From Leucosporidium creatinivorum (taxonomy: Eukaryota > Basidiomycota > Microbotryomycetes > Leucosporidiales > Leucosporidiaceae): 64,000 nt of DNA. The stretch's first letter is position 1; every line of letters begins with the position of its first letter. Shown one piece after another: positions 1-64,000 of this stretch. Made by a program: the position numbers and the translations under genes. The notes beneath the pieces were generated by a model. That model ran no database searches, was not told the DNA's origin, and worked only from the letters and a program-made list of their open reading frames with translations. The stretch lies in NCBI GenBank assembly GCA_001600635.1, contig BCKL01000011.1, positions 621,383 through 685,382 on the forward strand, given 5' to 3'.

Positions 1-1244
1 AATCCCACCAACGTCCTTATCGCTGGCGTGAGTCCCGGTCGCTCGTTTCCAGGGAGCTCGGCGCTGACTCTGTTCTCTCGCACCCAGGCTTTCGAGCTCA
101 ACTTCCTGACGGGCTTCACTGCTTACACCCTGCTTCCCTCGGTCATCACGTGAGCCCGCCTTCAGTTCTATTCCGAAGCCTTCGCTGACCTGCTTTCGCT
201 ACAGCGCCCTCGTCGCCTTCCCCCTTCTCCTCTTCGCCTTCACAACCCTGACGCCACCCTCGCGTGATTCGAACGACCGCACCCACGTCTCACAAGCCTA
301 CATCCCCGCCCAACTTCTTCCACCAGACGTCAACCCACGCTCCGCCCTGCTTGACCCTTCGGGCGCCGTCTTCCATTCGTCGTTGATGGGCGTCACGCTG
401 GCGCTGCTGGTCGGCACGAGCTTCGTTAGTGGTGGGAAGGTCGAGGTGTGGATGGTTACGGCGCCGGCTATGGCTATCGCATTTCTGAGGGACGTTTGGA
501 GTGAGAGGAAGCTGCCGGGGGAGAGCAAGCAGGAGGCGTCGAGGGAGGGGAGCGGGATCGAGCTGGACGAGATGGGCACGGTGCGGGATCAACAGCGGAA
601 TATGTCGACTTCCGACCGCATCTCGCTTCCTTGGCTCGTGCGTCGGCTTCGCAAGCGCTTCCCCACCACCACCAACACCATCTCACGCCTACCCCTCTCC
701 CTTCTCCCCTTCGCCGGAGGCATCTTCGTCCTCAGCCGAGCCCTCACCTCGCTCGGTTGGACCTCCATCTTTGCTGGCTGGCTCGCTAAGATCTGCATCA
801 ACCCAGCCGCCACCGTTTTCTTCCTCGGGCGAGTCGACTTTAGTCGGCGCTCTCCCAGCAACGCTCGCTGACCTGTACCCTCCTTTGGCATTCAACAGGT
901 ACTTCATTGCCCTTGTCCTCTGCCCTCTCTGCGGTACCAACATTGGCGCCACGATCCTCCTCGTCGAAATCCTCCGCGACTCGGCCTTCCAATCCGCCCC
1001 TCACGTCCTCGCCGACCCTCGCATCCTCAAGGGCGCCATCTTCTCCACTGCGCTCGCATCCAACCTCGGAGCCTTCTCGTGGACCTTCTCGAGCTCGTTG
1101 GCTGGTCTGCTGTGGGTGTCGATTCTGAGGCAGAAGGGCATCTTCGTGAGGGAGAGGGACTTTGCTGGATGGAACTTACTCTTCTTGCCCGTCTTGAGCA
1201 CGGTGGCGTCGGGTATTGTATTAATGGAATGTTACTACTTCTAG
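1..1244 (+). CDS. ArsB/NhaD-type (citrate transporter-like) membrane permease, 5' partial
   Basis: This is the 3' part of a polytopic ion transporter; the start lies left of the window. Exons are 1-27, 88-149, 205-828 and 899-1244, giving 352 residues to the stop. The first exon encodes NPTNVLIAG, the Asn-Pro-Thr-Asn re-entrant motif of the ArsB/NhaD/CitMHS superfamily. A second signature, LCPLCGTNIGATILL, follows the third intron and is the matching half-repeat. Hydrophobic segments alternate with a charged cytosolic loop of about 100 residues (around 480-610). The family moves oxyanions or carboxylates against H+ or Na+; the substrate cannot be told from sequence. Intron 829-898 fits the reading frame only with a GC donor (GCGAGT), described as a finding. 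Family call fairly sure; arsenite specificity is not claimed. Confidence 0.72.
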
Positions 1245-1964
1245 GGCGCTGCTCGCTGTTCTATTTTCTCCTACAACGACTCCCTAGGTTCGAGAGTTTT
1301 GACCGAGAGACTTCGGCGAGCTGTCCCACTTCGTTTCCAGGCCCCCCGCAGCTCCCTTCGCTAAGCACTGAAGTCCAGCTCCGCCTCGAGTGTCCTCTCT
1401 TGCTGCAAAGAGCGGTTCGATATCTTGTTCGGTGCCGAGTTGTTGAACGTCGATTCTCGTCGGCGAGAGTCCCCCTTCGAACGCCTCGGCTGCAGCGTGT
1501 ACTCGAGTCCTGAGCTTTGGTGGTCTCCCCGAGGGTGTTGTGGGAGGCGATTCGGCCATCGACACTGCTGCGAGGTAGACGAGGAGGATGTGTTCAGAGT
1601 CGAAGCTGTCGGCGCGGCGCGGCGCTCCTCGCTGATCCTTCGCCGCCGTTTCGAACAGGTCAGCTGGGCCTTGTAGCGACTCCACCGAGCAAAACTAAGC
1701 TATTGAGGTGACTCGAGGTGGTCCTGCGAGCTGCCAACTGCCCTGCAAGCCAACAGCTCTCGCTCCAGCATCGCCGAAGCACAGCGCCGAGCAAGGGTCT
1801 GCTGCTAGGTGTGGGTGTAGTCTATAGCTGGGAAGCACTGGCGAGGTACAATAGGCGTTTGGGATGAGATGGAGGGTGGAGAGATGCCTCTTACTCGACT
1901 GCAAAGGTCGCGCGCGGTCAAGCAGGATAGTATTGCCACACAATTTTCGAAACCAAAAAAAGAC
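1245..1964. other. Intergenic, no gene seen
   Basis: About 720 bases between the permease stop and the tRNA. Open frames on both strands lack recognisable protein character and splice signals in register. It presumably holds the permease 3' UTR. Confidence 0.5.
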
Positions 1965-2050
1965 GCCCGGATGGTCTAGTGGCATGATTCGCCCTTAGGG
2001 TTCTGTTCTCTATATGGGCGAGGTCCCCGGTTCAATCCCGGGTTCGGGCC
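1965..2050 (+). tRNA. tRNA-Pro (anticodon AGG) with a 14-nt intron
   Basis: A full cloverleaf can be folded by eye. The acceptor arm pairs GCCCGGA (1965-1971) with TTCGGGC (2043-2049), and the discriminator is C2050. The D arm resembles fungal tRNA-Pro. The anticodon stem pairs CGCCC (1990-1994) with GGGCG (2016-2020). The T arm pairs CCCGG with CCGGG around TTCAATC. The anticodon AGG is at 1997-1999. The extra 14 bases at 2001-2014 sit one base 3' of the anticodon, the canonical place for a nuclear tRNA intron. A TTTT run at 2062-2065 is the likely Pol III terminator. Confidence 0.93.
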
Positions 2051-2061
2051 TTGCGATTCTC

Positions 2062-2065
2062 TTTT
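2062..2065 (+). terminator. Pol III T-run terminator of tRNA-Pro
   Basis: Four consecutive T, 12 bases after the mature tRNA 3' end, the usual Pol III stop signal. Confidence 0.7.
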
Positions 2066-2626
2066 GCTTCCCCCAGCTGCTGTGCAGGCCTGGGAGGCAT
2101 TGTACTTTTGCTTGTGCTCCCTCATAGAGCCTGCAGGTCACCGCGAGCACCCCTGGGGGTCTTTTCGCAGGTCGCTCCTCTCCCGCGCGCCGGAAGTAGG
2201 CTCGGCGAAGGCAAGGACTGGGAGAAGTAGCGCAAGGCGGCCGTGGCGCGAGCTAACACTCGTCTGGCGCCGACCGGCGCTGGATAACAAGGCACACTTG
2301 TCCCGCAAACTGTCGGATTTGAATCGTCAGAGTGAAGCAAGTCTCGCCTTCAGCTAGCCCGTCGCCGAGCTGGTTTCTCTCGCTCATGTCCTCCCACGCA
2401 AGCCACTGAGGGCGCCTGGGACCGACCTCCTCAGACAAATCTATTTACATTTGCATCCAAGTCGCTCTTGAGACTCCTCCGACTCAAAGCCGAGTAACGG
2501 CGGGCGCTCCAGCCGAGGGCGGTGTCGGCGACAAGAACTTGGTCTCGACGAAAGTCTTGACGATGCCATTATGATGCTCGCTTGCGCAGGTGGGACTTTC
2601 CCCTTTCTCGAGCCAGAATGGAGCCT

Positions 2627-2875
2627 GTGAAGTGCAGAGAGCCGATCAGCGCGTCCGTTTCGAACTTGGCCTTCGGCGAGAATTGAGCTCGGGCCTTCTC
2701 CTGAGCGAATGACCTTTGAGATTTCGTCGCGTCCAAGGGTTGCTTCTCTTCATATAGCTGAATAGTAAGCTCTGACTACCGGTAGACTTTTTGAATTGAA
2801 TCAGTGCTAACCTACTTCTCTCCTCCAGCTCGCCTTCTGCTCGCGGCGCTCGACATGCTCTACGCGTTAGCGGTT
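2627..2875 (-). repeat. Inverted duplicate, copy 1 (partner 9169-9416)
   Basis: About 249 bases match the reverse complement of 9169-9416, with long identical stretches in the centre (around 2686-2735) and more change near 2770-2810. The edges are sharp: similarity stops just outside GTGAAGTGCAGAGAGCC on one side and CGCGTTAGCGGTT on the other. Read on the minus strand it carries coding-like sequence that includes the peptide EEKQPLDATKSQRSFAQ. It overlaps the downstream part of the F-box-like gene. Relative to copy 2 it has two extra bases near 2780-2810, which shift the frame. Confidence 0.85.
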
Positions 2876-2927
2876 GCTCTGGGAGACGAGCCTGGAACCG
2901 ATTCACCACATCACCGTTGCTCGACCG

Positions 2928-3257
2928 TCACTCCACTCGTCGGTCATCAAAGCACTCGGGGCAGGTAAAGCGCTCGTCCATCAAGTCCGAGGTGACCTTC
3001 ACCAATTTGCGCCTCGCGCTGCCATCCCAGGGCAAGAGCTGGACCAGGGGAGGAGCAGGAAGCTCATAGAAGTGATCGCATTCTAGTTGAATGTCCACCG
3101 AGCTCCACTGCACTTGTTGGCGGCTGCGAGTCGGCTCGGCCTGCCTCAGCTCGCCGGCGAAAGCGAGAAGGAGGCGTCGGAAGGCGGCAGGTCGGTAGAA
3201 GGCGTGGCAGCACTGGGCGAATGCGAAGAAGTCCTCCGGGCGATCCATGCAGTCCAT
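2928..3257 (-). CDS. F-box-like gene fragment (possibly decaying)
   Basis: A minus-strand frame of about 110 residues has real protein character. It contains LEIMDCMDRPEDFFAFAQCC, matching the second half of an F-box core (leucine/isoleucine pattern, acidic turn, then Cys-His-Phe-Tyr). It ends with a CPECF zinc-ligand-like pair before a stop at 2928. No methionine is found upstream before an in-frame stop, so the first ATG is internal to the F-box core and an upstream exon may be missing. A possible intron (donor GTGGAG just before 2928, acceptor near 2909) would join it to the coding-like repeat at 2627-2875. F-box proteins recruit substrates to SCF ubiquitin ligases; that role is only family inference. 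The small size, missing start and frameshifted tail suggest a decaying gene. Confidence 0.4.
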   Translation of the reverse strand: MDCMDRPEDFFAFAQCCHAFYRPAAFRRLLLAFAGELRQAEPTRSRQQVQWSSVDIQLECDHFYELPAPPLVQLLPWDGSARRKLVKVTSDLMDERFTCPECFDDRRVE

Positions 3258-3520
3258 GATCTCCAAGACGAGCCCGACGGGAGACGAGGAGCAGATGGTG
3301 CGGCCTGCTCGGAGCTGACTTCGGCGGAGGAGGAGAACGCGAGGAGACGGCGTTGAGCAGAGCGCAGATTATCCGGAGACTGCTGTATCACCTGAGCATG
3401 ATCGAGCGGTCGAGGGGAGCGAGAGTCGAGCAAAATCAACGAGAGCGGTTCGAGCTCTGCCTTCGCCTCATCACTCGTCTCATAGCTTCGGCATTCCAAG
3501 CAGCAGCTGGCAGCGCCAGA

Positions 3521-6500
3521 ATGGCGGCAGAGACCATCACCATCGACTCGTCAAGCGACGACGACTCTCCGCCTCCCAACAGGCGAGTACCCCCCACCAG
3601 CAACCGGGCGCCTGCTCCTCGTGCGAGCCTTGGGGAATCCAGCTCGCAGCAGCGGAGGCTGAGTAGCGCCAACAGACCTCCTCAGGCCACTCATAGGTCC
3701 TCGACCAGAGGAGGGCCCGCCAGCGCGAGGAAGAGCTCCGGGAGCAGCGCGCCGAGCGGACGGGGTGCAGGAGCGCAGGCGAAGAGGAAGTCTATACAGC
3801 TAGCTATTACGGACTCGGATGACGAGGAGGAGGAGGAGGAAGAAGAAGATGTTGATGAGCTAGAGGTTGCCGACGCGATGCCGACGGACAAGGTGAGCTC
3901 GCCTAGAGGCTATTCGCCTCGAATACCCTTCCAGGACTAACCCCGTACAATATAGGACCAGCAGCAACTCGCTTCATCCGGCAGCGACGACGACGACCCC
4001 ATCACCCTGCGCCCTTCCGCCTCCCCTTCCAAAGCTCGCACTCTCTCGACCGCCTCTCACACCCACGGCAGCGCATCGCAAGCCCGCAAGTCTTCCTTCT
4101 CCAACAACAAGCTCCGGACCCTCCCTTCGCCGCGCGACAACCCCACCGCAGCTCTCCAGCGTCGTCCCAGCTCAACTCGGCCCAGCGACGGCGCCGAACC
4201 CCACCAATCGCTCGCCGATGCCAAGCACCCGTCCAGCCACTCCTCCTCGCACAAGCACACCCCCGAGACCAACGACCGAGCTCTTCCCGCCTCCTCAAAC
4301 GGTTCGACCTCAGGTTCAGGCTCGCAACGTCGATTCTCGGCGCCCATGACTTCGCAGTCTGGTCGTTGGATCCCACGTAAAAGCCTTCAGGCAGGCGTAG
4401 AGGGTAGCGCGCCTTGGAAAGATCGGCTCTCCTCGCCATCAGAGGACGAGACAGCGGACGATCCAGGACCGAGCAGGAAGGGAGCCAGCAGGCCAATGAC
4501 GTTCGACTCGGGAGGCAACGAGATCCTCGAGGTGAGCTCGGACGACGACGAGGAGCAGGAGAAAGCTACGGCCACGGCTCAGAAGCCCGTTTCGAAGCAG
4601 AAGAGCACGGAGGGAGCGGCTAGAGAGGACTCCCACGCCGTCAAGGACGACAGCTCGGTTGCCCCGAAGGCGGAAGAAGCTCGCAGTCCCACGAGCAAGT
4701 CCGTGCACGGAGGCAAGCGCTCCTCTACCGAATTCACTCCTCCCTCACCGCCGAAGCGACGCCTCTCCGCCACACTCCCCACGCTCGCTGCCTCGGCCGA
4801 GATCAAGAGCGACTGGCCGACCGAGGAAGAGCTCAACCGTCCACCTTCGGGTTGGCTCCATCCGGAGCTTCAAGCAGCCAACTCTCTTACGTCGGGCGCA
4901 TCGACCACGGCCGAGGACGACCAGATGGACCACCTCGGCGAGGACGACGGAGAGACCGCTCAGCAGGAGCAGCAGGAGCAGCAGGTGCAACAGGAGCAGC
5001 AGCTTCAGCTCATCTCGGACGATGAGATGGACGTCGACGAGGAGGACGAGCGCCAGATTTCCCCCGAACTTGGCCTTTCCTCCTACACGGCGGCGGAGAA
5101 GGGCAAGGGTCGGGTGACAGACCTCGATCAGGACGACAGCGCGCTCATGCCCCCTCCTCCTCTGCCGCCCAAACGACTCGGCCCGGTCGTCGCGACCGCT
5201 TCGGAGCTCGCCGAAGTCACTCGTATCGCATCAGCTCTGGCCGCCTCCGACGGCTCCGACTCCGACGCCAACGCCCCTCCCTCCACTGCCAGCGAGACCG
5301 CTCGCAAGTCTACTGGAGCGCCCATCAAACCGGGCTACGTTCGCAAGTCGACTGGAGGAGCCCCCGGCACGACTTTGGCTCGCAAGTCCGTCGTCTCGAA
5401 GCCGAAGCCTGTCGCGCATGCCTCGCTGGCAAGCGCTGGGAAGCGACCAAAGGCGATCACGTGGGCGGAGCTCATCGACTTGACGGGATCGACCGACGAG
5501 GAAGACGGCGGCTCTGAGGATGGAGACGACGACGAGGAAGATGACGAGGACGAGCAGGAGGGGCAGCCGACGCCGATGGAGACGGACGATTCGCCAAGGG
5601 CTCTATCGGACGTAGTCGAGGAGCAGGAGCCGATTGTGGGCGAGGGGCGCCCTTCCGACGAGGAGATGCCGAGGGAGGAGGAAGCCGCTGCCGAGGAGCC
5701 TAGCGGCCTAGCCGACGACCTCGCCGAGATGTCAGTCACCGAAGAAGGCGCCGCCGTGACTTTCGTCGAGACTACTATCAAGCACATGAGGAGCGTGACG
5801 CACGAGACCTCCGTGGACGGGGCTGCCACCAAGGAGAACGTCGAGGTCGTCTCGGCTCGACTTACGCGCTCGGGAACTCGGGGGGCACCGGCAGCACCTT
5901 CGACCAAGGCGATCAGGAAGAAGGACGCTGCGAAGACTGCCATCTTCAAGCCTGCACCACTCGAACACCTCCCCGAAGCGCCCGTCGAGACGCCCGCCGA
6001 GCTAGAGCGTCGCGCTCAAGCAGTATGTCGACCTTCGCGCGCCGTACTCTAGAATGTGGCTCACCAACGCTTCTTCACACAGTTCATGGACCGCCAACGC
6101 GCCACTCGCTCTTCCTGGCGCCAGATCGCTGGACCTTCGTTCCCCAGCGAGCTCCAAGAGATTGAGGACATCATTCGCCACGCCCAGCTTCGCGACCGAC
6201 GGGCCAAGTGGGCCAACGGAGACACCGCTTCCATTGTTCCGGATGCGGACGACACCGCCCTCCTCGAGTCCATCATCCATCAGGCCAACCTCGCCCATCT
6301 TCCTCGAGCCGCCAGCGACCTACCTCGAGTCCGCGTCGTCCCCACCTCGGACGGCCTTCCTCCCTACACCCCTCCTTGGGAGTTCGTCTACACGCACCGC
6401 GTACTCTACCCTCCCAACGTTCCGCCCACCCAGGCGCCGGGCTGCGGCTGCGAAGGCGACTGTGGCTCGGCCGAGAACTTCTCGAGTTGCGCGTGTCGAC

Positions 6501-8617
6501 TTCGACAGCAGCGCTCCAGCACCACCAAGAACCTCCTGCACGACCCGTTCCCTCGCAGTGGAGTCACCGGCTTTGCCTACACCGAGCACGGTCGCGTCAA
6601 AGACGACCTCTTTGAGAACAGCTCGATGGAGCCCATCATGTGAGCTTGCCGAGTAGCAGAGATCACACCGAGGCGCTACTGATCAGTTGACTCGTTCCTA
6701 CAGCGAGTGCAACTCGGAATGCGGCTGCGACGATTCATGCATCAACCGCGTAGGTCAACGCCTCTCGCTCTTACTCGGCTCTTCGCCTCATCGCTCACCG
6801 CTTCTCTGTGCAGGTCGTTGGGAAGATTCCTGCGATATCTGTAAGCTGCGACGCCACCCTCTCTATCCCGTCCCGCTGTCGTCATGGCTCTTCGACCTCG
6901 ATCTCCGCCGCCGAGCTGACCGCCTCCTCGCTCTTCATTGCAGGTCGACATCTTCAACACGGGCAGGAAAGGATGGGGTATGCTCCTTCTTGTCTCTTTT
7001 CCCAACGGCAGCCTTGCTGACTCGCCTCCCACGCTTTCCAGCCATTCGCAACCCTCCCTCGCATACCTACCAGCTCTGGCCCGGCGGCGAGGAGTTCACC
7101 CACGAGGGTCGCGTTATCAAAAAGGGTACGCCGATGGGAGTCTACGCCGCAGAGATGCTCCCGCACACTGAAGGAGTACGTTCCATCTCGTTTAGCGATC
7201 GCCGAACCGAGTGTCGCTGATCATCTCCGACCTTTGCTTCCCCAGGATCAACGCTGCATGTACGTGGATATTTGATAGCCCACAGCAGCATATCACTGAC
7301 CTTTGAATCTCTACTCGCAGCACCCTCTACGTAAATTGACTCGGAGCCTCTCGTCTCCCTCTTCGATGCACGACGCTGACCTGCTCTTGTACCACAGAAC
7401 CTTGTCGGGCGCAACTACCTCTTTGGTCTCGACCATGGTGCGAGTGAGTGCCGTCGCTACAGATGTTTCGTCAGCGCTCTCTCCTAATCTCTCCTCTCCC
7501 TCCCTTCCCTTCCTCCTCGCTTCTCTCGCTTCGTCCAATTCTACTCCTACTCCTCTCCACTCGACGTCTACCCTGCAACTCGTCCACCTCTACAAACACC
7601 TGCTTCTCACCATGCCGCCCACAGTCCTCGAAGAACTACGCCTCCAGCAACCCGACCTCATCGACCTCGCTCGGGCGGCGCAAGACGACGCCGACGCAGC
7701 GACTGCAGCTTCGCGTGGGCAGAAGGGCAAGAAGAAGAAGCAGAAATCGGAGAAGGCACGTCTCGCTGGCTCCAAGGCCGGCCTGAGGAAGCTGCGTGAC
7801 ATGGGACAAGACGCCTTCGAGGCCATGTCGGACACCGAGGAGGACAGCGACGGCAAGCCCGACGCGAGCAAGCTGGATCCGGCGCATGTACTCGACGCGT
7901 TCTTCTTCGGGAACGTGAGTCGTTCTTATAAGCTACTGCCCTTCCGCGCTCGCTGATCGTCTTTCCTCTCCCTTCTTCCTCACACTTGTTCCCTCGGCGT
8001 CCCCTCTCCCGTTCTGCACGACGCTCCTCGCGCACCTGGCGAATCACAGTGGACTCGGTTCGCCAACCACTCTTGCTCCAAGTTCAACACGGCCGTCTGC
8101 CCCGTCTTCGTCGACGAAGCCGACTGGTCTCGCCCTCTCTACGTCTTCATCGCTTCGTCCGACATTCAGGTAAGCTCATAACCACTAGACATTACTCGGA
8201 ATCACACTGACTCTGATACTGCTCGGCTACAGCCCGGCGAGGAGATTGCCATCACCTACCATGGACATCGCCCCGAACTCGACGACCTCGACCTCGCGAC
8301 GTACAAGAAGGAGGCCAACGAGAAGAGGGCAGGAGCCGACAAGTCGTGGCGTTGCTACTGTGAGTGATATCAACACCTCGGACGGCTTTTCATACGCTTG
8401 CACCCTCTTCTCGACCCTCTCGGCGGTCTCCACTTGCGCCGAGCAGCACCGCTGACTCGCTACCTCCCCCTCTAACACAGGCGGCGAGGACCTTTGCCGC
8501 GGAGTGATGTTCAACAACTACGAGCCTGACCTCGGCGACGATGATGAAGCGGAGGAGGAGGCTAAGGAGGCGAGGAGGACGAAGAAGAAGAAGAAGGGAA
8601 AGGGAAGGAAGTACTAA
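3521..8617 (+). CDS. clr4: SUV39/Clr4-type histone H3K9 methyltransferase with giant disordered N-terminus
   Basis: SET-domain lysine methyltransferase, expected to methylate H3K9 in nuclear heterochromatin. I read 14 exons: 3521-3892, 3956-6022, 6083-6639, 6704-6749, 6814-6840, 6944-6977, 7041-7175, 7246-7259, 7321-7330, 7398-7443, 7625-7914, 8050-8169, 8233-8359 and 8481-8617, about 1,326 residues. Roughly the first 930 residues are acidic, Ser-rich and low complexity, with ARKS motifs at K71, K169, K575, K588 and K601. Then come the pre-SET cysteines (GCGCEGDCG, CACRL, ECNSECGCDDSC), the SET core (GRKGWG, IKKGTPMGVYAAEM, RFANHSC, EEIAITY) and the post-SET motif CYCGGEDLCRG. I see no chromodomain. 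A Lys-rich insert (7690-7780) splits the SET. The spliced length is 3n+1: the GWG exon and the next exon are one base out of register, see findings. Confidence 0.93.
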
Positions 8618-9168
8618 GGCTTGCTTGTCGACAGGCGATAGCGTGGTGGACCGTCTTTTCTTTGCTCAAGATGTTACCGAGCTCAACCTCGAGCGAAGCG
8701 TGAGGCGAACCGTCGAGCTTGCAAGTCTCGAGGCGAGCGCTGAGCAGAGCGCCGTAACGAGGCATCCTTCGCAACAGAGAGTCGCTACGATGCAGGGGAG
8801 CAGCAGCATGAGTACCAGTAGTGCGGCATTGCGTACATGGTCCGCCCCTAGGTGTCAGCGTCGGCCTTGAGCGAGGTAAGAATTGCGAAGGTGTCCGCCG
8901 AGCGGAGCTTGCAGGTTGTTCTGTAGCTCTCTCAGAAATCCGATTGCTAAGGCGATTCGCTACAAGCTCTCGTGCAATCGTTTCTGACCGGTGTATGTTC
9001 GTACGAAGTCTGATTCCATCTACAACAGCCCCGGCTAGAAAAGAAAAGACTTCCGCTGCTCCGGAAGGAAGATGTAGGGCATCTTAACCGCTGTCACACC
9101 ATAGAATGTTGGTGCGACTGCAATCTATTCTCACGTAGTAGACGCCCCTTCGTCTAACTCTGCACCAG
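8618..9168. other. Intergenic, no gene seen
   Basis: About 550 bases after the methyltransferase stop and before the second repeat copy. Open frames here look like chance and have no recognisable domain. Confidence 0.5.
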
Positions 9169-9416
9169 AACCGCTAACGCGTAGAGCATGTCGAGCGCCG
9201 CGAGCAGAAGGCGAGCTGGAGGAGAGAAGTGGGTCAGCACTGATTCAAGTCGAAGTCAACGGGTACGCAGAGCTTACTATTCAGTTATATGAAGAGAAGC
9301 AACCCCTGGATGCGACGAAATCTCAAAGGTCATTCGCTCAGGAGAAGGCCCGAGCTCAACTCGCGCCGAAGTCCAACTTCGAGACGGACTGCGCTGTTCG
9401 GCTCTCTGCACTTCAC
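9169..9416 (+). repeat. Inverted duplicate, copy 2 (partner 2627-2875), upstream of DHODH
   Basis: About 248 bases, the reverse-complement partner of copy 1. Here one frame stays open across the whole repeat and includes EVNGYAELTIQLYEEKQ, so this copy seems closer to the ancestral coding sequence. It ends 8 bases before the DHODH ATG at 9424, so it supplies the DHODH 5' leader or proximal promoter. No transposon termini or target duplication were seen. Confidence 0.85.
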
Positions 9417-9423
9417 CTCGACC

Positions 9424-11662
9424 ATGCTTCGCACTAAGCTACGCGCAGCTGCTCGGCCGGTTCTTCGTAGGCCTACAGCCAGCCCTACCACTCCAGCTCG
9501 CTTCCTCGCGACCGCTCCTCCTCCACCGCCGCCGGTCGCCTCTGGCTTGCGCTCTTTCCTCTACTCGTCGCTGCTCGTGCTGGGTACTGGTGCTTTCCTC
9601 GTCTACGCGCATGATTCTAGAGCTGGTGTACACCGGTGAGTACTCCCTAGTAGCTTACAGGGAGCCATGCTGACCCTCAAGCATCACGCAGATGGGTCGT
9701 CCTGCCTGCCGTCATGGCTTTGACCGCTTCCGACCCCGAGAAGGCGCACGAGATGGCGGTCGACTTTCTCGCCAGCGGGTTTGCTCCTGTAGACTGTGGA
9801 GTGGACGATGAGGCGCTCGCAATCGAGGTGAGTTGCTGCTGTCGGGTTGGAGCGGGGAGTTGGGCAGCTGAAGGTGCAGGAGCCGGTGGGCGGGAGAGCT
9901 GGGAGGTGGAGCGTTTGAAGGGGTGCAAGATGGAGCTGCTTCAGCACACGCAGCGATCGCTGGAGAGCTTCCGCTGACCCTCTCATCCCCGCCAGGTCTG
10001 GGGCAAGAAGTTCAACAACCCCGTCGGTATGGCTGCAGGTTGGGACAAGCACGCTGCCGCCATCGACGGCCTCTATAACCTCGGATTCGGCTACGTCGAG
10101 ATTGGCAGCGTCACCCCCGAGCCTCAGGTTCGTACCCCTTCCTCTCGGCCCTCCTCACGCCGAGCTGACCTTTCGATCTTTGACAGCCCGGAAACCCCAA
10201 GCCACGGCTGTTCCGTGTACCCGAGATCGACTCGGTCGTCAACCGCTACGGTTTTAACTCGGAGGGTCACAAGGTCGTCCTCGCTCGCCTGCGCAACCGC
10301 GTGCGCCAGTTCGTCTCGCAATACGCTGCCCAACTCCCTCCCTCCATCTTCCCCCCACCCCCACCACACTCCGGACCCGACTACGACGTCGTCGCTCAGC
10401 TTCTCACCTCCCCCGCCGGCAGCGACGCCCTCGTCGCCGACTCGATTGGACTTCCTCGCAGTCTCGGCGAGGGTCGAGTGCTCGGTGTCAACCTCGGAAA
10501 GAACAAGACGAGTGATCCCGACTCGATCGACGACTTTGTCGCCGGCGTCAAGTCCCTCGGACCCTACGCCGACGTCCTCGTCATCAACGTCTCCTCGCCC
10601 AACACTCCCGGCCTTCGCAGCCTCCAGCGCAAGGGCATGCTCTCCGAGCTTCTCGAGGGCGTCGTCAGCGCAAGGAATGCCCTCTCTGGGTCGGTAAAGC
10701 CTCCCGTTCTCGTCAAGATCGCCCCCGATAACAGCGAGGAGGAGCTTCTCGACATTGCCCACGCCGTGACCGCCTCGGGCGTCGATGGAATCATCGTCTC
10801 CAACACGACCATCTCGCGTCCTGTCAACCCCGACCTACCCGTCCTCAAGGAGACTGGAGGACTCTCGGGCCCTCCCGTCAAGCCTCTCGCCCTCAAGACC
10901 CTGTCGACCCTTTACGAAGCCACCGACGGCAAGGTCCCTCTCGTCGGCTGCGGAGGCATCTCTTCGGGACAGGATGCCGTCGACTTTGCCAAGGCCGGAG
11001 CTTCCCTTGTCCAGACCTATACCTCATTCATCTACCATGGCGTAGGTCTGCCGCGCAAGATCAAGGACGAGGTGACCGCCATCCTCGCCAAGGAGAAGAC
11101 GACTTGGGCCAATTTGGTCGGCACGGGTCGACCAGTCAAGGCTGCTGCCGCTGTCGAGGAGGCCGTCGCCATCAAGAGCAAGCCAGCGGTGTCGGAGCAG
11201 GACTTCGCGACGTCTCTCACCGAGGCCAAGGGCGAGCTCGAGGCTCTCCTCACCCAACTCGCCGCCTACGAGACTCCCCTCCCCGCTCCCGTCGCCGAGT
11301 CGGCCGCTCCCCTTACCGACAACACACCCACCGCCGTTCCCTCTCTCGTCGCCGAGTCCATGGCCCTCTCTCCCGACTCGCTCACTACCCCCCTCCCCGC
11401 TCCCGCCGTCTCTCCCTCTCCCCCTCCCGTCGCCGAGGCCTCTCCATCTCCCGTCCCCACCCCTCAAGCTACCGCCATCCCCGTTCATTCTCCCAAAATC
11501 GACGAGACCCCCCTCGCCATCCCTGCTCAGGCGCTGCTCGACGAGAAGGCCATCGCCGTGATGTTGGATCCGGCAGCGGCTCAGGTCAAGGCTGGTGTAG
11601 TGGAGGAGACCAAGAAGGCAGAGGAGCCCAAGGTTGCTGGTGAGGGTAAACGGTGGGTTTAG
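9424..11662 (+). CDS. URA9: Dihydroorotate dehydrogenase (quinone), mitochondrial class 2, with long C-terminal tail
   Basis: FMN enzyme that oxidises dihydroorotate to orotate in pyrimidine synthesis, passing electrons to ubiquinone at the inner mitochondrial membrane. Exons 9424-9635, 9692-9827, 9996-10127 and 10187-11662 give 651 residues with all phases consistent. The N-terminus is an Arg/Ala-rich presequence followed by one hydrophobic helix ([19 protein letters not shown]), the class-2 membrane anchor. Core motifs are [12 protein letters not shown], the [17 protein letters not shown]-like loop (here [20 protein letters not shown]), [17 protein letters not shown] and [11 protein letters not shown]. 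After the usual end, about 190 further residues follow, rich in Ala/Pro/Ser. The class-2 enzyme fits an aerobic basidiomycete. Confidence 0.96.
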
Positions 11663-12046
11663 ATAGAGATGTATTCGCTGTTGCAAGAGCCGAGTTCGGG
11701 TGAGCTGGCCTCCGCTGAGCTGGACGTCAGCGAGCAGCAGCTTTGAGACTATGCCGAGGAGTAGGAAGGATCTGGAAGTGATGTCAGCCCATCTCTCCGC
11801 GTCTAATGCGTCTCCATGCAGTCGAGCTGAGCTGCCAGTGATTCGCCGAAGCTCGGTCCAGCCTGCGCCTCCTTACAGTCGCGAAAAGCGGGATGTAATA
11901 CGGCATAACTCTGAATTTAGACTGAAACCTGCTACATCGCCAACACGCTGCAGAAAATCAATTCTCGAGCTTGCCGACCGGGAATCGACCTGCCGCGACC
12001 TCCGCGCGCGTTTCGCTGCTCTCACTCTCCTCATTCGCTCGTCACT
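11663..12046. other. Intergenic, DHODH 3' UTR and AGX1 promoter
   Basis: About 380 bases between two plus-strand genes. No further feature was recognised. Confidence 0.5.
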
Positions 12047-13902
12047 ATGTCTTTCCAACAAGCACCTCACAAGCTTCTTCTGATTCCTGGCCCCATCGAG
12101 GTCTCGGACCCTGGTAGGTCGTGTATCTGTAGCAAGGCGAGAGCTGGGGAGGGTGGAGGAAGCCGCCGTCACCTCGCGCGCGGTCGGCTGGCCTTCTTCG
12201 CAGCTCCCAGGCCTTCAACACGCTCCCGAGCTAATCTCTGATGTTACTACAGTCCTCCTGGCCAATGCCCACCCCAGCATGTCCCACGTCTCGCCCGTTT
12301 TCGCTCCCGTCTTCGCCTCCGCCTTGAAGCGCCTCCGGACGATTCTCTACACCGAGACTGCACAGCCTTTCATCATTGCTGGTTCGGGAACCCTTGGATG
12401 GTGAGTGTAGCCCCTACTCTGCTACAGCCGCCGAGCTGCAGAGCACGCAACATGTGGGGACGCTAATGCGGGTCGGCGCGGCTCTCTCGCTTCCATAGGG
12501 ATCTCGTCGCTGCCAACCTCATCGAGGCTGGAGAGAAGGCTCTCGTGCTCAACAGCGGATACTTCGGAGATTCGTGAGTCCTCCTGTGCTCCCCAGCGAG
12601 ATTATAAGCTGACCCAGCCGAACCCACAGCTTCGCCGACTGCCTCGAGACTTACGGAGCGAAGGTCACTCAAATTGGCGCTCCCGTGGGAGGCAGGCCTT
12701 CGCTTGAGGAGGTTGAGAATGCCCTCAAGAAGGACAAGTACGCCGTCCTCACCTTCACCCACGTCGACACCTGTGAGTCTCTCGAGGACCACCGCCGCTT
12801 CCTCCGCCGACTGCCAACGTCGGCGTTTCGAGGTCTTTCACTGACTCCACCCATCATAAAACAGCGACTGGAGTCCTCTCGGATGCCGAGGCCATCGGCA
12901 AGCTCGTCAAGCGCGTCAGCCCCGAGACCTTGGTCATCCTCGATGGAGTCTGCTCGGTCGCCTCTGAGGAGATTCGCCAGGACGACTGGAACATCGACGT
13001 CGTTGTCGGCGCCTCGCAAAAGGGTCTCTCGGCCCCTCCCGGTCTTTCCATCACCTCGGTCTCGAAGAAGGCCCTCACCGTCCTCGACAACCGCAAGACC
13101 CCCGTCGCTTCGTACTTTGCTTCGTACAAGAGGTGAGCTTTGGTCGCCCAATTAGTTCGGATAGTAGTCCTGACCTGTGTGGTCATAGGTGGCTTCCCAT
13201 CATGCAGTCGTACGAGGCTGGAGCTCCCGCCTACTTCGCTACTCCTCCCGTCGTGAGTTGGCGATCCTCTCCTCGACTTTCTAGGATCTAAGCTGGTGGC
13301 TGACTCGCCGTCTCGATGACTCAGAACCTCATCTATGCCCTCGACGAGTCGCTCAGGCAAATCACCGAGGGCCCCGTCTCGCTCGAGGACCGCTTCAAGC
13401 TGCACAAGCAGGCCTCTCAAAAGTTCAAGACCGCTGCTGCTGAGCTCGGCTTCAAGCAGGTATGCCGGTGTGGGCTCTTTTCGTCGCTCGTTCAGCTACT
13501 GACTCTGCTCTACCTCCCAGGTCGCCATCAACCCCGAGGACGGAGCCAACGGAATGACCGCCGTCTACGTGCCCGAGGGAATCGCTCCTCCCGCTATTGT
13601 CGCCGCTCTTGGTGCCCGTGGTAGGTAGAGAGCAAGTTTGATGGGCTTTTTTACCCGAGACTGACTCAGCTCTGACCTCACAGACATTGTCATCGCTGGT
13701 GGACTGCACAAGGACATCAAGGCGAAGGTGAGCGGCGGCCGTGTTCTCGCGTTAAGGCCCACCGCTGACTCTTGACCACCCACAGTACATCCGCTTCGGT
13801 CACATGGGCTACTCGGTCGCCGGCGAGGGTCGCAAGGATGTCGACACCCTCATCTCGGCCCTGCAGTCTGCCTACGCCGAGGTCGCTGGAAAGACCAATT
13901 GA
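12047..13902 (+). CDS. AGX1: Alanine-glyoxylate / serine-pyruvate aminotransferase (class V PLP)
   Basis: PLP enzyme converting glyoxylate and alanine to glycine and pyruvate, in peroxisome or mitochondrion depending on species. The start MSFQQAPHKLLLIPGPIEVS has the family opening LLIPGP. Later motifs are NAHPSMSHVSP, IAGSGTLGW, LNSGYFGD, VILDGVCSVASEE (the Asp that contacts the PLP ring) and VVGASQKGLSAPPG, in which the Lys after SQ is the Schiff-base lysine. It is split into about ten exons. The first intron (12114-12252) is in phase with GTC across the junction, and the last coding exon ends AGKTN. Size near 390 residues, as usual for the family. No peroxisomal SKL-type tail is seen at the C-terminus. 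Confidence 0.95.
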
Positions 13903-14398
13903 CGGTCGAAGCTGTGAAGTAGTGATTGAGTCTTTTCTTGAGATGTCCCTTCTAGTGCTTGTTCTGTGCCCTCTATTGTGTACGGTTGCAACTCGATCGG
14001 AGACTTTGCAGCGGGATCTTCGAGTGCTCTCATCTTGCGAAGGCCGAACCGAAAGCACGAGTTGGCTTCATGCGAGTCTGACAGATCTGACATTGATTCT
14101 GGAGGCGTGTAATGCACTGCTTCAGCAACGCGCTCGACTGTGATTTCCACCAGTTCACTTGCGCCGAGCTGAAGGCGGGGCCCTCGAGCGAGTATGGTTC
14201 GGCTTAAGTACGGCTGGTCCTCTCGGGCTCGTTGCTGGACAAGACAGGGTCTGAGAGAAGGTGTAATACTAGGAGAGCAGCTCTGGCGACTTGCCACCCG
14301 AACAAGGCCAAGTCATCTAGACGAGAGACGCAAATCTTACCCTGGTCGCCGAGAGCCAGCAGCGGGTCTTCCTTCTCCGCCTTCGTGGACGACATCGC
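13903..14398. other. Intergenic, no gene seen
   Basis: About 500 bases between the AGX1 stop and the deubiquitinase ATG; presumably UTRs and promoter. Confidence 0.5.
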
Positions 14399-17300
14399 AT
14401 GGACAGCGTGTCGCGTACTCAACCTTCGGATCCTTCTCCTTCGCCTTCACCGCCGTCTGTACGCAAGCGGGCCTTGTCTGACGCCTCCGAGTCGTCCAAC
14501 CTCAGCCGCCGTCGCCTCCAGAGCGAATCCCTCAGCGACACGGAAGGCTCCCTCGGCGCTTCTCGCCTGCAGCTCGGCTCTACTCCCCTCTCCCTCTCTT
14601 CCCCCGAATCGCCTACAGACTCGCTCGGCGATACTACCATGGACGCCCCCGCCCCCAACCTCGAACAGGACGCTGCTGCCTCCCCTCCCGCTTACGACGC
14701 TCCCAGCTACCCTCAAGCGGCCGTCGAACCAGGGCCGGATGGCTCTAACCAGCTCTCGATGATCAAGGAGATGAAGAATGGCGGCGAGATTGAGATGGAA
14801 GCAGGCGAGACGTGGTTCCTCGTCAGCAGGAGCTGGTTCCGTCGCTGGGCCACCGCTTGCTCGGGCGTAGCAGAGTCCAAGGAGGACGATGCCGACCTCA
14901 CCCTCGCAGATGTCGGCCCCATCGACAACTCGGACATTCTCACCGCCGAGGGCAAGCTCAAGCAGCCGCTCGAGCTGGGACGCGAGGTCGAGATCCTCCC
15001 GCGCCCTGCCTGGGATTTCCTGACGAGGTGGTGAGTAGTAGAGCTTCGCAAGTCACATCTCCGAAGCTAACAGAGCTTTCCGCTGCAGGTACGGAACGCA
15101 GCAGGCTCCCATCGAGCGCGCCGTCGTCGGCGCTCCTGGCGAAGCTCGGGTCGAGTTCTACCCTCCTACCTTCCTCGTCCTCCAGCTCCTACCCAGCTCC
15201 TCCTCCTCCGAGTCCAACGTCACCATCCCCAGCTTCCCCGACACCCCCACCGTCGCCCTCTCCTCTGGCGCTCAGCTCAAGGAGCTCAAGGAGTTCGCCG
15301 CCGATACCTACCAGCTCCAGCGCCCCCTTCGCCTTTGGCGTCTCCCACAATCCGAGCCCTCATCCTCCACTCCCGACCTGGAAGGCCCCGCCTACATCTT
15401 TGCCGAGCGCATCATGGCCGGCGGCTCGGAGCTCATCGAGCAGAACGGCGTCAACGACGATAGCACCCTCAACGATGCTCTCCTCACCGACCCCGCGACT
15501 CGTCTCGCAGTGGAGGAGCTGTCGCTTTCTGGCTCGTGGATCATCGACGCCGAGGCCATCAAGGACCTGCCCGCCCTCGCCACGACCGAGACGACGTCGG
15601 AGCCTCCCGCCGAGAGCCACGAGGAGAAGAAGAAGCACCATGGCATGTTCGGCGCCGGCAAGTGGATCGACAAGCTCGCTCACGGCCACAACAAGTCGCC
15701 AAACAACCTGCAAGCCAAGAACAAGGACGGCTCGGCGAGGGCCACTCCCATCGCTGTCCCGAGTAATGGTGCGGGTGGCTTCCTCAGCTCGCTCACGAGG
15801 AGCAAAGGTATGGGTGGATCAGGTCGTCAGCGCGGTCTTACTGGGCTGCAGAACCTCGGAAAGTGAGTCGTCGCCTCTCTCGCCGCTTCGAGCCGAGGCT
15901 GATCTCTCACTTCCTGCAGCACTTGCTTCATGAACTCTGCTCTGCAGTGCATGAGCAACACCAAGGAGCTTCAGGAGTACTTCACTTGTAAGCTGCTGCA
16001 CGCTCTACCGAGCGAACTAGACTCGAAGCTGATCTTCGCCCTTCACAGCCGGCGTCTACAAAGACGAGCTCAACCGCGACAACCCTCTCGGAATGCGTGG
16101 ACAAGTCGCCGAGGGCTTTGGACAGCTCATCGAGCGCATCTGGTCGAGCTCAGGCTCCTCGGTCGCTCCTCGCGAGTTCAAGCAGGCCCTCTCTCGGTTC
16201 GCCCCTCAATTCTCCGGCTACGGCCAGCAGGACACCCAGGAGCTCCTCGCTTTCCTCCTCGACGGTGTGCACGAGGACCTCAACCGCATCAAGAAGAAGC
16301 CAGCGACGAACGCGCCCGATTGGGAGGGAGGAGGAGATTTGGAGCTCGTCGAGTTGGCGAAGACCTGCTGGGAGCAGTACAGGAGTAGGAACGACAGTGT
16401 CATCGTCGACCTCTTCCAAGGACAGTACCGCTCGACGGTCGTCTGCCCCGATTGCGACAAGGTGAGCTGGTTTCTCGAGCGAGCGTGAAGAGTGGCCGAA
16501 GCTGACCCTTTCTCGGCGTCGCAGGTCTCCATCACCTTCGACCCCTTCATGTACGTCACCACCAACCTTCCCGTCACCAAGAAGTGGATCGGCAAGGTGT
16601 ACTACGTCCCTCTGGACCCCGCCAAGGATCGCTTCTTCGTCAGTCCTGGCGCTCTCGTTCGAAGTCTACCTTCGCTGACTCCTAGTCTGCAACAGATCGA
16701 GGTCGAAATTCCCAAGACAGGAACCCTCAAGATGTTGAAGGCAGCCGTTGGCAAGTTCATGGACGTGGACCCCAAGAAGGTGAGCACTTGAATCGCCGAG
16801 CATGCGCCACGAGCCTCGCTCATCTCTCTTCGCCGCAGCTCGTCATCACCGAGGAGTGGAAGAGCAAGTTCTTCAAGCCATGGTACGACGACGAAATGAT
16901 CATGGAGATCGACACCTCCAAGGACACCATCGTCCTCTTCGAAACGCTCGAGCCAATCACTCAGCTCAAGCCTCGCTACTACGGCAAGAACAAGCCCGCC
17001 GCCTCCCCCGCACCCTCCGCCGACGCTCCCATCGTCATCCCCGTCCTGCACAAGAAGTCGAATCGCTCCTCGTTGAGCAAGCCCGCCCGCAACATGTTTG
17101 GCTCGCTCTCAAGCTCCTACTCCTCCGACGACCTCTTTGGCTCGCCTTTCCTCCTAACCCTCACTCGCGAGGAAGCCTCCACGCCGGCAGGCATCACGAG
17201 GGCCCTCGCAAGGCAGTACGCTCGTGTGACTGTCCACAGTGAGGACCTTCGCGAGGCCGTCGACGCTCAGCTGGAGGACGAGAACCCCGAGACGCCCGTC

Positions 17301-19208
17301 GCAGCAGCCTCCGTCGCCGCTGCTCCCGCTCCCGCACCAGCCGCTACTCCTCTTCCCGCGACTCCCCCTCCCGAGGCCAACATGGACGTTGACTCGGCCG
17401 AGCCCGTCGCATCTACTTCCACCCTCCCCGACGAGCCGGCCGCTACCTTTGTCATGCCTGCTCCTCCCGCCATCGTCCCCGAGTCCTTCTCCGTCGCCTC
17501 TTCCAGCACCTCGCTCCCTCCTCCCGCACCCGTTCCCACCGTTGAGAGCACCCCCGCTCCCCCACGTGTGGCCGTCTTCTCCCTCTTCGTCTCCGACAGG
17601 TCTTCGAAGAACCTCCCTCTCGGCAACGACGCTTTCAATACTCCTACCATTCCCCTCGCCAAGCGTGTCCGTCGCGCTTCCACCCCCGACACCGACATGT
17701 TCGCCCCTCCTCTCTCCCGCACCAACCTGCCCGGCTCCTTCCCTCGCGAGGACGACGACAGCTCCATGTCGACCGACACTGAGCTCGAGACGACCACCGC
17801 GGCGACTACCGGCGCCAGCACTCCCATCCGCATCGACGAGGCCGAGGGTTCGACCACCTCGGCACCGTCAGAGCCCGCTCCCAGGCCCGCGCCTCAGCCC
17901 ATCGTCCAGACGGGAGACTTCCTGATCGCCGAGTGGGATTCAGCAGCGCTCGCCCACTTCCTCGGTCCCAACGGCGGCGGCGAGAGCTCGACCTGGACGA
18001 ATCTCAAGCCCTTTGTCGACCCCGCTCTCGCCGAGGGGCGCGCTCGTCAAGGCGGTCCCAAGAAGGTCATCACCATCCAAGACTGCCTGACCGAGTTCAC
18101 CAAGGAGGAGCGTCTCGGCGAGGACGATACGTGGTACTGCCCGAGGTGCAAGGACCACAAGCAGGCGACCAAGAAGGTCGAGCTGTGGAAGGTGCCCGAC
18201 ATCCTCGTCTTTGCCTTCAAGCGCTTCAGCTCGGGACGCTACACTCGCGACAAGATTGACGATTTCGTCGACTTCCCCCTCGAGAACTTCAATCTCGAGC
18301 CCTTCGTCGAGGGCGCCAAGGTCGAGCGTCGACTGGCGGGACAGACGGGAGAGGAGGATCCCGAGTCGCTCATCTACGACCTCTACGCTGTGGACAACCA
18401 TTACGGAGGCATGGGAGGAGGACACTACACGGCCTACGCCAAGAACCACGAGAACAGCAAGTGGTACGACTTTGACGATGTGAGTGCCGTTCTTTCTCTT
18501 TCCGTCAAATCCGGCGCTGACTCTTGCGCTTCCGTACAGGGCCGCGTCTCCGAGATCACCAACCCGGAGAGCGTCAAGACCAAGGCTGCTTACCTCGTCA
18601 TGTACCGTCGTGTGAGTTCGGCGCTCGTTCGACCTTATCGACTCGCGCTGATTTTAATCTCTCGCCCTCAGCGCACGACTCGCCCCATTGGAGCCAAGTC
18701 TCGCGAGCTCATCGACTCGGCCATACAATCTCGCAACGTCTCCGCCTCCACCTCCGAAGCCGGAGGACCCCCACCAGTCGTCTCCAACCCCAACTCTCCC
18801 TTCGGCTCGACCGACAACCTCCATGCTGGAGTTGGACCCATCTCCCTCGGCCCCGGTGGCGACTACCTCTCTCAGCACTTCCTGCCTCCCTCCCCTCCTC
18901 ACTTCAACAACGACGCCGAGGACGACCTTTACGACGACAGCGAGCCTCACACTTTCGTGCCCGGCGACCGTTTCTCGGGCATGTTCTCCGGGCGCAACGC
19001 TGCCAGCTCGGGCGAGGTGTCGGACAACGAGGCTGAGGTGGGAAGCGGAGCGAGCAGCAGGCGTGGATCGCCACCGTCGCTCATGGACGAGTTTGAGGAC
19101 ACGCCCTTCGCCGAGCATGTCATGCCTGAGGCGCCTTTGGAGGAGGAGGATCCCATCGATTTGAGGCTGGATGAGCAGGTACCGTCGACGATGGAGCAGA
19201 TTGAGTAA
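14399..19208 (+). CDS. UBP12: Ubiquitin carboxyl-terminal hydrolase, DUSP-USP family (Ubp12/USP15-like)
   Basis: Cysteine protease removing ubiquitin from proteins. After a Ser/Pro-rich start, a DUSP domain runs from GETWFLVSRSWFRRW to LPRPAWDFLTRWYG (junction at intron 15031-15088). A second conserved block (VEFYPPTFLVLQL) fits the Ubl-like region of this family. The catalytic Cys box is GNTCFMNSALQC, split by intron 15863-15919. Next come GYGQQDTQELLAFLLDGVHE and a zinc knuckle CPDCDK with its partner CPRCKDHK about 550 residues later. A long Ala/Pro/Ser-rich insertion separates the halves of the USP fold (about 17000-17900). The His box is YGGMGGGHYTAYAKN and the C-terminus is acidic. Roughly 1,400 residues, large for yeast Ubp12 but typical of basidiomycete forms. 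Confidence 0.95.
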
Positions 19209-19427
19209 GGGAGTCATGAACGGACGAATCGAGGGCGTTTGACGTTGAGATCAGGAGGACGACTCGAGAGCAGGGGATTAGTTTCGCGCTCCTTCCATCT
19301 CGAGATAATCTCTCCCTCCCCCTTTTTGACGCTTGAAGCTGTCGGTTGGTCGGTTTGTTTACTGAATGAGTAGCATAGCATTTACCCTCCACCGTCAAGA
19401 TGCGAGCTATCGAGAGAAGGAGAGAAT
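19209..19427. other. Convergent 3' UTR interval
   Basis: About 220 bases between two convergent stops; no other feature seen. Confidence 0.5.
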
Positions 19428-21027
19428 CTACAAGTCGATGGTTCGGCCCTCGCGAGAGCTCTGAGTGGCAGCCTCGATGATCTCGATAGTGAGAGCGGCC
19501 TGTTCCGGAGTGACGATGAGGCGGTTGCGGTCGCCTGAGCGGATGGTCTGCGAGGAAGGAGGATGTTCAGCATCGGACCGCGAAGCGAGGAGCGGCGAAA
19601 GCTGAGCTCGACTCACCTCAGCGACGTTCTTGAACCAGTCAACGTATCGACCTGCTTCCGAGGCAATCGTCTCTACGTTTCCTGGTGTGTAGAGCTGTCC
19701 AGCGAGGCTAGCGGGCTCAACGCCGAAGTCCGACTTTGAGACAGCCGAGTGGGCTCCAGCCTTCAGTTGATCCTCCTGGATATCGAGGCCGTGCTTGACG
19801 AATGAAGCTGATGTGCCCTTGATGGTGTAACGAAGCTGAGGAGTGACATGGGAGAGCATGGTGCCGCGAGCGGTGGCGATGAGAGGCAGCTTGCGACCAG
19901 CGACGTCGGAGGCAGGGTAGTGGACTGGAGCAGGGCGGAGGTGGTCAGTATTGAGCTTTTCGGAGAGGACATGGGCGCGCCTACGGTGGATGAGGAACCA
20001 GTCGGGAACGGCAGGGTTGCCAATGGCGCGCGAGTTTTGAACCATGCCGGTGACCTTCTCGGACTTGCCGAAGAGCTCAAGGATCTGGTCGATCTGTGGG
20101 AAGGAAAGGATGAGCTCTGTGTGTATCGAATTCGACGCGGAGTGAGCGAATAGCTTACCAAGTGCGAACCGAGGTCGTAGGCAAGGCCCGAGCCGGGCAA
20201 GTCCTGCTCTTTCCACAGCTTGGCGGTGGCAGCCTCGCCCTTGAAGCGGTCAAAGTTGCTCTGTGTGCATCGCAGCATGTCAGTTACTAGTCGAAAGTCT
20301 GAAACCGAGGCAAGGAGCTCACCTGGAACTCTGACAGCTCGCCGAACTTTCCCTCCTTCAACAGCTTCTTGACGGTCAGGAAGTCCGAGTCCCAGCGACG
20401 GTTCTGGTAGACGGCGAGGACGAGGTTCTTTTCTTTGGCGAGCTTCGCGAGCTCGTGAGCCTCAACAGAGGTAGGAGTGAGGGGCTTCTCGACGACGACG
20501 TGCTTTCCGGCGTTGAGAGCGGCCTGCGGAGGTCGGGAGAGGTTAGGCGGGAGTCAAAAGGCAGCTGAAAAGTCAGACATACCTTGCAGTAGTCAAAGTG
20601 AGTGTCGTTGATGGTCGAAACGAACACGAGCTCGATGGAAGGGTCGGAGAGGACAGCATCAAGGGTGTTCACGACCTTGACGTGGGGGAAAGCATCGCGG
20701 GCGGCCGACTTGGTCTCGGTAGCTGAGCGCTCGAAGATGGTGGTGAGGTTAAAGTGCTCGGGAAGGGCTGTAATAAAGGGCAAATGAAAGACTGAGGAAT
20801 CGATTGGTCACTCGGTCAGCTCGGCGCGAGAAGCGTGGAGGTTGGGGTGGGGGAAGTGGCTGAGGGAGCAGAGCAGGATGAAGGGGTGGTGTAGGAGTAG
20901 TATGGATGGAGAAGAGGTGCTGGAGAGACCAGGAGGGCGTAGAAGCAAAGCGAGAGATGAAAGCGATGAGCTCACCTGTAGCGGACATTCCGAATCCGAG
21001 AACGGCGACGTTGATGGGAGCAGACAT
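19428..21027 (-). CDS. Gfo/Idh/MocA-family NAD(P)-dependent oxidoreductase
   Basis: Rossmann-fold dehydrogenase of unknown substrate, probably a sugar or cyclitol. The start MSAPINVAVLGFGMSATG carries the GxGxxx nucleotide-binding motif; the second exon continues ALPEHFNLTTIFERSA. Further motifs are VFVSTINDTHFDYC, HVVVEKPLTPTSVEAHELA (the EKP catalytic lysine motif) and YQNRRWDSDF. SGLAYDLGSHLIDQ holds the conserved Asp-Leu-Gly-x-His of the C-terminal domain. The C-terminus ends LIVTPEQAALTIEIIEAA. Introns are short, with GTGAGC/GTACGT donors. Size near 390 residues, normal for the family. It resembles uncharacterised bacterial YdgJ/YhhX-type and fungal oxidoreductases; a Gal80-like regulatory role is less likely because the EKP motif is intact. 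Confidence 0.9.
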
Positions 21028-21568
21028 GATTAGAAGCAGGTACCAGCTTGTGTTGGGTAGCGAGAAAGACGAGTGAACGGCAGGAGGGAGAGAGAGGTTC
21101 GACCTCACTTCTTGACCACGCCGGTGAATGAGCGGCGCATTGCTGCTAATCTCTGCAGAAATTCATGCGAGGGCGTTTGGCAAGCTTTGGGGGGTCATAT
21201 ATACGCTCTGCTTCGATGGTAAATGGATGAATAGCTGATGAGGCAGAGCAGCCTGCCTCGGTCGCCGAGCAGGGGGATTCACAGCGAAGCGAGAGCCGAG
21301 CAGAACCTCGGGCGGGCTCGGCTGCTTAGAGGTACAGAGCTCGTCAATATATTGTGAGAGTATGTAGTCGACCGCTGCTGCTCTGTAGCCTCTACCGAAA
21401 CATTGCCCCCTCTCTCGACCTTCGGCGACGAGCGCGAGCTTCTCGGCTCTCTCACTTCGCCTCTTTCATTCCGATTCGACTCGCTACATCGCAAGAGCGC
21501 GTTTCGAGCTCAGCAGCCAACCAGACTCGGCTACAGCTCGTTAAACCGACCCTGCACCGCTGCAAACG
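21028..21568. promoter_or_regulatory. Divergent promoter interval, oxidoreductase / TFIIIC subunit
   Basis: About 540 bases between two divergently transcribed starts. No defined element such as a clear TATA box could be assigned. Confidence 0.45.
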
Positions 21569-24500
21569 ATGGCTGAGCCCTCCACTTCGAGCGCGACCAT
21601 CTTCGCGCGGGCTCAGACGCTGGGAACGCCTCTTACGTCCTCGCCGCAAGCAATAGTGGCCAATGAGGACGGTCAGCTACTAGTAGCTACTCGTGGAGAG
21701 CTCAACATCTTGGTGAGCACCCTCCCGCTAGCCTAATCAACAAATCCGCGCGTAGCTCACCCGTCTCGCCGCTCTCGCAGACGCCAGCATTCGGCATCCA
21801 AGTCGACAAAGCACCAGAGACGAGCTTCTATTCCGGCGTAGCAGCCGTGCAGGCCAAGGAGCGCAGTGCTAAGAGCAAGGGCAAGGAGAAGGAGACTCAA
21901 GCGAGCAAGGCGGGGAGCCAAGTGCCGCTCTTCCGAACGTCAGTGCTGGTTGAGAAGAGGGATCTGGTAGATTGGGGAGGCTGGGTGTCTGGTGAGTCTC
22001 AGACCGACGTGTTGAGAGGCTGTAGAGAGCTCATTCACATGCCCCCACAGAGTTGCAAGCTGCTGCTGGCGCTACCGATGCTCAATGGCGGTGTGCGACA
22101 TGGTCTCCGACTGGTTTGAGCTCGCTTGGAGGGTGAGCCATGCTATTCGGGATTAGCAGCGGCAGAGAGGAGGGCTGACCTTTCCCCTCGGCGCTTCTCA
22201 GCTGTGTTCTCGCCGCCGTCACCAACAACAACGAAGCGCTGCTCTTCGAGCCCGAGAAGAACGCCTACAAGGGAGTCTGGAGGGAGGTGAGTACTGCAGA
22301 TCATATCAGCCGCACGCCCGACTGACAGCCTCTTCCCTCTCTCAGTCGTTCGACCTCACTTCTCACCTCATCAAGCTCATCATCAACGGTAGGAACAGCC
22401 TCACAAGCTCTCAAAGTGCTCTCCACTGATCTCCCGTTTCGCAGAGGACGACTTGGAACCCGCCGAAGGTCGCATTCAGACCGCGCTGGATCGTCGGCGA
22501 CTCGCTGCTCGGCTTCACGAGTGCCACTCGACCAGTACGTGGCTCCAGATTCGATACGATAGGAACAGAAGCTGATTTCTCTCCTTCGCAGCCGCCGCCT
22601 GGTCCCCTGCCGTCGAGGGAACGTTCGGTGACTACTCCATCCTCGCTGTCGGTCATCGCAGCGGCCATATCTCGCTTTGGAGGTCCGCGCGACTCTTTTC
22701 GAAGATGTGTGTGCTGGATTAAGCTGACACTTGGAATCTTCAGGAAATACCCTGACGGCACGATGGGCGTCCTGCACCGTTACCGAATGAGCGACGAGGC
22801 TGGCTCCATCCCTCTCATCTCGTGGTCGCCATGGGTTGTCACCGAAGAGAGTGAGTAGGTTCGCGAGTCTCAGTATCTCCGCGCTGACTTCCGGTGCTCC
22901 TTCAGACGATCGCACCATCGCCCTCGCTTGCCTGGCGGTCGCCGACGCCGAGGGTCGCGTGTGGAGCGTTGAAGTCAGCCAGGTCGTCACCGCGCCTCAC
23001 GTCGGCTTCGCAGCAGCAGCGGATACCGCCATTCCCGACGAAGAGCCTGCAGACGTTTGGGCCATCGTACCGCTGCTCGTCTGTGAACCAGATCGTCGAC
23101 CGGCGACTCAGTTCCGCTGGATCTCGCAAGACGGTATCGTACGTCTTCGTTGAGAGTCTCGCGAGCTCAGCACTGACATGTCTTTGCACTTGCACAGCCT
23201 CGACTCGTCTACAGCAAGATTGGCGTCGTCAGCTTCGCGAGTCTCAAACCGGCCGACATCGCCGTGACGGGCAACTACCGCGTCAAGGAGACGACCGAGC
23301 TCACCTTGCCCACGCAAGGCACCTGGATCGGAGCCAGCGCACTCACTCCCTGCTGTGGTGAGTCCTGTGCGCTTTCGCCGAGCTCCGCCGACCTGCTGAC
23401 GCGCTTCCTCCTCGCAGGCATCGAGTACTTTGCCGAAACGAACGCCATCCTCGTCGCCCTCATCGATGGCTCCCTCCACTCCATCACTCTCGACCCGCAA
23501 CCCGCTTTCGCACCCTCATCGCCCGACCTGCCTTCTTCTTCAGACCTCACGGCGAGCATGCGCGAGGTGTTTGAGCGTTTGGGCCGCGCTGCCTTTGCGT
23601 ATCAGGGGGACAGCAAGTACAAGACGGCGCAGTGGAAGGAAGGAGCTCGAGTGAATGCGTTCAGTGCGGTGGGAGATGATGGCGAGGTGGCTTGGACGTA
23701 TCAGTTAGTCGGCGATGGGAGGGAGAGCGAGGATTTCGCTGACTGTTCGCCCGCTGCAGGCTGGTCAAACCCGACACGCTCGGATACAAGGCCAACTCGG
23801 GCATCAAGTCCGTCATCGTCATTGCCTCGCTCTTCGGCACCGTCAGCGTCGAGGGCCAGTTCGCTCGTCTCAACGCCATCTTCGCCTCGGTCCTGAACTG
23901 TGAGTCCTTCCCTTCCTGTCTCGTCGAGGTGCTCAGAGCTTAGAGCTCACGTCTACTTCCTACAGCTCGCATCCGCTCCCCACTCACCGTCCTCCGCTCC
24001 CTCCTCCACTTCATCCACGACCACATCGCCGACCCGACTTTCTGCCAAGAGCTTCGCAACTATCTCGCGCCGGTCGACCTGCCTGCTCTTCCCGAAGCGA
24101 GTCAGCAACACGAGGACAAGGTCTCGGCTACTTCGGCGTTCGTGAACAAGCTCTTTGGCGAGACGTTGTTGGAGCAGTTGAGGTGTAGGGAGGCGATCGC
24201 GAGGTTCATGCTCGTGAGTCCTCTTCGGCTCGTCCCTGTCGTCGAGTTGATGCTGAATGCTGATGAGGTTTCAATATCGCAGCGTTTACCTCCTTTACCA
24301 AAGGGACAACGCCACGACACGCTCGCTCTGCATACGACTCTCGCCCGCCAGATCGCTCGGGAGGTGACCTCCCGCCTCGGCGCCGTGCTCTCCAGCTCGA
24401 AGGGCATCCTCGGCCGTGAGTCGTCCTACTCGCTTCTCCTCCTCCTCTCCACTAACCCATCAAAGCACCACCAGCGCAAGAGCTCTCCATCTCGGGCCGA

Positions 24501-24968
24501 ATCCTCCTCGCCTCGGCCTCCCTCCTCCCCTCCGCCACTTCCACTCCCTCGCCAGACGAGCCCATCCTCCCTCCCGACGCCCTCTCCACCGCGTTCGAAG
24601 GAACCGAGACCTGCCCGGCTTGTAGAGCGGCGATTCCCTTCGCCAATATCAGGAAGGCGGCGTGCTTGAATGGGCATCAGTGGGGTGCGTTTTCCGTCTC
24701 TCTCTCCTTGTTCCTCGCGATCGTCATCAGAGCCCGAAACTAACGCTACGCTCGACCGGGCCGGGGATGCACAGAACGCTGCTCCATCACCCTCGCCGTC
24801 GTCGCCTCGGTGCAAGTGAGGACTTGCACCGCTTGCGAGAGGAAGGCGCTCATCAAGCTTGCTCCCGAGGCTGGAGGAGAGGGAGCGAGCGTGGAGGTCG
24901 TGAATGGCATCTTGAAGGCCGCGACTTGTTGTCTGTATTGTGGGGGGAGGTGGATGAGGATTCGCTGA
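21569..24968 (+). CDS. GTF3C4: TFIIIC 90-kDa-type subunit (GTF3C4/Sfc9-like)
   Basis: Subunit of the Pol III factor that binds A/B boxes of tRNA genes. The N-terminal two thirds look like a WD40 propeller, with blades such as TWSPTGLSSLG, ILAVGHRSGHISLWR and LACLAVADAEGRVWSVEV. The C-terminus has the paired zinc-finger pattern of the family: CPACRAAIPFANIRKAACL with NGHQWERC, then CTACERKALI and CCLYCGGRW near the stop. It is split into about 15 exons and encodes roughly 830 residues. The start is MAEPSTSSATIFARAQT, with a C at -1. In fission yeast TFIIIC also marks chromatin boundaries, which matters given the heterochromatin genes nearby; that link is inference. Confidence 0.85.
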
Positions 24969-25249
24969 GCGTTGGGGAGGCGAGGGGAGGCCGGGGAGAG
25001 CAGTGAGAAGAGAGGGATGGAATATCGATGCAGTACCACAAGAAATCGGAGGATGAGGGATGAGAGGAGCTGGTTATGCGAGCGAGCTTCGAGGCGACAG
25101 CCAGCGCAAGCGGAGGTCAAGGCCGTCAAGGCAGCGTGCCGAGCGGTGGATTTCCTCTCAATCGGGCTCTCGCTCTTGCAGCCTAAGCGTTTGGGTAGGT
25201 ACGAAGTATGTACATTGAGAGTAAAGCGCAAACCGTCCGACCCCTCAAC
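24969..25249. other. Convergent 3' UTR interval
   Basis: About 280 bases between the TFIIIC subunit and NASP stops; no gene seen. Confidence 0.5.
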
Positions 25250-26838
25250 TCAAGCATTAACCTTGACCTTCTTCTCCTCCTTCTCGCCATCCTCCACCGT
25301 CGCCGGTTCCTCGGCCTTCCTCTTTCCCTTCCCCTCTTCAACAACCGCCTCCTCAACAGCCTCGACGACCTTCTTCTTCTTCTTGACCAACGAGTTGAGG
25401 TTGTTGACCACTCCTCCGCCAGCAGCAGAAGCGCCCTTGAGCAGCTCGTCGAGCTTAAGTTCGGCTTCCGTTTTGGGCGCTTCGATGGGGACTACCTTGA
25501 GGTCTTCGATCTGTGTAGTGGGTGTGGGTGAGGTAGTAGAGAAAGGTGAGAGGAGAGTGGCAAGTCGTCAGCGAGCGGCACGGGCGAGGAAGAGCAGGAG
25601 CAGCAAAATCACAACGCAACGCAACGCAACGCACCTTCATATCCACATCGCCCATCAACTCCTTGATATCCGTAATCTCCTTCAAATCCTTGTCCGTCTT
25701 GTCCGCAATCTCTTCCAGCTGCTCCAACTTGAGCAACAAGACGGCTTTGGCCTTCTCGGCGTGGTCGACTGCTCGGTCGACGGAATCGGGGATGAAGTCG
25801 AGGGCGAGGGCGATGAGCATGTGTAGTTCCGAGAGGGAGCGGTTGTAAGGTGGGAGGATGGAACTGAGGAGGGTCAGGGCCGAGGTGTATTCTAGGACGG
25901 CGGCGTCGAAGTGGCCTTTGAGCGAGGGAGAGATCAGCGCCGAACGAGCAGGAGAGAAGAAGAAGGGGGAGGGAAAGGGAGAAACGCACTCGACTCCTGC
26001 TCCACCTCTCCCAGCAGCTTGTGCACCTCGGCCACCTTCTGCTTGGCCTCGTCCCCCTCGACCTTGGAGAAGATGACCCTCGCCTGATCCAGCGCCGCGA
26101 ACGCCGATTCGAGCTCATCGTCCCTGTCCACTCCTCCAGCTCCTTCCTCCTCGTCCTCCCCATCCTCGCCTTCGTCTCCCTCCCCTGCTTCATCGTCGTC
26201 CTCGTCCTCGGGCGCGTCCCCGCCGAAGGAGAACTTCCAGGTCGAGGCCGAGAGAGGTTGAGCAGCGCCGGAGGAAGGGCCTGCTACGGCGTTCTCTGTA
26301 GAGCGTTCGGGTTAGCCATCAATCCAAGGTCGTAGAGTAGTGGGACTAGACTACTACTCACGAACAGCCTGCTCAGTCTCTTGGTTGGCGTCTGGTCCTC
26401 CTCCCAAGACGGCGGATTGAGCGATAGCATTGTAGAGGAGAGCCTTGCCGTAGAGGATGAGAGCATCGCCACATTCGGGTGCCATTTCGCCATGCTTGTC
26501 GGTGCTGTTTCAAAGTGACAGAGGGAGAGAGATGAGATGAGCAACGCGTCGCTCGCGACTACTGAGCGCGACTGGAGGCGAAAGTGAAGTGATGAGCTGG
26601 CTAGAAGCGTACAGTTGTTCTACTGCGCGGGAGAAGTTGTCGCAAGCGTCCGAGTACTTTTTGAGTGCGAGGGAGCGAATGCCTTGGGCGAGTAAGAGGG
26701 AAGAGTCGAGCTGCTGTTGCTGTTGCTGTTCAGAGTCTTGAGGGACTGGAGTGCCATCGGGGGTGGGAAGGCTGTTGAGGGGGGGAGAGCACGTTAGCGG
26801 AGAATGTACAAGGTTACAGAACGAGCTACTCACGACAT
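25250..26838 (-). CDS. sim3: NASP/Sim3/Hif1-family histone chaperone (SHNi-TPR)
   Basis: Nuclear chaperone for H3-H4; in fission yeast the family member Sim3 escorts CENP-A. The ATG is at 26838, and an intron follows after five bases (ATG TC|GTGAGT). The first TPR (LLAQGIRSLALKKYSDACDN) and the second (ALILYGKALLYNAIAQ) are followed by a long acidic block (APEDEDDDEAGEGDEG and onward). The TPR/SHNi helices then resume with AFAALDQARVIFSK, EYTSALTLLSSILPP and VDRAVDHAEKAKAVLLLKLE. An acidic insertion within the second TPR is the hallmark of this family. The C-terminus is Lys-rich (KKKKKVVEAVEEAVVEE, GKRKAEEP), a likely nuclear signal. About 410 residues. An intron near 25611 holds a short AACGC tandem run. 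It shares a 151-bp divergent promoter with the PB1-ZZ gene. Confidence 0.92.
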
Positions 26839-26989
26839 GTTGGCAGGCTAAGTGCAAGATGTGGTCAAGTCCAACCTGCTGCCAGCTCCGTCGCGCCCAA
26901 GTCTCGTTTCGACTCCGCAGTAGAAATCGCCTCTCTCGCTTTGTCTCTCATCTGCTTGGTTCTGTAGAACATTAGCTAGAGCAGGAGGG
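26839..26989. promoter_or_regulatory. Compact divergent promoter, NASP / PB1-ZZ
   Basis: Only 151 bases separate the two start codons, so both 5' UTRs and both promoters must share this stretch. No TATA-like box was identified. Confidence 0.6.
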
Positions 26990-29900
26990 ATGAGCTCCCT
27001 CTGCGTCAAAGCATCGTTTGGGTCCACCCTCGTCCGCAGAGTCACCTTCAATCACCCAGCTCACTCGGTACGCTCTCCGCTTCCTCCCTCTCTCCCCTCT
27101 CTCCTCTGCTTAGGCCTCACCCGCTTCCTGTACCCTTACAGGTCTCAATCACTTTGTTCAAAGAGAAGGTATGTCCTCCGACCTGTTCTCCTGCAGCTTC
27201 CAACCGCTGACTCACCCCACTTCTACAGCTCGCTCGCGCCTTCTCCCTCTCCCTCGACCACAACGCCTTCCGCATCGCCTGTACGTCTTTCCCCCGCTCT
27301 CTAGCTTTCGACACACTCCAACTAACCCCTCCTGCTACCTCAAACCAGACCGCGACGACGACGGCGACGAAACCGAGATCCACACGGCCGACGACCTGTC
27401 GGAAGCGATAGCCTACTTCGCCGACGACTCGGAGGAGCCTACACAATCTGGCTCTTCCTCCAATGGATCCGGATTATCCTCGTCCAGACAGCGAGTGACT
27501 CTAAAAGTCAACTTGTTCGTCGAGTATGAGGGGCCGAGCTTGAGTGAGCGAGGAAGCTCCGTGGTGGGGAGTATGAGTGAGAGTGGGAGTCGGTGGGAAG
27601 ATGAGGGGACTAGTACGAGTAGGAGTGAGTGGAGTAGCAGGGATGGGATGACTAGGAGAGGACAGGAATGGGACAACGGAGGATGGGAAGACCGCTCGGG
27701 GTACGATAATCGGCAAGCAGGAGGATCCCAGGCGCCTCAGGACTACTACCCTCCATCCACCTACTCCTCACAACAAGGTCCACCACTCCCTCCCCGCCCA
27801 CCAGCCACCTACGACCCTCGTCACCACCCGTCCTCATCCCTCTCCTGGCCGCCGAGACAGCCCCCACCTCAACAAGCTCCCTACGACGCTCGCTCCTCCT
27901 CTTCCTACTCGTACGACAACCCACCAGGACAACCCGCCCCGAGCCTATCATCCCAGCCGCTCGACCCCTTCTCCTCCAACTCCAACTCCAGCGCCGACCA
28001 AAGGCGAGCTTCCGACGAATCAACTCGTCGAGGCGGCGTCGCTGGTAGCAGCAACCGCGGCAGCAGCTCAGGTTCCGACCGAACCAACCCCCTCCTCGCC
28101 ACCTCCTCCTCATCGTCGGCGGGAGTGAGCCAGCGCCCTCGGCTCCCGCGCTCGGCGCCTCCGACCTACGCCTCAGGATCCAATGGCTCGAGCGCAGCAG
28201 GAGGGACTGTGGACGCCAGGGAGGAGCTCGAGCAACGGTGGTTCAGGAGTCAGGAGGAGAGGTTGAGCCATTTTGCGGAGGCTAAGGCGAGGAGGGAGGG
28301 AAGGGGGGGTGGGAGTAGGAGTGGGAGCGAGGGAGGGCGAGCTACTGCTCGTGGTGTTGGAGAGGGAGTGAGGAATGGGTATAGCTCGTTGAGGAGCCGA
28401 AGCGATTCGGCCGAGCAGCACCATTCGGACGACCCCGACCCCTCTTCCTCCTCCACCTCCGCTCGGCGCCCGCCTCCTCCACCTCACTCACTCTCCGCAC
28501 CCGCCCCTTCCTCCACCTCAGAAGCCCTAGACCTCCCCACCTTCCTCGCCTCCCTCTCCCTCTCCCGTCCCGCCCTGCCCGCACCCTCAATCCTCTCGTC
28601 CGTCCCCGACGAGCTGCTCCGCTGCTGCGGCGAAGGGTGCGGCAAGGAGCTCGTCTCCTTTCGCTATATCTGCGCCTTGTGCGGACCGATCTTACCTGCG
28701 CGAGAGGAGGAGGGGAGCGATGAGGGGACGGAGGTGGATGGCGGAGGGGGAAGGAGCGAGGGAGGGACGTCGGTACTGAGTGAGGCGACGAGCCATGGGG
28801 TAGAGGGTGAGGGTGAGGGTGAGGAGGGGCCTCTTCTTCTTGGTAATGGGAGTGGTGGTGGTGGTGGGATGGTGGACGACCCCCTCGGCGTGAATATGGC
28901 GAGAAGGACGGCCCTCCCCCTCTCGCCTGTTGGGTCGCCGACACAGCTCCCTCCTCCCCTGCCTACGCCGACCACACTGATCCTCACCGACGAAGGCGTC
29001 TTCGCTACCTCTCCACCGCCGGGCGATCCACCCTCCTCATCCTGTACAGCCCACCTGCGCTCCCCTCTCCTCGCCCTCGCCCTCCCCTCGGCAGCCCCAC
29101 CCTCACCCACCTCCGACGCAGGCGACGATCCCACCGGCTTTGAGCTCTGTTCCGACTGTATCGAGACCGAGGGGGTCAGGCACGCGAACGCCATGGCTGA
29201 GGTAGCGAGGAGAGAGGAAGGCCCGGGAGGAGGGGTGAGGGAGTTGAAGCATAGTTTTTGTGAGGTCATGAAGATGGGGAGGGGCAGTATGTGGAGAGGG
29301 TGGAGGGAGGTTGGTGAGTCTCTTCCTCTTGTCTCTCTCTGCGTGTCGAGAAGAGGGGGGGGGGGAGAGAGCTGATGAACCGAGCTGAGCAGATTACGAC
29401 GACGATGTTACGTGCTCGACGTGCGGTTCGGGTCCAGTACAGACCAACCGCTTCAAATGTATCTCTTGTCCCAAGATGGAGCTCTGCCTCGCCTGCTATC
29501 GATCCGTCGAGGTTCGTCCTTCCTCGCTCTCGGTCGTCTCGTCTTCCTCGCTGACCCTCCCTCATTCGCACCGCAACGACCACAGGAGATCCACCCGATC
29601 CACTCCTTCCTCGCCATTCCCGACCGACCCGCTCGACCTCGATCCCAATCGTTCCCTTCCCCTTCCTCCTCGAGCAGGAGCAGCTCGGCAGGAGAGATCG
29701 ACCTCTCGCCGAATGAGCATGCTACGGCCGAGGAGTTGAGGTTGGCGTTTCTCCGAGCGAGGGGAGTGGGAGCGCATAGTAGAGTGAATGGAGACCCGCC
29801 GAGGTTGCCGCCGAAACGTGAGTCTGATGAAGAGAGGGGCCGGGAGGAGTGAGCTGACGTTCCCGGTCGTCAAACAGCGCTCAAGCACGAGGGAGTACTA

Positions 29901-31589
29901 TGCGTCGGATGTCTCTCCGATATCGTTGGAGCTCGGTACTCGTGCTCGCAGTGTCCTTCCTTCGACCTGTGTTCCAAGGTCGGTCTCCCTGCCCTGCCAT
30001 TCGCCGAGCCGAGCTCCTCGCTGACCCACTTCCTCTCTCGCAGTGCGAAGCCCTCGAGCCCCCCATCGCCTCACCCGACGGGTATCACACCTCCGCCCAC
30101 ATCCTCCTCAAGATCAACATCCCCGTCGCCTCGGACCTCATCCTCGACGCTACGGACCGAGCGCGCGCCATGTCCCGCGAAGGCGGCTCCTCCCTCCAAC
30201 AGCAGCGACGGCGAAGGCAATCTTCGCCTCGAGGCCGGTATCGCGATGACCGACCGCCTGTCGAGTATGAACGATGGTACGCCGCTCAGCAGCAGCAGCA
30301 AGATCACTACGCTAGCGTCGGCGGCGGGCCTCCTCCCCTCCCTCCACCACACTTTTTCGGCCATCCCCCTCCTCACTACTTCGGCCATGGCCACAGCAAC
30401 GGTGCGCCACCCAACTGGCTCCCCCCACCTCCACCACCACCACCTCCAAACTATCATCCAGCACCGCCGGGTCAAGCCATCATGCGAGCGCACCCCCTCG
30501 CGGCGGAGCAGCAGAGTCAAGTGGTCCATGGTGTGAGGTGTAGGGCTTGTAGGAAGGGGATTCAGGGGGTTAGGTGGTGTTGTGCGAATTGTGGGACGAC
30601 GCCAACGTTTGATTTGGTGAGTTTGGGTGGCCGCGCCGAGCGCCGATGCGGAGGGAGGGAGGCTGGGAAACGGAGAAGCTGACTTGTCGTGTTGCTTGCG
30701 CAGTGCTCGTCGTGCGAGAGGTCGTCGCATACCCTGCATAACCCTCTGCACTGTTTCCTCGTACGTCGTCATGCTTGCCCTCTGCTCTCCCCTCCCTCCC
30801 TCGCTTTTGTGCTTCGCGTCTAGACCTCATCCCCCTCTCCTCGTCGCCAGCATCCACTTTTCTTTCGCTCTCGTTCATGGGATGCGTGCTGACTCGCTCT
30901 TGTCGATCTACAGCGTCTCACCCAACCCCTCTCCAAGCCCCTTCCTCCTCTCTCTCAATTCCTCCCCGTCCTCTACAATCCCTCGACTCCGGCTACTCAC
31001 TACGAGACGGCGGATGGTGTGGTAGAAGCCAACAATGGCAGCTCGGACGGCCTCGGGCAGGCAATCGTCCTACATCCGCAGGTCAGTCGACCTCGGCGAC
31101 AACGATTGTCGAGGCTGCGACATTGGAGCTGACTTTCGACCTTCGCACTTCTACAGGTCATCTGTGACCTCTGCGGCGAGGCCATCCTCGGCCCTTGGAA
31201 TCGCTGCTGTACGTCGTCCGTCGCTTTTGCTGCTCGGCGATCGTCCCTCGAGGTCAAGACACGCCAATCGCTGACTCCTGCTCGCTCGCTCTTGCTACAA
31301 TACAGGTCACTGCTCCACCAGCTTCGACGTCTGCACCCCATGCCTTCACCAGATCCACCACGACCCTTCGCACGTCTTTCTCAAATTCACGCGCAAGGTC
31401 GATCTCGCCCTCTTCCGGGAGCTGTGAGTCGGCTACACTGTTCTACTGGCTCCAATCTCTGCTGCCGAACGAGCTGCTCGCTGACCTCTGATCCCTCCTT
31501 CCCTTCGACATCCGCTTCGCCCCACTCGCAGTACCCAACTCTCCTCGGCCAACCCTCAACCTCTCCTGACCTACGGCGTATACACGTAG
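26990..31589 (+). CDS. PB1 plus five-ZZ zinc-finger protein (Nbr1/p62-like scaffold)
   Basis: Likely cytoplasmic scaffold or selective-autophagy receptor of the ZZ-protein group. The N-terminal PB1 domain starts MSSLCVKASFGSTLVRRVTF; its acidic OPCA motif reads YRDDDGDETEIHTADDL after the third intron. About 350 Ser/Pro/Gln-rich residues follow. I count five ZZ fingers. ZZ1 is CCGEGCGKELVSFRYICALC with its second half (FELCSDCIETEGVRHA) about 150 residues later. ZZ2 contains CSTCGSGPVQTNRFKCISC, ZZ3 CVGCLSDIVGARYSCSQC, ZZ4 CRACRKGIQGVRWCCANC and ZZ5 CDLCGEAILGPWNRCCHC. The last exon ends LLTYGVYT. About 1,250 residues. No Nbr1-type FW domain or UBA was seen, so the autophagy role is inference. 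Confidence 0.87.
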
Positions 31590-31967
31590 CTCATGGCTCG
31601 TAGTCCCTCACTCGCATCATCGTAGACCTTACTGTAACGCAGCGGCCTTCAGACGATCAAGAAGCTTCCGCCGCCGAGAGGAGGTCGACTTCTCGCCCTT
31701 CTCGGAAGTCGAACGGTCACCTCGACGCTGCTTCTTCGTGGGGAGGAGCTCCTACATGATCTGTAAGCGCTTAGACATCCCTTCGCCCCTCTCACGTCTC
31801 CCCGCAAACTAAGCTCTTCCCCCTTGCCAGCCTCCCTTACGATCGAGCCGAGTTTCGTCTGATGCCAGCTTCTCCCAGAGCCAACAAGTCGTCTGACTCT
31901 CAGTTTGTGGCTTCTTCTCTTTCTTTCCACCTCCCCCTTCACCCTCCATCTCACCTCGATCTCTGCC
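31590..31967 (+). promoter_or_regulatory. Upstream region of the TPR gene with a likely 5' UTR intron
   Basis: A GTAAGC donor at 31763, a CTAAG branch-like site and an acceptor ending at 31830 fit an intron (68 bases) ahead of the first in-frame ATG at 31968. A short upstream frame, ATG ATC T spliced to CC TCC CTT, would read MISSLTIEPSFV and then stop, a possible uORF. Visible only as pattern. Confidence 0.35.
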
Positions 31968-34670
31968 ATGCCCTCAGCGCCGACCACAGCTCCACCTTCG
32001 CCGAACCTCTCCTCCTCGCTGGCCTCCCTCCAATCCGCGCTCACCGCCTCCGACCGCGCCCGTCGTCTTCTCTTCTCCCCGGCATCCGTCAACACTGGTG
32101 ACACGGGATCTACCGAAGAGCCTTACTCTGCTACACAGGAGCTGGCCGATTCGGTCGCCGGTCACTCCGAGTCGTCGTTGCGCGAGCAGGAATTCGCCAG
32201 CGCTCCAGACGAGGAAGGACTGAAGACGCCTCCTCGTTCGCTCAAGAGGGAGGTCTCGCCTCAACTCGGCTCCCGCGCACCCTCCAAGGTCGACATCCTC
32301 TCCGACTCGTCCTGGTCTCAGCTCGGCTCCCCTTCGCCGAACCCCTTCCCCTCCTTCTTCCATCGCGAGGAGGAGCAGTCGCCTTTCCTTCCACCTCTTC
32401 AAGGCACCTCCACCGATGATGAAGAAGAGCACCACATCTACATCAAGGAGGAGGACTGCTCCGACGACGGGCGTGAGCTTCTGCAGCAGGAGTGGTCCGA
32501 GACCCCTTCGGCGCCGGTAGAGGACGACGACGACGTCGCCGAGTATTGCCTCCCCATCACGGGTAGTCAACANGAGAGAGCCGATCTCATCCTGCGCTCG
32601 AGAAGGAGCCAGAGTGACTTCTCGAGGTGGTTGGAGGAGACGATGGCGATGGCTAAAGGGAGCGGCGAGTCGGTGGTGAGCTGCCTCTACTGTGGTCGCT
32701 TCGCAGCCAGTCGCTGATGGACTCGATTGCAGGTCGACTCTGATGATGCGCTCTCCTCCATCGCAGCCGTCACTCGTCAAGCTCGGATGGGCCTCAGCGG
32801 CGGAGGAGGAGCGACGGCAACTTCGCTCACGGGCAGCGAGAGTCGAGTGCTGTTCGACTTTGGCAGCGAGGAGTCTGGAGAGGACTTGATGGAGGAAGAG
32901 GAACCGATGTGGAGGAGCGACACGATGCCTATCAAGCTGGATGAGGAGGTGGTCGAGGAGCCGAGCATGGAGGGGATCGCCGAGGGGGGCGAGAAGGTCG
33001 AGCTGTGAGCTGGACCGGGGTGCAGACGTTTCGAAATCCGAAGACTGACCGTTCTCTCCTTCAGCGCACCTATCGCTACTGAGGAGCAGCCGTCGACTAC
33101 GCCTGCCTCGCCTCCTTCGACGGATCGATGCTGGAGGGTACTTTCGGTCGCCCTCGCGTTCGGATGGCTCGTCTCCTCCCTCTCCCCCTACGTGTTATCA
33201 GTCATCTACGTCTACCTCTTCCCCGCACCATCTCCACCAGCCGAAGTTCTCTTCTCCCCCTTCCTCAACAACTCGACCTTGGCGACTCTCCACCTCGACG
33301 ACTTCTCCGCCGCACCTCTCCCGCTCGGACCCTCCACCTGCCACACCCTCCTTACCGCCCTCTTATCCTTCCTTCTTTTCGCCATCTACCATCTCCACAT
33401 GGCCCGCTCGCAACCCATCACGCGACCTCGCTCTTGTTCCCGCTCCCCCTCTCCCCTCCTCGAGCTCAACCCCTCCTCCATCACCGAAGCTCGCTCTCTT
33501 CTCCCCCTCGCCATTAGCGCCTACCACTCTTCCAACCTCTCTCTCGCGATCACCCACTTCACCACCATCTCCAACCTCGCATGTGCTCCTGCCGACAAAG
33601 CCAGCGCCGCCGAATGGCTTGGTCGAGCGCAGCATCGGCTGGCGAGGGTGACGGGGGAGAGGGAAGGGATGGAAGAGGCGTGCAGAGCGTTTGGACGGTC
33701 GTTGAGGATGGATGGTGGGAATGCGAGTGCTAGGGCGAGTTTGGGGAGGGCAAAGTGGAGGCTCGGCGAGGGGAAGGAGGCGATCAAGCACTTGAGGGCG
33801 GCGCTCAAGAAGGACGAGGAGCTCGCTTTCGCACACGAGTCCCTCGGCAAGGGATATGCTTCGCTATGCGCTACCAACGACTCGACCTCGTCCCACTGGA
33901 TCCTCGCGGAGCAGCACCTTCGCCGAGCTGTTGCTCTCGATCCGGCTACCTCCTACTCGGTCCTCGCCTTCCTCGGCGAGCAGCTCCACACTCGCGGTCG
34001 GACAGCAGAGGCTCGTCAGCTCCTCGAGCAGGCAATTAGCATGCGGATCGACTACCCCGCCGCGCACGCTCGACTCGCCTTCATCGCGACCGAGCAGATG
34101 GATCAGACCCGAGCGACTCAGTGCTGGAGGATGGTCATCGCGTCTCGAGAATCGGGCTTCAACGACCAAGACCTACTCACTAGCACGAGACTCGCCACAC
34201 AAGGTCACACGCCCTTCCTCTCCCTCTACTTTGCCCTCTCTTCCGCCGAGCCCAACGAGCGATTGGCCGTCCTCGACCGAGCGAGGAAGCTCTACCCTTC
34301 CAACACCCTCCTCACCATCCTCCACTCGATCACCCAGCGCCAAGCACACTCTACCTCCATCTCCACCTCGCTCGACTCCCTCCGCCAGCTCGAAGGGATG
34401 CTCTCGCGCCGAGTCACTCGGTTCGGCGATGGACCAGCTGGCATCGAGGGTGGAGATGTCGAGGGAAAGGGGCTGTGGGCGCTGTGNTTGTTGGGGTTGA
34501 ACAAAGGGAAGCAGGCGGAGAAGGTGTACGAGGAGTTTTGGGCCGAGATGAGGGAGAGGAAGGGCGCCGAAGCGGGCGAGGAGAGGCAGCTGGCATTCTT
34601 GGTGATGATGGCGTTCTACGACTTGAAGGGTGTAAAGCGGGGTCAAGCGAAGAGGAGGAGGGAGTTGTAG
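31968..34670 (+). CDS. Membrane-anchored TPR protein of unknown function
   Basis: I do not recognise the family. The N-terminal 350 residues are Ser/Glu-rich and disordered (for example DDEEEHHIYIKEEDCSDDG). Two hydrophobic segments follow: RVLSVALAFGWLVSSLSPYV with VLSVIYVYLF, then CHTLLTALLSFLLFAIYHLH. A soluble C-terminal half of helical TPR-like repeats comes next, including LLPLAISAYHSSNLSLAI, GRSLRMDGGNASARASLGRA, EAIKHLRAALKKDEELAFAH, LRRAVALDPATSYSVLAFLG and LLEQAISMRIDYPAAHARLA. Three exons are joined in the same frame (introns near 32676-32733 and 33008-33064), about 860 residues. It contains two ambiguous bases, N at 32573 and N at 34487, each making one residue unreadable without breaking the frame. 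Confidence 0.8.
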
Positions 34671-34926
34671 CTGGTTGGCTAGCTGGTAGTGCATTTTGTG
34701 CCTCACTCACCGGCTCTGAAAGCTCGGCGAAGATGCTCTCGCCGCTGTCGCTCGGCTTGACGAGGTGGAAACGGCACAAAGCAGAAGCATCGTTGCGGAC
34801 ATCACAAGAAGTAAAGGAGAGACGGACAGAGTACAAATGGAGATGGGTAGCAAAATCGAAAGAGGCGAGGCGGGAGACGAGGGCCGAGTCGGAGGACACA
34901 CGACGGCGAGGAGGGCGAGAGCTGCC
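34671..34926. other. Convergent 3' UTR interval
   Basis: About 256 bases between the TPR-protein stop and the CENP-A stop; no gene seen. Confidence 0.5.
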
Positions 34927-35726
<800 letters not shown>

Positions 35727-36549
35727 GTTGAGTGATCCGTAGTGAGAGGTACGTAGGGGGATAGGTTGTAGCAAGAGCAGAGGCGAGATCGGAGGGGATA
35801 GCGAGACGAGTGAATGGCAGGAGAGAGAGAGAGCTTAGCAGCTCGTCTCGTTCACTTCTGTGCAAGCCAGAGACTTCTCGGCTTCGGCTGGGAGGTGCTC
35901 GAGGCATGTAAACGGTTTAAGCAACGATGTGTAAGGCTTCAGCAGGTCTGATCAGACTCGAGAAGGGCGCTCGGCGAAAGGTCCACCGATTCGCGACGGC
36001 TGTGAGCGAGCTTCGCTGCAGCTTTCTGTCATCTAGCTGATTCTGGAGAGAGTACAGATGTCCCAACCTACTTTGGGTATTCGAGGGAGACCAAGGAAGC
36101 TCTCCTTCGCGGTCACGTCCCCCGTATCGCCTGCGCCGAGCTTCGCAGCGACCTCTCGAGGAACCTCGAGCTTGCTGTAGGACACGGGAGAAGTTAACGC
36201 TCAATGAGAAGTACCTCAAGATCAGCCAGAGCGACGCAAGATCCTCAGGGCGCTGCGTATCAGGCTACAGAGGAAGCAGCCTTGCTCTCCGAGTCGCTCC
36301 GTTCGGCATCGTCAAGATGAGGGCTCAGAGTGCCAAGATCCAAGTAGGAGGCTCGGCAGGGAAGTTAAAGAGGATGATGAAACTGCAGGAGCACTGCTAG
36401 GACCTGAAGATCCCTCTTCGCCATCATCTGAGCTTCGGCGGCTCTTCGCTCTTTCCCTCTTACCTCTCTCTGCTTGTTGAACGTCGTCTCACAGACTCTC
36501 GACGCGCAAAGCGTTTTGACCCTCTCCAGAGCGGTGCGAACTCACTCGA
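35727..36549. promoter_or_regulatory. Divergent upstream interval, CENP-A / WRNIP1
   Basis: About 820 bases between the two starts, with no convincing gene. A minus-strand ATG frame at 35907 (MPRAPPSRSREVSG) is not in register with the CENP-A coding exons. Confidence 0.45.
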
Positions 36550-38778
36550 ATGGCCTCTACCGGTGAGCTCTCTCCTCACCGCTGCTTGCTCGCTAAGCTC
36601 ACGCCGCCTCTCCCCAGTCGAGTGTCCTGCATGCCAGCGTCATATCGCTTCGAGCTGGATCAACTCGCATCTCGACTCTGGCTGTGCTAGCTCTGCTCCT
36701 ACTACCTCTCAGGCCGGCGCGTCCAGCGGAGCGGCCACCGCGTCTAGCAGCGGGAGTCAAATCACCAACAGCAAGAGGAAGGCCGGCGCAGACGCTTCGT
36801 CTATCAATGGAAGCAAGAAGGGAAAAGCTGCAGCTTCCCAAGCCGTCGACGATATTAAGCCTCGCCTGCCGTCGTCCTCCTCCAAGCCGTCCGGCTTCCC
36901 CTCCCAGGCGACTTCTACCGCGGCACCACCACCAACAAAGCGCTTCAAGACCTCGAGCGCCCTCGAAGCAGCCAAGCCTTTGGCTGAGCGCATGCGACCG
37001 AGCTCGCTGGAGGACTTGGTCGGCCAGGAGCAGCTTCTCGGCGAAGGAGCTCTGCTGCGAGGGTTGATCGAAGCCGACAAGGTCGGAAGTGTGCTGTTTT
37101 GGGGACCGCCGGTGAGCCTGCGGCCGGCCCATCACCCACAGACTGCAGCCGAGAAGACGAACTGACTCTCAACCCTCGGCCTTGCTGCAGGGGACGGGCA
37201 AGACCACTATCGCAAGGGTCATCGCTCACAGCACAAGCAGCGTTTTCAAAGAAGTGGGTCCTCACTCGCAAGGCCGCGTTGGCTGCTTGAACTGACCCCT
37301 CGTCGGGCTTTCGCAGCTCTCGGCGACGAATGCCTCGACCGCTGACTTACGCAAGGTCTTCGAGGAGGCCACAAATCTCCTCAAGTTGACTGGAAGGAAG
37401 ACTGTGCTTTTCATCGACGAGATCCAGCGCTTCAACAAGGCGCAGCAGGACAGCGTGAGTCCTCCTCCTGCTCCTACTCGCCACGTTCCCCGCTGACCTC
37501 CGTTCCTACCACTCATCTACTATCACAAACAGCTCCTTCCCGTCGTCGAAGCTGGACTCATCTCCCTCATCGCCTCTACCACCGAGAACCCTTCCTTCCG
37601 CGTCAACGGCGCACTCCTCTCTCGCTGCCGAGTCTTCGTGCTCACCAAGCTCTCGGCCGACGACATTTACAGGCTATTAGTCCGAGCGCTGAGGAAGGTC
37701 TCCACCAATGATGAGCCGATCGAAGCCTCAAAGCTAGAGCCAACCAATTCATTACCCACGCCAAGCACGAGCGCTCTTCCTTCCTCCGCCGAGTCGACCC
37801 CACTACCACCTGGACCCATCGACGAGTCGCTCCTTCGCTTCCTCGCTTCTGCCGCCGATGGAGATGCGCGAGTAGCTCTGTCCTCTCTCGAGCTGGCCAT
37901 CTCGGCGACGAGGGACTCCAAGGGACCTCCGCTGACGAGGGAGGAGCTCAAGGCGCAGCTACGAAAGGCGCATCTGCAGTACGACAGGTCGGGAGGTGAG
38001 TTGATCCGCTGACTGTTCAGCGAGCAGAGCTGACGACTCGGGTCTTTCTTAGATCACCACTACGATACGATCTCGGCGCTGCACAAGGCGGTTCGAGGGA
38101 GCGACGCCAATGCTGCTCTCTACTGGCTAGCAAGGATGCTACAGGGTGGAGACGACCCTCTCTATGTCGCACGCAGGCTCATCAGGATGGTGAGCGTTTC
38201 CTGTTTTGCTTGCCTAATCTCCGTTGACCTCTCCTTCGCCCACACAGGCCAGCGAAGACATCGGCCTCGCCAATCCCTCCGCCCTCCCTCAAGCCGTCGC
38301 CGCATACCAAGCTACCCAGCTACTAGGCATGCCCGAGTGTGACTGCATCCTCGCTCAAGTCGTCGTCATGCTCGCCGAGTCGCCAAAGTCGATTCGGACG
38401 TACAAAGCTTATGGCAAGGCGAAGGCCCTAGTCGCGAATGAGGAGGCGTGGCCAGTGCCGATGCACATTCGCAACGCCCCGACGGGATTGATGAAGAGCT
38501 TGGGAATGGGCCGAGACTATCGGTACAATCCCGGATATCTACACCCGGTCTCTCAGCCTTTTCTCCCACCCGAGCTCGTTGGTCGACCCGAAGCTCAGTT
38601 CCTGCAAGACGAGGAATCGGTCGAGGGGAAGAAGTACGATGAGGCGGCGTTGCGCGAGTGGGAGTGGAAGGAGCTGGGAGGGAAGAAGTGGGAGGGAAGG
38701 GAGGAGATGATGCGCAAGTTGGAAGAGGGTGGGGAGCTCGGCGGAGAGGGCGAGATAGATGGAGGGCCAGCAGCTTGA
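36550..38778 (+). CDS. MGS1: WRNIP1/Mgs1/RarA AAA+ ATPase with UBZ finger
   Basis: Replication-fork maintenance ATPase that acts with PCNA and ubiquitinated proteins. The start is ATG GCC TCT ACC G followed by an intron, giving [20 protein letters not shown], a UBZ4-type ubiquitin-binding finger (CxxC, then HLDSGC). A Ser-rich linker with a KRK signal ([12 protein letters not shown]) leads to [20 protein letters not shown], the family signature. Walker A is [15 protein letters not shown], Walker [18 protein letters not shown] and sensor 1 [20 protein letters not shown]. The C-terminal MgsA-type helical domain includes [37 protein letters not shown] and [14 protein letters not shown]. About 590 residues, eight or so exons. 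The Glu/Gly-rich extreme C-terminus ([15 protein letters not shown]) is lineage-specific. Confidence 0.96.
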
Positions 38779-39043
38779 GACATTTACTGAGCAGATGAGA
38801 TGAAACGCTCGCTGCCCTCTCGATCTCCTCATGCGCGGGCTCGCGAGCTGCCATCACGACCGAGTCGAAACTGAGATATATCACGCGCTCGCCGACCGAA
38901 TACCGACCATATGGGCGCCAAGGGACCAAGAAAAGAGGTGTTAAGAAGAGGAGAAGAAAGGGTAAGAAAGGAAGAAGGGATGAAATATGGACGGGCACAA
39001 AAGGCGATTGAGGAGGCGGGGGACCGAACTACCGAGAACGAGG

Positions 39044-40481
39044 TTACTCCTCCTCCTGACCTTGACTGGGCTGGCGGAACTTGAGGTGCATCTATGCGTG
39101 AGAGGAGGGTGATCGAAGAGGAGCAAGAAGAGCGAAGCGCAAGGTCAGCGAGGTTGTAAGGCAAAGACGAGCGGCGGCGGCGACGAACCGTGAAGAAGTC
39201 GATGATCTGCGCGTTCGATACAAGTAGGAGAAAGTCAGAAAGCGCCTTCGTCTGACGGTACAGCAGGTCAGCACTCACGCGCTGAGGGCATCGTTCACGT
39301 GCGATGGCGGATGGCACGTATGTGACCGTGCCGTCCTCCTTCCTGCGAGTGAAGACAGGGTTAGCATGCCGGACGGATGGAAAGAAATCAGGAGTACTGA
39401 CCACTCGAGAAGGAACCGAAGGCCGGTGTTCTCCTCCGGCTCGTTGTCGACGGTATCGACCTTCTTGACGAGCTCCTGCGAAAGCGAGAACCGAGCATCA
39501 GCGCATCGTTCTACGAGCCTCCGAACGAGAGACTGGACTCACATCCCAATCGTGCTCCTTGTCCGCATACTTCTGATCGTGTGTCGAGTACTTGTGGTCG
39601 TCGACCACATCCTCCTCATCGACCTCCTCCTCCTGCTCCTCCTCGGCCTGCTCCTCCTCGACCTCGACCTTGGTCTCCTTCTTCGCTTTCTTAGCGACGG
39701 GAGCCTTCTTCTCCTTCTTCTCCTTCTTGGGAGGAGGCGACGCCTTCTTCGCCTTGGACGAGGTGCCGTTGGACTTGGTAGAGGCGGCGGACTTCCTGCG
39801 CGACTTGGGGGCCTCCTCCTCCTCCTCATCATCGTCCTCAACGACCTTGGACGCCCGTCGCTTCTTGCTGTCGCCCTTCGTAGGCTGCTCGTAGCCCTGC
39901 ATGGCTTCAGCCTCTTCCTCGGATCCAGGGGGGAACCGCTCGTGCGCCTCCTTGGCGGGGACCTTGGCCCAGTACTTGTTGACGAGCTCGGGGCATCCCC
40001 TGTAGGAGGTGTAGGGCGAGGGAGCACGCGCTAAACGAACGAGCGCGTCGAGAGGGGAAGCGAGAGCCAACTCACTCAGCCGACTCCTCTTCGATCCAAG
40101 TAAGCTCGCCGGGGTATCCTACCCACGAAACGTAGTACTCGAGGGCATACTTCTTGGCCTATGGCAGAGGAAGCCGAGAGCAAGGCGAAGGGGAATCAGC
40201 GACGCGCTCTCTGATCTTGTTTGCCCATGCTCCAAGTGCCGTTCTGTAGCTTTGCGACGCGCTTCGGGAAGGGAGACCAGGTACTCACCAGCCTCCTGTG
40301 TGAAATGACCTTCTCGACTTCGTCTGTAGGCGTACAAGAGCGCACGAGGGGAGGCAAAGACCGGGTCAGCTCGTCGCGTCTGGCAGCTCGTTTGGGCTGC
40401 TTGCTCACACTCTGCCTCGTCCTCTGATTCAGGCTCGGGCTGCGACTTTCTCCTGCTAGCTTTACCGTAGTTCTTGGGCAT
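39044..40481 (-). CDS. swi6: Heterochromatin protein 1 (chromodomain plus chromoshadow)
   Basis: Reader of H3K9 methylation that dimerises on heterochromatin. The start MPKNYGKASRRKSQPEPESE runs into the chromodomain: EYEVEKVISHRRL, AKKYALEYYVSWVGYPGELT, then WIEEESAECPELVNKYW. The aromatic cage is present (Tyr of EYEVE, Trp and Tyr of SWVGY). The hinge is long and charged (KKRRASKVVEDDDEEEEEAP, KKEKKEKKAPVAKKAKKETK, EEEQAEEEQEEEVDEED), the type that binds nucleic acid in HP1 proteins. The chromoshadow follows: DELVKKVDTVDNEPEENTGL, RFLLEWKEDGTVTYVPSAI, ARERCPQRIIDFFTMHLKFR. It is split into about eight exons, roughly 320-330 residues. It is convergent with MGS1 and encodes the expected reader of the mark written by the Clr4-type gene in this window. 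Confidence 0.95.
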
Positions 40482-40888
40482 TTCTGTAGCGTGTCGAGGC
40501 GGAGAGATGAGAACGAGAGATTTGGGAGAGGGTCAAGAAGGGGGCGGACTGCGAGGCGCCAAACTGAGCAAGACCCCTCAACACTTTTGCTGTAGCTTGA
40601 TACGGTAAATCTACTTTTTTTGACTACTCTGATATCGCCTCAGCTTGTCCAGCTGCGCTGCTTCCCTGCAGAAACCTTCCGCAGCGAGTGTCCTGCACCT
40701 CCTTCGAGCTCGGCGAAGAACCCGGCGGCCGTACAGAGGCTCTCTCGTGTCTTTTGAAAGTCCTGTACCATTTTGGGACGATAGGCTTGACCGACACTTG
40801 ACGAATCCGAAGCACCGGTTTCCCTGAGAGCCGAGCCGTCTCCGCAACTCAGCGCGATTCGCTGGTCTTGCTCCGTCCAACTCGAACG
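40482..40888. promoter_or_regulatory. Divergent promoter interval, HP1 / b5-acyl-CoA dehydrogenase
   Basis: About 407 bases between divergent starts, including a T-run near 40615. No coding feature was supported. Confidence 0.45.
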
Positions 40889-43267
40889 ATGAAGTCCTAC
40901 ACAGCAGCAGAAGTCTCCAAGCATGACAAGGAAGGGGATTTGTGGACGGTGATCAATGGGGACGTCTATGTGAGCCGCCTGTGCTGGGTTTAGCGCCCGT
41001 TGCGAGCAAGCTGACCTTGTCTTCCTGCAGGACCTCTCGCGGTTCCTCGACATGCACCCGGGAGGATCAGGAGTACTGCTAGCTAGTGGTATCGCCGGTG
41101 GAGACAGCTCAGAGGCCTTCTTCAGTCTTCATCGCTCGGAGGTGAGTGGTTGCTGGCGCCGAAGCTCGACAATTCGCTCACATCTCCATCCACCTGCTGC
41201 AGGTTCTCACCAAGTACCAACGCTACAAGATCGGTACCCTCTCGGATCCCACCGGCTCCCCCTACCTCCTTCCCATCGCTGGCGAGCTCTCCCAAGTCCC
41301 CTCGGCCGAGCCTCCCTGGCTCGTTCCCACCTACCGCTCGCCGTACTTCAAAGACTCGCACTACGCTCTACAGAAGGAGATGCGTTTCTTCTTCGACACC
41401 TACGTCAAGAAGGAGGCACGCGAGCGCGAGGTCAGCCATGAGCCGCCCTCGGCCGAGCTGATGTTACTGATGGGCAGTCCGAGGTGGGAGATCAGTGAGC
41501 ACTTGCGGCGGGGGAGAATCGAGCCGGTACTGATCTGATCTGACTCTCCTGCTCATAGATGCCATGCGCATGGGACCCGGCGAGCATCTCCAAGGCCGAA
41601 AGCTGCCTGGAGGAGTTTCGCCCGACGAGTTCGACTACTTCCACGAGATGGTGGTCGTTCAAGAGCTCGTGCGAATCGGTAGTCCAGGGTACATGGCCGG
41701 ACTTCAAGCCGGCATGGTCATCGGTGAGTAGCGACTGTCGGGAGCTGTCCACCGCCCGATCTCGGCGCTGATTCGGCTCCTTCTTTGTCTCCTCCTTCCG
41801 CCTCTCCTTCATCCCCAACAGGTCTCCCACCTGTCCTCAACTTTGGCACAGACAAGATGAAGGCCGAGGTGCTCCCCGAGATCCTGGCGTACGCTCTCGT
41901 CTTGAGCCTATCGACGGGCCTCGCTGACCTCCTACGTCTCGCAGCGGTCGCAAGTTCATCTCTCTCGCCATCAGCGAGGCGGCAGCCGGCAGTGATGTGC
42001 AAGGCATGACCACGAGGGCAACCAAGACGGCCGACGGCAAGTTCTGGGAGGTTACGGGCACCAAGGTGAGCGCCGAAGCTCGCTCGGATACCCCAGTATC
42101 TAGGGTAGCTACTACCAACCTCGATTTCGCGTTTTAGAAGTGGATAACGCAGGGTCATCGCTCAGACTTCTTCATGACCGGCGTTCGGACTGGCGACCGC
42201 TCGCTCTCCATGCTCCTCATCCCTCGCTCCGAGCAAGTCCACACCAAGGTCATCAAGACGTCCTACTCTCACGCCGCCGGAACTGCCTTTGTGACCTTCG
42301 ACAAAGCCCGCGTACCGGTCGAGAACTGCCTCGGCGGCGAAGGAAACGGCATCAAGGTCATCCTGTCGAACTTCAATCATGAGAGGCAAGTCGGCTGTCT
42401 GCAGGTATTCGACAAGCCTCTGACTAATCTCCCTACATCCCGCAGGTTGGTCATTTGCCACCGTATTGCCCGTCAAAGCCGCACCATCTACGAGGAGACG
42501 ATGAAGTGGGCGCACCTTCGCAAGGTGTTCGGCAAGCCTCTCATTGAGAACCCCGTTATTCGTCAGAAGTGAGCTCTTCTCCTACCTCTCTCAGCTACCT
42601 ATACTTCCTGAGCCGCGACACGAGCTGACCTTATACCCTCCCCTTCTCCTCGAACCGCGCTTGCTCGCTGTGCCCTGCTCGGCGATCGCAGACTCGCCAA
42701 GATGATTGCCAAAGTTGACGCTGGACAAGCGTGGCTCGAGCACATCGTTTTCCAAATGCATGTTAGACTCTCCAAGCTTGCTCGAAGCCCAGCTGACTCT
42801 TCTAAACAGGTGCAACATGACCTACCAGGAGCAAGCCCAGCGTCTCGCTGGACCCATGGCGCTCCTCAAGTTCTACCTCTCACGCTCGCAAGGAGAGATC
42901 GTCGATGATGCCGTGCAGATCTGGGGAGGCCGAGGTATCACGCAGGGTGGCATGGGCGTTTACATCGAGTGAGTGGCCCAGCGCCGAGCTCGTCGTCTCT
43001 TCTCGTTCGCCACGTTGACCCTCGCACCCATCTACAGGCAAGCTCAAAGGACGTTCAAGTTTGATTCAATTGTGCGTGACTTGGTTCCAGCTCCCTATGA
43101 CCTTTGCTGATCCTTCTCCACCCGCAGCTCGGCGGCTCCGAGGAAGGTGAGCTCGTCTCCATCGCCTCCGGCCGGCTCGTCGCTGATTTCTGTCCCTCAC
43201 TCAAACAGTTCTTGCGGATCTCGGTGTACGTCAGGCTAGCAAGATCATGCCCAAGGCGGTGCTGTAG
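40889..43267 (+). CDS. Cytochrome b5-acyl-CoA dehydrogenase fusion
   Basis: Flavoenzyme that oxidises acyl-CoA thioesters, fused to a heme-binding domain. The N-terminus is a cytochrome b5 fold: MKSYTAAEVSKHDKEGDLWT, VINGDVYDLSRFLDMHPGG, with the His of HPGG and a second His in AFFSLHRSE as axial ligands. The dehydrogenase follows with MRMGPGEHLQGRKLPGGV, FHEMVVVQELVRIGSPGYMA, SLAISEAAAGSDVQGMTTRA and KKWITQGHRSDFFMTGVRTG. Then come FDKARVPVENCLGGEGNG and DDAVQIWGGRGITQGGMGVY. About 12 introns; roughly 550 residues ending KIMPKAVL, without a peroxisomal SKL tail. This b5-first architecture is common in fungi; the substrate chain length is unknown. Confidence 0.93.
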
Positions 43268-43501
43268 TTCGGCGGGACTTGCTCGCCCGGCGCAGTGAAG
43301 GAGTCGAACAGCTTGGGTAGAGGTCGGACAAGCAGGTTCTGTGCATAGCGGTTGAGAATGTGACAGACTATTACGGTCACACTGGGCGTCACCGATGAAC
43401 GCCTTCGCCGAGTTGCCGAGCTTTCGCGGGAACCAGAGCAATGGTGACTAAAGTGATGCGATACAGGATGCTACAAGGTGTACAGAGTCTATTCTAGGGA
43501 T
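43268..43501. other. Convergent 3' UTR interval
   Basis: About 234 bases between convergent stops; nothing else seen. Confidence 0.5.
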
Positions 43502-44746
43502 CTAGTTCACATCTACCTTCTCCAACCTGTTCAACCTCCTCCTCTCGGCACTTTCATCCCGCCTCTCGGCGCTCGTCGGCCTCCTCACCTCCGGCACCTC
43601 CACCACGCTCACGCTCTCATCCACCCAAGGCATCCCCAGCTCATGACCCTGCCTCACAGTGACACTCCTCCCCCTCTTGAGCCCCTCCTCCGGCTTGGCA
43701 ATCTCCGCCATCGCCGAGGTCGAATCGCAAGTAACGCCAGCGAGAGCCTCCTCGTCCGAGAGTCGACGCGCCTCCACGCGACGATGGTGGGAGGGGTTGA
43801 GGATGAAGTAGAGGGCGAAGATGACGAGCTCGAATCCGACGACGATGGCGTATGAGCACGAGGCGAGGGTATCGAACGCTCCCGAGCTGAAAAGGAGGGA
43901 CAAAGTGGAGAAGACGCCACCGATGGCGTCAACGGCGAGGAAGAGGAGTGACACGCCGATGACTGAGCGAGAGATGAGAGGGAGGGAGCGAGAAGAATGT
44001 CAGCACCAGAGCATTGCGAAGTCGCCGCTCAAACCGAGCAAGACTCACCAGCTTTGTACTTGTACACCTCGTACAGCTGAGGCAATAAGCCCGCTGCAAT
44101 CAACACAGCCGACAGCACTCCAGCGGCGGTAGTGACTCCCGTGATGCCCCTAGCTTCCGCTGCACGAGCGCCGAGGATCCATCCAGCCTCGAGCCCTCCT
44201 GCGAAAATGAACGAAAGGGCGGTAACGGTGACGGCGTAGGTCGTCGACTTGCGCTTGTCGTATATGAGGGTTTGGGCGTAGGCGACGGCTGAGAGGGCGC
44301 AGAAGCACTGGGGTCTTTGAAGGGGAGAAAGGCGGCCCGTCAGCTTCAGCGCCGAGCATCGAGGCCTGGGTTGGAGACTCACTGGACGATGAGGGGGATA
44401 GCGAGTTCCTTCAAGACACAGTACGCGCCCAGCCAGATGCCTCCCAAGAACCAAATGAGGAGCATAGCGGAAGATAGCCCGGCGGTATCCTTTCGGCGCC
44501 AACTCTTCCACTAGAGGAGAGGGAGTAAGAGTCAGCATACGATCAGCTGCAGTCCTGCAATGAACTGAGCTCGCAAGCTAAAGGACTCACTACTTGCGGC
44601 AGTAGTTGGATGGACCAGCAGACGGCACCTTTAAGCGTGAAGAGTGGAGAATCATTGGTGAGCTGAGTAGAGCTTCGATGATACAGTGAAGACTCACCAA
44701 TGGTACCAAATACATTCTCAGCCACATGGTTTGCGATGACAGTCAT
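43502..44746 (-). CDS. PQ-loop repeat membrane protein, tandem copy A
   Basis: Seven-helix PQ-loop (SWEET-like fold) protein, a family that includes vacuolar cationic amino-acid exporters and cystinosin. The start is MTVIANHVAENVFGTIG. The first PQ-loop spans an intron: AVCWSIQLLPQ, then VWKSWRRKDTAGLSSAMLLI. Hydrophobic helices follow (WFLGGIWLGAYCVLKELAIP, PQCFCALSAVAYAQTLIYDK, ALSFIFAGGLEAGWILGARA). The second PQ-loop is GVLSAVLIAAGLLPQLYEVY, then VIGVSLLFLAVDAIGGVFST. The cytosolic tail is about 80 residues, Glu/Arg-rich, ending LEKVDVN. About 300 residues. It shares sequence, helix order and intron placement with copy B just upstream, so the pair is a tandem duplication. Confidence 0.9.
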
Positions 44747-45174
44747 TGCTGTTGAGATGAGAGTAGTTGGAGAAGAGCAAGTCGCGAGAGAAGGAAGGGG
44801 GAGAGGCCAGGGGTCAAAGCGTTGAGGGGGTGGAAGTTGAGTGAGAGCTCAGGCGGCGAGTCCACTGGTGCTGTTGGATAGCTTGATGAGTACAAGAGAG
44901 AGAGAATGCTCGAGTCGAACAGAAGTAGATGCGTCGCTGGCGGGAAAGAGGCTGCAGCCGCGCCGGTCGCGAAACGGCGTCTCGAAGAGAGAGCGAGCCA
45001 ATCCTCTGCTGTGAGGCGGCCTCAGCGAGTGAATACGCGACTGTGCATAGTGCTGTGTCAGTGATTCGCTAGACTGTAAGGCAGGCGCGATGCGACGTAC
45101 AACAGCAGAGTAATTGCGCGCGCGATCTCTATAATCCGAACGCCGAAGCGCCAATCTACATCATATCATCTGTA
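44747..45174. other. Spacer between tandem PQ-loop genes
   Basis: About 430 bases between copy B's stop and copy A's start; promoter of copy A. No other gene was recognised. Confidence 0.5.
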
Positions 45175-46274
45175 TCATACCTCCTCCGCACCACTATGAC
45201 GTCTATCCACCGCTACAGCCTCCCTCGGCGACTCCTCCGCCACTGCACGCGCCTGCCGAAGCTTCTCAGCCACTCCTTCCTCTCCCGCCGAGCTGGCGGC
45301 AGCCGCCTCAGCCTCCACCGCGGTCGATTGCGTGCCCTCTTCGTGATTGCGGGCTTGGCGTCGATAGTAGGGAGGATTGAGGATGGGGACCAAGGCGAAG
45401 ATGAGTGCTTCTAGGATGAGGACGGCGGCGTAGGAGGCTGAGGCGACGAAATCGAAGGAGCCTTCGGTCCAGATGAGGGAGAGGATGGAGAAGAGTCCGC
45501 CGCTCATGTCGACCAGGAGGAAGATGTAGGATACGCCGATGACTGGCAGGCAAGAGGGTCAGCATCGGAGGATTGCGCAGTCGCCGAGCACTCACCAGCC
45601 TTGAACTTGTAGACCTCCAGAAATTGCGGCAGCAGGCCCACGACGATGAGGATGGCCGAAAGGATGCCCAGCGCAGTGGTGAATTTTCCACTGGAGTCGG
45701 CTCGAGCTGCAAAGATGAAGCCGGCCTCGACACCACCGCCGATGAGGAGCGAAAGGATGCAGGTGAGGGAGGACGCCATGACCGAAAGACCGTGGTTGTA
45801 GCGAAGTCCTTGAGCCGCAGCGATGGCGCTGAACAGGCAGAAGCATTGCGGTCTGCGCGAGAACGAAGTCAGCGAGGAGAACGACGTGAGCTCGGCGCCG
45901 AGGGAGAGTGAGGCTCGACGTACTGTACTTGGAGGGCAACGGAGAGGTTCTGCACAATGTTGTAGCTCCCTAGGAAGATTCCCGAGAGGTACCAGACGAC
46001 CCTGTATATCAGATGAAGGTCAGCTTACGCTCGGAGCTCGCGCAGGAAGGCGTTCGCCGAGCTCACCAAAGCGAGGTTGAAACTCCTGCAGCGTCTCGCC
46101 TTCGGAAAGTCTTCACAATTTGTGGCACAATCTGAAGACTCCAAGCAACGGCTCTGTCGTAGCGATAGTTGGAAGGAAGCGTGAGCTATCAGCTCGCGGC
46201 AAGCTGCTTGGCGCTGGGGCCACTCACCCTATCGTCCCAAAGGCCGTCTCGAGAGTCTTGTTGGGATGTACCAT
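45175..46274 (-). CDS. PQ-loop repeat membrane protein, tandem copy B
   Basis: Paralogue of copy A. The start MVHPNKTLETAFGTIG is followed by AVAWSLQIVPQIVKTFRRRD and AAGVSTSLVVWYLSGIFLGS, the first PQ-loop with the usual basic stretch after PQ. Then come QPQCFCLFSAIAAAQGLRYN and ILSLLIGGGVEAGFIFAARA. The second PQ-loop is GILSAILIVVGLLPQFLEVY with KFKAVIGVSYIFLLVDMSGG. The C-terminal tail (EEGTQSTAVEAEAAAASSAG) is unlike that of copy A. About 260 residues. The transported substrate is unknown; a vacuolar membrane location is inferred from the family. Confidence 0.9.
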
Positions 46275-46578
46275 CTTGTAGCTTGGGTCTGAGCTCTTGC
46301 CCAGCTTCGATAATGCAGAGGAAGGGGAGAGAAACGAATCGCTATCTTGAGATGCCCAGCGTTACGGCAGAGGGGCGGTTGGAAGGGGGTGGCCTCGGTA
46401 GTCGGCTGAGCAGTGGCGAAACGATCCAGTAGAGATAATTCAGGTGTACAACAGTCGAAACGGGCGAGACGAGGTGAAGTGCAGGAAAGATACCTCCTTC
46501 ACGGTTTCGCCGTGACGCCTCTTCGACTTCGACCAACTCCTCGTTCGCCTGCTACTCGACCCTCGGCCGGATGGAAGC
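46275..46578. promoter_or_regulatory. Divergent promoter interval, PQ-loop B / APP1
   Basis: About 304 bases between divergent starts. A short ATG-GAA-GCA-TGA frame at 46571 overlaps the APP1 start at 46579 and could be a minimal uORF. Confidence 0.45.
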
Positions 46579-49542
46579 ATGACGGATAGACCTACACACA
46601 CACCATCTTGGATCCCTCCTCCTCCTCCAGTCCGCTCGCCCGCTCTCCCAGCTCCACCGCCAGCAGCTCAGCTCCCACCGCCCATGGCCTCCGCTGGCGG
46701 CTACCGCGCTCGCGCTCTCGCCAAAGTCTCCAAAGTCGCCTCAGCAGCAGCTCCAAGGATAGACAGCGCTATGAGCTCAGCCAAGCAGTCTGCGGTCGGC
46801 AGGCTCACCGAGTTCCGCGACCGACAAGCCGAGAAGGAGCTCTACGGCGGAAGGGCGCAGGGGATTCAGACGACGTCGAGGAACCCCGCCAAGCAGCCCA
46901 GCGTACGGAGCAGAGACTTTGTCGACCCCGTAGCTGCAGCAGAGCTCGACGGAGAGACTTCCCGACCCAGTACGCCAGAGCCGAAGAGTCGCTGGGGCTC
47001 GTGGTGGAGGGGCGATTCCCAGTCGTCCAGCAAGCGCGAGTCGAGCACGTACGGTGATGAGAAGGTCGTATGCTTCCCTGGGGTGAGTTTGAACTCGCTA
47101 CAGCTCTCGCTTCGAGTGCACCGCTGAACAAGACGCGGTCGTCATCCTTCGCGCGCGCAGTGGGCCACTCTGCACCCTTCGGCACACGCTGCATCGGAGC
47201 CCGCCCTCATCCTCGAAATTGTAGCGCATGGCTATGCCTATCGACTACGCTCCATCGCTCAAGCTTCGAGGTCCCAGCGCATCTTCTACTCCCTCGCCAA
47301 GTCGTTCGCTTCCCTCCCCAAGATCCCGGCCAACCTCATTCCCGCCGGCATGGACGTCGGAATGCAGTCGACCGAAAGCCTCGACATTCCCAAGCAGGAG
47401 GCGCTGCTGGACGGCAACGTCTTCGAGCAGCTGCTCGAGATTGGAGGTCGAGAGGGAGGACGAGCGGAGGAGGCCGAACTCGCCGAAGCGACCGTGCTCG
47501 CCACCGAGCCGGAAGAGATGACCGAGGAGGAGCAGGCGATGAGCCCGACCAAGTCCAACTTCACTCCGACCGCTCCCATCCCCGTCGGCGACCCGACCGA
47601 CCCGACCGAATCCTCTCCAATCATCCCTTCTCCCGCCAAAGTCCAACGCCGCCCTCACATCCGCACCACCAACTCCTACCGCAACAGCTCCATCTCCTCC
47701 ACTCCCACCTCTCCTACCTCTCCCGTCGCCTCGCGCAAGTCGACCCGCTCGCGCCCACCGTCAATCACCTCCTCGGCCGCCTCCTCCCGCGCCAACTCTC
47801 CCACTCGCAGCGGGACCTACACCCCTCCCATCCGCAGCGGTACTGCCACTCCCAGCAGCATCCCCTCTCACGACGAATGGCCAAAACCCTTCGCCTTTGT
47901 TGAGAAGGACCTCCCTCGCCTTCACGCCACTCTCCAAGCTCGTCTCATGCCCTTCTGGGGCTTCAAGCTCGGCGGTCGGAAAGTCCGACTCACCGTCTTC
48001 CCCGTCCTCGGGCCAGGCAGGCTCTGGGACAAGCCCTTGGCGACCAAGGTCGTCTCGACCACCTCGGGCGGCGCTTTCAAGACGACGCTGGAGGTGCGAT
48101 CGCGCGAGTTGAGGAGGCTGCTCGATGAGACGGGACAGGGAGTCGAGAGTCTGGATAAGCTGAGCGTGAGGGTCGTGGCTGAGTTGTTGGAGGTCGAGTC
48201 GGTGGGAGATATTGTCACGGGAGGGAAGCTCGCTCATCAGGGATTGAAGGTGATGGATGAGGATGATACGGAGCTTGTGGTGGCTCAAGATGGTGGAGTG
48301 AGAGTCATCTCAGATATCGACGATACGATCAAGGTGAGTAGCTCGTCTGCTTCTTCGCTCGTGCGCTGATCGCTGACCTCCAATCGCCCTTCGCAGTGGA
48401 CCCAAGTGCTCGGAGGAACCAAGACCATCTTCCGTAACGTCTTTGTTCGCGAGCTCGAGGAGATCAGGGTAAGTCGAGCTCTCGCACTTACTCAACCTCT
48501 CGTGGCTGACCCACTTCTCAATCCGCAGGTCCCCGGCATGGCGAGCTGGTATCAGGAGATGAAGGAGTACGGCGCCCACTTCCATTTCGTCTCGAATTCG
48601 CCTTGGGAGCTCTGGCCCGTCGTCCGAGCATTCCTCAGCTCATCCAATTTCCCTACTGGGTCCGTCACGCTCAAGGAGTACGGAGGGGCGAGTTCGGCGA
48701 TCGCTAAGCTGTGGGAGGAGCCGGGTATGAGGAAGAGGGCCGGTGTGGAGAACATTATCAAGGAGTTCAAGCACTCTCGGTATGTTCTTTCCTTCATTCG
48801 TGATGAGCAGAGCTGACCTGGCTCGCCCTCGCCCTCGCAGCTTCATCCTCATCGGCGACTCTGGCGAGCAAGATCTCAACCTCTACGTCCAGCTCGCCTG
48901 CGAGTACCCCGAGAACGTCCTCGCCATCTACATCCGCGATGTCACTACACCCTTCAAGCCCGACTCGCACCCCGACCTTTCCCATCGCTCTTCGCCCGCT
49001 CTTTCGCACTCGCACTCCCTCTCCGATCTCACCAAAGCGACCGATGCGCCCTCCTTCAGCTACAAGACCTACGCTCGTCCTCCACTACCTACCCTCGTCT
49101 CCGAGCCCGACCTCCCAAGTCAAGTTGAGGGCTCACAACCTCTCCCTCCCCGAGCTCCAGCACCAGCACCAACTCGGCCCAAACCCTCTCGCATCCACAC
49201 GTCCTTCTCCCGCCGCAGTACGAACTCGGCACCACCTTCCCCACCTCTCGTCGACCAGGATGTCGACCCTCTGTCGCCTAACAACCCTCTACGCACGGAA
49301 ACGCTCAAGCCGACGCAGACGGAGGAGGAAGCGGCTCTCGTCGAAGCGTTCTACCAACGTGTACTGGAGGCGGAGAAGATCCTGCCGAGGCATGTTCCAT
49401 TGAGGCTCTTCCGTCATGGAGGCGAGTGTGGTGAGTGCTGTCGTTGCTGCTCTGCTTTCGGCGTCGAGAACTGACTTCCCTACCCCTTCGCAGCCAAGGA
49501 AGGCGTCGAGATTGTCAAGAAGGCGAATGGGTGGCAAGCATA
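46579..49542 (+). CDS. APP1: App1-family Mg2+-dependent phosphatidate phosphatase
   Basis: Lipid phosphatase converting phosphatidate to diacylglycerol, linked to actin patches and endocytosis in yeast. The start MTDRPTHTPSWIPPPPPVRS opens a Pro-rich N-terminus. The conserved N-terminal domain contains VVCFPGWATLHPSAHAASEP. Ser/Thr-rich linkers (RTTNSYRNSSISSTPTSPTS, VASRKSTRSRPPSITSSAA) separate it from the catalytic APP1 domain. That domain includes DGGVRVISDIDDTIKWTQVL, holding the DxDxT nucleophile motif, then VPGMASWYQEMKEYGAHFHF, VSNSPWELWPVVRAFL, GVENIIKEFKHSRFILIGDS and GEQDLNLYVQLACEYPENVL. The C-terminal tail is Pro/Ser-rich with LPPRAPAPAPTRPKP, a possible SH3 ligand. It ends VKKANGWQA, about 860 residues. 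The neighbouring PQ-loop gene is divergent. Confidence 0.94.
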
Positions 49543-49803
49543 GATGGACACATACGATGACAGATCTGTTCTCTCTCTCTCCTTCTTTCCGTGCTCTCTG
49601 TACTGTATAGCTCAGTTCCTCGCGCTTCGAACGAACGTGAGAGAAAGTGAGCTTCGCCGAGCAGAGAGCTGAGACAGATCGAGCCGGAACCTCGCATCCT
49701 AGTGAGCGCGAAACGCCTTGCCCTCTCTCTGCTATCAACGACCTCGAGTACAGCCCACAAAACGACTTGCAGCAGCAGCAGCGTCCAGCGCCGAGGATCC
49801 CGT
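49543..49803. other. Convergent 3' UTR interval
   Basis: About 260 bases between the APP1 and SEC72 stops; no gene seen. Confidence 0.5.
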
Positions 49804-50494
49804 CTATGCCTTGCCCAGCTTCTCGCGCAAAAGCTTCTCCACCTCGCCCGTTTCGTTGATGAGGTCCTGTGGTATAGTAAGAGCGTGAGTACAGGTCCGA
49901 GGCAAGAGCATCAGCGCAAACACTCACCTCTGCCGTGGGGTCGAATTGAAGCCCGAGCAGCAACGCTTCCCTCGCCTCCTCCAACCTGCCCATCGCCGCG
50001 AGGGCCTTTCCCCTCCTAAAGTGTCCCTTGACCCACGATCTCTTGATAGCAATGACGGCATCGGCATCGACCAGGGCGTTGACGAACTCTCCAGCGGCGA
50101 GGTAGGCGGCGCTCCGGTTGGAAAGGCTGAGCGCGAGCTCATCGCGAGCGTAGACGTTGGCCTCGAATACAGGCCTCGAGGCGGCAATCTCTGCCGAGAT
50201 GGTGTACAGTTTGATGGCCTGCGCCCAGTCCTTGTTCTTGAAGTGCCCGTTGCCCTGCTCTTTCGCTGCGTTGATCTGCATTGAACGAGGGTTGGGCTGA
50301 GGGTTGGGAGGAGGAGGGAAGATGGCTTTTGGGTTGGATAACAGCGTGCGGGCGAGTTGATTTAGTTGGGTGAGATCCGACTGAGCGAAAGGGGAGGGAG
50401 GAGCGCCTTTGTACGAGACGATGTGAGGCGTTTGCTGGAATTGATCCGTGTAGTCCAAGTCCAGTAGAGTGAGATCGTTATCTGGCCATGACAT
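49804..50494 (-). CDS. SEC72: Sec72-like TPR subunit of the post-translational translocon
   Basis: Small cytosolic TPR protein that binds Hsp70-client complexes at the ER Sec62/63 translocon. Two exons (50494-49928 and 49866-49804; intron of 61 bases) give 209 residues. The N-terminal domain MSWPDNDLTLLDLDYTDQ leads to the fungal Sec72 linker AIFPPPPNPQPNPRSMQINA. The TPRs follow: AKEQGNGHFKNKDWAQAIKL, SLSNRSAAYLAAGEFVNALV and GHFRRGKALAAMGRLEEARE. The last exon adds DLINETGEVEKLLREKLGKA. The carboxylate-clamp residues (Lys/Asn of EQGNGHFKNK, Asn of LSNRSAAY, Lys/Arg of KGHFRRGKA) are present, consistent with binding Hsp70 C-terminal EEVD. Confidence 0.88.
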
Positions 50495-50885
50495 GGTGGA
50501 AGCTGTAGGTCGATACGACGATGAGACGAGGTGATGGCGGGAGTCGAAGCGTCGAGGCGCGATATTCAAGACGTGTTCAGCTTTCTTCCTTCGACTACAT
50601 CTTGCGCCGCTTCTTATCACCAGTCTCATGCCTTGACTCGAGTGTACGAAGACCGCCTTGCTCTACTGAGCTACATCACCCGTTCCAGGCGCTCGTTCGG
50701 TGCGACTCCGCCTCGTCGTCCCCTCAGCTCTGTGCGACGATGGGGCGGTCATGCGTAAGTGGACTCGAGCTGGGCTTGAGCTCAGACGCTTAAGGTTGAA
50801 ACTGAGAACCCGTACAGGTGAGTACTGCAGCTTGCTGAGCAACTTGGCGCGAAGCTGACCCACTCGCCCTCGCTACAGCTGCACC
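50495..50885. promoter_or_regulatory. Divergent promoter interval, SEC72 / Ser-rich orphan
   Basis: About 390 bases. GTAAGT near 50755 and GTGAGT at 50819 with an acceptor near 50879 suggest a 5' UTR intron for the plus-strand gene. An upstream ATG (50739) does not splice into its frame. Confidence 0.4.
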
Positions 50886-51656
50886 ATGGCCCTCGAATCG
50901 GATGGAAAGAACGCTCAAAAGAGCTTGAAGCTCATTCTTCCCGCCCCTGCTGAGCTCGAAGCCAGCAGCCACAGCAGTGGCCCCTCCTCGAGCTCCCCTT
51001 CGGCGACCCTCCCTTCGCCCGTCTCCCTCGACTTCAGCTCCCCGTCGTCGCCCAAGTCCCACCGTCGCTCCTCCTCCGCCTCCAACCCTTCGACTCCCAG
51101 CTCGACGCTCAGCATGATCCTGCACCCTCTCGCCGCTCTACCCACCCCGCCGACCCTCTCGGACATCGTCGCCAGCGCCTTCTTCAGCCTCGAAACGGCG
51201 GAGGAAGCTACAGGGAGCGACTCGGGAGTGTGGGCTGATGTGGAGGATTTGGAAGATGGCAGCAGGGCTACCGGGATGTCGAAGTCACGGTCAAAGAAGG
51301 GCAAACGCCTCAGCTCGGCGCCAACGGTGCTAGCACTCCCCGCTCCCGACCCCCTCCTCGTCGGCGCGGCCAAACGACCTTCCAATCCCACCTCCGTCAA
51401 TTTCACTTTCAGCCAACGCCGCGACCCTCACTTTGGCGATGGCTCTCCAAGCCCTACTCCTTCCTCCAGCTCGGGCGCTCGTCGTCCTCCTCGAGTTCGA
51501 GGCGCTCCCCTGCTTTACCGTCAAGATCGAATCCGACCTTGCACCTGCGGCGCCGAGTTTGAGGACTCTTCGACGACTACTTCGACCGAGTCGGAGGGGG
51601 ATGGGCAGAGCGAGGAGGAGAGGGAACGCTCGGTCGTCGGCGCGAGGAGGGATTGA
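50886..51656 (+). CDS. Ser/Pro-rich protein of unknown function
   Basis: Intronless frame of 256 residues, family not recognised. The ATG has a good context (CACCATGG). It is mostly disordered: SSHSSGPSSSSPSATLPSP, SPKSHRRSSSASNPSTPSS. One better-ordered segment, LPTPPTLSDIVASAFFSLET, could be a short amphipathic helix, followed by SGVWADVEDLEDGS. A basic patch MSKSRSKKGKRL may be a nuclear signal. The C-terminus holds SVNFTFSQRRDPHFGDGSPS and RIRPCTCGAEFEDSS. Codon usage matches its neighbours, which supports a real gene. No partner can be named. Confidence 0.65.
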   Translation: MALESDGKNAQKSLKLILPAPAELEASSHSSGPSSSSPSATLPSPVSLDFSSPSSPKSHRRSSSASNPSTPSSTLSMILHPLAALPTPPTLSDIVASAFFSLETAEEATGSDSGVWADVEDLEDGSRATGMSKSRSKKGKRLSSAPTVLALPAPDPLLVGAAKRPSNPTSVNFTFSQRRDPHFGDGSPSPTPSSSSGARRPPRVRGAPLLYRQDRIRPCTCGAEFEDSSTTTSTESEGDGQSEEERERSVVGARRD

Positions 51657-52029
51657 GGCTGGCGAGCGCGATAGAGGAGGAGAGATATCGAGCCGGAGGA
51701 AGCGTGCTGCCCGCCTGTAGACTTGTAGCTTACAAGTCAAGCCATCGACCTGTACCATAGACATGCTCTTCCAACACTCGGCACTGGACTCTCGGCGATG
51801 AGCTCGGCTCCCAGCTCAGCGATGATCTGCTTCATCTCGCTTCTCGGCTTCCGCTCGACCCGTCTTGACCGACCCAACAAGAGTGTTTCCTCTCCTCGCA
51901 GGGCATCGGCGTCGGTCTGCTCGCCTCCAGAGAAGCCGAGCCTCGCGCTTCGGGCTTTCGCCGCCTCACAAAGTCGTCGACTTGGCGCGTCGTCGAAGGT
52001 TGCCTTCCGCTCGATTTCTCTGCTCCGTC
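51657..52029. other. Intergenic, no gene seen
   Basis: About 370 bases between two plus-strand genes; UTR and promoter sequence. Confidence 0.5.
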
Positions 52030-53106
52030 ATGTCGGTCGTTTCTGCCAGCACACAAGCGCTGTATAGCAAGATGCTTGATCTTGTACCTGCTGCTGTTCC
52101 TGCTTCTCTTCATGTCCTCTTCCTTTCGCTTGTGCTGTTCAACTTGCCGGTACGGTTCTCGAGTTTCTCAGCTCATGAACGACCGAGTTGACACTTTCGT
52201 ACACCTACAGAGCTTTCCCACTCTATGGCATCTCCGAGTGTGAGTGCAGACGATCCACGGGGATCAACCTACAGCGGTGTACCCAGAGCTGACCCTTCCC
52301 CCTTCCCCCTTCCCCCTTCCCCCTTGCCCTTAGGCTCGGGCCATTTTGGGCGTACCTCTTCGGCTCAAGGGTGCTGGGAAAGAAGTACACTCGTATCTCG
52401 AGTGCACACCCCGACCCTCGCGGCTATAAGCAGGTCCGGAACTACATCGCCTGGTGAGTAGAACCGATCTTCTCGGTCTCAAGAGCGCCGAGCTGACGAC
52501 TCTCCGTTGAAAGGCCCACATTCTGCGACGTCTTCGGCTTCCACCTCAGCAACTCATCCTACGCCTACTTTGCCGACGAGCTTCGTGGACCCCACACCGT
52601 CTCCCTCCTCACCGAATTCTTCGACCTCCCTGGCTCGCGCCTCGCGCTCGGTTCAACCGCCTTCGCTTTCAAGAAGGACATTGGCATCATGCAGCGCTAC
52701 ACCATGACCCAAGAGTTCATCGCGCACGACAAGAAATGGGTCAGTCCCCGCTCGTGCTTGGTTTCGAGCCCTTCTGACCTCGGCGCTGACCCCTGATCAC
52801 TCTCCGCAGGTCTACATGCTCACACGCTTCACCTCCAAGTCCAAGAAGACCGGAGCGATCACGACCCACGCCCTCTGCCTCTCCCACATCTGTCTCAAGA
52901 TCTACGGCCGCCGAACCGTTCCGCCTTCCCGCGCCCTCGCTCTCAGCGGTTTCGGCGAGCACGGAGCTGCCAACTCGGCCATCGTGGCCAAGATGTCGGT
53001 CAAGGAGCGGATGAAGTGGTTGGTTGGGGAGCTGGAGAGTGGGATTGTTGTTGGGGAGGAGGAGTTCAACATCGAGGCCAAGGAGAACTGGCTCGGTGAT
53101 GTTTGA
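52030..53106 (+). CDS. Membrane-anchored THEM6-like thioesterase-fold protein (4HBT_2)
   Basis: Exons 52030-52149, 52212-52240, 52334-52453, 52514-52739 and 52810-53106 give 263 residues with every phase consistent. The N-terminal helix AAVPASLHVLFLSLVLFNLP is a likely signal anchor. It is followed by SFPTLWHLRVLGPFWAYLFG, then a hot-dog fold: PTFCDVFGFHLSNSSYAYFA (the conserved His-x-x-Asn-Ser-x-Tyr of THEM6/UPF0670 proteins), FIAHDKKWVYMLTRFTSKSK and GAITTHALCLSHICLKIYGR. The C-terminus is helical (KMSVKERMKWLVGELESGI). The family is presumed to hydrolyse acyl-CoA or a related thioester at a membrane; no substrate is established here. Intron 52241-52333 contains an unusual heptamer pyrimidine tract. 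Confidence 0.82.
52282..52325 (+). repeat. Tandem pyrimidine heptamer (TTCCCCC-type) in an intron
   Basis: Four to five near-perfect copies of a C5T2 heptamer lie just before the acceptor of intron 52241-52333, forming its polypyrimidine tract. Confidence 0.85.
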
Positions 53107-53223
53107 AGATGGGCTCCGCTATAGATCTCTCATCGTTATCATAGAAGCACTCTCATCACACGTAGATAGATAATCCAATATTCGACTGCAGTAAAACGCA
53201 AGTCCTTAACTCGATCCGATAAC
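53107..53223. other. Convergent 3' UTR interval
   Basis: Only 117 bases between convergent stops, so the 3' UTRs probably overlap. Confidence 0.5.
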
Positions 53224-55969
53224 CTAAAGCGCCAAAGTCGGCAGATCACTCCTGCTCAAGCCCTTGACCAACTCCTGCACTGCACGCATAGCCGCATCTT
53301 CCTCCCTCCTGCTCTCACATCCAGCGAACGCGCCGGCAAAGCTGTACTTGGGCAACGCCGACTTGACGACCTTGCGCGCCTGCTCGCGAGCCTTGTCGTC
53401 GGAGCCGGTCGCCGAAGGGGCGCTGAAGATGGGAGCGGCGGCTGGTGCGGACGGAGCAGCGGAAAAGTTGAAGGCCGAGGTAGTGATGGGAGGAGGAGTG
53501 GGAGGCAGCGAAGCCTTGGGCGAGCTGGGCTGCTCGACGGGAGGGGCGAAGAGGCTGGGCCGGCGAGGAGTGGTGGACTCGGTCTCGGGCTCGGGGGTAG
53601 GGGCCTTGCGCTTAGGAGTGGGAGGAGTGGGGGAGGGCGTAGGGGTCTTGCTCGTCGTGGCCGTAGCGAATGTCGAGGACTGCTTCGTCGAGCCGCGCGA
53701 CTTCTGTGCCGTTTGCTTCTTCGATGGTGGTGGTGGTGCGGCGACCTCCTCCTCGTCCTCCTCTTCCTCCTCCTCGGCTTCCTCCATATCCTCATCCTCA
53801 TCCTCGTCGTCTTGCTCTTCCTCCTCATCCGAATCAGAGAGAAGCTCGATGGTTTCGGGCTCCTTCTTCTTGGGAACAGGCGCTGCCTTGGCTTTGGCCT
53901 TCGCTGGTGCGGGAGCGGGCGAGGGTGCTGCCTTTGCTGGTGAAGCGGGCGAGGGACGAGCACGCTTGCTGTCGTCGCGGCGGTATTCCTGTGAGGGTGA
54001 GGTCTGGTCAGCGAGGGCCGAGTCGCGATCAGCGAAGCGAGGACATACAGCAGGCATGGTGCGCTCGAGCTGCTCCAATGGGGAGATCTCCTTGGCAGGA
54101 GTAGGAGCGGCCTTCTTGGCGGAAGCAAGAGTACGACGAGGAGTGGCCTGTGTCGAGGGGAGGTCAGCGGGACTCTCGACGAAGGCAGACCGGACGACGA
54201 ACCGGACGAGAGGGACGACTGCGGGGAATGCGAGCCATGGGGTTGTCGGCGCTCTCGTAGGGGTTCAGCACTTCTTGACGAGTCACCTTCTGCGTGTAGA
54301 TGAGGCCGGTGTCAGCGTTGCGTAGTCCTTCAGCGAAGGGTACTCACCGGACGAGCGGCATCCTCCTCGCGGATGATGTCCATCATGAGGTCGGCGGCGA
54401 AAGACGGCGGCTTGGGAGTAGAAGACGCGCTCGTCATCTTCTTCGGAGGAGAAGGAGAGGGCGTGTCTGTGGGAGGGACAAGGTCAGCTCGGTCGGAGCC
54501 AAGCGAAAGCGAGTTGGTGCGTACCGGCCTTGCTCACTTGCCACAGTGGAGAGGGACGCGCTGGGGTGGAGATAACGCTGTACTTGGGTCCGAGCGCGGT
54601 AGGGAGCTTGACGGGCGAGGGAGCGACGGAAGGCGAAGGAGGAACTGGGGCCTCGGTCGCGAATGGCGGTGGCGCATCGTTGCTGTCTTCGACAACCTTG
54701 CGGCGCTTTCCATCGGCGACGGAAAGCTCCTCAGTCTTGCTGCCCGACATCTCGTAGACCGACCCGACGCTCTGGCTCCGAGTGAGCCCTCCCTCGCCGC
54801 TCGCGGCAGCAGCGTTGGCCTTCCGCCGCCTGGCAGCTTGCGAAGAGTATCCAGCACCGACATAGACGGGGCGGCGACGGCGGAAGGGTGCGCTGGAGGA
54901 AGCACTCGGCGCGGGAGAGCCGAAGCGAGCAGTCGAGGTTGAGGCGGGGAGGGTTTGCGATGCCGAGTGAGGGAGGAACTGTGAGGTGGAAGAGATCAGT
55001 CACTGAGGGAGGACGGATCCTGTTTTACTCCAGATTAGCTCACGCTTTGGGCAGCGTTGGGAGACGAGCCACGGCCCTCGAAGCGAGGAGTGAAGGCAGT
55101 GGGGAGCGATTCGGCTTGAGCTGGGCACGAGACAGAGGTCAGCGCTCGGAAGGCCAGAGAGAAGCTGACGGGGTCAGTATGCTCACCTTGCTGCATCAGA
55201 GCGAATACACCCGCCTGCTCGACGGCAGTGAGCGGTTCGTCTCCGCGGTCGGCCTTCTCGCGGAAGAATCGAGCTAGCTCTGCCGTCGCTCGTCCAGGCG
55301 GTGATCTATGCGAGTCGCTGTCGTAGTGCGCTTCGGATCCACCCCAGGCTGAAGGAGTAGCAGGCCTCGCATCCTCGTCGAGACGTCCAAGAGGCGAGGG
55401 AGCGTAGTTGTTCGAGCCGCGCTGCAGCGACGAGCCGGCAGCGGTCTGCGCGAGGTTCGGGAGAGATTGCGAAGTGCTGAGGGAAGAGAGACTGGGGTAC
55501 AGGCTCTGGCTCTGAGGCGTTGGCGAAGGAGGGGCGCGTCCATCGAGCTGTACAAGCAACAAGGCGTCAAAACTTGAGGCTGCACAGCGATGTCGCGAGT
55601 TGCTCACCTCGAGATCGCCGAGCGAGGTATCCCCTACATGAGCTAGGGATTGACCGTGCAGAGCGAAAGCGCCTTCCTCCTCATCCTCAGCATCTGCGGA
55701 CTCGTCCTCATCTTGCTCCTCCTCCTCTTGCTCGGGGCTCGGCTGCCTGACCTTTTTGGACGAGCGGAAGGGTGAAAAATAGGAGAGCATGGCACCTAGT
55801 CGCGACTGTGGAAGAGCAGACGATCAGCGGCGCGCTTGAGCGAGCTTGAGCTGAGCAAGCTCACGGGAGTCGCTGCTGCTGTGCGAGTTGCAGACGATGC
55901 AGGCCTGGCGTAAGGGGACATCTTGCGCTCTTGCCTGCCATTCTGCAGCGATGAGCGGTCGTTAGGCAT
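53224..55969 (-). CDS. Probable nuclear-basket nucleoporin (Nup1/Nup124-like)
   Basis: Disordered protein of roughly 700 residues. The start MPNDRSSLQNGRQERKMSPY is followed, after an intron, by SRLGAMLSYFSPFRSSKKVR, which could form the amphipathic membrane-binding helix of basket nucleoporins. A central segment FRRRRPVYVGAGYSSQAARR and a later KVTRQEVLNPYESADNPMAR are short conserved-looking islands in Ser/Pro-rich sequence. A SUMO-interacting-like element, ETIELLSDSDEEEEQDDE, sits in a long acidic run. The C-terminus has degenerate FG-like repeats (TSAFNFSAAPSAPAAAPIFS, PKYSFAGAFAG). About nine exons. The nucleoporin call rests on this layout, not a defined domain; another chromatin- or membrane-linked disordered protein is possible. 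Confidence 0.55.
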
Positions 55970-56403
55970 CTTGAGGGCAGCGATTTGGACGAAGGCAAAC
56001 AATCGCGAGCTGCTCGAGCAGCTCTCTCGTCGCTGGCCCTTTGTCCAGCCCGGGAGCCTGAGTGGCTCTGCGAGTAGCTCATGGGTGAGAATACACTATA
56101 GAACACGTGATTGGCTTCGTTGCAGCTCCGCGACCCGCGCAAAGAGATCTCGGCGTTGCTCTCGCCGAACAAGTCGGTTTGCTCGCGGGCAGCTGACTCG
56201 TCGCGCCTTAGTCCAGCGACGCTTGATCCAAAGCAATTACGTTTGCGTGCTCCCGCCTGGCGGGCCAGCAACCGGCCTTCGCTCATTCTGGCGAGGAGGG
56301 GCTTCTCGGCGCTTATTCGCCGACTCTCTTGTCTGCGCTTCCGCTGAGTGATGCTGATACAGATACAAATGGTATTAAGCTAGTTGACTACTTCGGGTTC
56401 TAT
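55970..56403. other. Intergenic, no gene seen
   Basis: About 430 bases between two minus-strand genes. Plus-strand frames here have no recognisable domain. Confidence 0.5.
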
Positions 56404-58989
56404 TCAGTTGACCGCCTCGACCTTGCCATGCTTCTCAGCGTGCTCAACGTCCCTCGTCGCCGGGGCATCCACCTCGGCGCGAGCCAGCTCGAGCAATCCT
56501 CCCAAGTCGCGAGGACCATGGAAGTGCTTGCGACCTTGAAAGATCCAGGTGAATGCAGCAATAATTGCGACGACACCGAATACGGCGATAGCGTCTGTTT
56601 CAGAGGGAGAAGGGTCAGCCATGGGCGCCGAAGCTCGGCGACGGCTGTTTTACTCACAGTTCATGTTCGACGCTGTGGCAGGGTACTCAGGGGGGAAGAT
56701 GAAAAATGCTGTAGTAAAAATTGTAAAGACAAGACCGATAATGTTGGCTGTACGGCCGAGGATGGGCCCCATGTAGAGGGTGGGCTCGGGGAAAGAGGGC
56801 GGGCGGAGGAGATGGCGGCCACGGATGAGGAGTAGGGCTACAGGGATAGAGTAGGAGACGTTGAGAAGTACGACAGAGGCGGAGAGGATGGCGTTGAGGG
56901 CGGAAGCCGAGGGGATGTAGAGGACGCCGAAGATGAGGACCAGAGTCGAGGTGAGAAGGACGGCGTTGTCGGGCACGCCGGTGCGCTCGTTCATGCGGGC
57001 GAAGAAGGGCGAGAAAGGAAGTCCTTTGCTCATGCAGATCATCAGCACCACGTACTTTCGGCCACAGAGGGGGAAGGGGAGAGCTCACCTCCGTCGCGGG
57101 CGAAGGCGTAGGTCATACGAGAAGCTCCGCAGAGAATTCCCTGGGCCGCGAACATCATACTGACGATGGGAAAGACACCAAGGCAAATGGTACCGGGGAT
57201 GGAGCCTATAGGTCGATGCGCACGTCAGCGAAGGCCATTCGGTGATGTTCCCGTCCGCGCCACGAGAGCACGAGCGACTCACCGGTAGCCTGGTTGATAG
57301 CACCAAGAAGAGCCCCAGCACTGGACGAGATGACGCCCTCAACGTCCTTGATGCAGAAGAGAAGGCAGATGAGGAAGACGAAGGAGGAGGACGATCCGAT
57401 AATGACGGCGAGGACCATGGCCTTGGGGGCGTTGATGTGAGGCTGGGGCATCTCCTCGACCATCTGTTGACATCAAGGGCAACATCCGAGGTCAGCCTTC
57501 CTCTCGAAGCAGCAGTGAGCGAAGCCCGGCGCTCGGCGCTCGGCTCCGATGCTCGTCAAGGGAAAATTACGCACGTGTGAGACAGCGTCATATCCAGTGA
57601 GTCCGAAAGACGACTGGAGAAGTCCGAGAATCCATGCGACTCCGTTGTTCCATCCCGTCTCGTTGATGTAGGTCGCGAAGACGAAGTCGCCGGACTGGTA
57701 GTTGCCAGAGGAGCAGGCGAGGCAGGTCACAGCGATGACAGCGGCTCCAGCCAGAGACCTGTAATGCAGCATGATAGAGTAGTTAGCAGCTGCATCGAGA
57801 CCTGAGAGCAGTGCAGAGCATTGCGAGAATCATTATCGCCGAGCAGCGCCGAGAGTTACTCACCAGCTGATAGCAGACTTGTTGAGGAAGGGCAGGATGC
57901 GGATACCGTAGATGTTCAATAGGGTGGCGATGCAGGTGTAACCGATGTACACTACATACACCTGATAGCGCTCGGGCTCATACTCGGCGTGAGTGAGCCC
58001 CCAAGCGCCGGTGATGAGAGAACCAGCAAGCGAGCCAGTCGTGGCCATCAAGGCCCACCATCCGCTGCGTTTCAAGATCGTCAGTCCTGTCCACTCAACG
58101 CCTCATGAGCTACTCACGCGCAGGCGAACCATCCGGTCACGAAGGAGATGAAGGGCGCCCACTCGGCGGGGGCGAGGAGAGCTGCCCAGTGGTAAGGTCC
58201 TCCCGAGGTGCAGTAGACGTGACAGATCTCGGCTGTGACGGGGTTGAGAGAGAGGGTGAGATGAGTGGGAGCAGGAAGGGGGTGGAGGGTCGGCGAAAGA
58301 GGCAAGAAGTCAGCGAGGTGGGCGCCAGGCGCGGTATGCTACTACTCACCGAGACTGGCGGCCATTGCGAGGTTGCCAATGAAACTAGGAATGATACCCC
58401 AGATGCTGAGCGAGAGTGGGTCAGCAACGGGGGCGAGAGGCTTCAAGAAACGTTCGCCGAACTCACACAGCGACAGGTCCTCCCGAAGGAAGGGCTACGG
58501 ACAGACTGGTGGCCATCGCGGTCCAACTGTTTAAGACGGTGTAGCCGACTGCGAAAAAAGGGGTTAGAAGGTCGCTAAACAAACAAGAACAGCCGTTCTC
58601 GGCAGCACTCACGACCCTGCGAAGGCAAAGACGTTAGCTCACTTTTCTCAGCGACGGGAAGCTGCAGCAGCTACTCACAATGATGGAAAGCATCCCAAAG
58701 TTGCGAGGGGCCGACCCCACTTGCGCCACCCTACCAACCACAAATATCTCTCGTTAGCGACGCGTTTTTGAGGAGAGCGAAGCAACCTCGGCTCAAGTGC
58801 AGAGACCCTCTCCGTCTTTGCTCGACCGCCGCGACGGGAGCAGGAGGGCGTCGAGCAGGCTGGAAACCAAACGCACCTGGTTGCTTCGGTAATCTCATTG
58901 CGAGTGAAGGTCTTGTTCACCGAGGGGCGGCGCTGAGGAGCGGCGTCATTCTCCTGCGAAATGCCCTCGACTGAAGAGCTGGCGGCCAT
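56404..58989 (-). CDS. APC-superfamily amino acid/choline/GABA permease
   Basis: Plasma-membrane or vacuolar transporter with about 12 helices. The start MAASSSVEGISQENDAAPQR is followed by the cytosolic stretch SVNKTFTRNEITEAT. Then come the family block SGGPYHWAALLAPAEWAPFI and SFVTGWFACAGWWALMATTG. Later helices include VYVVYIGYTCIATLLNIYGI, WILGLLQSSFGLTGYDAVSH, VEEMPQPHINAPKAMVLAVI and MMFAAQGILCGASRMTYAFA with the RDGGLPFS turn. The C-terminus is YAIAVFGVVAIIAAFTWIFQ, then a charged tail ending HGKVEAVN. About 11 introns, roughly 560-590 residues. It resembles the fungal HNM1/UGA4-type branch; the substrate is uncertain. Confidence 0.9.
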
Positions 58990-59309
58990 CCTGCGAGTTT
59001 GGCGGCGATAGAAGGGGGGAAGGCGAGGAGAGGAGAGAAGCAGAGAGAACCAGGGGAAGAGATTGTTAACGGACTTTTGGCGAAAGAACAACTGATGGCG
59101 GGGGACCAAGTCGAGAAAGATTTAGAGGCCGAGGGCTAAGTTGGTCGAACCACACTTCATTCATCCCCCGAGGGTCCCCTTGCCGTAATCGACCGCATCG
59201 GCAGCCGAAGCGCGAGAAAAAGCCCTCAGGATCAGGTGCGAGAAGGAGCTGGCCGAGCTGGCCGAGGGCGGCGCCGAAGGGTCAATATCTGCGTTGGGTG
59301 CAACGTTCT
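58990..59309. other. Intergenic, permease promoter and NDUFAF7 3' UTR
   Basis: About 320 bases. A short direct repeat GAGCTGGCCGAGCTGGCCGAG lies near 59248. No gene seen. Confidence 0.5.
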
Positions 59310-61254
59310 TTACAGGATAAAAGCAGCGTTACGATAGCTATCGAGCATGGGGTTGCTCCCATCCCGCACTCGGGTCATCTCCGTCTCTCCCCACCGCTCG
59401 AGGAACTCGCCATGCTCGAGCACCGTCAAGCCTCGGACTGCCACCTTGCCAGATCCTTCCTCTCCTCTCCTACTCAGCAGCTTGGTAGCTTCTAGAGCAG
59501 GGCTCGGTGCGCCTCGCCGGACATGAGGCGAGAAATAGTCGGCGCCGACGCGTGGTGAAGCTGACGAAGCGATGGGAGATGGCTGCGCCGAGGGAGAAGG
59601 CGACATGACCAGGGAGTAGAGGTCGCGAAGGAGGTGAAAGTCGGTGGGAAAGAAGATGTCAAAGAATCCTGGCTGGACGAGGTAGGTGGTGCAGGCGACG
59701 GTCTGCGAGAACGCGAGGGAGGAAGAGTCAGAGAAACGCCGAGAGAAGGTCAGCAGACACGACTCACCTCGCCCTCGTAACGAGTCTGTACCACGGGAGC
59801 CGTCTTGCCCGGAATAGCATCGGGTAATGACGAGAAGTCGGAGAAGAGGATGCGATGATGAGGAAACTTGTCGCGGAGGATGTCGAGGAGCATGAGCTGC
59901 TTTGTCGGAAGGAACTCGGGAGGTGTGAGGTTGGGGGCGAAGGGAATGGACGAGTAGATTTTGCGAAGAAGAGGAGAGGCGGCGAGGAGGGGGTTGAGGA
60001 GGTCGGACCGTCGCTGGCGAGGCGACGGGAGGCGAGAGCGGAGCTGGAGGTAGCGCGCAATGAGGGGGTCGCTGACGGGCTCGTACAGCTCGGTGTAGTC
60101 CCCAGTGGAGTCAATTGCCACAACGCATTGATGCGGCTCATGGTCGACCGTCGTGTAGCGGACCACGTCGTGAGAGAAGTTGTCCTGCAAAGGCCGAGGG
60201 AGGTCACTTCGGCGCTCCTCCGCCGCCAGGACACGATCAAACTCACCAGTACCTCCATGGCGAGGAAGAAGCACGGTTCCGGAACCACTCTCTCCCAGTC
60301 GAAAATGCTGCCTCCCAGCACCTCGACCTTGTCGGCGTGACCCTTGCGCTTGGCCGGCCCCTTGAGCGAAGCCTTGCCGTCTCCTCCCCTCGCCCTGCCC
60401 TTCTGCAGCCCTTGCAGCCGCTCACTGATCTCGACAATGCGGTAGCGAGTGCGCTCGTACACCTCGGGCTCCTCGTCGGCGATGTAGTCAAGGATGTCGC
60501 CCATGAGGGTACCGTTTCCGGCTCCGATCTCGTAGATGATGAGGTCCTCGTAGGGGTAGAGGTTGAGCTTGTACTCGGAGACGAGGAAGCGTGCGATGGC
60601 TCGACCGTACCAAGGCTGTCGAAGAGCAAGGATCAGCAAAGCGCCGAGCAATCGGGGGGAGACGAGGCAACGGACCTTGAACAGCTCGGTCGGCGTATGC
60701 CACACCTGGCGACCTGGCCCGCCCGATACACCTCCCGTCGTCCCTTCAAACTCGCCATACCGCCTCGCAATCTCAAACTCGAACTCGGTCGAGTTCCGCA
60801 TCTTGGGAAAGTCGAACCCCTCCGCTCGCGCCAATGGTCCTCCTCCTGCTGCTCCTGCGCCTGCTCCAGCCACACCCTTACCCTTAGCATGCTTGCCAGC
60901 GACCTCATCCGGATCAAAGATGACAGCCTGGGTCGAGAAGTAGCCGTAATGCGGGTTGTAGAGGCAGTCGTCGATGAAGTCGCGCGCGAGCATCTTTACT
61001 CGTCGTGGGGGCGTCTTGCGGTTGGCGAGCTCCTTGGCGGTGACCATCTTGTAGGACGCTACATCCGGGTCGGGCGTCGAGTCGAACGGATTCGAGACGT
61101 AGTTGAAGCGAGCTTCCTTGCCTTGCGCGCTCGTTGCTGAGGGTTTGGGCTTCGACTTGAGCGAGATGGAGGATGAGGCGAAAGGGCGTGTTTGAGCGAG
61201 AGATGTAGATGCGAAAGAAGCCAGCTGCCGGCTTTGGTGCAGTCGACTCCGCAT
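59310..61254 (-). CDS. NDUFAF7: NDUFAF7/MidA-family protein arginine methyltransferase, mitochondrial
   Basis: SAM-dependent enzyme that methylates a complex I subunit during assembly in mitochondria. The N-terminus MRSRLHQSRQLASFASTSLA is a typical presequence. Family motifs follow: ARDFIDDCLYNPHYGYFSTQ (the NDUFAF7 opening block), RNSTEFEFEIARRYGEF, TPTELFKPWYGRAIARFLVS, LIIYEIGAGNGTLMGDILDY (SAM-binding GxGxG) and RYRIVEISERLQGLQK. Then come PCFFLAMEVLDNFSHDVVRY and LPTKQLMLLDILRDKFPHHR. The last exons carry TTYLVQPGFFDIFFPTDFHL and a Ser-rich loop, ending LDSYRNAAFIL. An insertion rich in Gly/Ala (KGVAGAGAGAAGGGPLARAE) is lineage-specific. About 580 residues. Another complex I gene starts at 63921. 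Confidence 0.93.
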
Positions 61255-61421
61255 TTGGAACGAGCCAGCGATGCGGCGGGAGGGGAAGCAGCGGCCGGGA
61301 CTTCGGCGAGACCAAGGGTCACCTTTGAGCGAGTGTATAGAATGCTATTGATCAGGGATCAGGACTACGAAGCAAGAGGGAGAATCTACAACAAAAAAGC
61401 ACGTCCAACAATCCAAGTCCA

Positions 61422-63613
61422 TCATTCCAATCTGACCCTCTTCTCCTCGCTCTCACCGTCGACCACCCTCTCCGGCGACCTCGACCTCGACCTCGATCCT
61501 CCCTCGGTCAACGGCACCCTCAATCCACCTTCCGTCGCCCTCTGCAAGTCACTCGAACTGCCTCCTTCGCTCCCGTCGCCCTCCTCATACGCCTGCCGAA
61601 CCAGCTGCACCCACTTCGCCTCGCGATTTGCCCCGGGGAAGAGCCAAGCATGACTCTCCGAGACCCTCTCCGGCTCCACCTCCTCCACAACGACCTTGGG
61701 TTCCTCTTCCGCGACCAGTCCCTCCAGCTTGGCGGGTACGGGCGGCGCAGGTAGCTTGTAGGAATCGCCGAGCTTGGAGCAAAGGTGCTTGACGATGGTG
61801 TCGCCGTCGCCGAGGAGCACGATATCAAAGTTGGCGTGGCCGATGGGGTCGCGGTTGATGAGGATTTGAGGGATGGAGTGTGGGAGGTGCGAGACGATTT
61901 GCGCGACGGGAGAGACCTGTTCGGCGAAGGCTTGAGCGTCAGCCAGAGCGGCGAGGAACGAGGAGAGGCCACCATACCCGAAGCGAGGTACCGATGACAA
62001 TCAGCAGATCCACCTCCTCGCGATCTTCAAGCAAACGGTGGTCGAACTCGTCCGAGAGCATCTCGCTGCGAAACGAAGGGGTTAGCCATCGGTCGTCGTC
62101 TCGTCGCAAACAGCGCACTCACCCAAAGAAGACGATATCCGGCTTGACCAACGGCTTGCCCTCCCACTCGCTCACATATCCCCTCTCGTCCTCATCATCA
62201 TCCTCGAACGCCTTGCTGTTGGCACTCCACTTCTCGGGCGACTTCTTCGGCGGAGGCGCGTTACGTTCCTTCTCCTCGTCGATGGCGGTGCAGAGTGGGC
62301 AGAGAGGGACTCGAGAAGCGAAAACGTCGGCTTCGATGGCGGAGCCGGGGAACTTGGTGCGGCAGCGGAGGCAGGAGGCCGTCGCGAAGGAGCCTGAGGG
62401 AGGGCGTCAGCCGTGGGCTACGGAGGTCGTGAGTGAAGTTTCGTACCATGACAGTTGAGCATACGCTTGACACCAATCTGCTCGAAGAGGCCGTCGATGT
62501 TTTGAGCTGTGAGGGAGGCGGGTCAGCGAGCAGTAGTGAAGTTCGGCGGCGAAGACTGACTGTAGTTGCGAAGCAGCTTGTCGTTGTTCTCGAGCATCTT
62601 GACGAAACGATGACACGGCGATGGTACAAAGTTGCTCGGGTAGATCTCCTTTAGGTGGGTAGCGAGTCAGCTCTTTCCTTCGCAGCGCGAGTTGAAGCTC
62701 GGCGCACTTTCGCGAACGAGTAGAACACGTTGGGCTTCTCCTTGAAGTACGGCAGGTCGAACATCTGTGGGCGAGTATGTCAATAGTGTCGCTGTAAGAC
62801 CAGAGGCAGGCGAGAGCGCACCTGCTGAGGGTCGTCGAGCTCCCAGTGCTCCTCCTTGAGCCGAGCGTACAGGCCTGTCGGACTTCGGAAGTCAGGGATA
62901 CCGCAGGAGGTCTGTAGGAGGGATGGTGAGCGAAACCTGATCATTCTGAAAAGCTTCTGTTAACTGACCGAGACTCCAGCGCCTGTGAGGACCAGGATCT
63001 TCTTGGATTTGGCGATGAGAGCGACGGCATCGTCGACGGTGTTGTACTCCTCGAGCTTGTCTCGGGCGCGTAGTCTGCGAGGGCAAAGGTCAGCGCTAGG
63101 ACTCACTCGAAGCTACCCCGACTTACACTCGCGAGCAAGTGACCTTGAGCACTCGGAGTTGGTCTTGCAGCGGAGTCTCGGGCGACTGGCGACACGTGCG
63201 AAGCGGGTTAGCGGGCGTCTCGAGGTTCATGAGGGCGCCGGTTACTCACAATGAGTACACCAAAAGCTAGAAGAAGCTTGGGAATGGGCATCTGGTGTAC
63301 CTCGACGTAATGCTTGACGAAGGCGAAGAGCCCCCGCTCCTTGAGGAAGGAGATCATCTCGTCTGCTTCCTCTTGTGTGAAGGCGGCCTCGGCTGTGGCA
63401 ATATCAATACTAGGTGAGCATCATACGCGTACCGGAAGTGACAAGCGACGACTTACAAGCCGCCAAAATCGCATCCCAGTCCTCCTCGTCGCCTCCGTCC
63501 TCCGAGCCCGACTCCGAGTCGATGTCCTGGAAGCTGACACCTGGAGGTAAAGGAGGGAAATTCTGAGGCTCGACCGTCTCGACCACACGAGTCGAGTCGA
63601 GCTCGGAAGGCAT
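61422..63613 (-). CDS. SIR2: Sir2-type NAD-dependent histone deacetylase (class I sirtuin)
   Basis: Nuclear deacetylase for silent chromatin, Sir2/Hst1/SIRT1 branch. The start MPSELDSTRVVETVEPQNFP leads through an acidic stretch to MISFLKERGLFAFVKHYVEV and HQMPIPKLLLAFGVL, typical of the nuclear class. The catalytic core has ILVLTGAGVSTSCGIPDFRS, RNYTQNIDGLFEQIGV, the catalytic His in NCHGSFATASC, zinc ligands CLRC and CPLC, PDIVFFGEMLSDEFDHRL, LIVIGTSLRVSPVAQIVSHL and PQILINRDPIGHANFDIVLL. An acidic insert (NSKAFEDDDEDERGYVSEW) follows the second zinc pair. The tail is Glu/Ser/Arg-rich, ending ESEEKRVRLE. About nine exons, roughly 570 residues. It fits functionally with the Clr4 and HP1 genes in this window. 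Confidence 0.95.
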
Positions 63614-63920
63614 GTCGAAGCAGAGCACAAGGTGATGGTAAGAGCTCAAGCCTTGAAATGCGATTCGAAATGCAGCCTTACTGGTCTCGCTTTCTCCATT
63701 TCTATTGTCTCCTACCACCACCTCACCTCAGTACTAGTGAGCTTCCTCCCCCGCCTGCTCGCCCTGCACCCCTACAGATTCGCAAGCCGTCGCTTTAGCG
63801 TCCAGCTCGAAGCTCTCTCTGCTGAGCCGCTCGAGCATCCAGCTGGCTCGCACCTCGGCTTACAGGCCTACAAACTCGCACTACACAAGCTAATCTACTC
63901 CTCTACAACTTAGCTTCATC
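63614..63920. promoter_or_regulatory. Divergent promoter interval, SIR2 / complex I subunit
   Basis: About 307 bases between the two starts. No TATA box or other element could be assigned. Confidence 0.5.
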
Positions 63921-64000
63921 ATGTCGGGCACTACCAAGGTCAACGACCTCCAAACCAGCTACCCTCTCATCGACGCCGACCCCGCCGCCAGCCGAGTGAT
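63921..64000 (+). CDS. NADH-ubiquinone oxidoreductase 21-kDa-type subunit, 3' partial
   Basis: The last 80 bases encode MSGTTKVNDLQTSYPLIDAD then PAASRVI before the window ends. The YPLIDADP motif followed by a Ser-Arg-Val is the start of the fungal complex I 21-kDa accessory subunit domain. The ATG is preceded by TCATC. Only 26 residues are visible, so the call rests on this motif. It would be an inner-membrane accessory protein of complex I. Confidence 0.6.
   Translation, partial: MSGTTKVNDLQTSYPLIDADPAASRV

What the first reader, a model, noticed from the sequence alone, without database searches (positions are those of the whole stretch)
5297..5389. Triple H3K9 mimic inside the H3K9 methyltransferase (ARKS/RKST array)
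Residues 572-602 of the Clr4-type protein contain TARKSTG (K575), RKSTGGAP (K588) and ARKS (K601). TARKSTG equals H3 residues 6-12 exactly, and RKSTGGAP equals H3 8-16 minus K14. Two more ARKS sites lie at K71 (3725-3736) and K169 (4082-4093). Established precedent: mammalian G9a carries an ARKT mimic that is automethylated and bound by HP1, and Clr4 regulates itself by automethylation at other sites. An array of five, three within about 30 residues, could be a built-in platform that recruits the HP1 encoded at 39044-40481. The protein shows no chromodomain of its own, so the mimic could replace that read-write link.
Basis: partly seen in the sequence, partly recalled or inferred. Interest (0 to 1): 0.85.

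Follow-up and report, generated by a model that had tools for sequence, protein, structure and literature searches.

The report
Histone-tail copy inside its own methylase
A fungal enzyme that probably marks histone H3 for gene silencing carries, in its own floppy tail, an exact seven-residue copy of the histone site it marks plus further look-alike sites, which suggests but does not prove that it marks itself to control its activity or to recruit a silencing partner.

Summary
A 14-exon gene (3521-8617) encodes a 1326-residue SUV39/Clr4-class protein (Pre-SET and SET, no chromodomain found). Its disordered N-terminus has TARKSTG (K575), RKSTGGAP (K588) and ARKS (K601) at exact 13-residue steps, plus ARKS at K71 and K169 and RKS at K90 and K266. 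Not chance: 4 ARK[ST] against 0.06 expected, 0 of 20,000 shuffles. In this 27.7-Mb genome the TARKSTG-coding pattern hit six places: four H3 genes, one H3 variant and this gene.

The sites are not equal. By published rules, Clr4-type writing wants RKST (K575, K588) and HP1 reading wants Ala at -2 (K71, K169, K575, K601). Only K575 meets both; K588 has Val.

An automethylated, G9a-like HP1 dock is plausible; a tethered pseudosubstrate is nearly as plausible, because the IDR of Clr4 inhibits its catalytic domain (PMC12418378). Lacking a chromodomain is not unusual (DIM-5, Cryptococcus Clr4).

Extras: three SUMO-interacting-motif-like stretches, a spaced RKS pair in cohesin Scc3, and an inverted repeat flanking the gene. 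Verdict: new variant of a known kind, function unproven.

The parts
3521..8617 (+). SUV39/Clr4-class (KMT1) methyltransferase gene, 14 exons, 1326 aa; about 812 N-terminal residues look disordered (exons 1-2), Pre-SET 909-1014, SET 1059-1248, post-SET CxCx4C
   Evidence: model; Pfam; PDB matches; exon 2 stop-free over 689 codons (0 of 500 base shuffles stay open), third-position GC 0.742
5297..5317 (+).
5342..5365 (+). RKSTGGAP (K588), H3 8-16 without K14; fits the writer rule, Val at -2 breaks the HP1 reader rule
   Evidence: rules
5378..5389 (+).
3725..3736 (+).
4082..4093 (+).
3785..3793 (+). RKS at K90 (KRKSI), not H3-like at -2 or +2; possible Aurora-type kinase site (consensus recalled)
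4376..4384 (+). RKS at K266 (PRKSL), not H3-like at -2 or +2; possible Aurora-type kinase site (consensus recalled)
4523..4534 (+). SUMO-interacting-motif-like ILEV followed by SSDDDEE (aa 314)
   Evidence: pattern defined after seeing the motifs
5003..5014 (+). SUMO-interacting-motif-like LQLI followed by SDDEMDVDEED (aa 474)
   Evidence: pattern defined after seeing the motifs
5471..5482 (+). SUMO-interacting-motif-like LIDL followed by TGSTDEED (aa 630), 29 residues after K601, just before a strongly acidic stretch (aa 641-680: 20 D/E, 1 K/R)
   Evidence: pattern defined after seeing the motifs
39044..40481 (-). HP1/Swi6-like gene, 283 aa: chromodomain 25-75 with Y25, W48, Y51 at the cage positions, chromoshadow domain 215-273; the candidate reader

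Best explanation
The N-terminal disordered tail of this SUV39-class enzyme without a chromodomain carries a tethered copy of its own substrate. Shown: the sequence, its excess over chance, and its identity at K575 with the organism's own H3 tail. Inferred: the SET domain methylates K575 (best site) and K588 in cis or trans. Methylated K575, with help from K601, K71 or K169 if these are also methylated, then docks the chromodomain of HP1, as the automethylated mimics of G9a/GLP do, so that HP1 binds the writer directly. The serine after each lysine (the H3 S10 equivalent) would be an off switch. K588 is probably a substrate or competitor site and not an HP1 site.
For: Exact TARKSTG, RKSTGG and four ARKS far beyond shuffles. 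The TARKSTG-coding pattern hits only H3 genes (4), an H3 variant (1) and this gene (1) in this genome. Spaced RKS pairs with common codons hit only H3 genes (4), this gene (2) and a STAG/Scc3 gene (1). Among the 7 RKS sites Ala at -2 is over-represented (4 of 7, binomial P 0.005; 4 of 28 RK[ST] in the other sampled frames, one-sided Fisher P 0.03), so the sites look H3-like and not merely basic; both tests were chosen after seeing the sites. The Clr4 preference R(-1), S>K,R>T(+1), T>>C>S(+2) is met by K575 and K588 (PMC7700585 passages); SUV39H1/2 recognise RKST (PMC8303541 passages). The Cbx3 chromodomain binds methylated ARKT of G9a K185 at 9-28 uM (PMC3325965 passages). An HP1 with intact cage positions is encoded nearby. 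Automethylated mimics of G9a/GLP bind HP1 and are blocked by phosphorylation of the next residue (PMC9768651 passages).
Against: No methylation or binding data and no orthologues, so conservation is untested (searches found none; the collections are prokaryotic and viral). Only 1 of 7 RKS sites satisfies the writer and reader rules together. In ADNP an ARKS motif gave only a minor contribution, no methylation was detected and a methylated peptide did not bind HP1 (PMC3022755 passages). Clr4 is known to automethylate elsewhere, in its autoregulatory loop, at sites that do not match its H3 motif.
Confidence: 0.4

Rival explanations
1. Pseudosubstrate autoinhibition: the H3-like basic island (about aa 572-607) folds back into the H3 groove of the SET domain and competes with the histone tail, and automethylation, RNA or phosphorylation releases it. 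HP1 need not be involved.
For: Basic residues of the Clr4 IDR bind its catalytic domain and inhibit it, probably at the acidic H3-tail site (PMC12418378: abstract, passages, section 27). In the gapped HMMER alignment Arg faces Clr4 K455 and Asp faces K472, with a Lys one position on, so control by the autoregulatory loop may differ here.
Against: Clr4's IDR acts through basic residues and needs no H3 copy; four ARKS sites spread from K71 to K601 are more than one pseudosubstrate needs; Ala at -2 is enriched, which points to an HP1-type reader, although SUV39H2 also reads A7 (PMC8303541 passages).
Confidence: 0.3
2. Kinase or nucleic-acid sites: the RKS repeats are basophilic-kinase (Aurora/PKA-like) phosphosites or RNA/nucleosome-binding basic patches, and the H3 likeness follows from shared kinase preference.
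For: All 7 sites are RKS; three (K90, K266, K601) read RKS[ILV], the Ipl1/Aurora consensus (recalled). Clr4 binds RNA via its IDR, which also helps target nucleosomes (PMC12418378 abstract); the basic domain of Suv39h2 adds RNA affinity (PMC5538826, start of abstract in the listing).
Against: This does not explain exact TARKSTG plus RKSTGGAP, nor the enrichment of Ala at -2.
Confidence: 0.18
3. Neutral drift in a repetitive, basic and serine-rich disordered region: a degenerate 39-nt tandem repeat, or a fragment copied from an H3 gene, with no present function.
For: The three sites are exactly 39 nt apart, and units 1 and 2 share 23 of 39 nt. The DNA at K588 shares 18 consecutive bases with H3 genes L005 and L006; random recoding of the same peptide reached that alignment score in only 129 of 3000 trials, which hints weakly at shared DNA.
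Against: Outside the RKS codons the units share only 15, 7 and 12 of 30 nt, so flanks have drifted while RKS stayed. K71 and K169 lie far away. H3 similarity outside the cores is not significant (856 of 5000 shuffles score as high), so a copied H3 fragment is not shown.
Confidence: 0.12

Closest known systems
Automethylated H3-like mimics of mammalian G9a (K185, K239) and GLP (K205), bound by HP1
   Same: H3K9 methyltransferase carrying ARK[S/T] in an N-terminal, non-catalytic region; the motif fits the HP1 chromodomain rule; a serine or threonine at +1 could switch it
   Different: Here a SUV39/Clr4-class enzyme; K575 matches seven residues of H3, whereas the G9a K185 peptide (HRARKTMS) shares only the ARK[S/T] core; several sites in one protein; methylation and HP1 binding unproven
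Clr4 autoregulation: ARL automethylation (K455, K472) and inhibition by basic residues of the IDR
   Same: Same enzyme class; self-recognition by the catalytic domain; basic patch in a disordered N-terminal region
   Different: The ARL lies between SET and post-SET and its sites do not match the H3 motif; the features here are exact H3 copies hundreds of residues N-terminal of the SET domain
Cryptococcus neoformans Clr4 and Neurospora DIM-5 (no chromodomain)
   Same: SUV39-class catalytic domain without a chromodomain; the Cryptococcus protein has about 1,400 disordered N-terminal residues (PMC10135481 passages)
ARKS motif of ADNP; H1.4 K26 ARKS
   Same: ARKS in non-H3 proteins tied to HP1
   Different: Not inside the writer; in ADNP the chromoshadow motif dominates and ARKS is minor
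SETDB1 N-terminal SUMO-interacting motif
   Same: H3K9 methyltransferase with a SIM in its N-terminus (PMC13108219 passages)
   Different: Here three SIM-like stretches in a SUV39-class enzyme; SUMO binding untested

Membership tests
SUV39/KMT1 (Clr4/DIM-5) methyltransferases | Pre-SET with nine cysteines | tested here: met
   Pfam PF05033 2e-11, aa 909-1014; nine Cys read in GCGCEGDCG, SSCACRL, ECNSECGCDDSC
SUV39/KMT1 (Clr4/DIM-5) methyltransferases | SET core (RFxNHSC, catalytic Tyr) and post-SET CxCx4C | tested here: met
   PF00856 1.2e-11; RFANHSC, EEIAITY and CYCGEDLC align with RFFNHSC, EELTFDY and CKCGSANC of the top PDB matches, which include 1mvh, named Cryptic loci regulator 4
SUV39/KMT1 (Clr4/DIM-5) methyltransferases | N-terminal chromodomain (usual, but absent in DIM-5 and Cryptococcus Clr4, so not strictly defining) | tested here: not met
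   Only SET and Pre-SET at E up to 0.1; exceptions in PMC10135481
SUV39/KMT1 (Clr4/DIM-5) methyltransferases | H3K9 methylation activity | not testable with these tools
   needs an enzyme assay
Automethylated histone mimic (G9a/GLP type) | H3K9-like motif in a non-catalytic part of the methyltransferase | tested here: met
   TARKSTG at K575, RKSTGG at K588, ARKS at K71, K169, K601
Automethylated histone mimic (G9a/GLP type) | Motif fits the writer's substrate preference | tested here: met
   R(-1) S(+1) T(+2) at 2 of 7 RKS sites, K575 and K588, against the Clr4 rule quoted; the preference of this enzyme itself is unknown
Automethylated histone mimic (G9a/GLP type) | Motif fits the HP1 chromodomain (Ala at -2) and an HP1 is present | tested here: met
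   Ala at -2 at 4 of 7 RKS sites; both rules together only at K575; HP1 with Chromo and Chromo_shadow
Automethylated histone mimic (G9a/GLP type) | Automethylation of the lysine and methyl-dependent HP1 binding | not testable with these tools
   needs mass spectrometry and binding assays
Automethylated histone mimic (G9a/GLP type) | Motif conserved across orthologues | tested here: inconclusive
   No orthologue found in genome contigs or viral contigs, collections of prokaryotes and viruses; no second copy in the own genome at E up to 1, searched without regard to introns
Clr4-type autoregulatory loop | Automethylated lysines between SET and post-SET (K455, K472 equivalents) | tested here: inconclusive
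   In a gapped HMMER alignment Arg faces K455 and Asp faces K472, with a Lys one position on; the H3 mimics themselves are not in this loop
SUMO-interacting motif proteins (SETDB1-like recruitment) | Hydrophobic core followed by acidic/Ser residues | tested here: met
   Three stretches (aa 314, 474, 630); 1 of 20,000 full and 8 of 10,000 local shuffles reach three; the pattern is my own and post hoc
SUMO-interacting motif proteins (SETDB1-like recruitment) | Binding to SUMO | not testable with these tools
   needs a pull-down

The most novel reading that the evidence does not exclude
A SUV39-class enzyme without a chromodomain has built a tethered histone-H3 tail into its own disordered region. 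It writes K575/K588 on itself, HP1 reads K575 and the other ARKS sites, and SUMO-binding stretches beside the array add a second docking code. The writer is thus held in heterochromatin through marks on itself instead of marks it reads on H3. The spaced RKS pair in the tail of cohesin Scc3 would be a second user of the same HP1-docking code in this genome.
Probability: 0.2. Interest if true: 0.82.

Novelty: new variant of a known kind. Interest (0 to 1): 0.57.

Why it matters
If the mimics are written and read, the read-write link of heterochromatin spreading would not need a chromodomain in the writer. That bears on how DIM-5-like and basidiomycete Clr4-like enzymes without one are targeted. 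K575 (both rules), K588 (writer only) and K601 (mainly reader) give built-in separation-of-function sites. They would also allow a direct test of whether SUV39-class disordered tails inhibit as pseudosubstrates.

Tried and rejected
The Pre-SET family search of the own genome found nothing, also not this gene, probably because introns split the domain; it is no evidence of absence. The protein search found 7 matches at E up to 1, all exons of this gene. Origin from an H3 gene at DNA level: 129 of 3000 random recodings score as well, so only a weak hint. A condensed copy of the whole H3 tail (K9-like then K27-like): not supported (856 of 5000). Uniqueness of ARKST alone: rejected, 12 other places with common codons, frames not checked. 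Scc3: first queries with its C-terminal half found no Pfam family and no PDB match; upstream exons gave STAG and SCD. Chromoshadow (PxVxL) docking: two matches to [PV]x[VI]x[LVIM] in the whole protein (PRVRV at 894, PAISV at 1020), next to or inside the folded catalytic part, so weak; the first aligns with PEVTL of the Clr4 chains. Structure prediction was not run: there were no homologues to align, and a single-sequence fold of a disordered tail would not inform. The SIM pattern was written after seeing the motifs; 14 of 204 sampled frames (this one included) have at least one and 2 of 204 have three.

In a first, failed attempt to file this report I wrote that a Lys stands opposite Clr4 K472; the alignment shows Asp there with a Lys one position on.

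Papers: passages (find) of PMC10611923, PMC10135481, PMC3325965, PMC3022755, PMC8303541, PMC7700585, PMC9768651, PMC13108219 and PMC2662427; of PMC12418378 outline with abstract, passages and section 27; of PMC3325965 also section 6. All other papers only as search listings. That I found no paper describing such an array rests on searches of an open-access library and on their listings.
Full report
What is there. The window lies at G000:C11:621383-685382 of a 27.7-Mb genome in 63 contigs. Intron-rich genes and the HP1/SUV39 pair fit a fungus, but the organism was not identified here. The gene at 3521-8617 (+) was modelled by hand: 14 exons, 13 introns all GT..AG with consistent phase, 1326 residues. 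An alternative in-frame ATG lies 41 codons upstream. Exon 2 alone is a stop-free frame of 689 codons; 0 of 500 base shuffles stay open. Pfam finds Pre-SET (909-1014) and SET (1059-1248) and nothing else at E up to 0.1. The best PDB matches are H3K9-specific methyltransferases (6z2a, 2.1e-15; 1mvh, named Cryptic loci regulator 4, 1.3e-14), and RFANHSC, EEIAITY and CYCGEDLCRG align with their catalytic motifs. A search of the own genome with the catalytic part, blind to introns, gives 7 matches at E up to 1, all exons of this gene, so it is probably the only KMT1.

The mimic. Residues 572-602 read TARKSTGAPIKPGYVRKSTGGAPGTTLARKS. TARKSTG is identical to residues 6-12 of this organism's own H3 tails, read from four H3 genes. 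The three lysines are exactly 13 residues apart. There are 7 RKS sites in residues 1-812: K71 (ARKSSG), K90 (KRKSI), K169 (ARKSSF), K266 (PRKSL), K575 (TARKSTG), K588 (VRKSTGG) and K601 (ARKSVV).

Chance. Composition shuffles of residues 1-812 give a mean of 0.063 ARK[ST] and 0.54 RK[ST] against 4 and 7 observed; 0 of 20,000 reach either, 0 of 20,000 have two RKSTG, and 1 of 20,000 has three RK[ST] within 31 residues. Shuffling inside 40-residue blocks gives 0, 0, 0 and 1 of 10,000. In 263.5 kb of this genome (the window plus 20 stretches, one of them chosen because it holds the Scc3 gene), 204 non-overlapping stop-to-stop frames of 150 aa or more hold 8 ARK[ST] and 35 RK[ST]; two frames of this gene hold 4 and 7 of them, and no frame outside this gene has more than one ARK[ST]. 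Genome-wide, the degenerate TARKSTG DNA pattern hits 6 places (reversed control 3): four H3 genes, one H3 variant and this gene. If 3 chance hits per genome is the rate, one in the reading frame of this 1326-codon gene is expected about 7 times in 100,000 (my arithmetic). Two CGCAAGTC words 20-50 bases apart occur at 7 places (reversed control 0): four H3 genes, this gene twice, and a STAG/Scc3 gene. The tool warns that very common words are skipped, and intron-split motifs are missed. ARKST alone is not special (18 hits, 6 of them H3, the variant or this gene; control 6; the other 12 not read in frame).

Which sites could work. Two published rules were applied. Writer: Clr4 prefers R at -1, S>K,R>T at +1 and T>>C>S at +2 (PMC7700585 passages), and SUV39H1/2 recognise RKST (PMC8303541 passages). 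Reader: Ala at -2 fills a pocket that holds only a methyl group and is called a strict requirement for Cbx3 (PMC3325965, section 6). Both rules are met only at K575. K588 meets the writer rule only. K90 and K266 meet neither in full. Ala at -2 is enriched among the seven (4 of 7; binomial P 0.005 against the tail's composition; 4 of 28 in the other sampled frames, one-sided Fisher P 0.03); both tests were chosen after seeing the sites. The HP1 at 39044-40481 is real: Chromo 1.6e-8, Chromo_shadow 5.7e-13, with Y25, W48 and Y51 opposite the cage positions of human CBX5, and a chromoshadow match to Swi6.

How it most likely works. I favour automethylation of K575 (and K588) followed by HP1 docking on K575, with the serine at +1 as a switch, by analogy with G9a/GLP (PMC9768651 passages; PMC3325965 passages). 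The closest rival is pseudosubstrate inhibition. In Clr4 basic residues of the IDR bind the catalytic domain and inhibit it, and the authors think the target is the acidic H3-tail site (PMC12418378); a tail with the exact H3 sequence could do this better. The two are compatible: a tethered substrate can inhibit until it is methylated and then dock HP1. Phosphosites or RNA/nucleosome patches explain RKS but not A(-2), T(+2), G(+3). Caution comes from ADNP, where ARKS contributes little, no methylation was seen and a methylated peptide did not bind HP1 (PMC3022755 passages). The missing chromodomain is not in itself remarkable: DIM-5 and Cryptococcus Clr4 lack it, the latter with about 1,400 disordered residues (PMC10135481 passages). 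The autoregulatory-loop lysines of Clr4 are not clearly kept: in a gapped alignment Arg faces K455 and Asp faces K472, with a Lys one position on.

Origin. The three 39-nt units share 23, 15 and 20 of 39 nt in the pairs 1-2, 2-3 and 1-3, but only 15, 7 and 12 of 30 outside the RKS codons. This fits an old tandem repeat whose core was kept, or convergence. At K588, 18 consecutive bases equal the H3 genes L005 and L006; random recoding reaches the score in 129 of 3000 trials, a weak hint that does not show descent from an H3 gene. Similarity to the H3 tail beyond the cores is not significant (856 of 5000).

Beyond the coordinates. The same tail has three SUMO-interacting-motif-like stretches (ILEV-SSDDDEE, LQLI-SDDEMDVDEED, LIDL-TGSTDEED). 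Three are reached in 1 of 20,000 full shuffles and 8 of 10,000 local shuffles; 2 of 204 sampled frames, this one included, have three. The pattern is mine and post hoc. SETDB1 is a known H3K9 methyltransferase with a SIM (PMC13108219 passages). The only gene besides H3 and this one in the spaced-RKS search, a STAG/Scc3 gene (STAG 6.6e-33, SCD 4.9e-25), has PRKSTTANSSARKS in its C-terminal tail. In S. pombe, Swi6/HP1 co-precipitates Psc3 (Scc3/SA) after cross-linking, while the same paper found no such interaction in human cells (PMC2662427 passages). This may be a second HP1-linked protein with the code; with one gene it is only a lead.

What could not be done. Nothing here shows methylation or HP1 binding. 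The verdict is that the feature is real and non-random, with a plausible but unproven function: a new variant of the known histone-mimic idea, in an enzyme class for which I found no such array described in the listings of searches of the open-access library.

Noticed in passing
window 2627-2875 and 9169-9416: An inverted repeat of about 249 nt (three pieces, 91-96% complementary, 6.3 kb between the inner ends) flanks the methyltransferase gene; a 236-base query from one arm matched only the two arms in the whole genome. It could allow inversion of the locus, or give hairpin RNA if both arms are transcribed together.
   Followed up: partly
L015 / L029 (G000:C1, about 522,300-526,900): A STAG/Scc3 cohesin gene whose C-terminal tail holds PRKSTTANSSARKS, the only spaced RKS pair with common codons found outside H3 and the methyltransferase.
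   Followed up: partly
L002 (G000:C10:764594-764613, minus): A divergent H3 variant (Pfam Histone 1.5e-20 on a rough exon join) keeps TARKSTGG, has a Gly-rich tail insert and a Trp in FRWQGQTFTILQEAAEAHL that recalls CENP-A (label recalled, not tested).
   Followed up: partly
window 4523-4534, 5003-5014, 5471-5482: Three SUMO-interacting-motif-like stretches in the methyltransferase's disordered region.
   Followed up: partly
window 7625-7914: Exon 11 (290 nt, about 97 residues, with the Lys-rich run RGQKGKKKKQKSEKARL) sits between YLFGLD and the NHSC region; most of it has no counterpart in the Clr4 alignment, which breaks there.
   Followed up: no
window 39044-40481 (minus): The HP1 itself has RRKS twice, at residues 10-13 of its N-terminal extension (SRRKSQPE) and in its hinge (SRRKSAAST), neither with Ala at -2.
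   Followed up: no
L008, L009, L010, L012-L014: Other chromodomain loci: L008 and L010 are integrase-type ORFs with a C-terminal chromodomain (they look like Ty3/gypsy chromoviruses), L009 a separate protein with YVVEAVLKRR..YLVKWEGY, L012-L014 look like CHD-type remodellers; identities judged by eye. The window's own HP1 was not among the 7 hits, so intron-split chromodomains are missed.
   Followed up: no
window about 40891-41500 (+): Divergently transcribed next to HP1, an ORF begins MKSYTAAEVSKHDKEGDLWTVINGDVY and continues after an intron DLSRFLDMHPGG (read by eye), which looks like a cytochrome-b5-type haem domain (label recalled).
   Followed up: no
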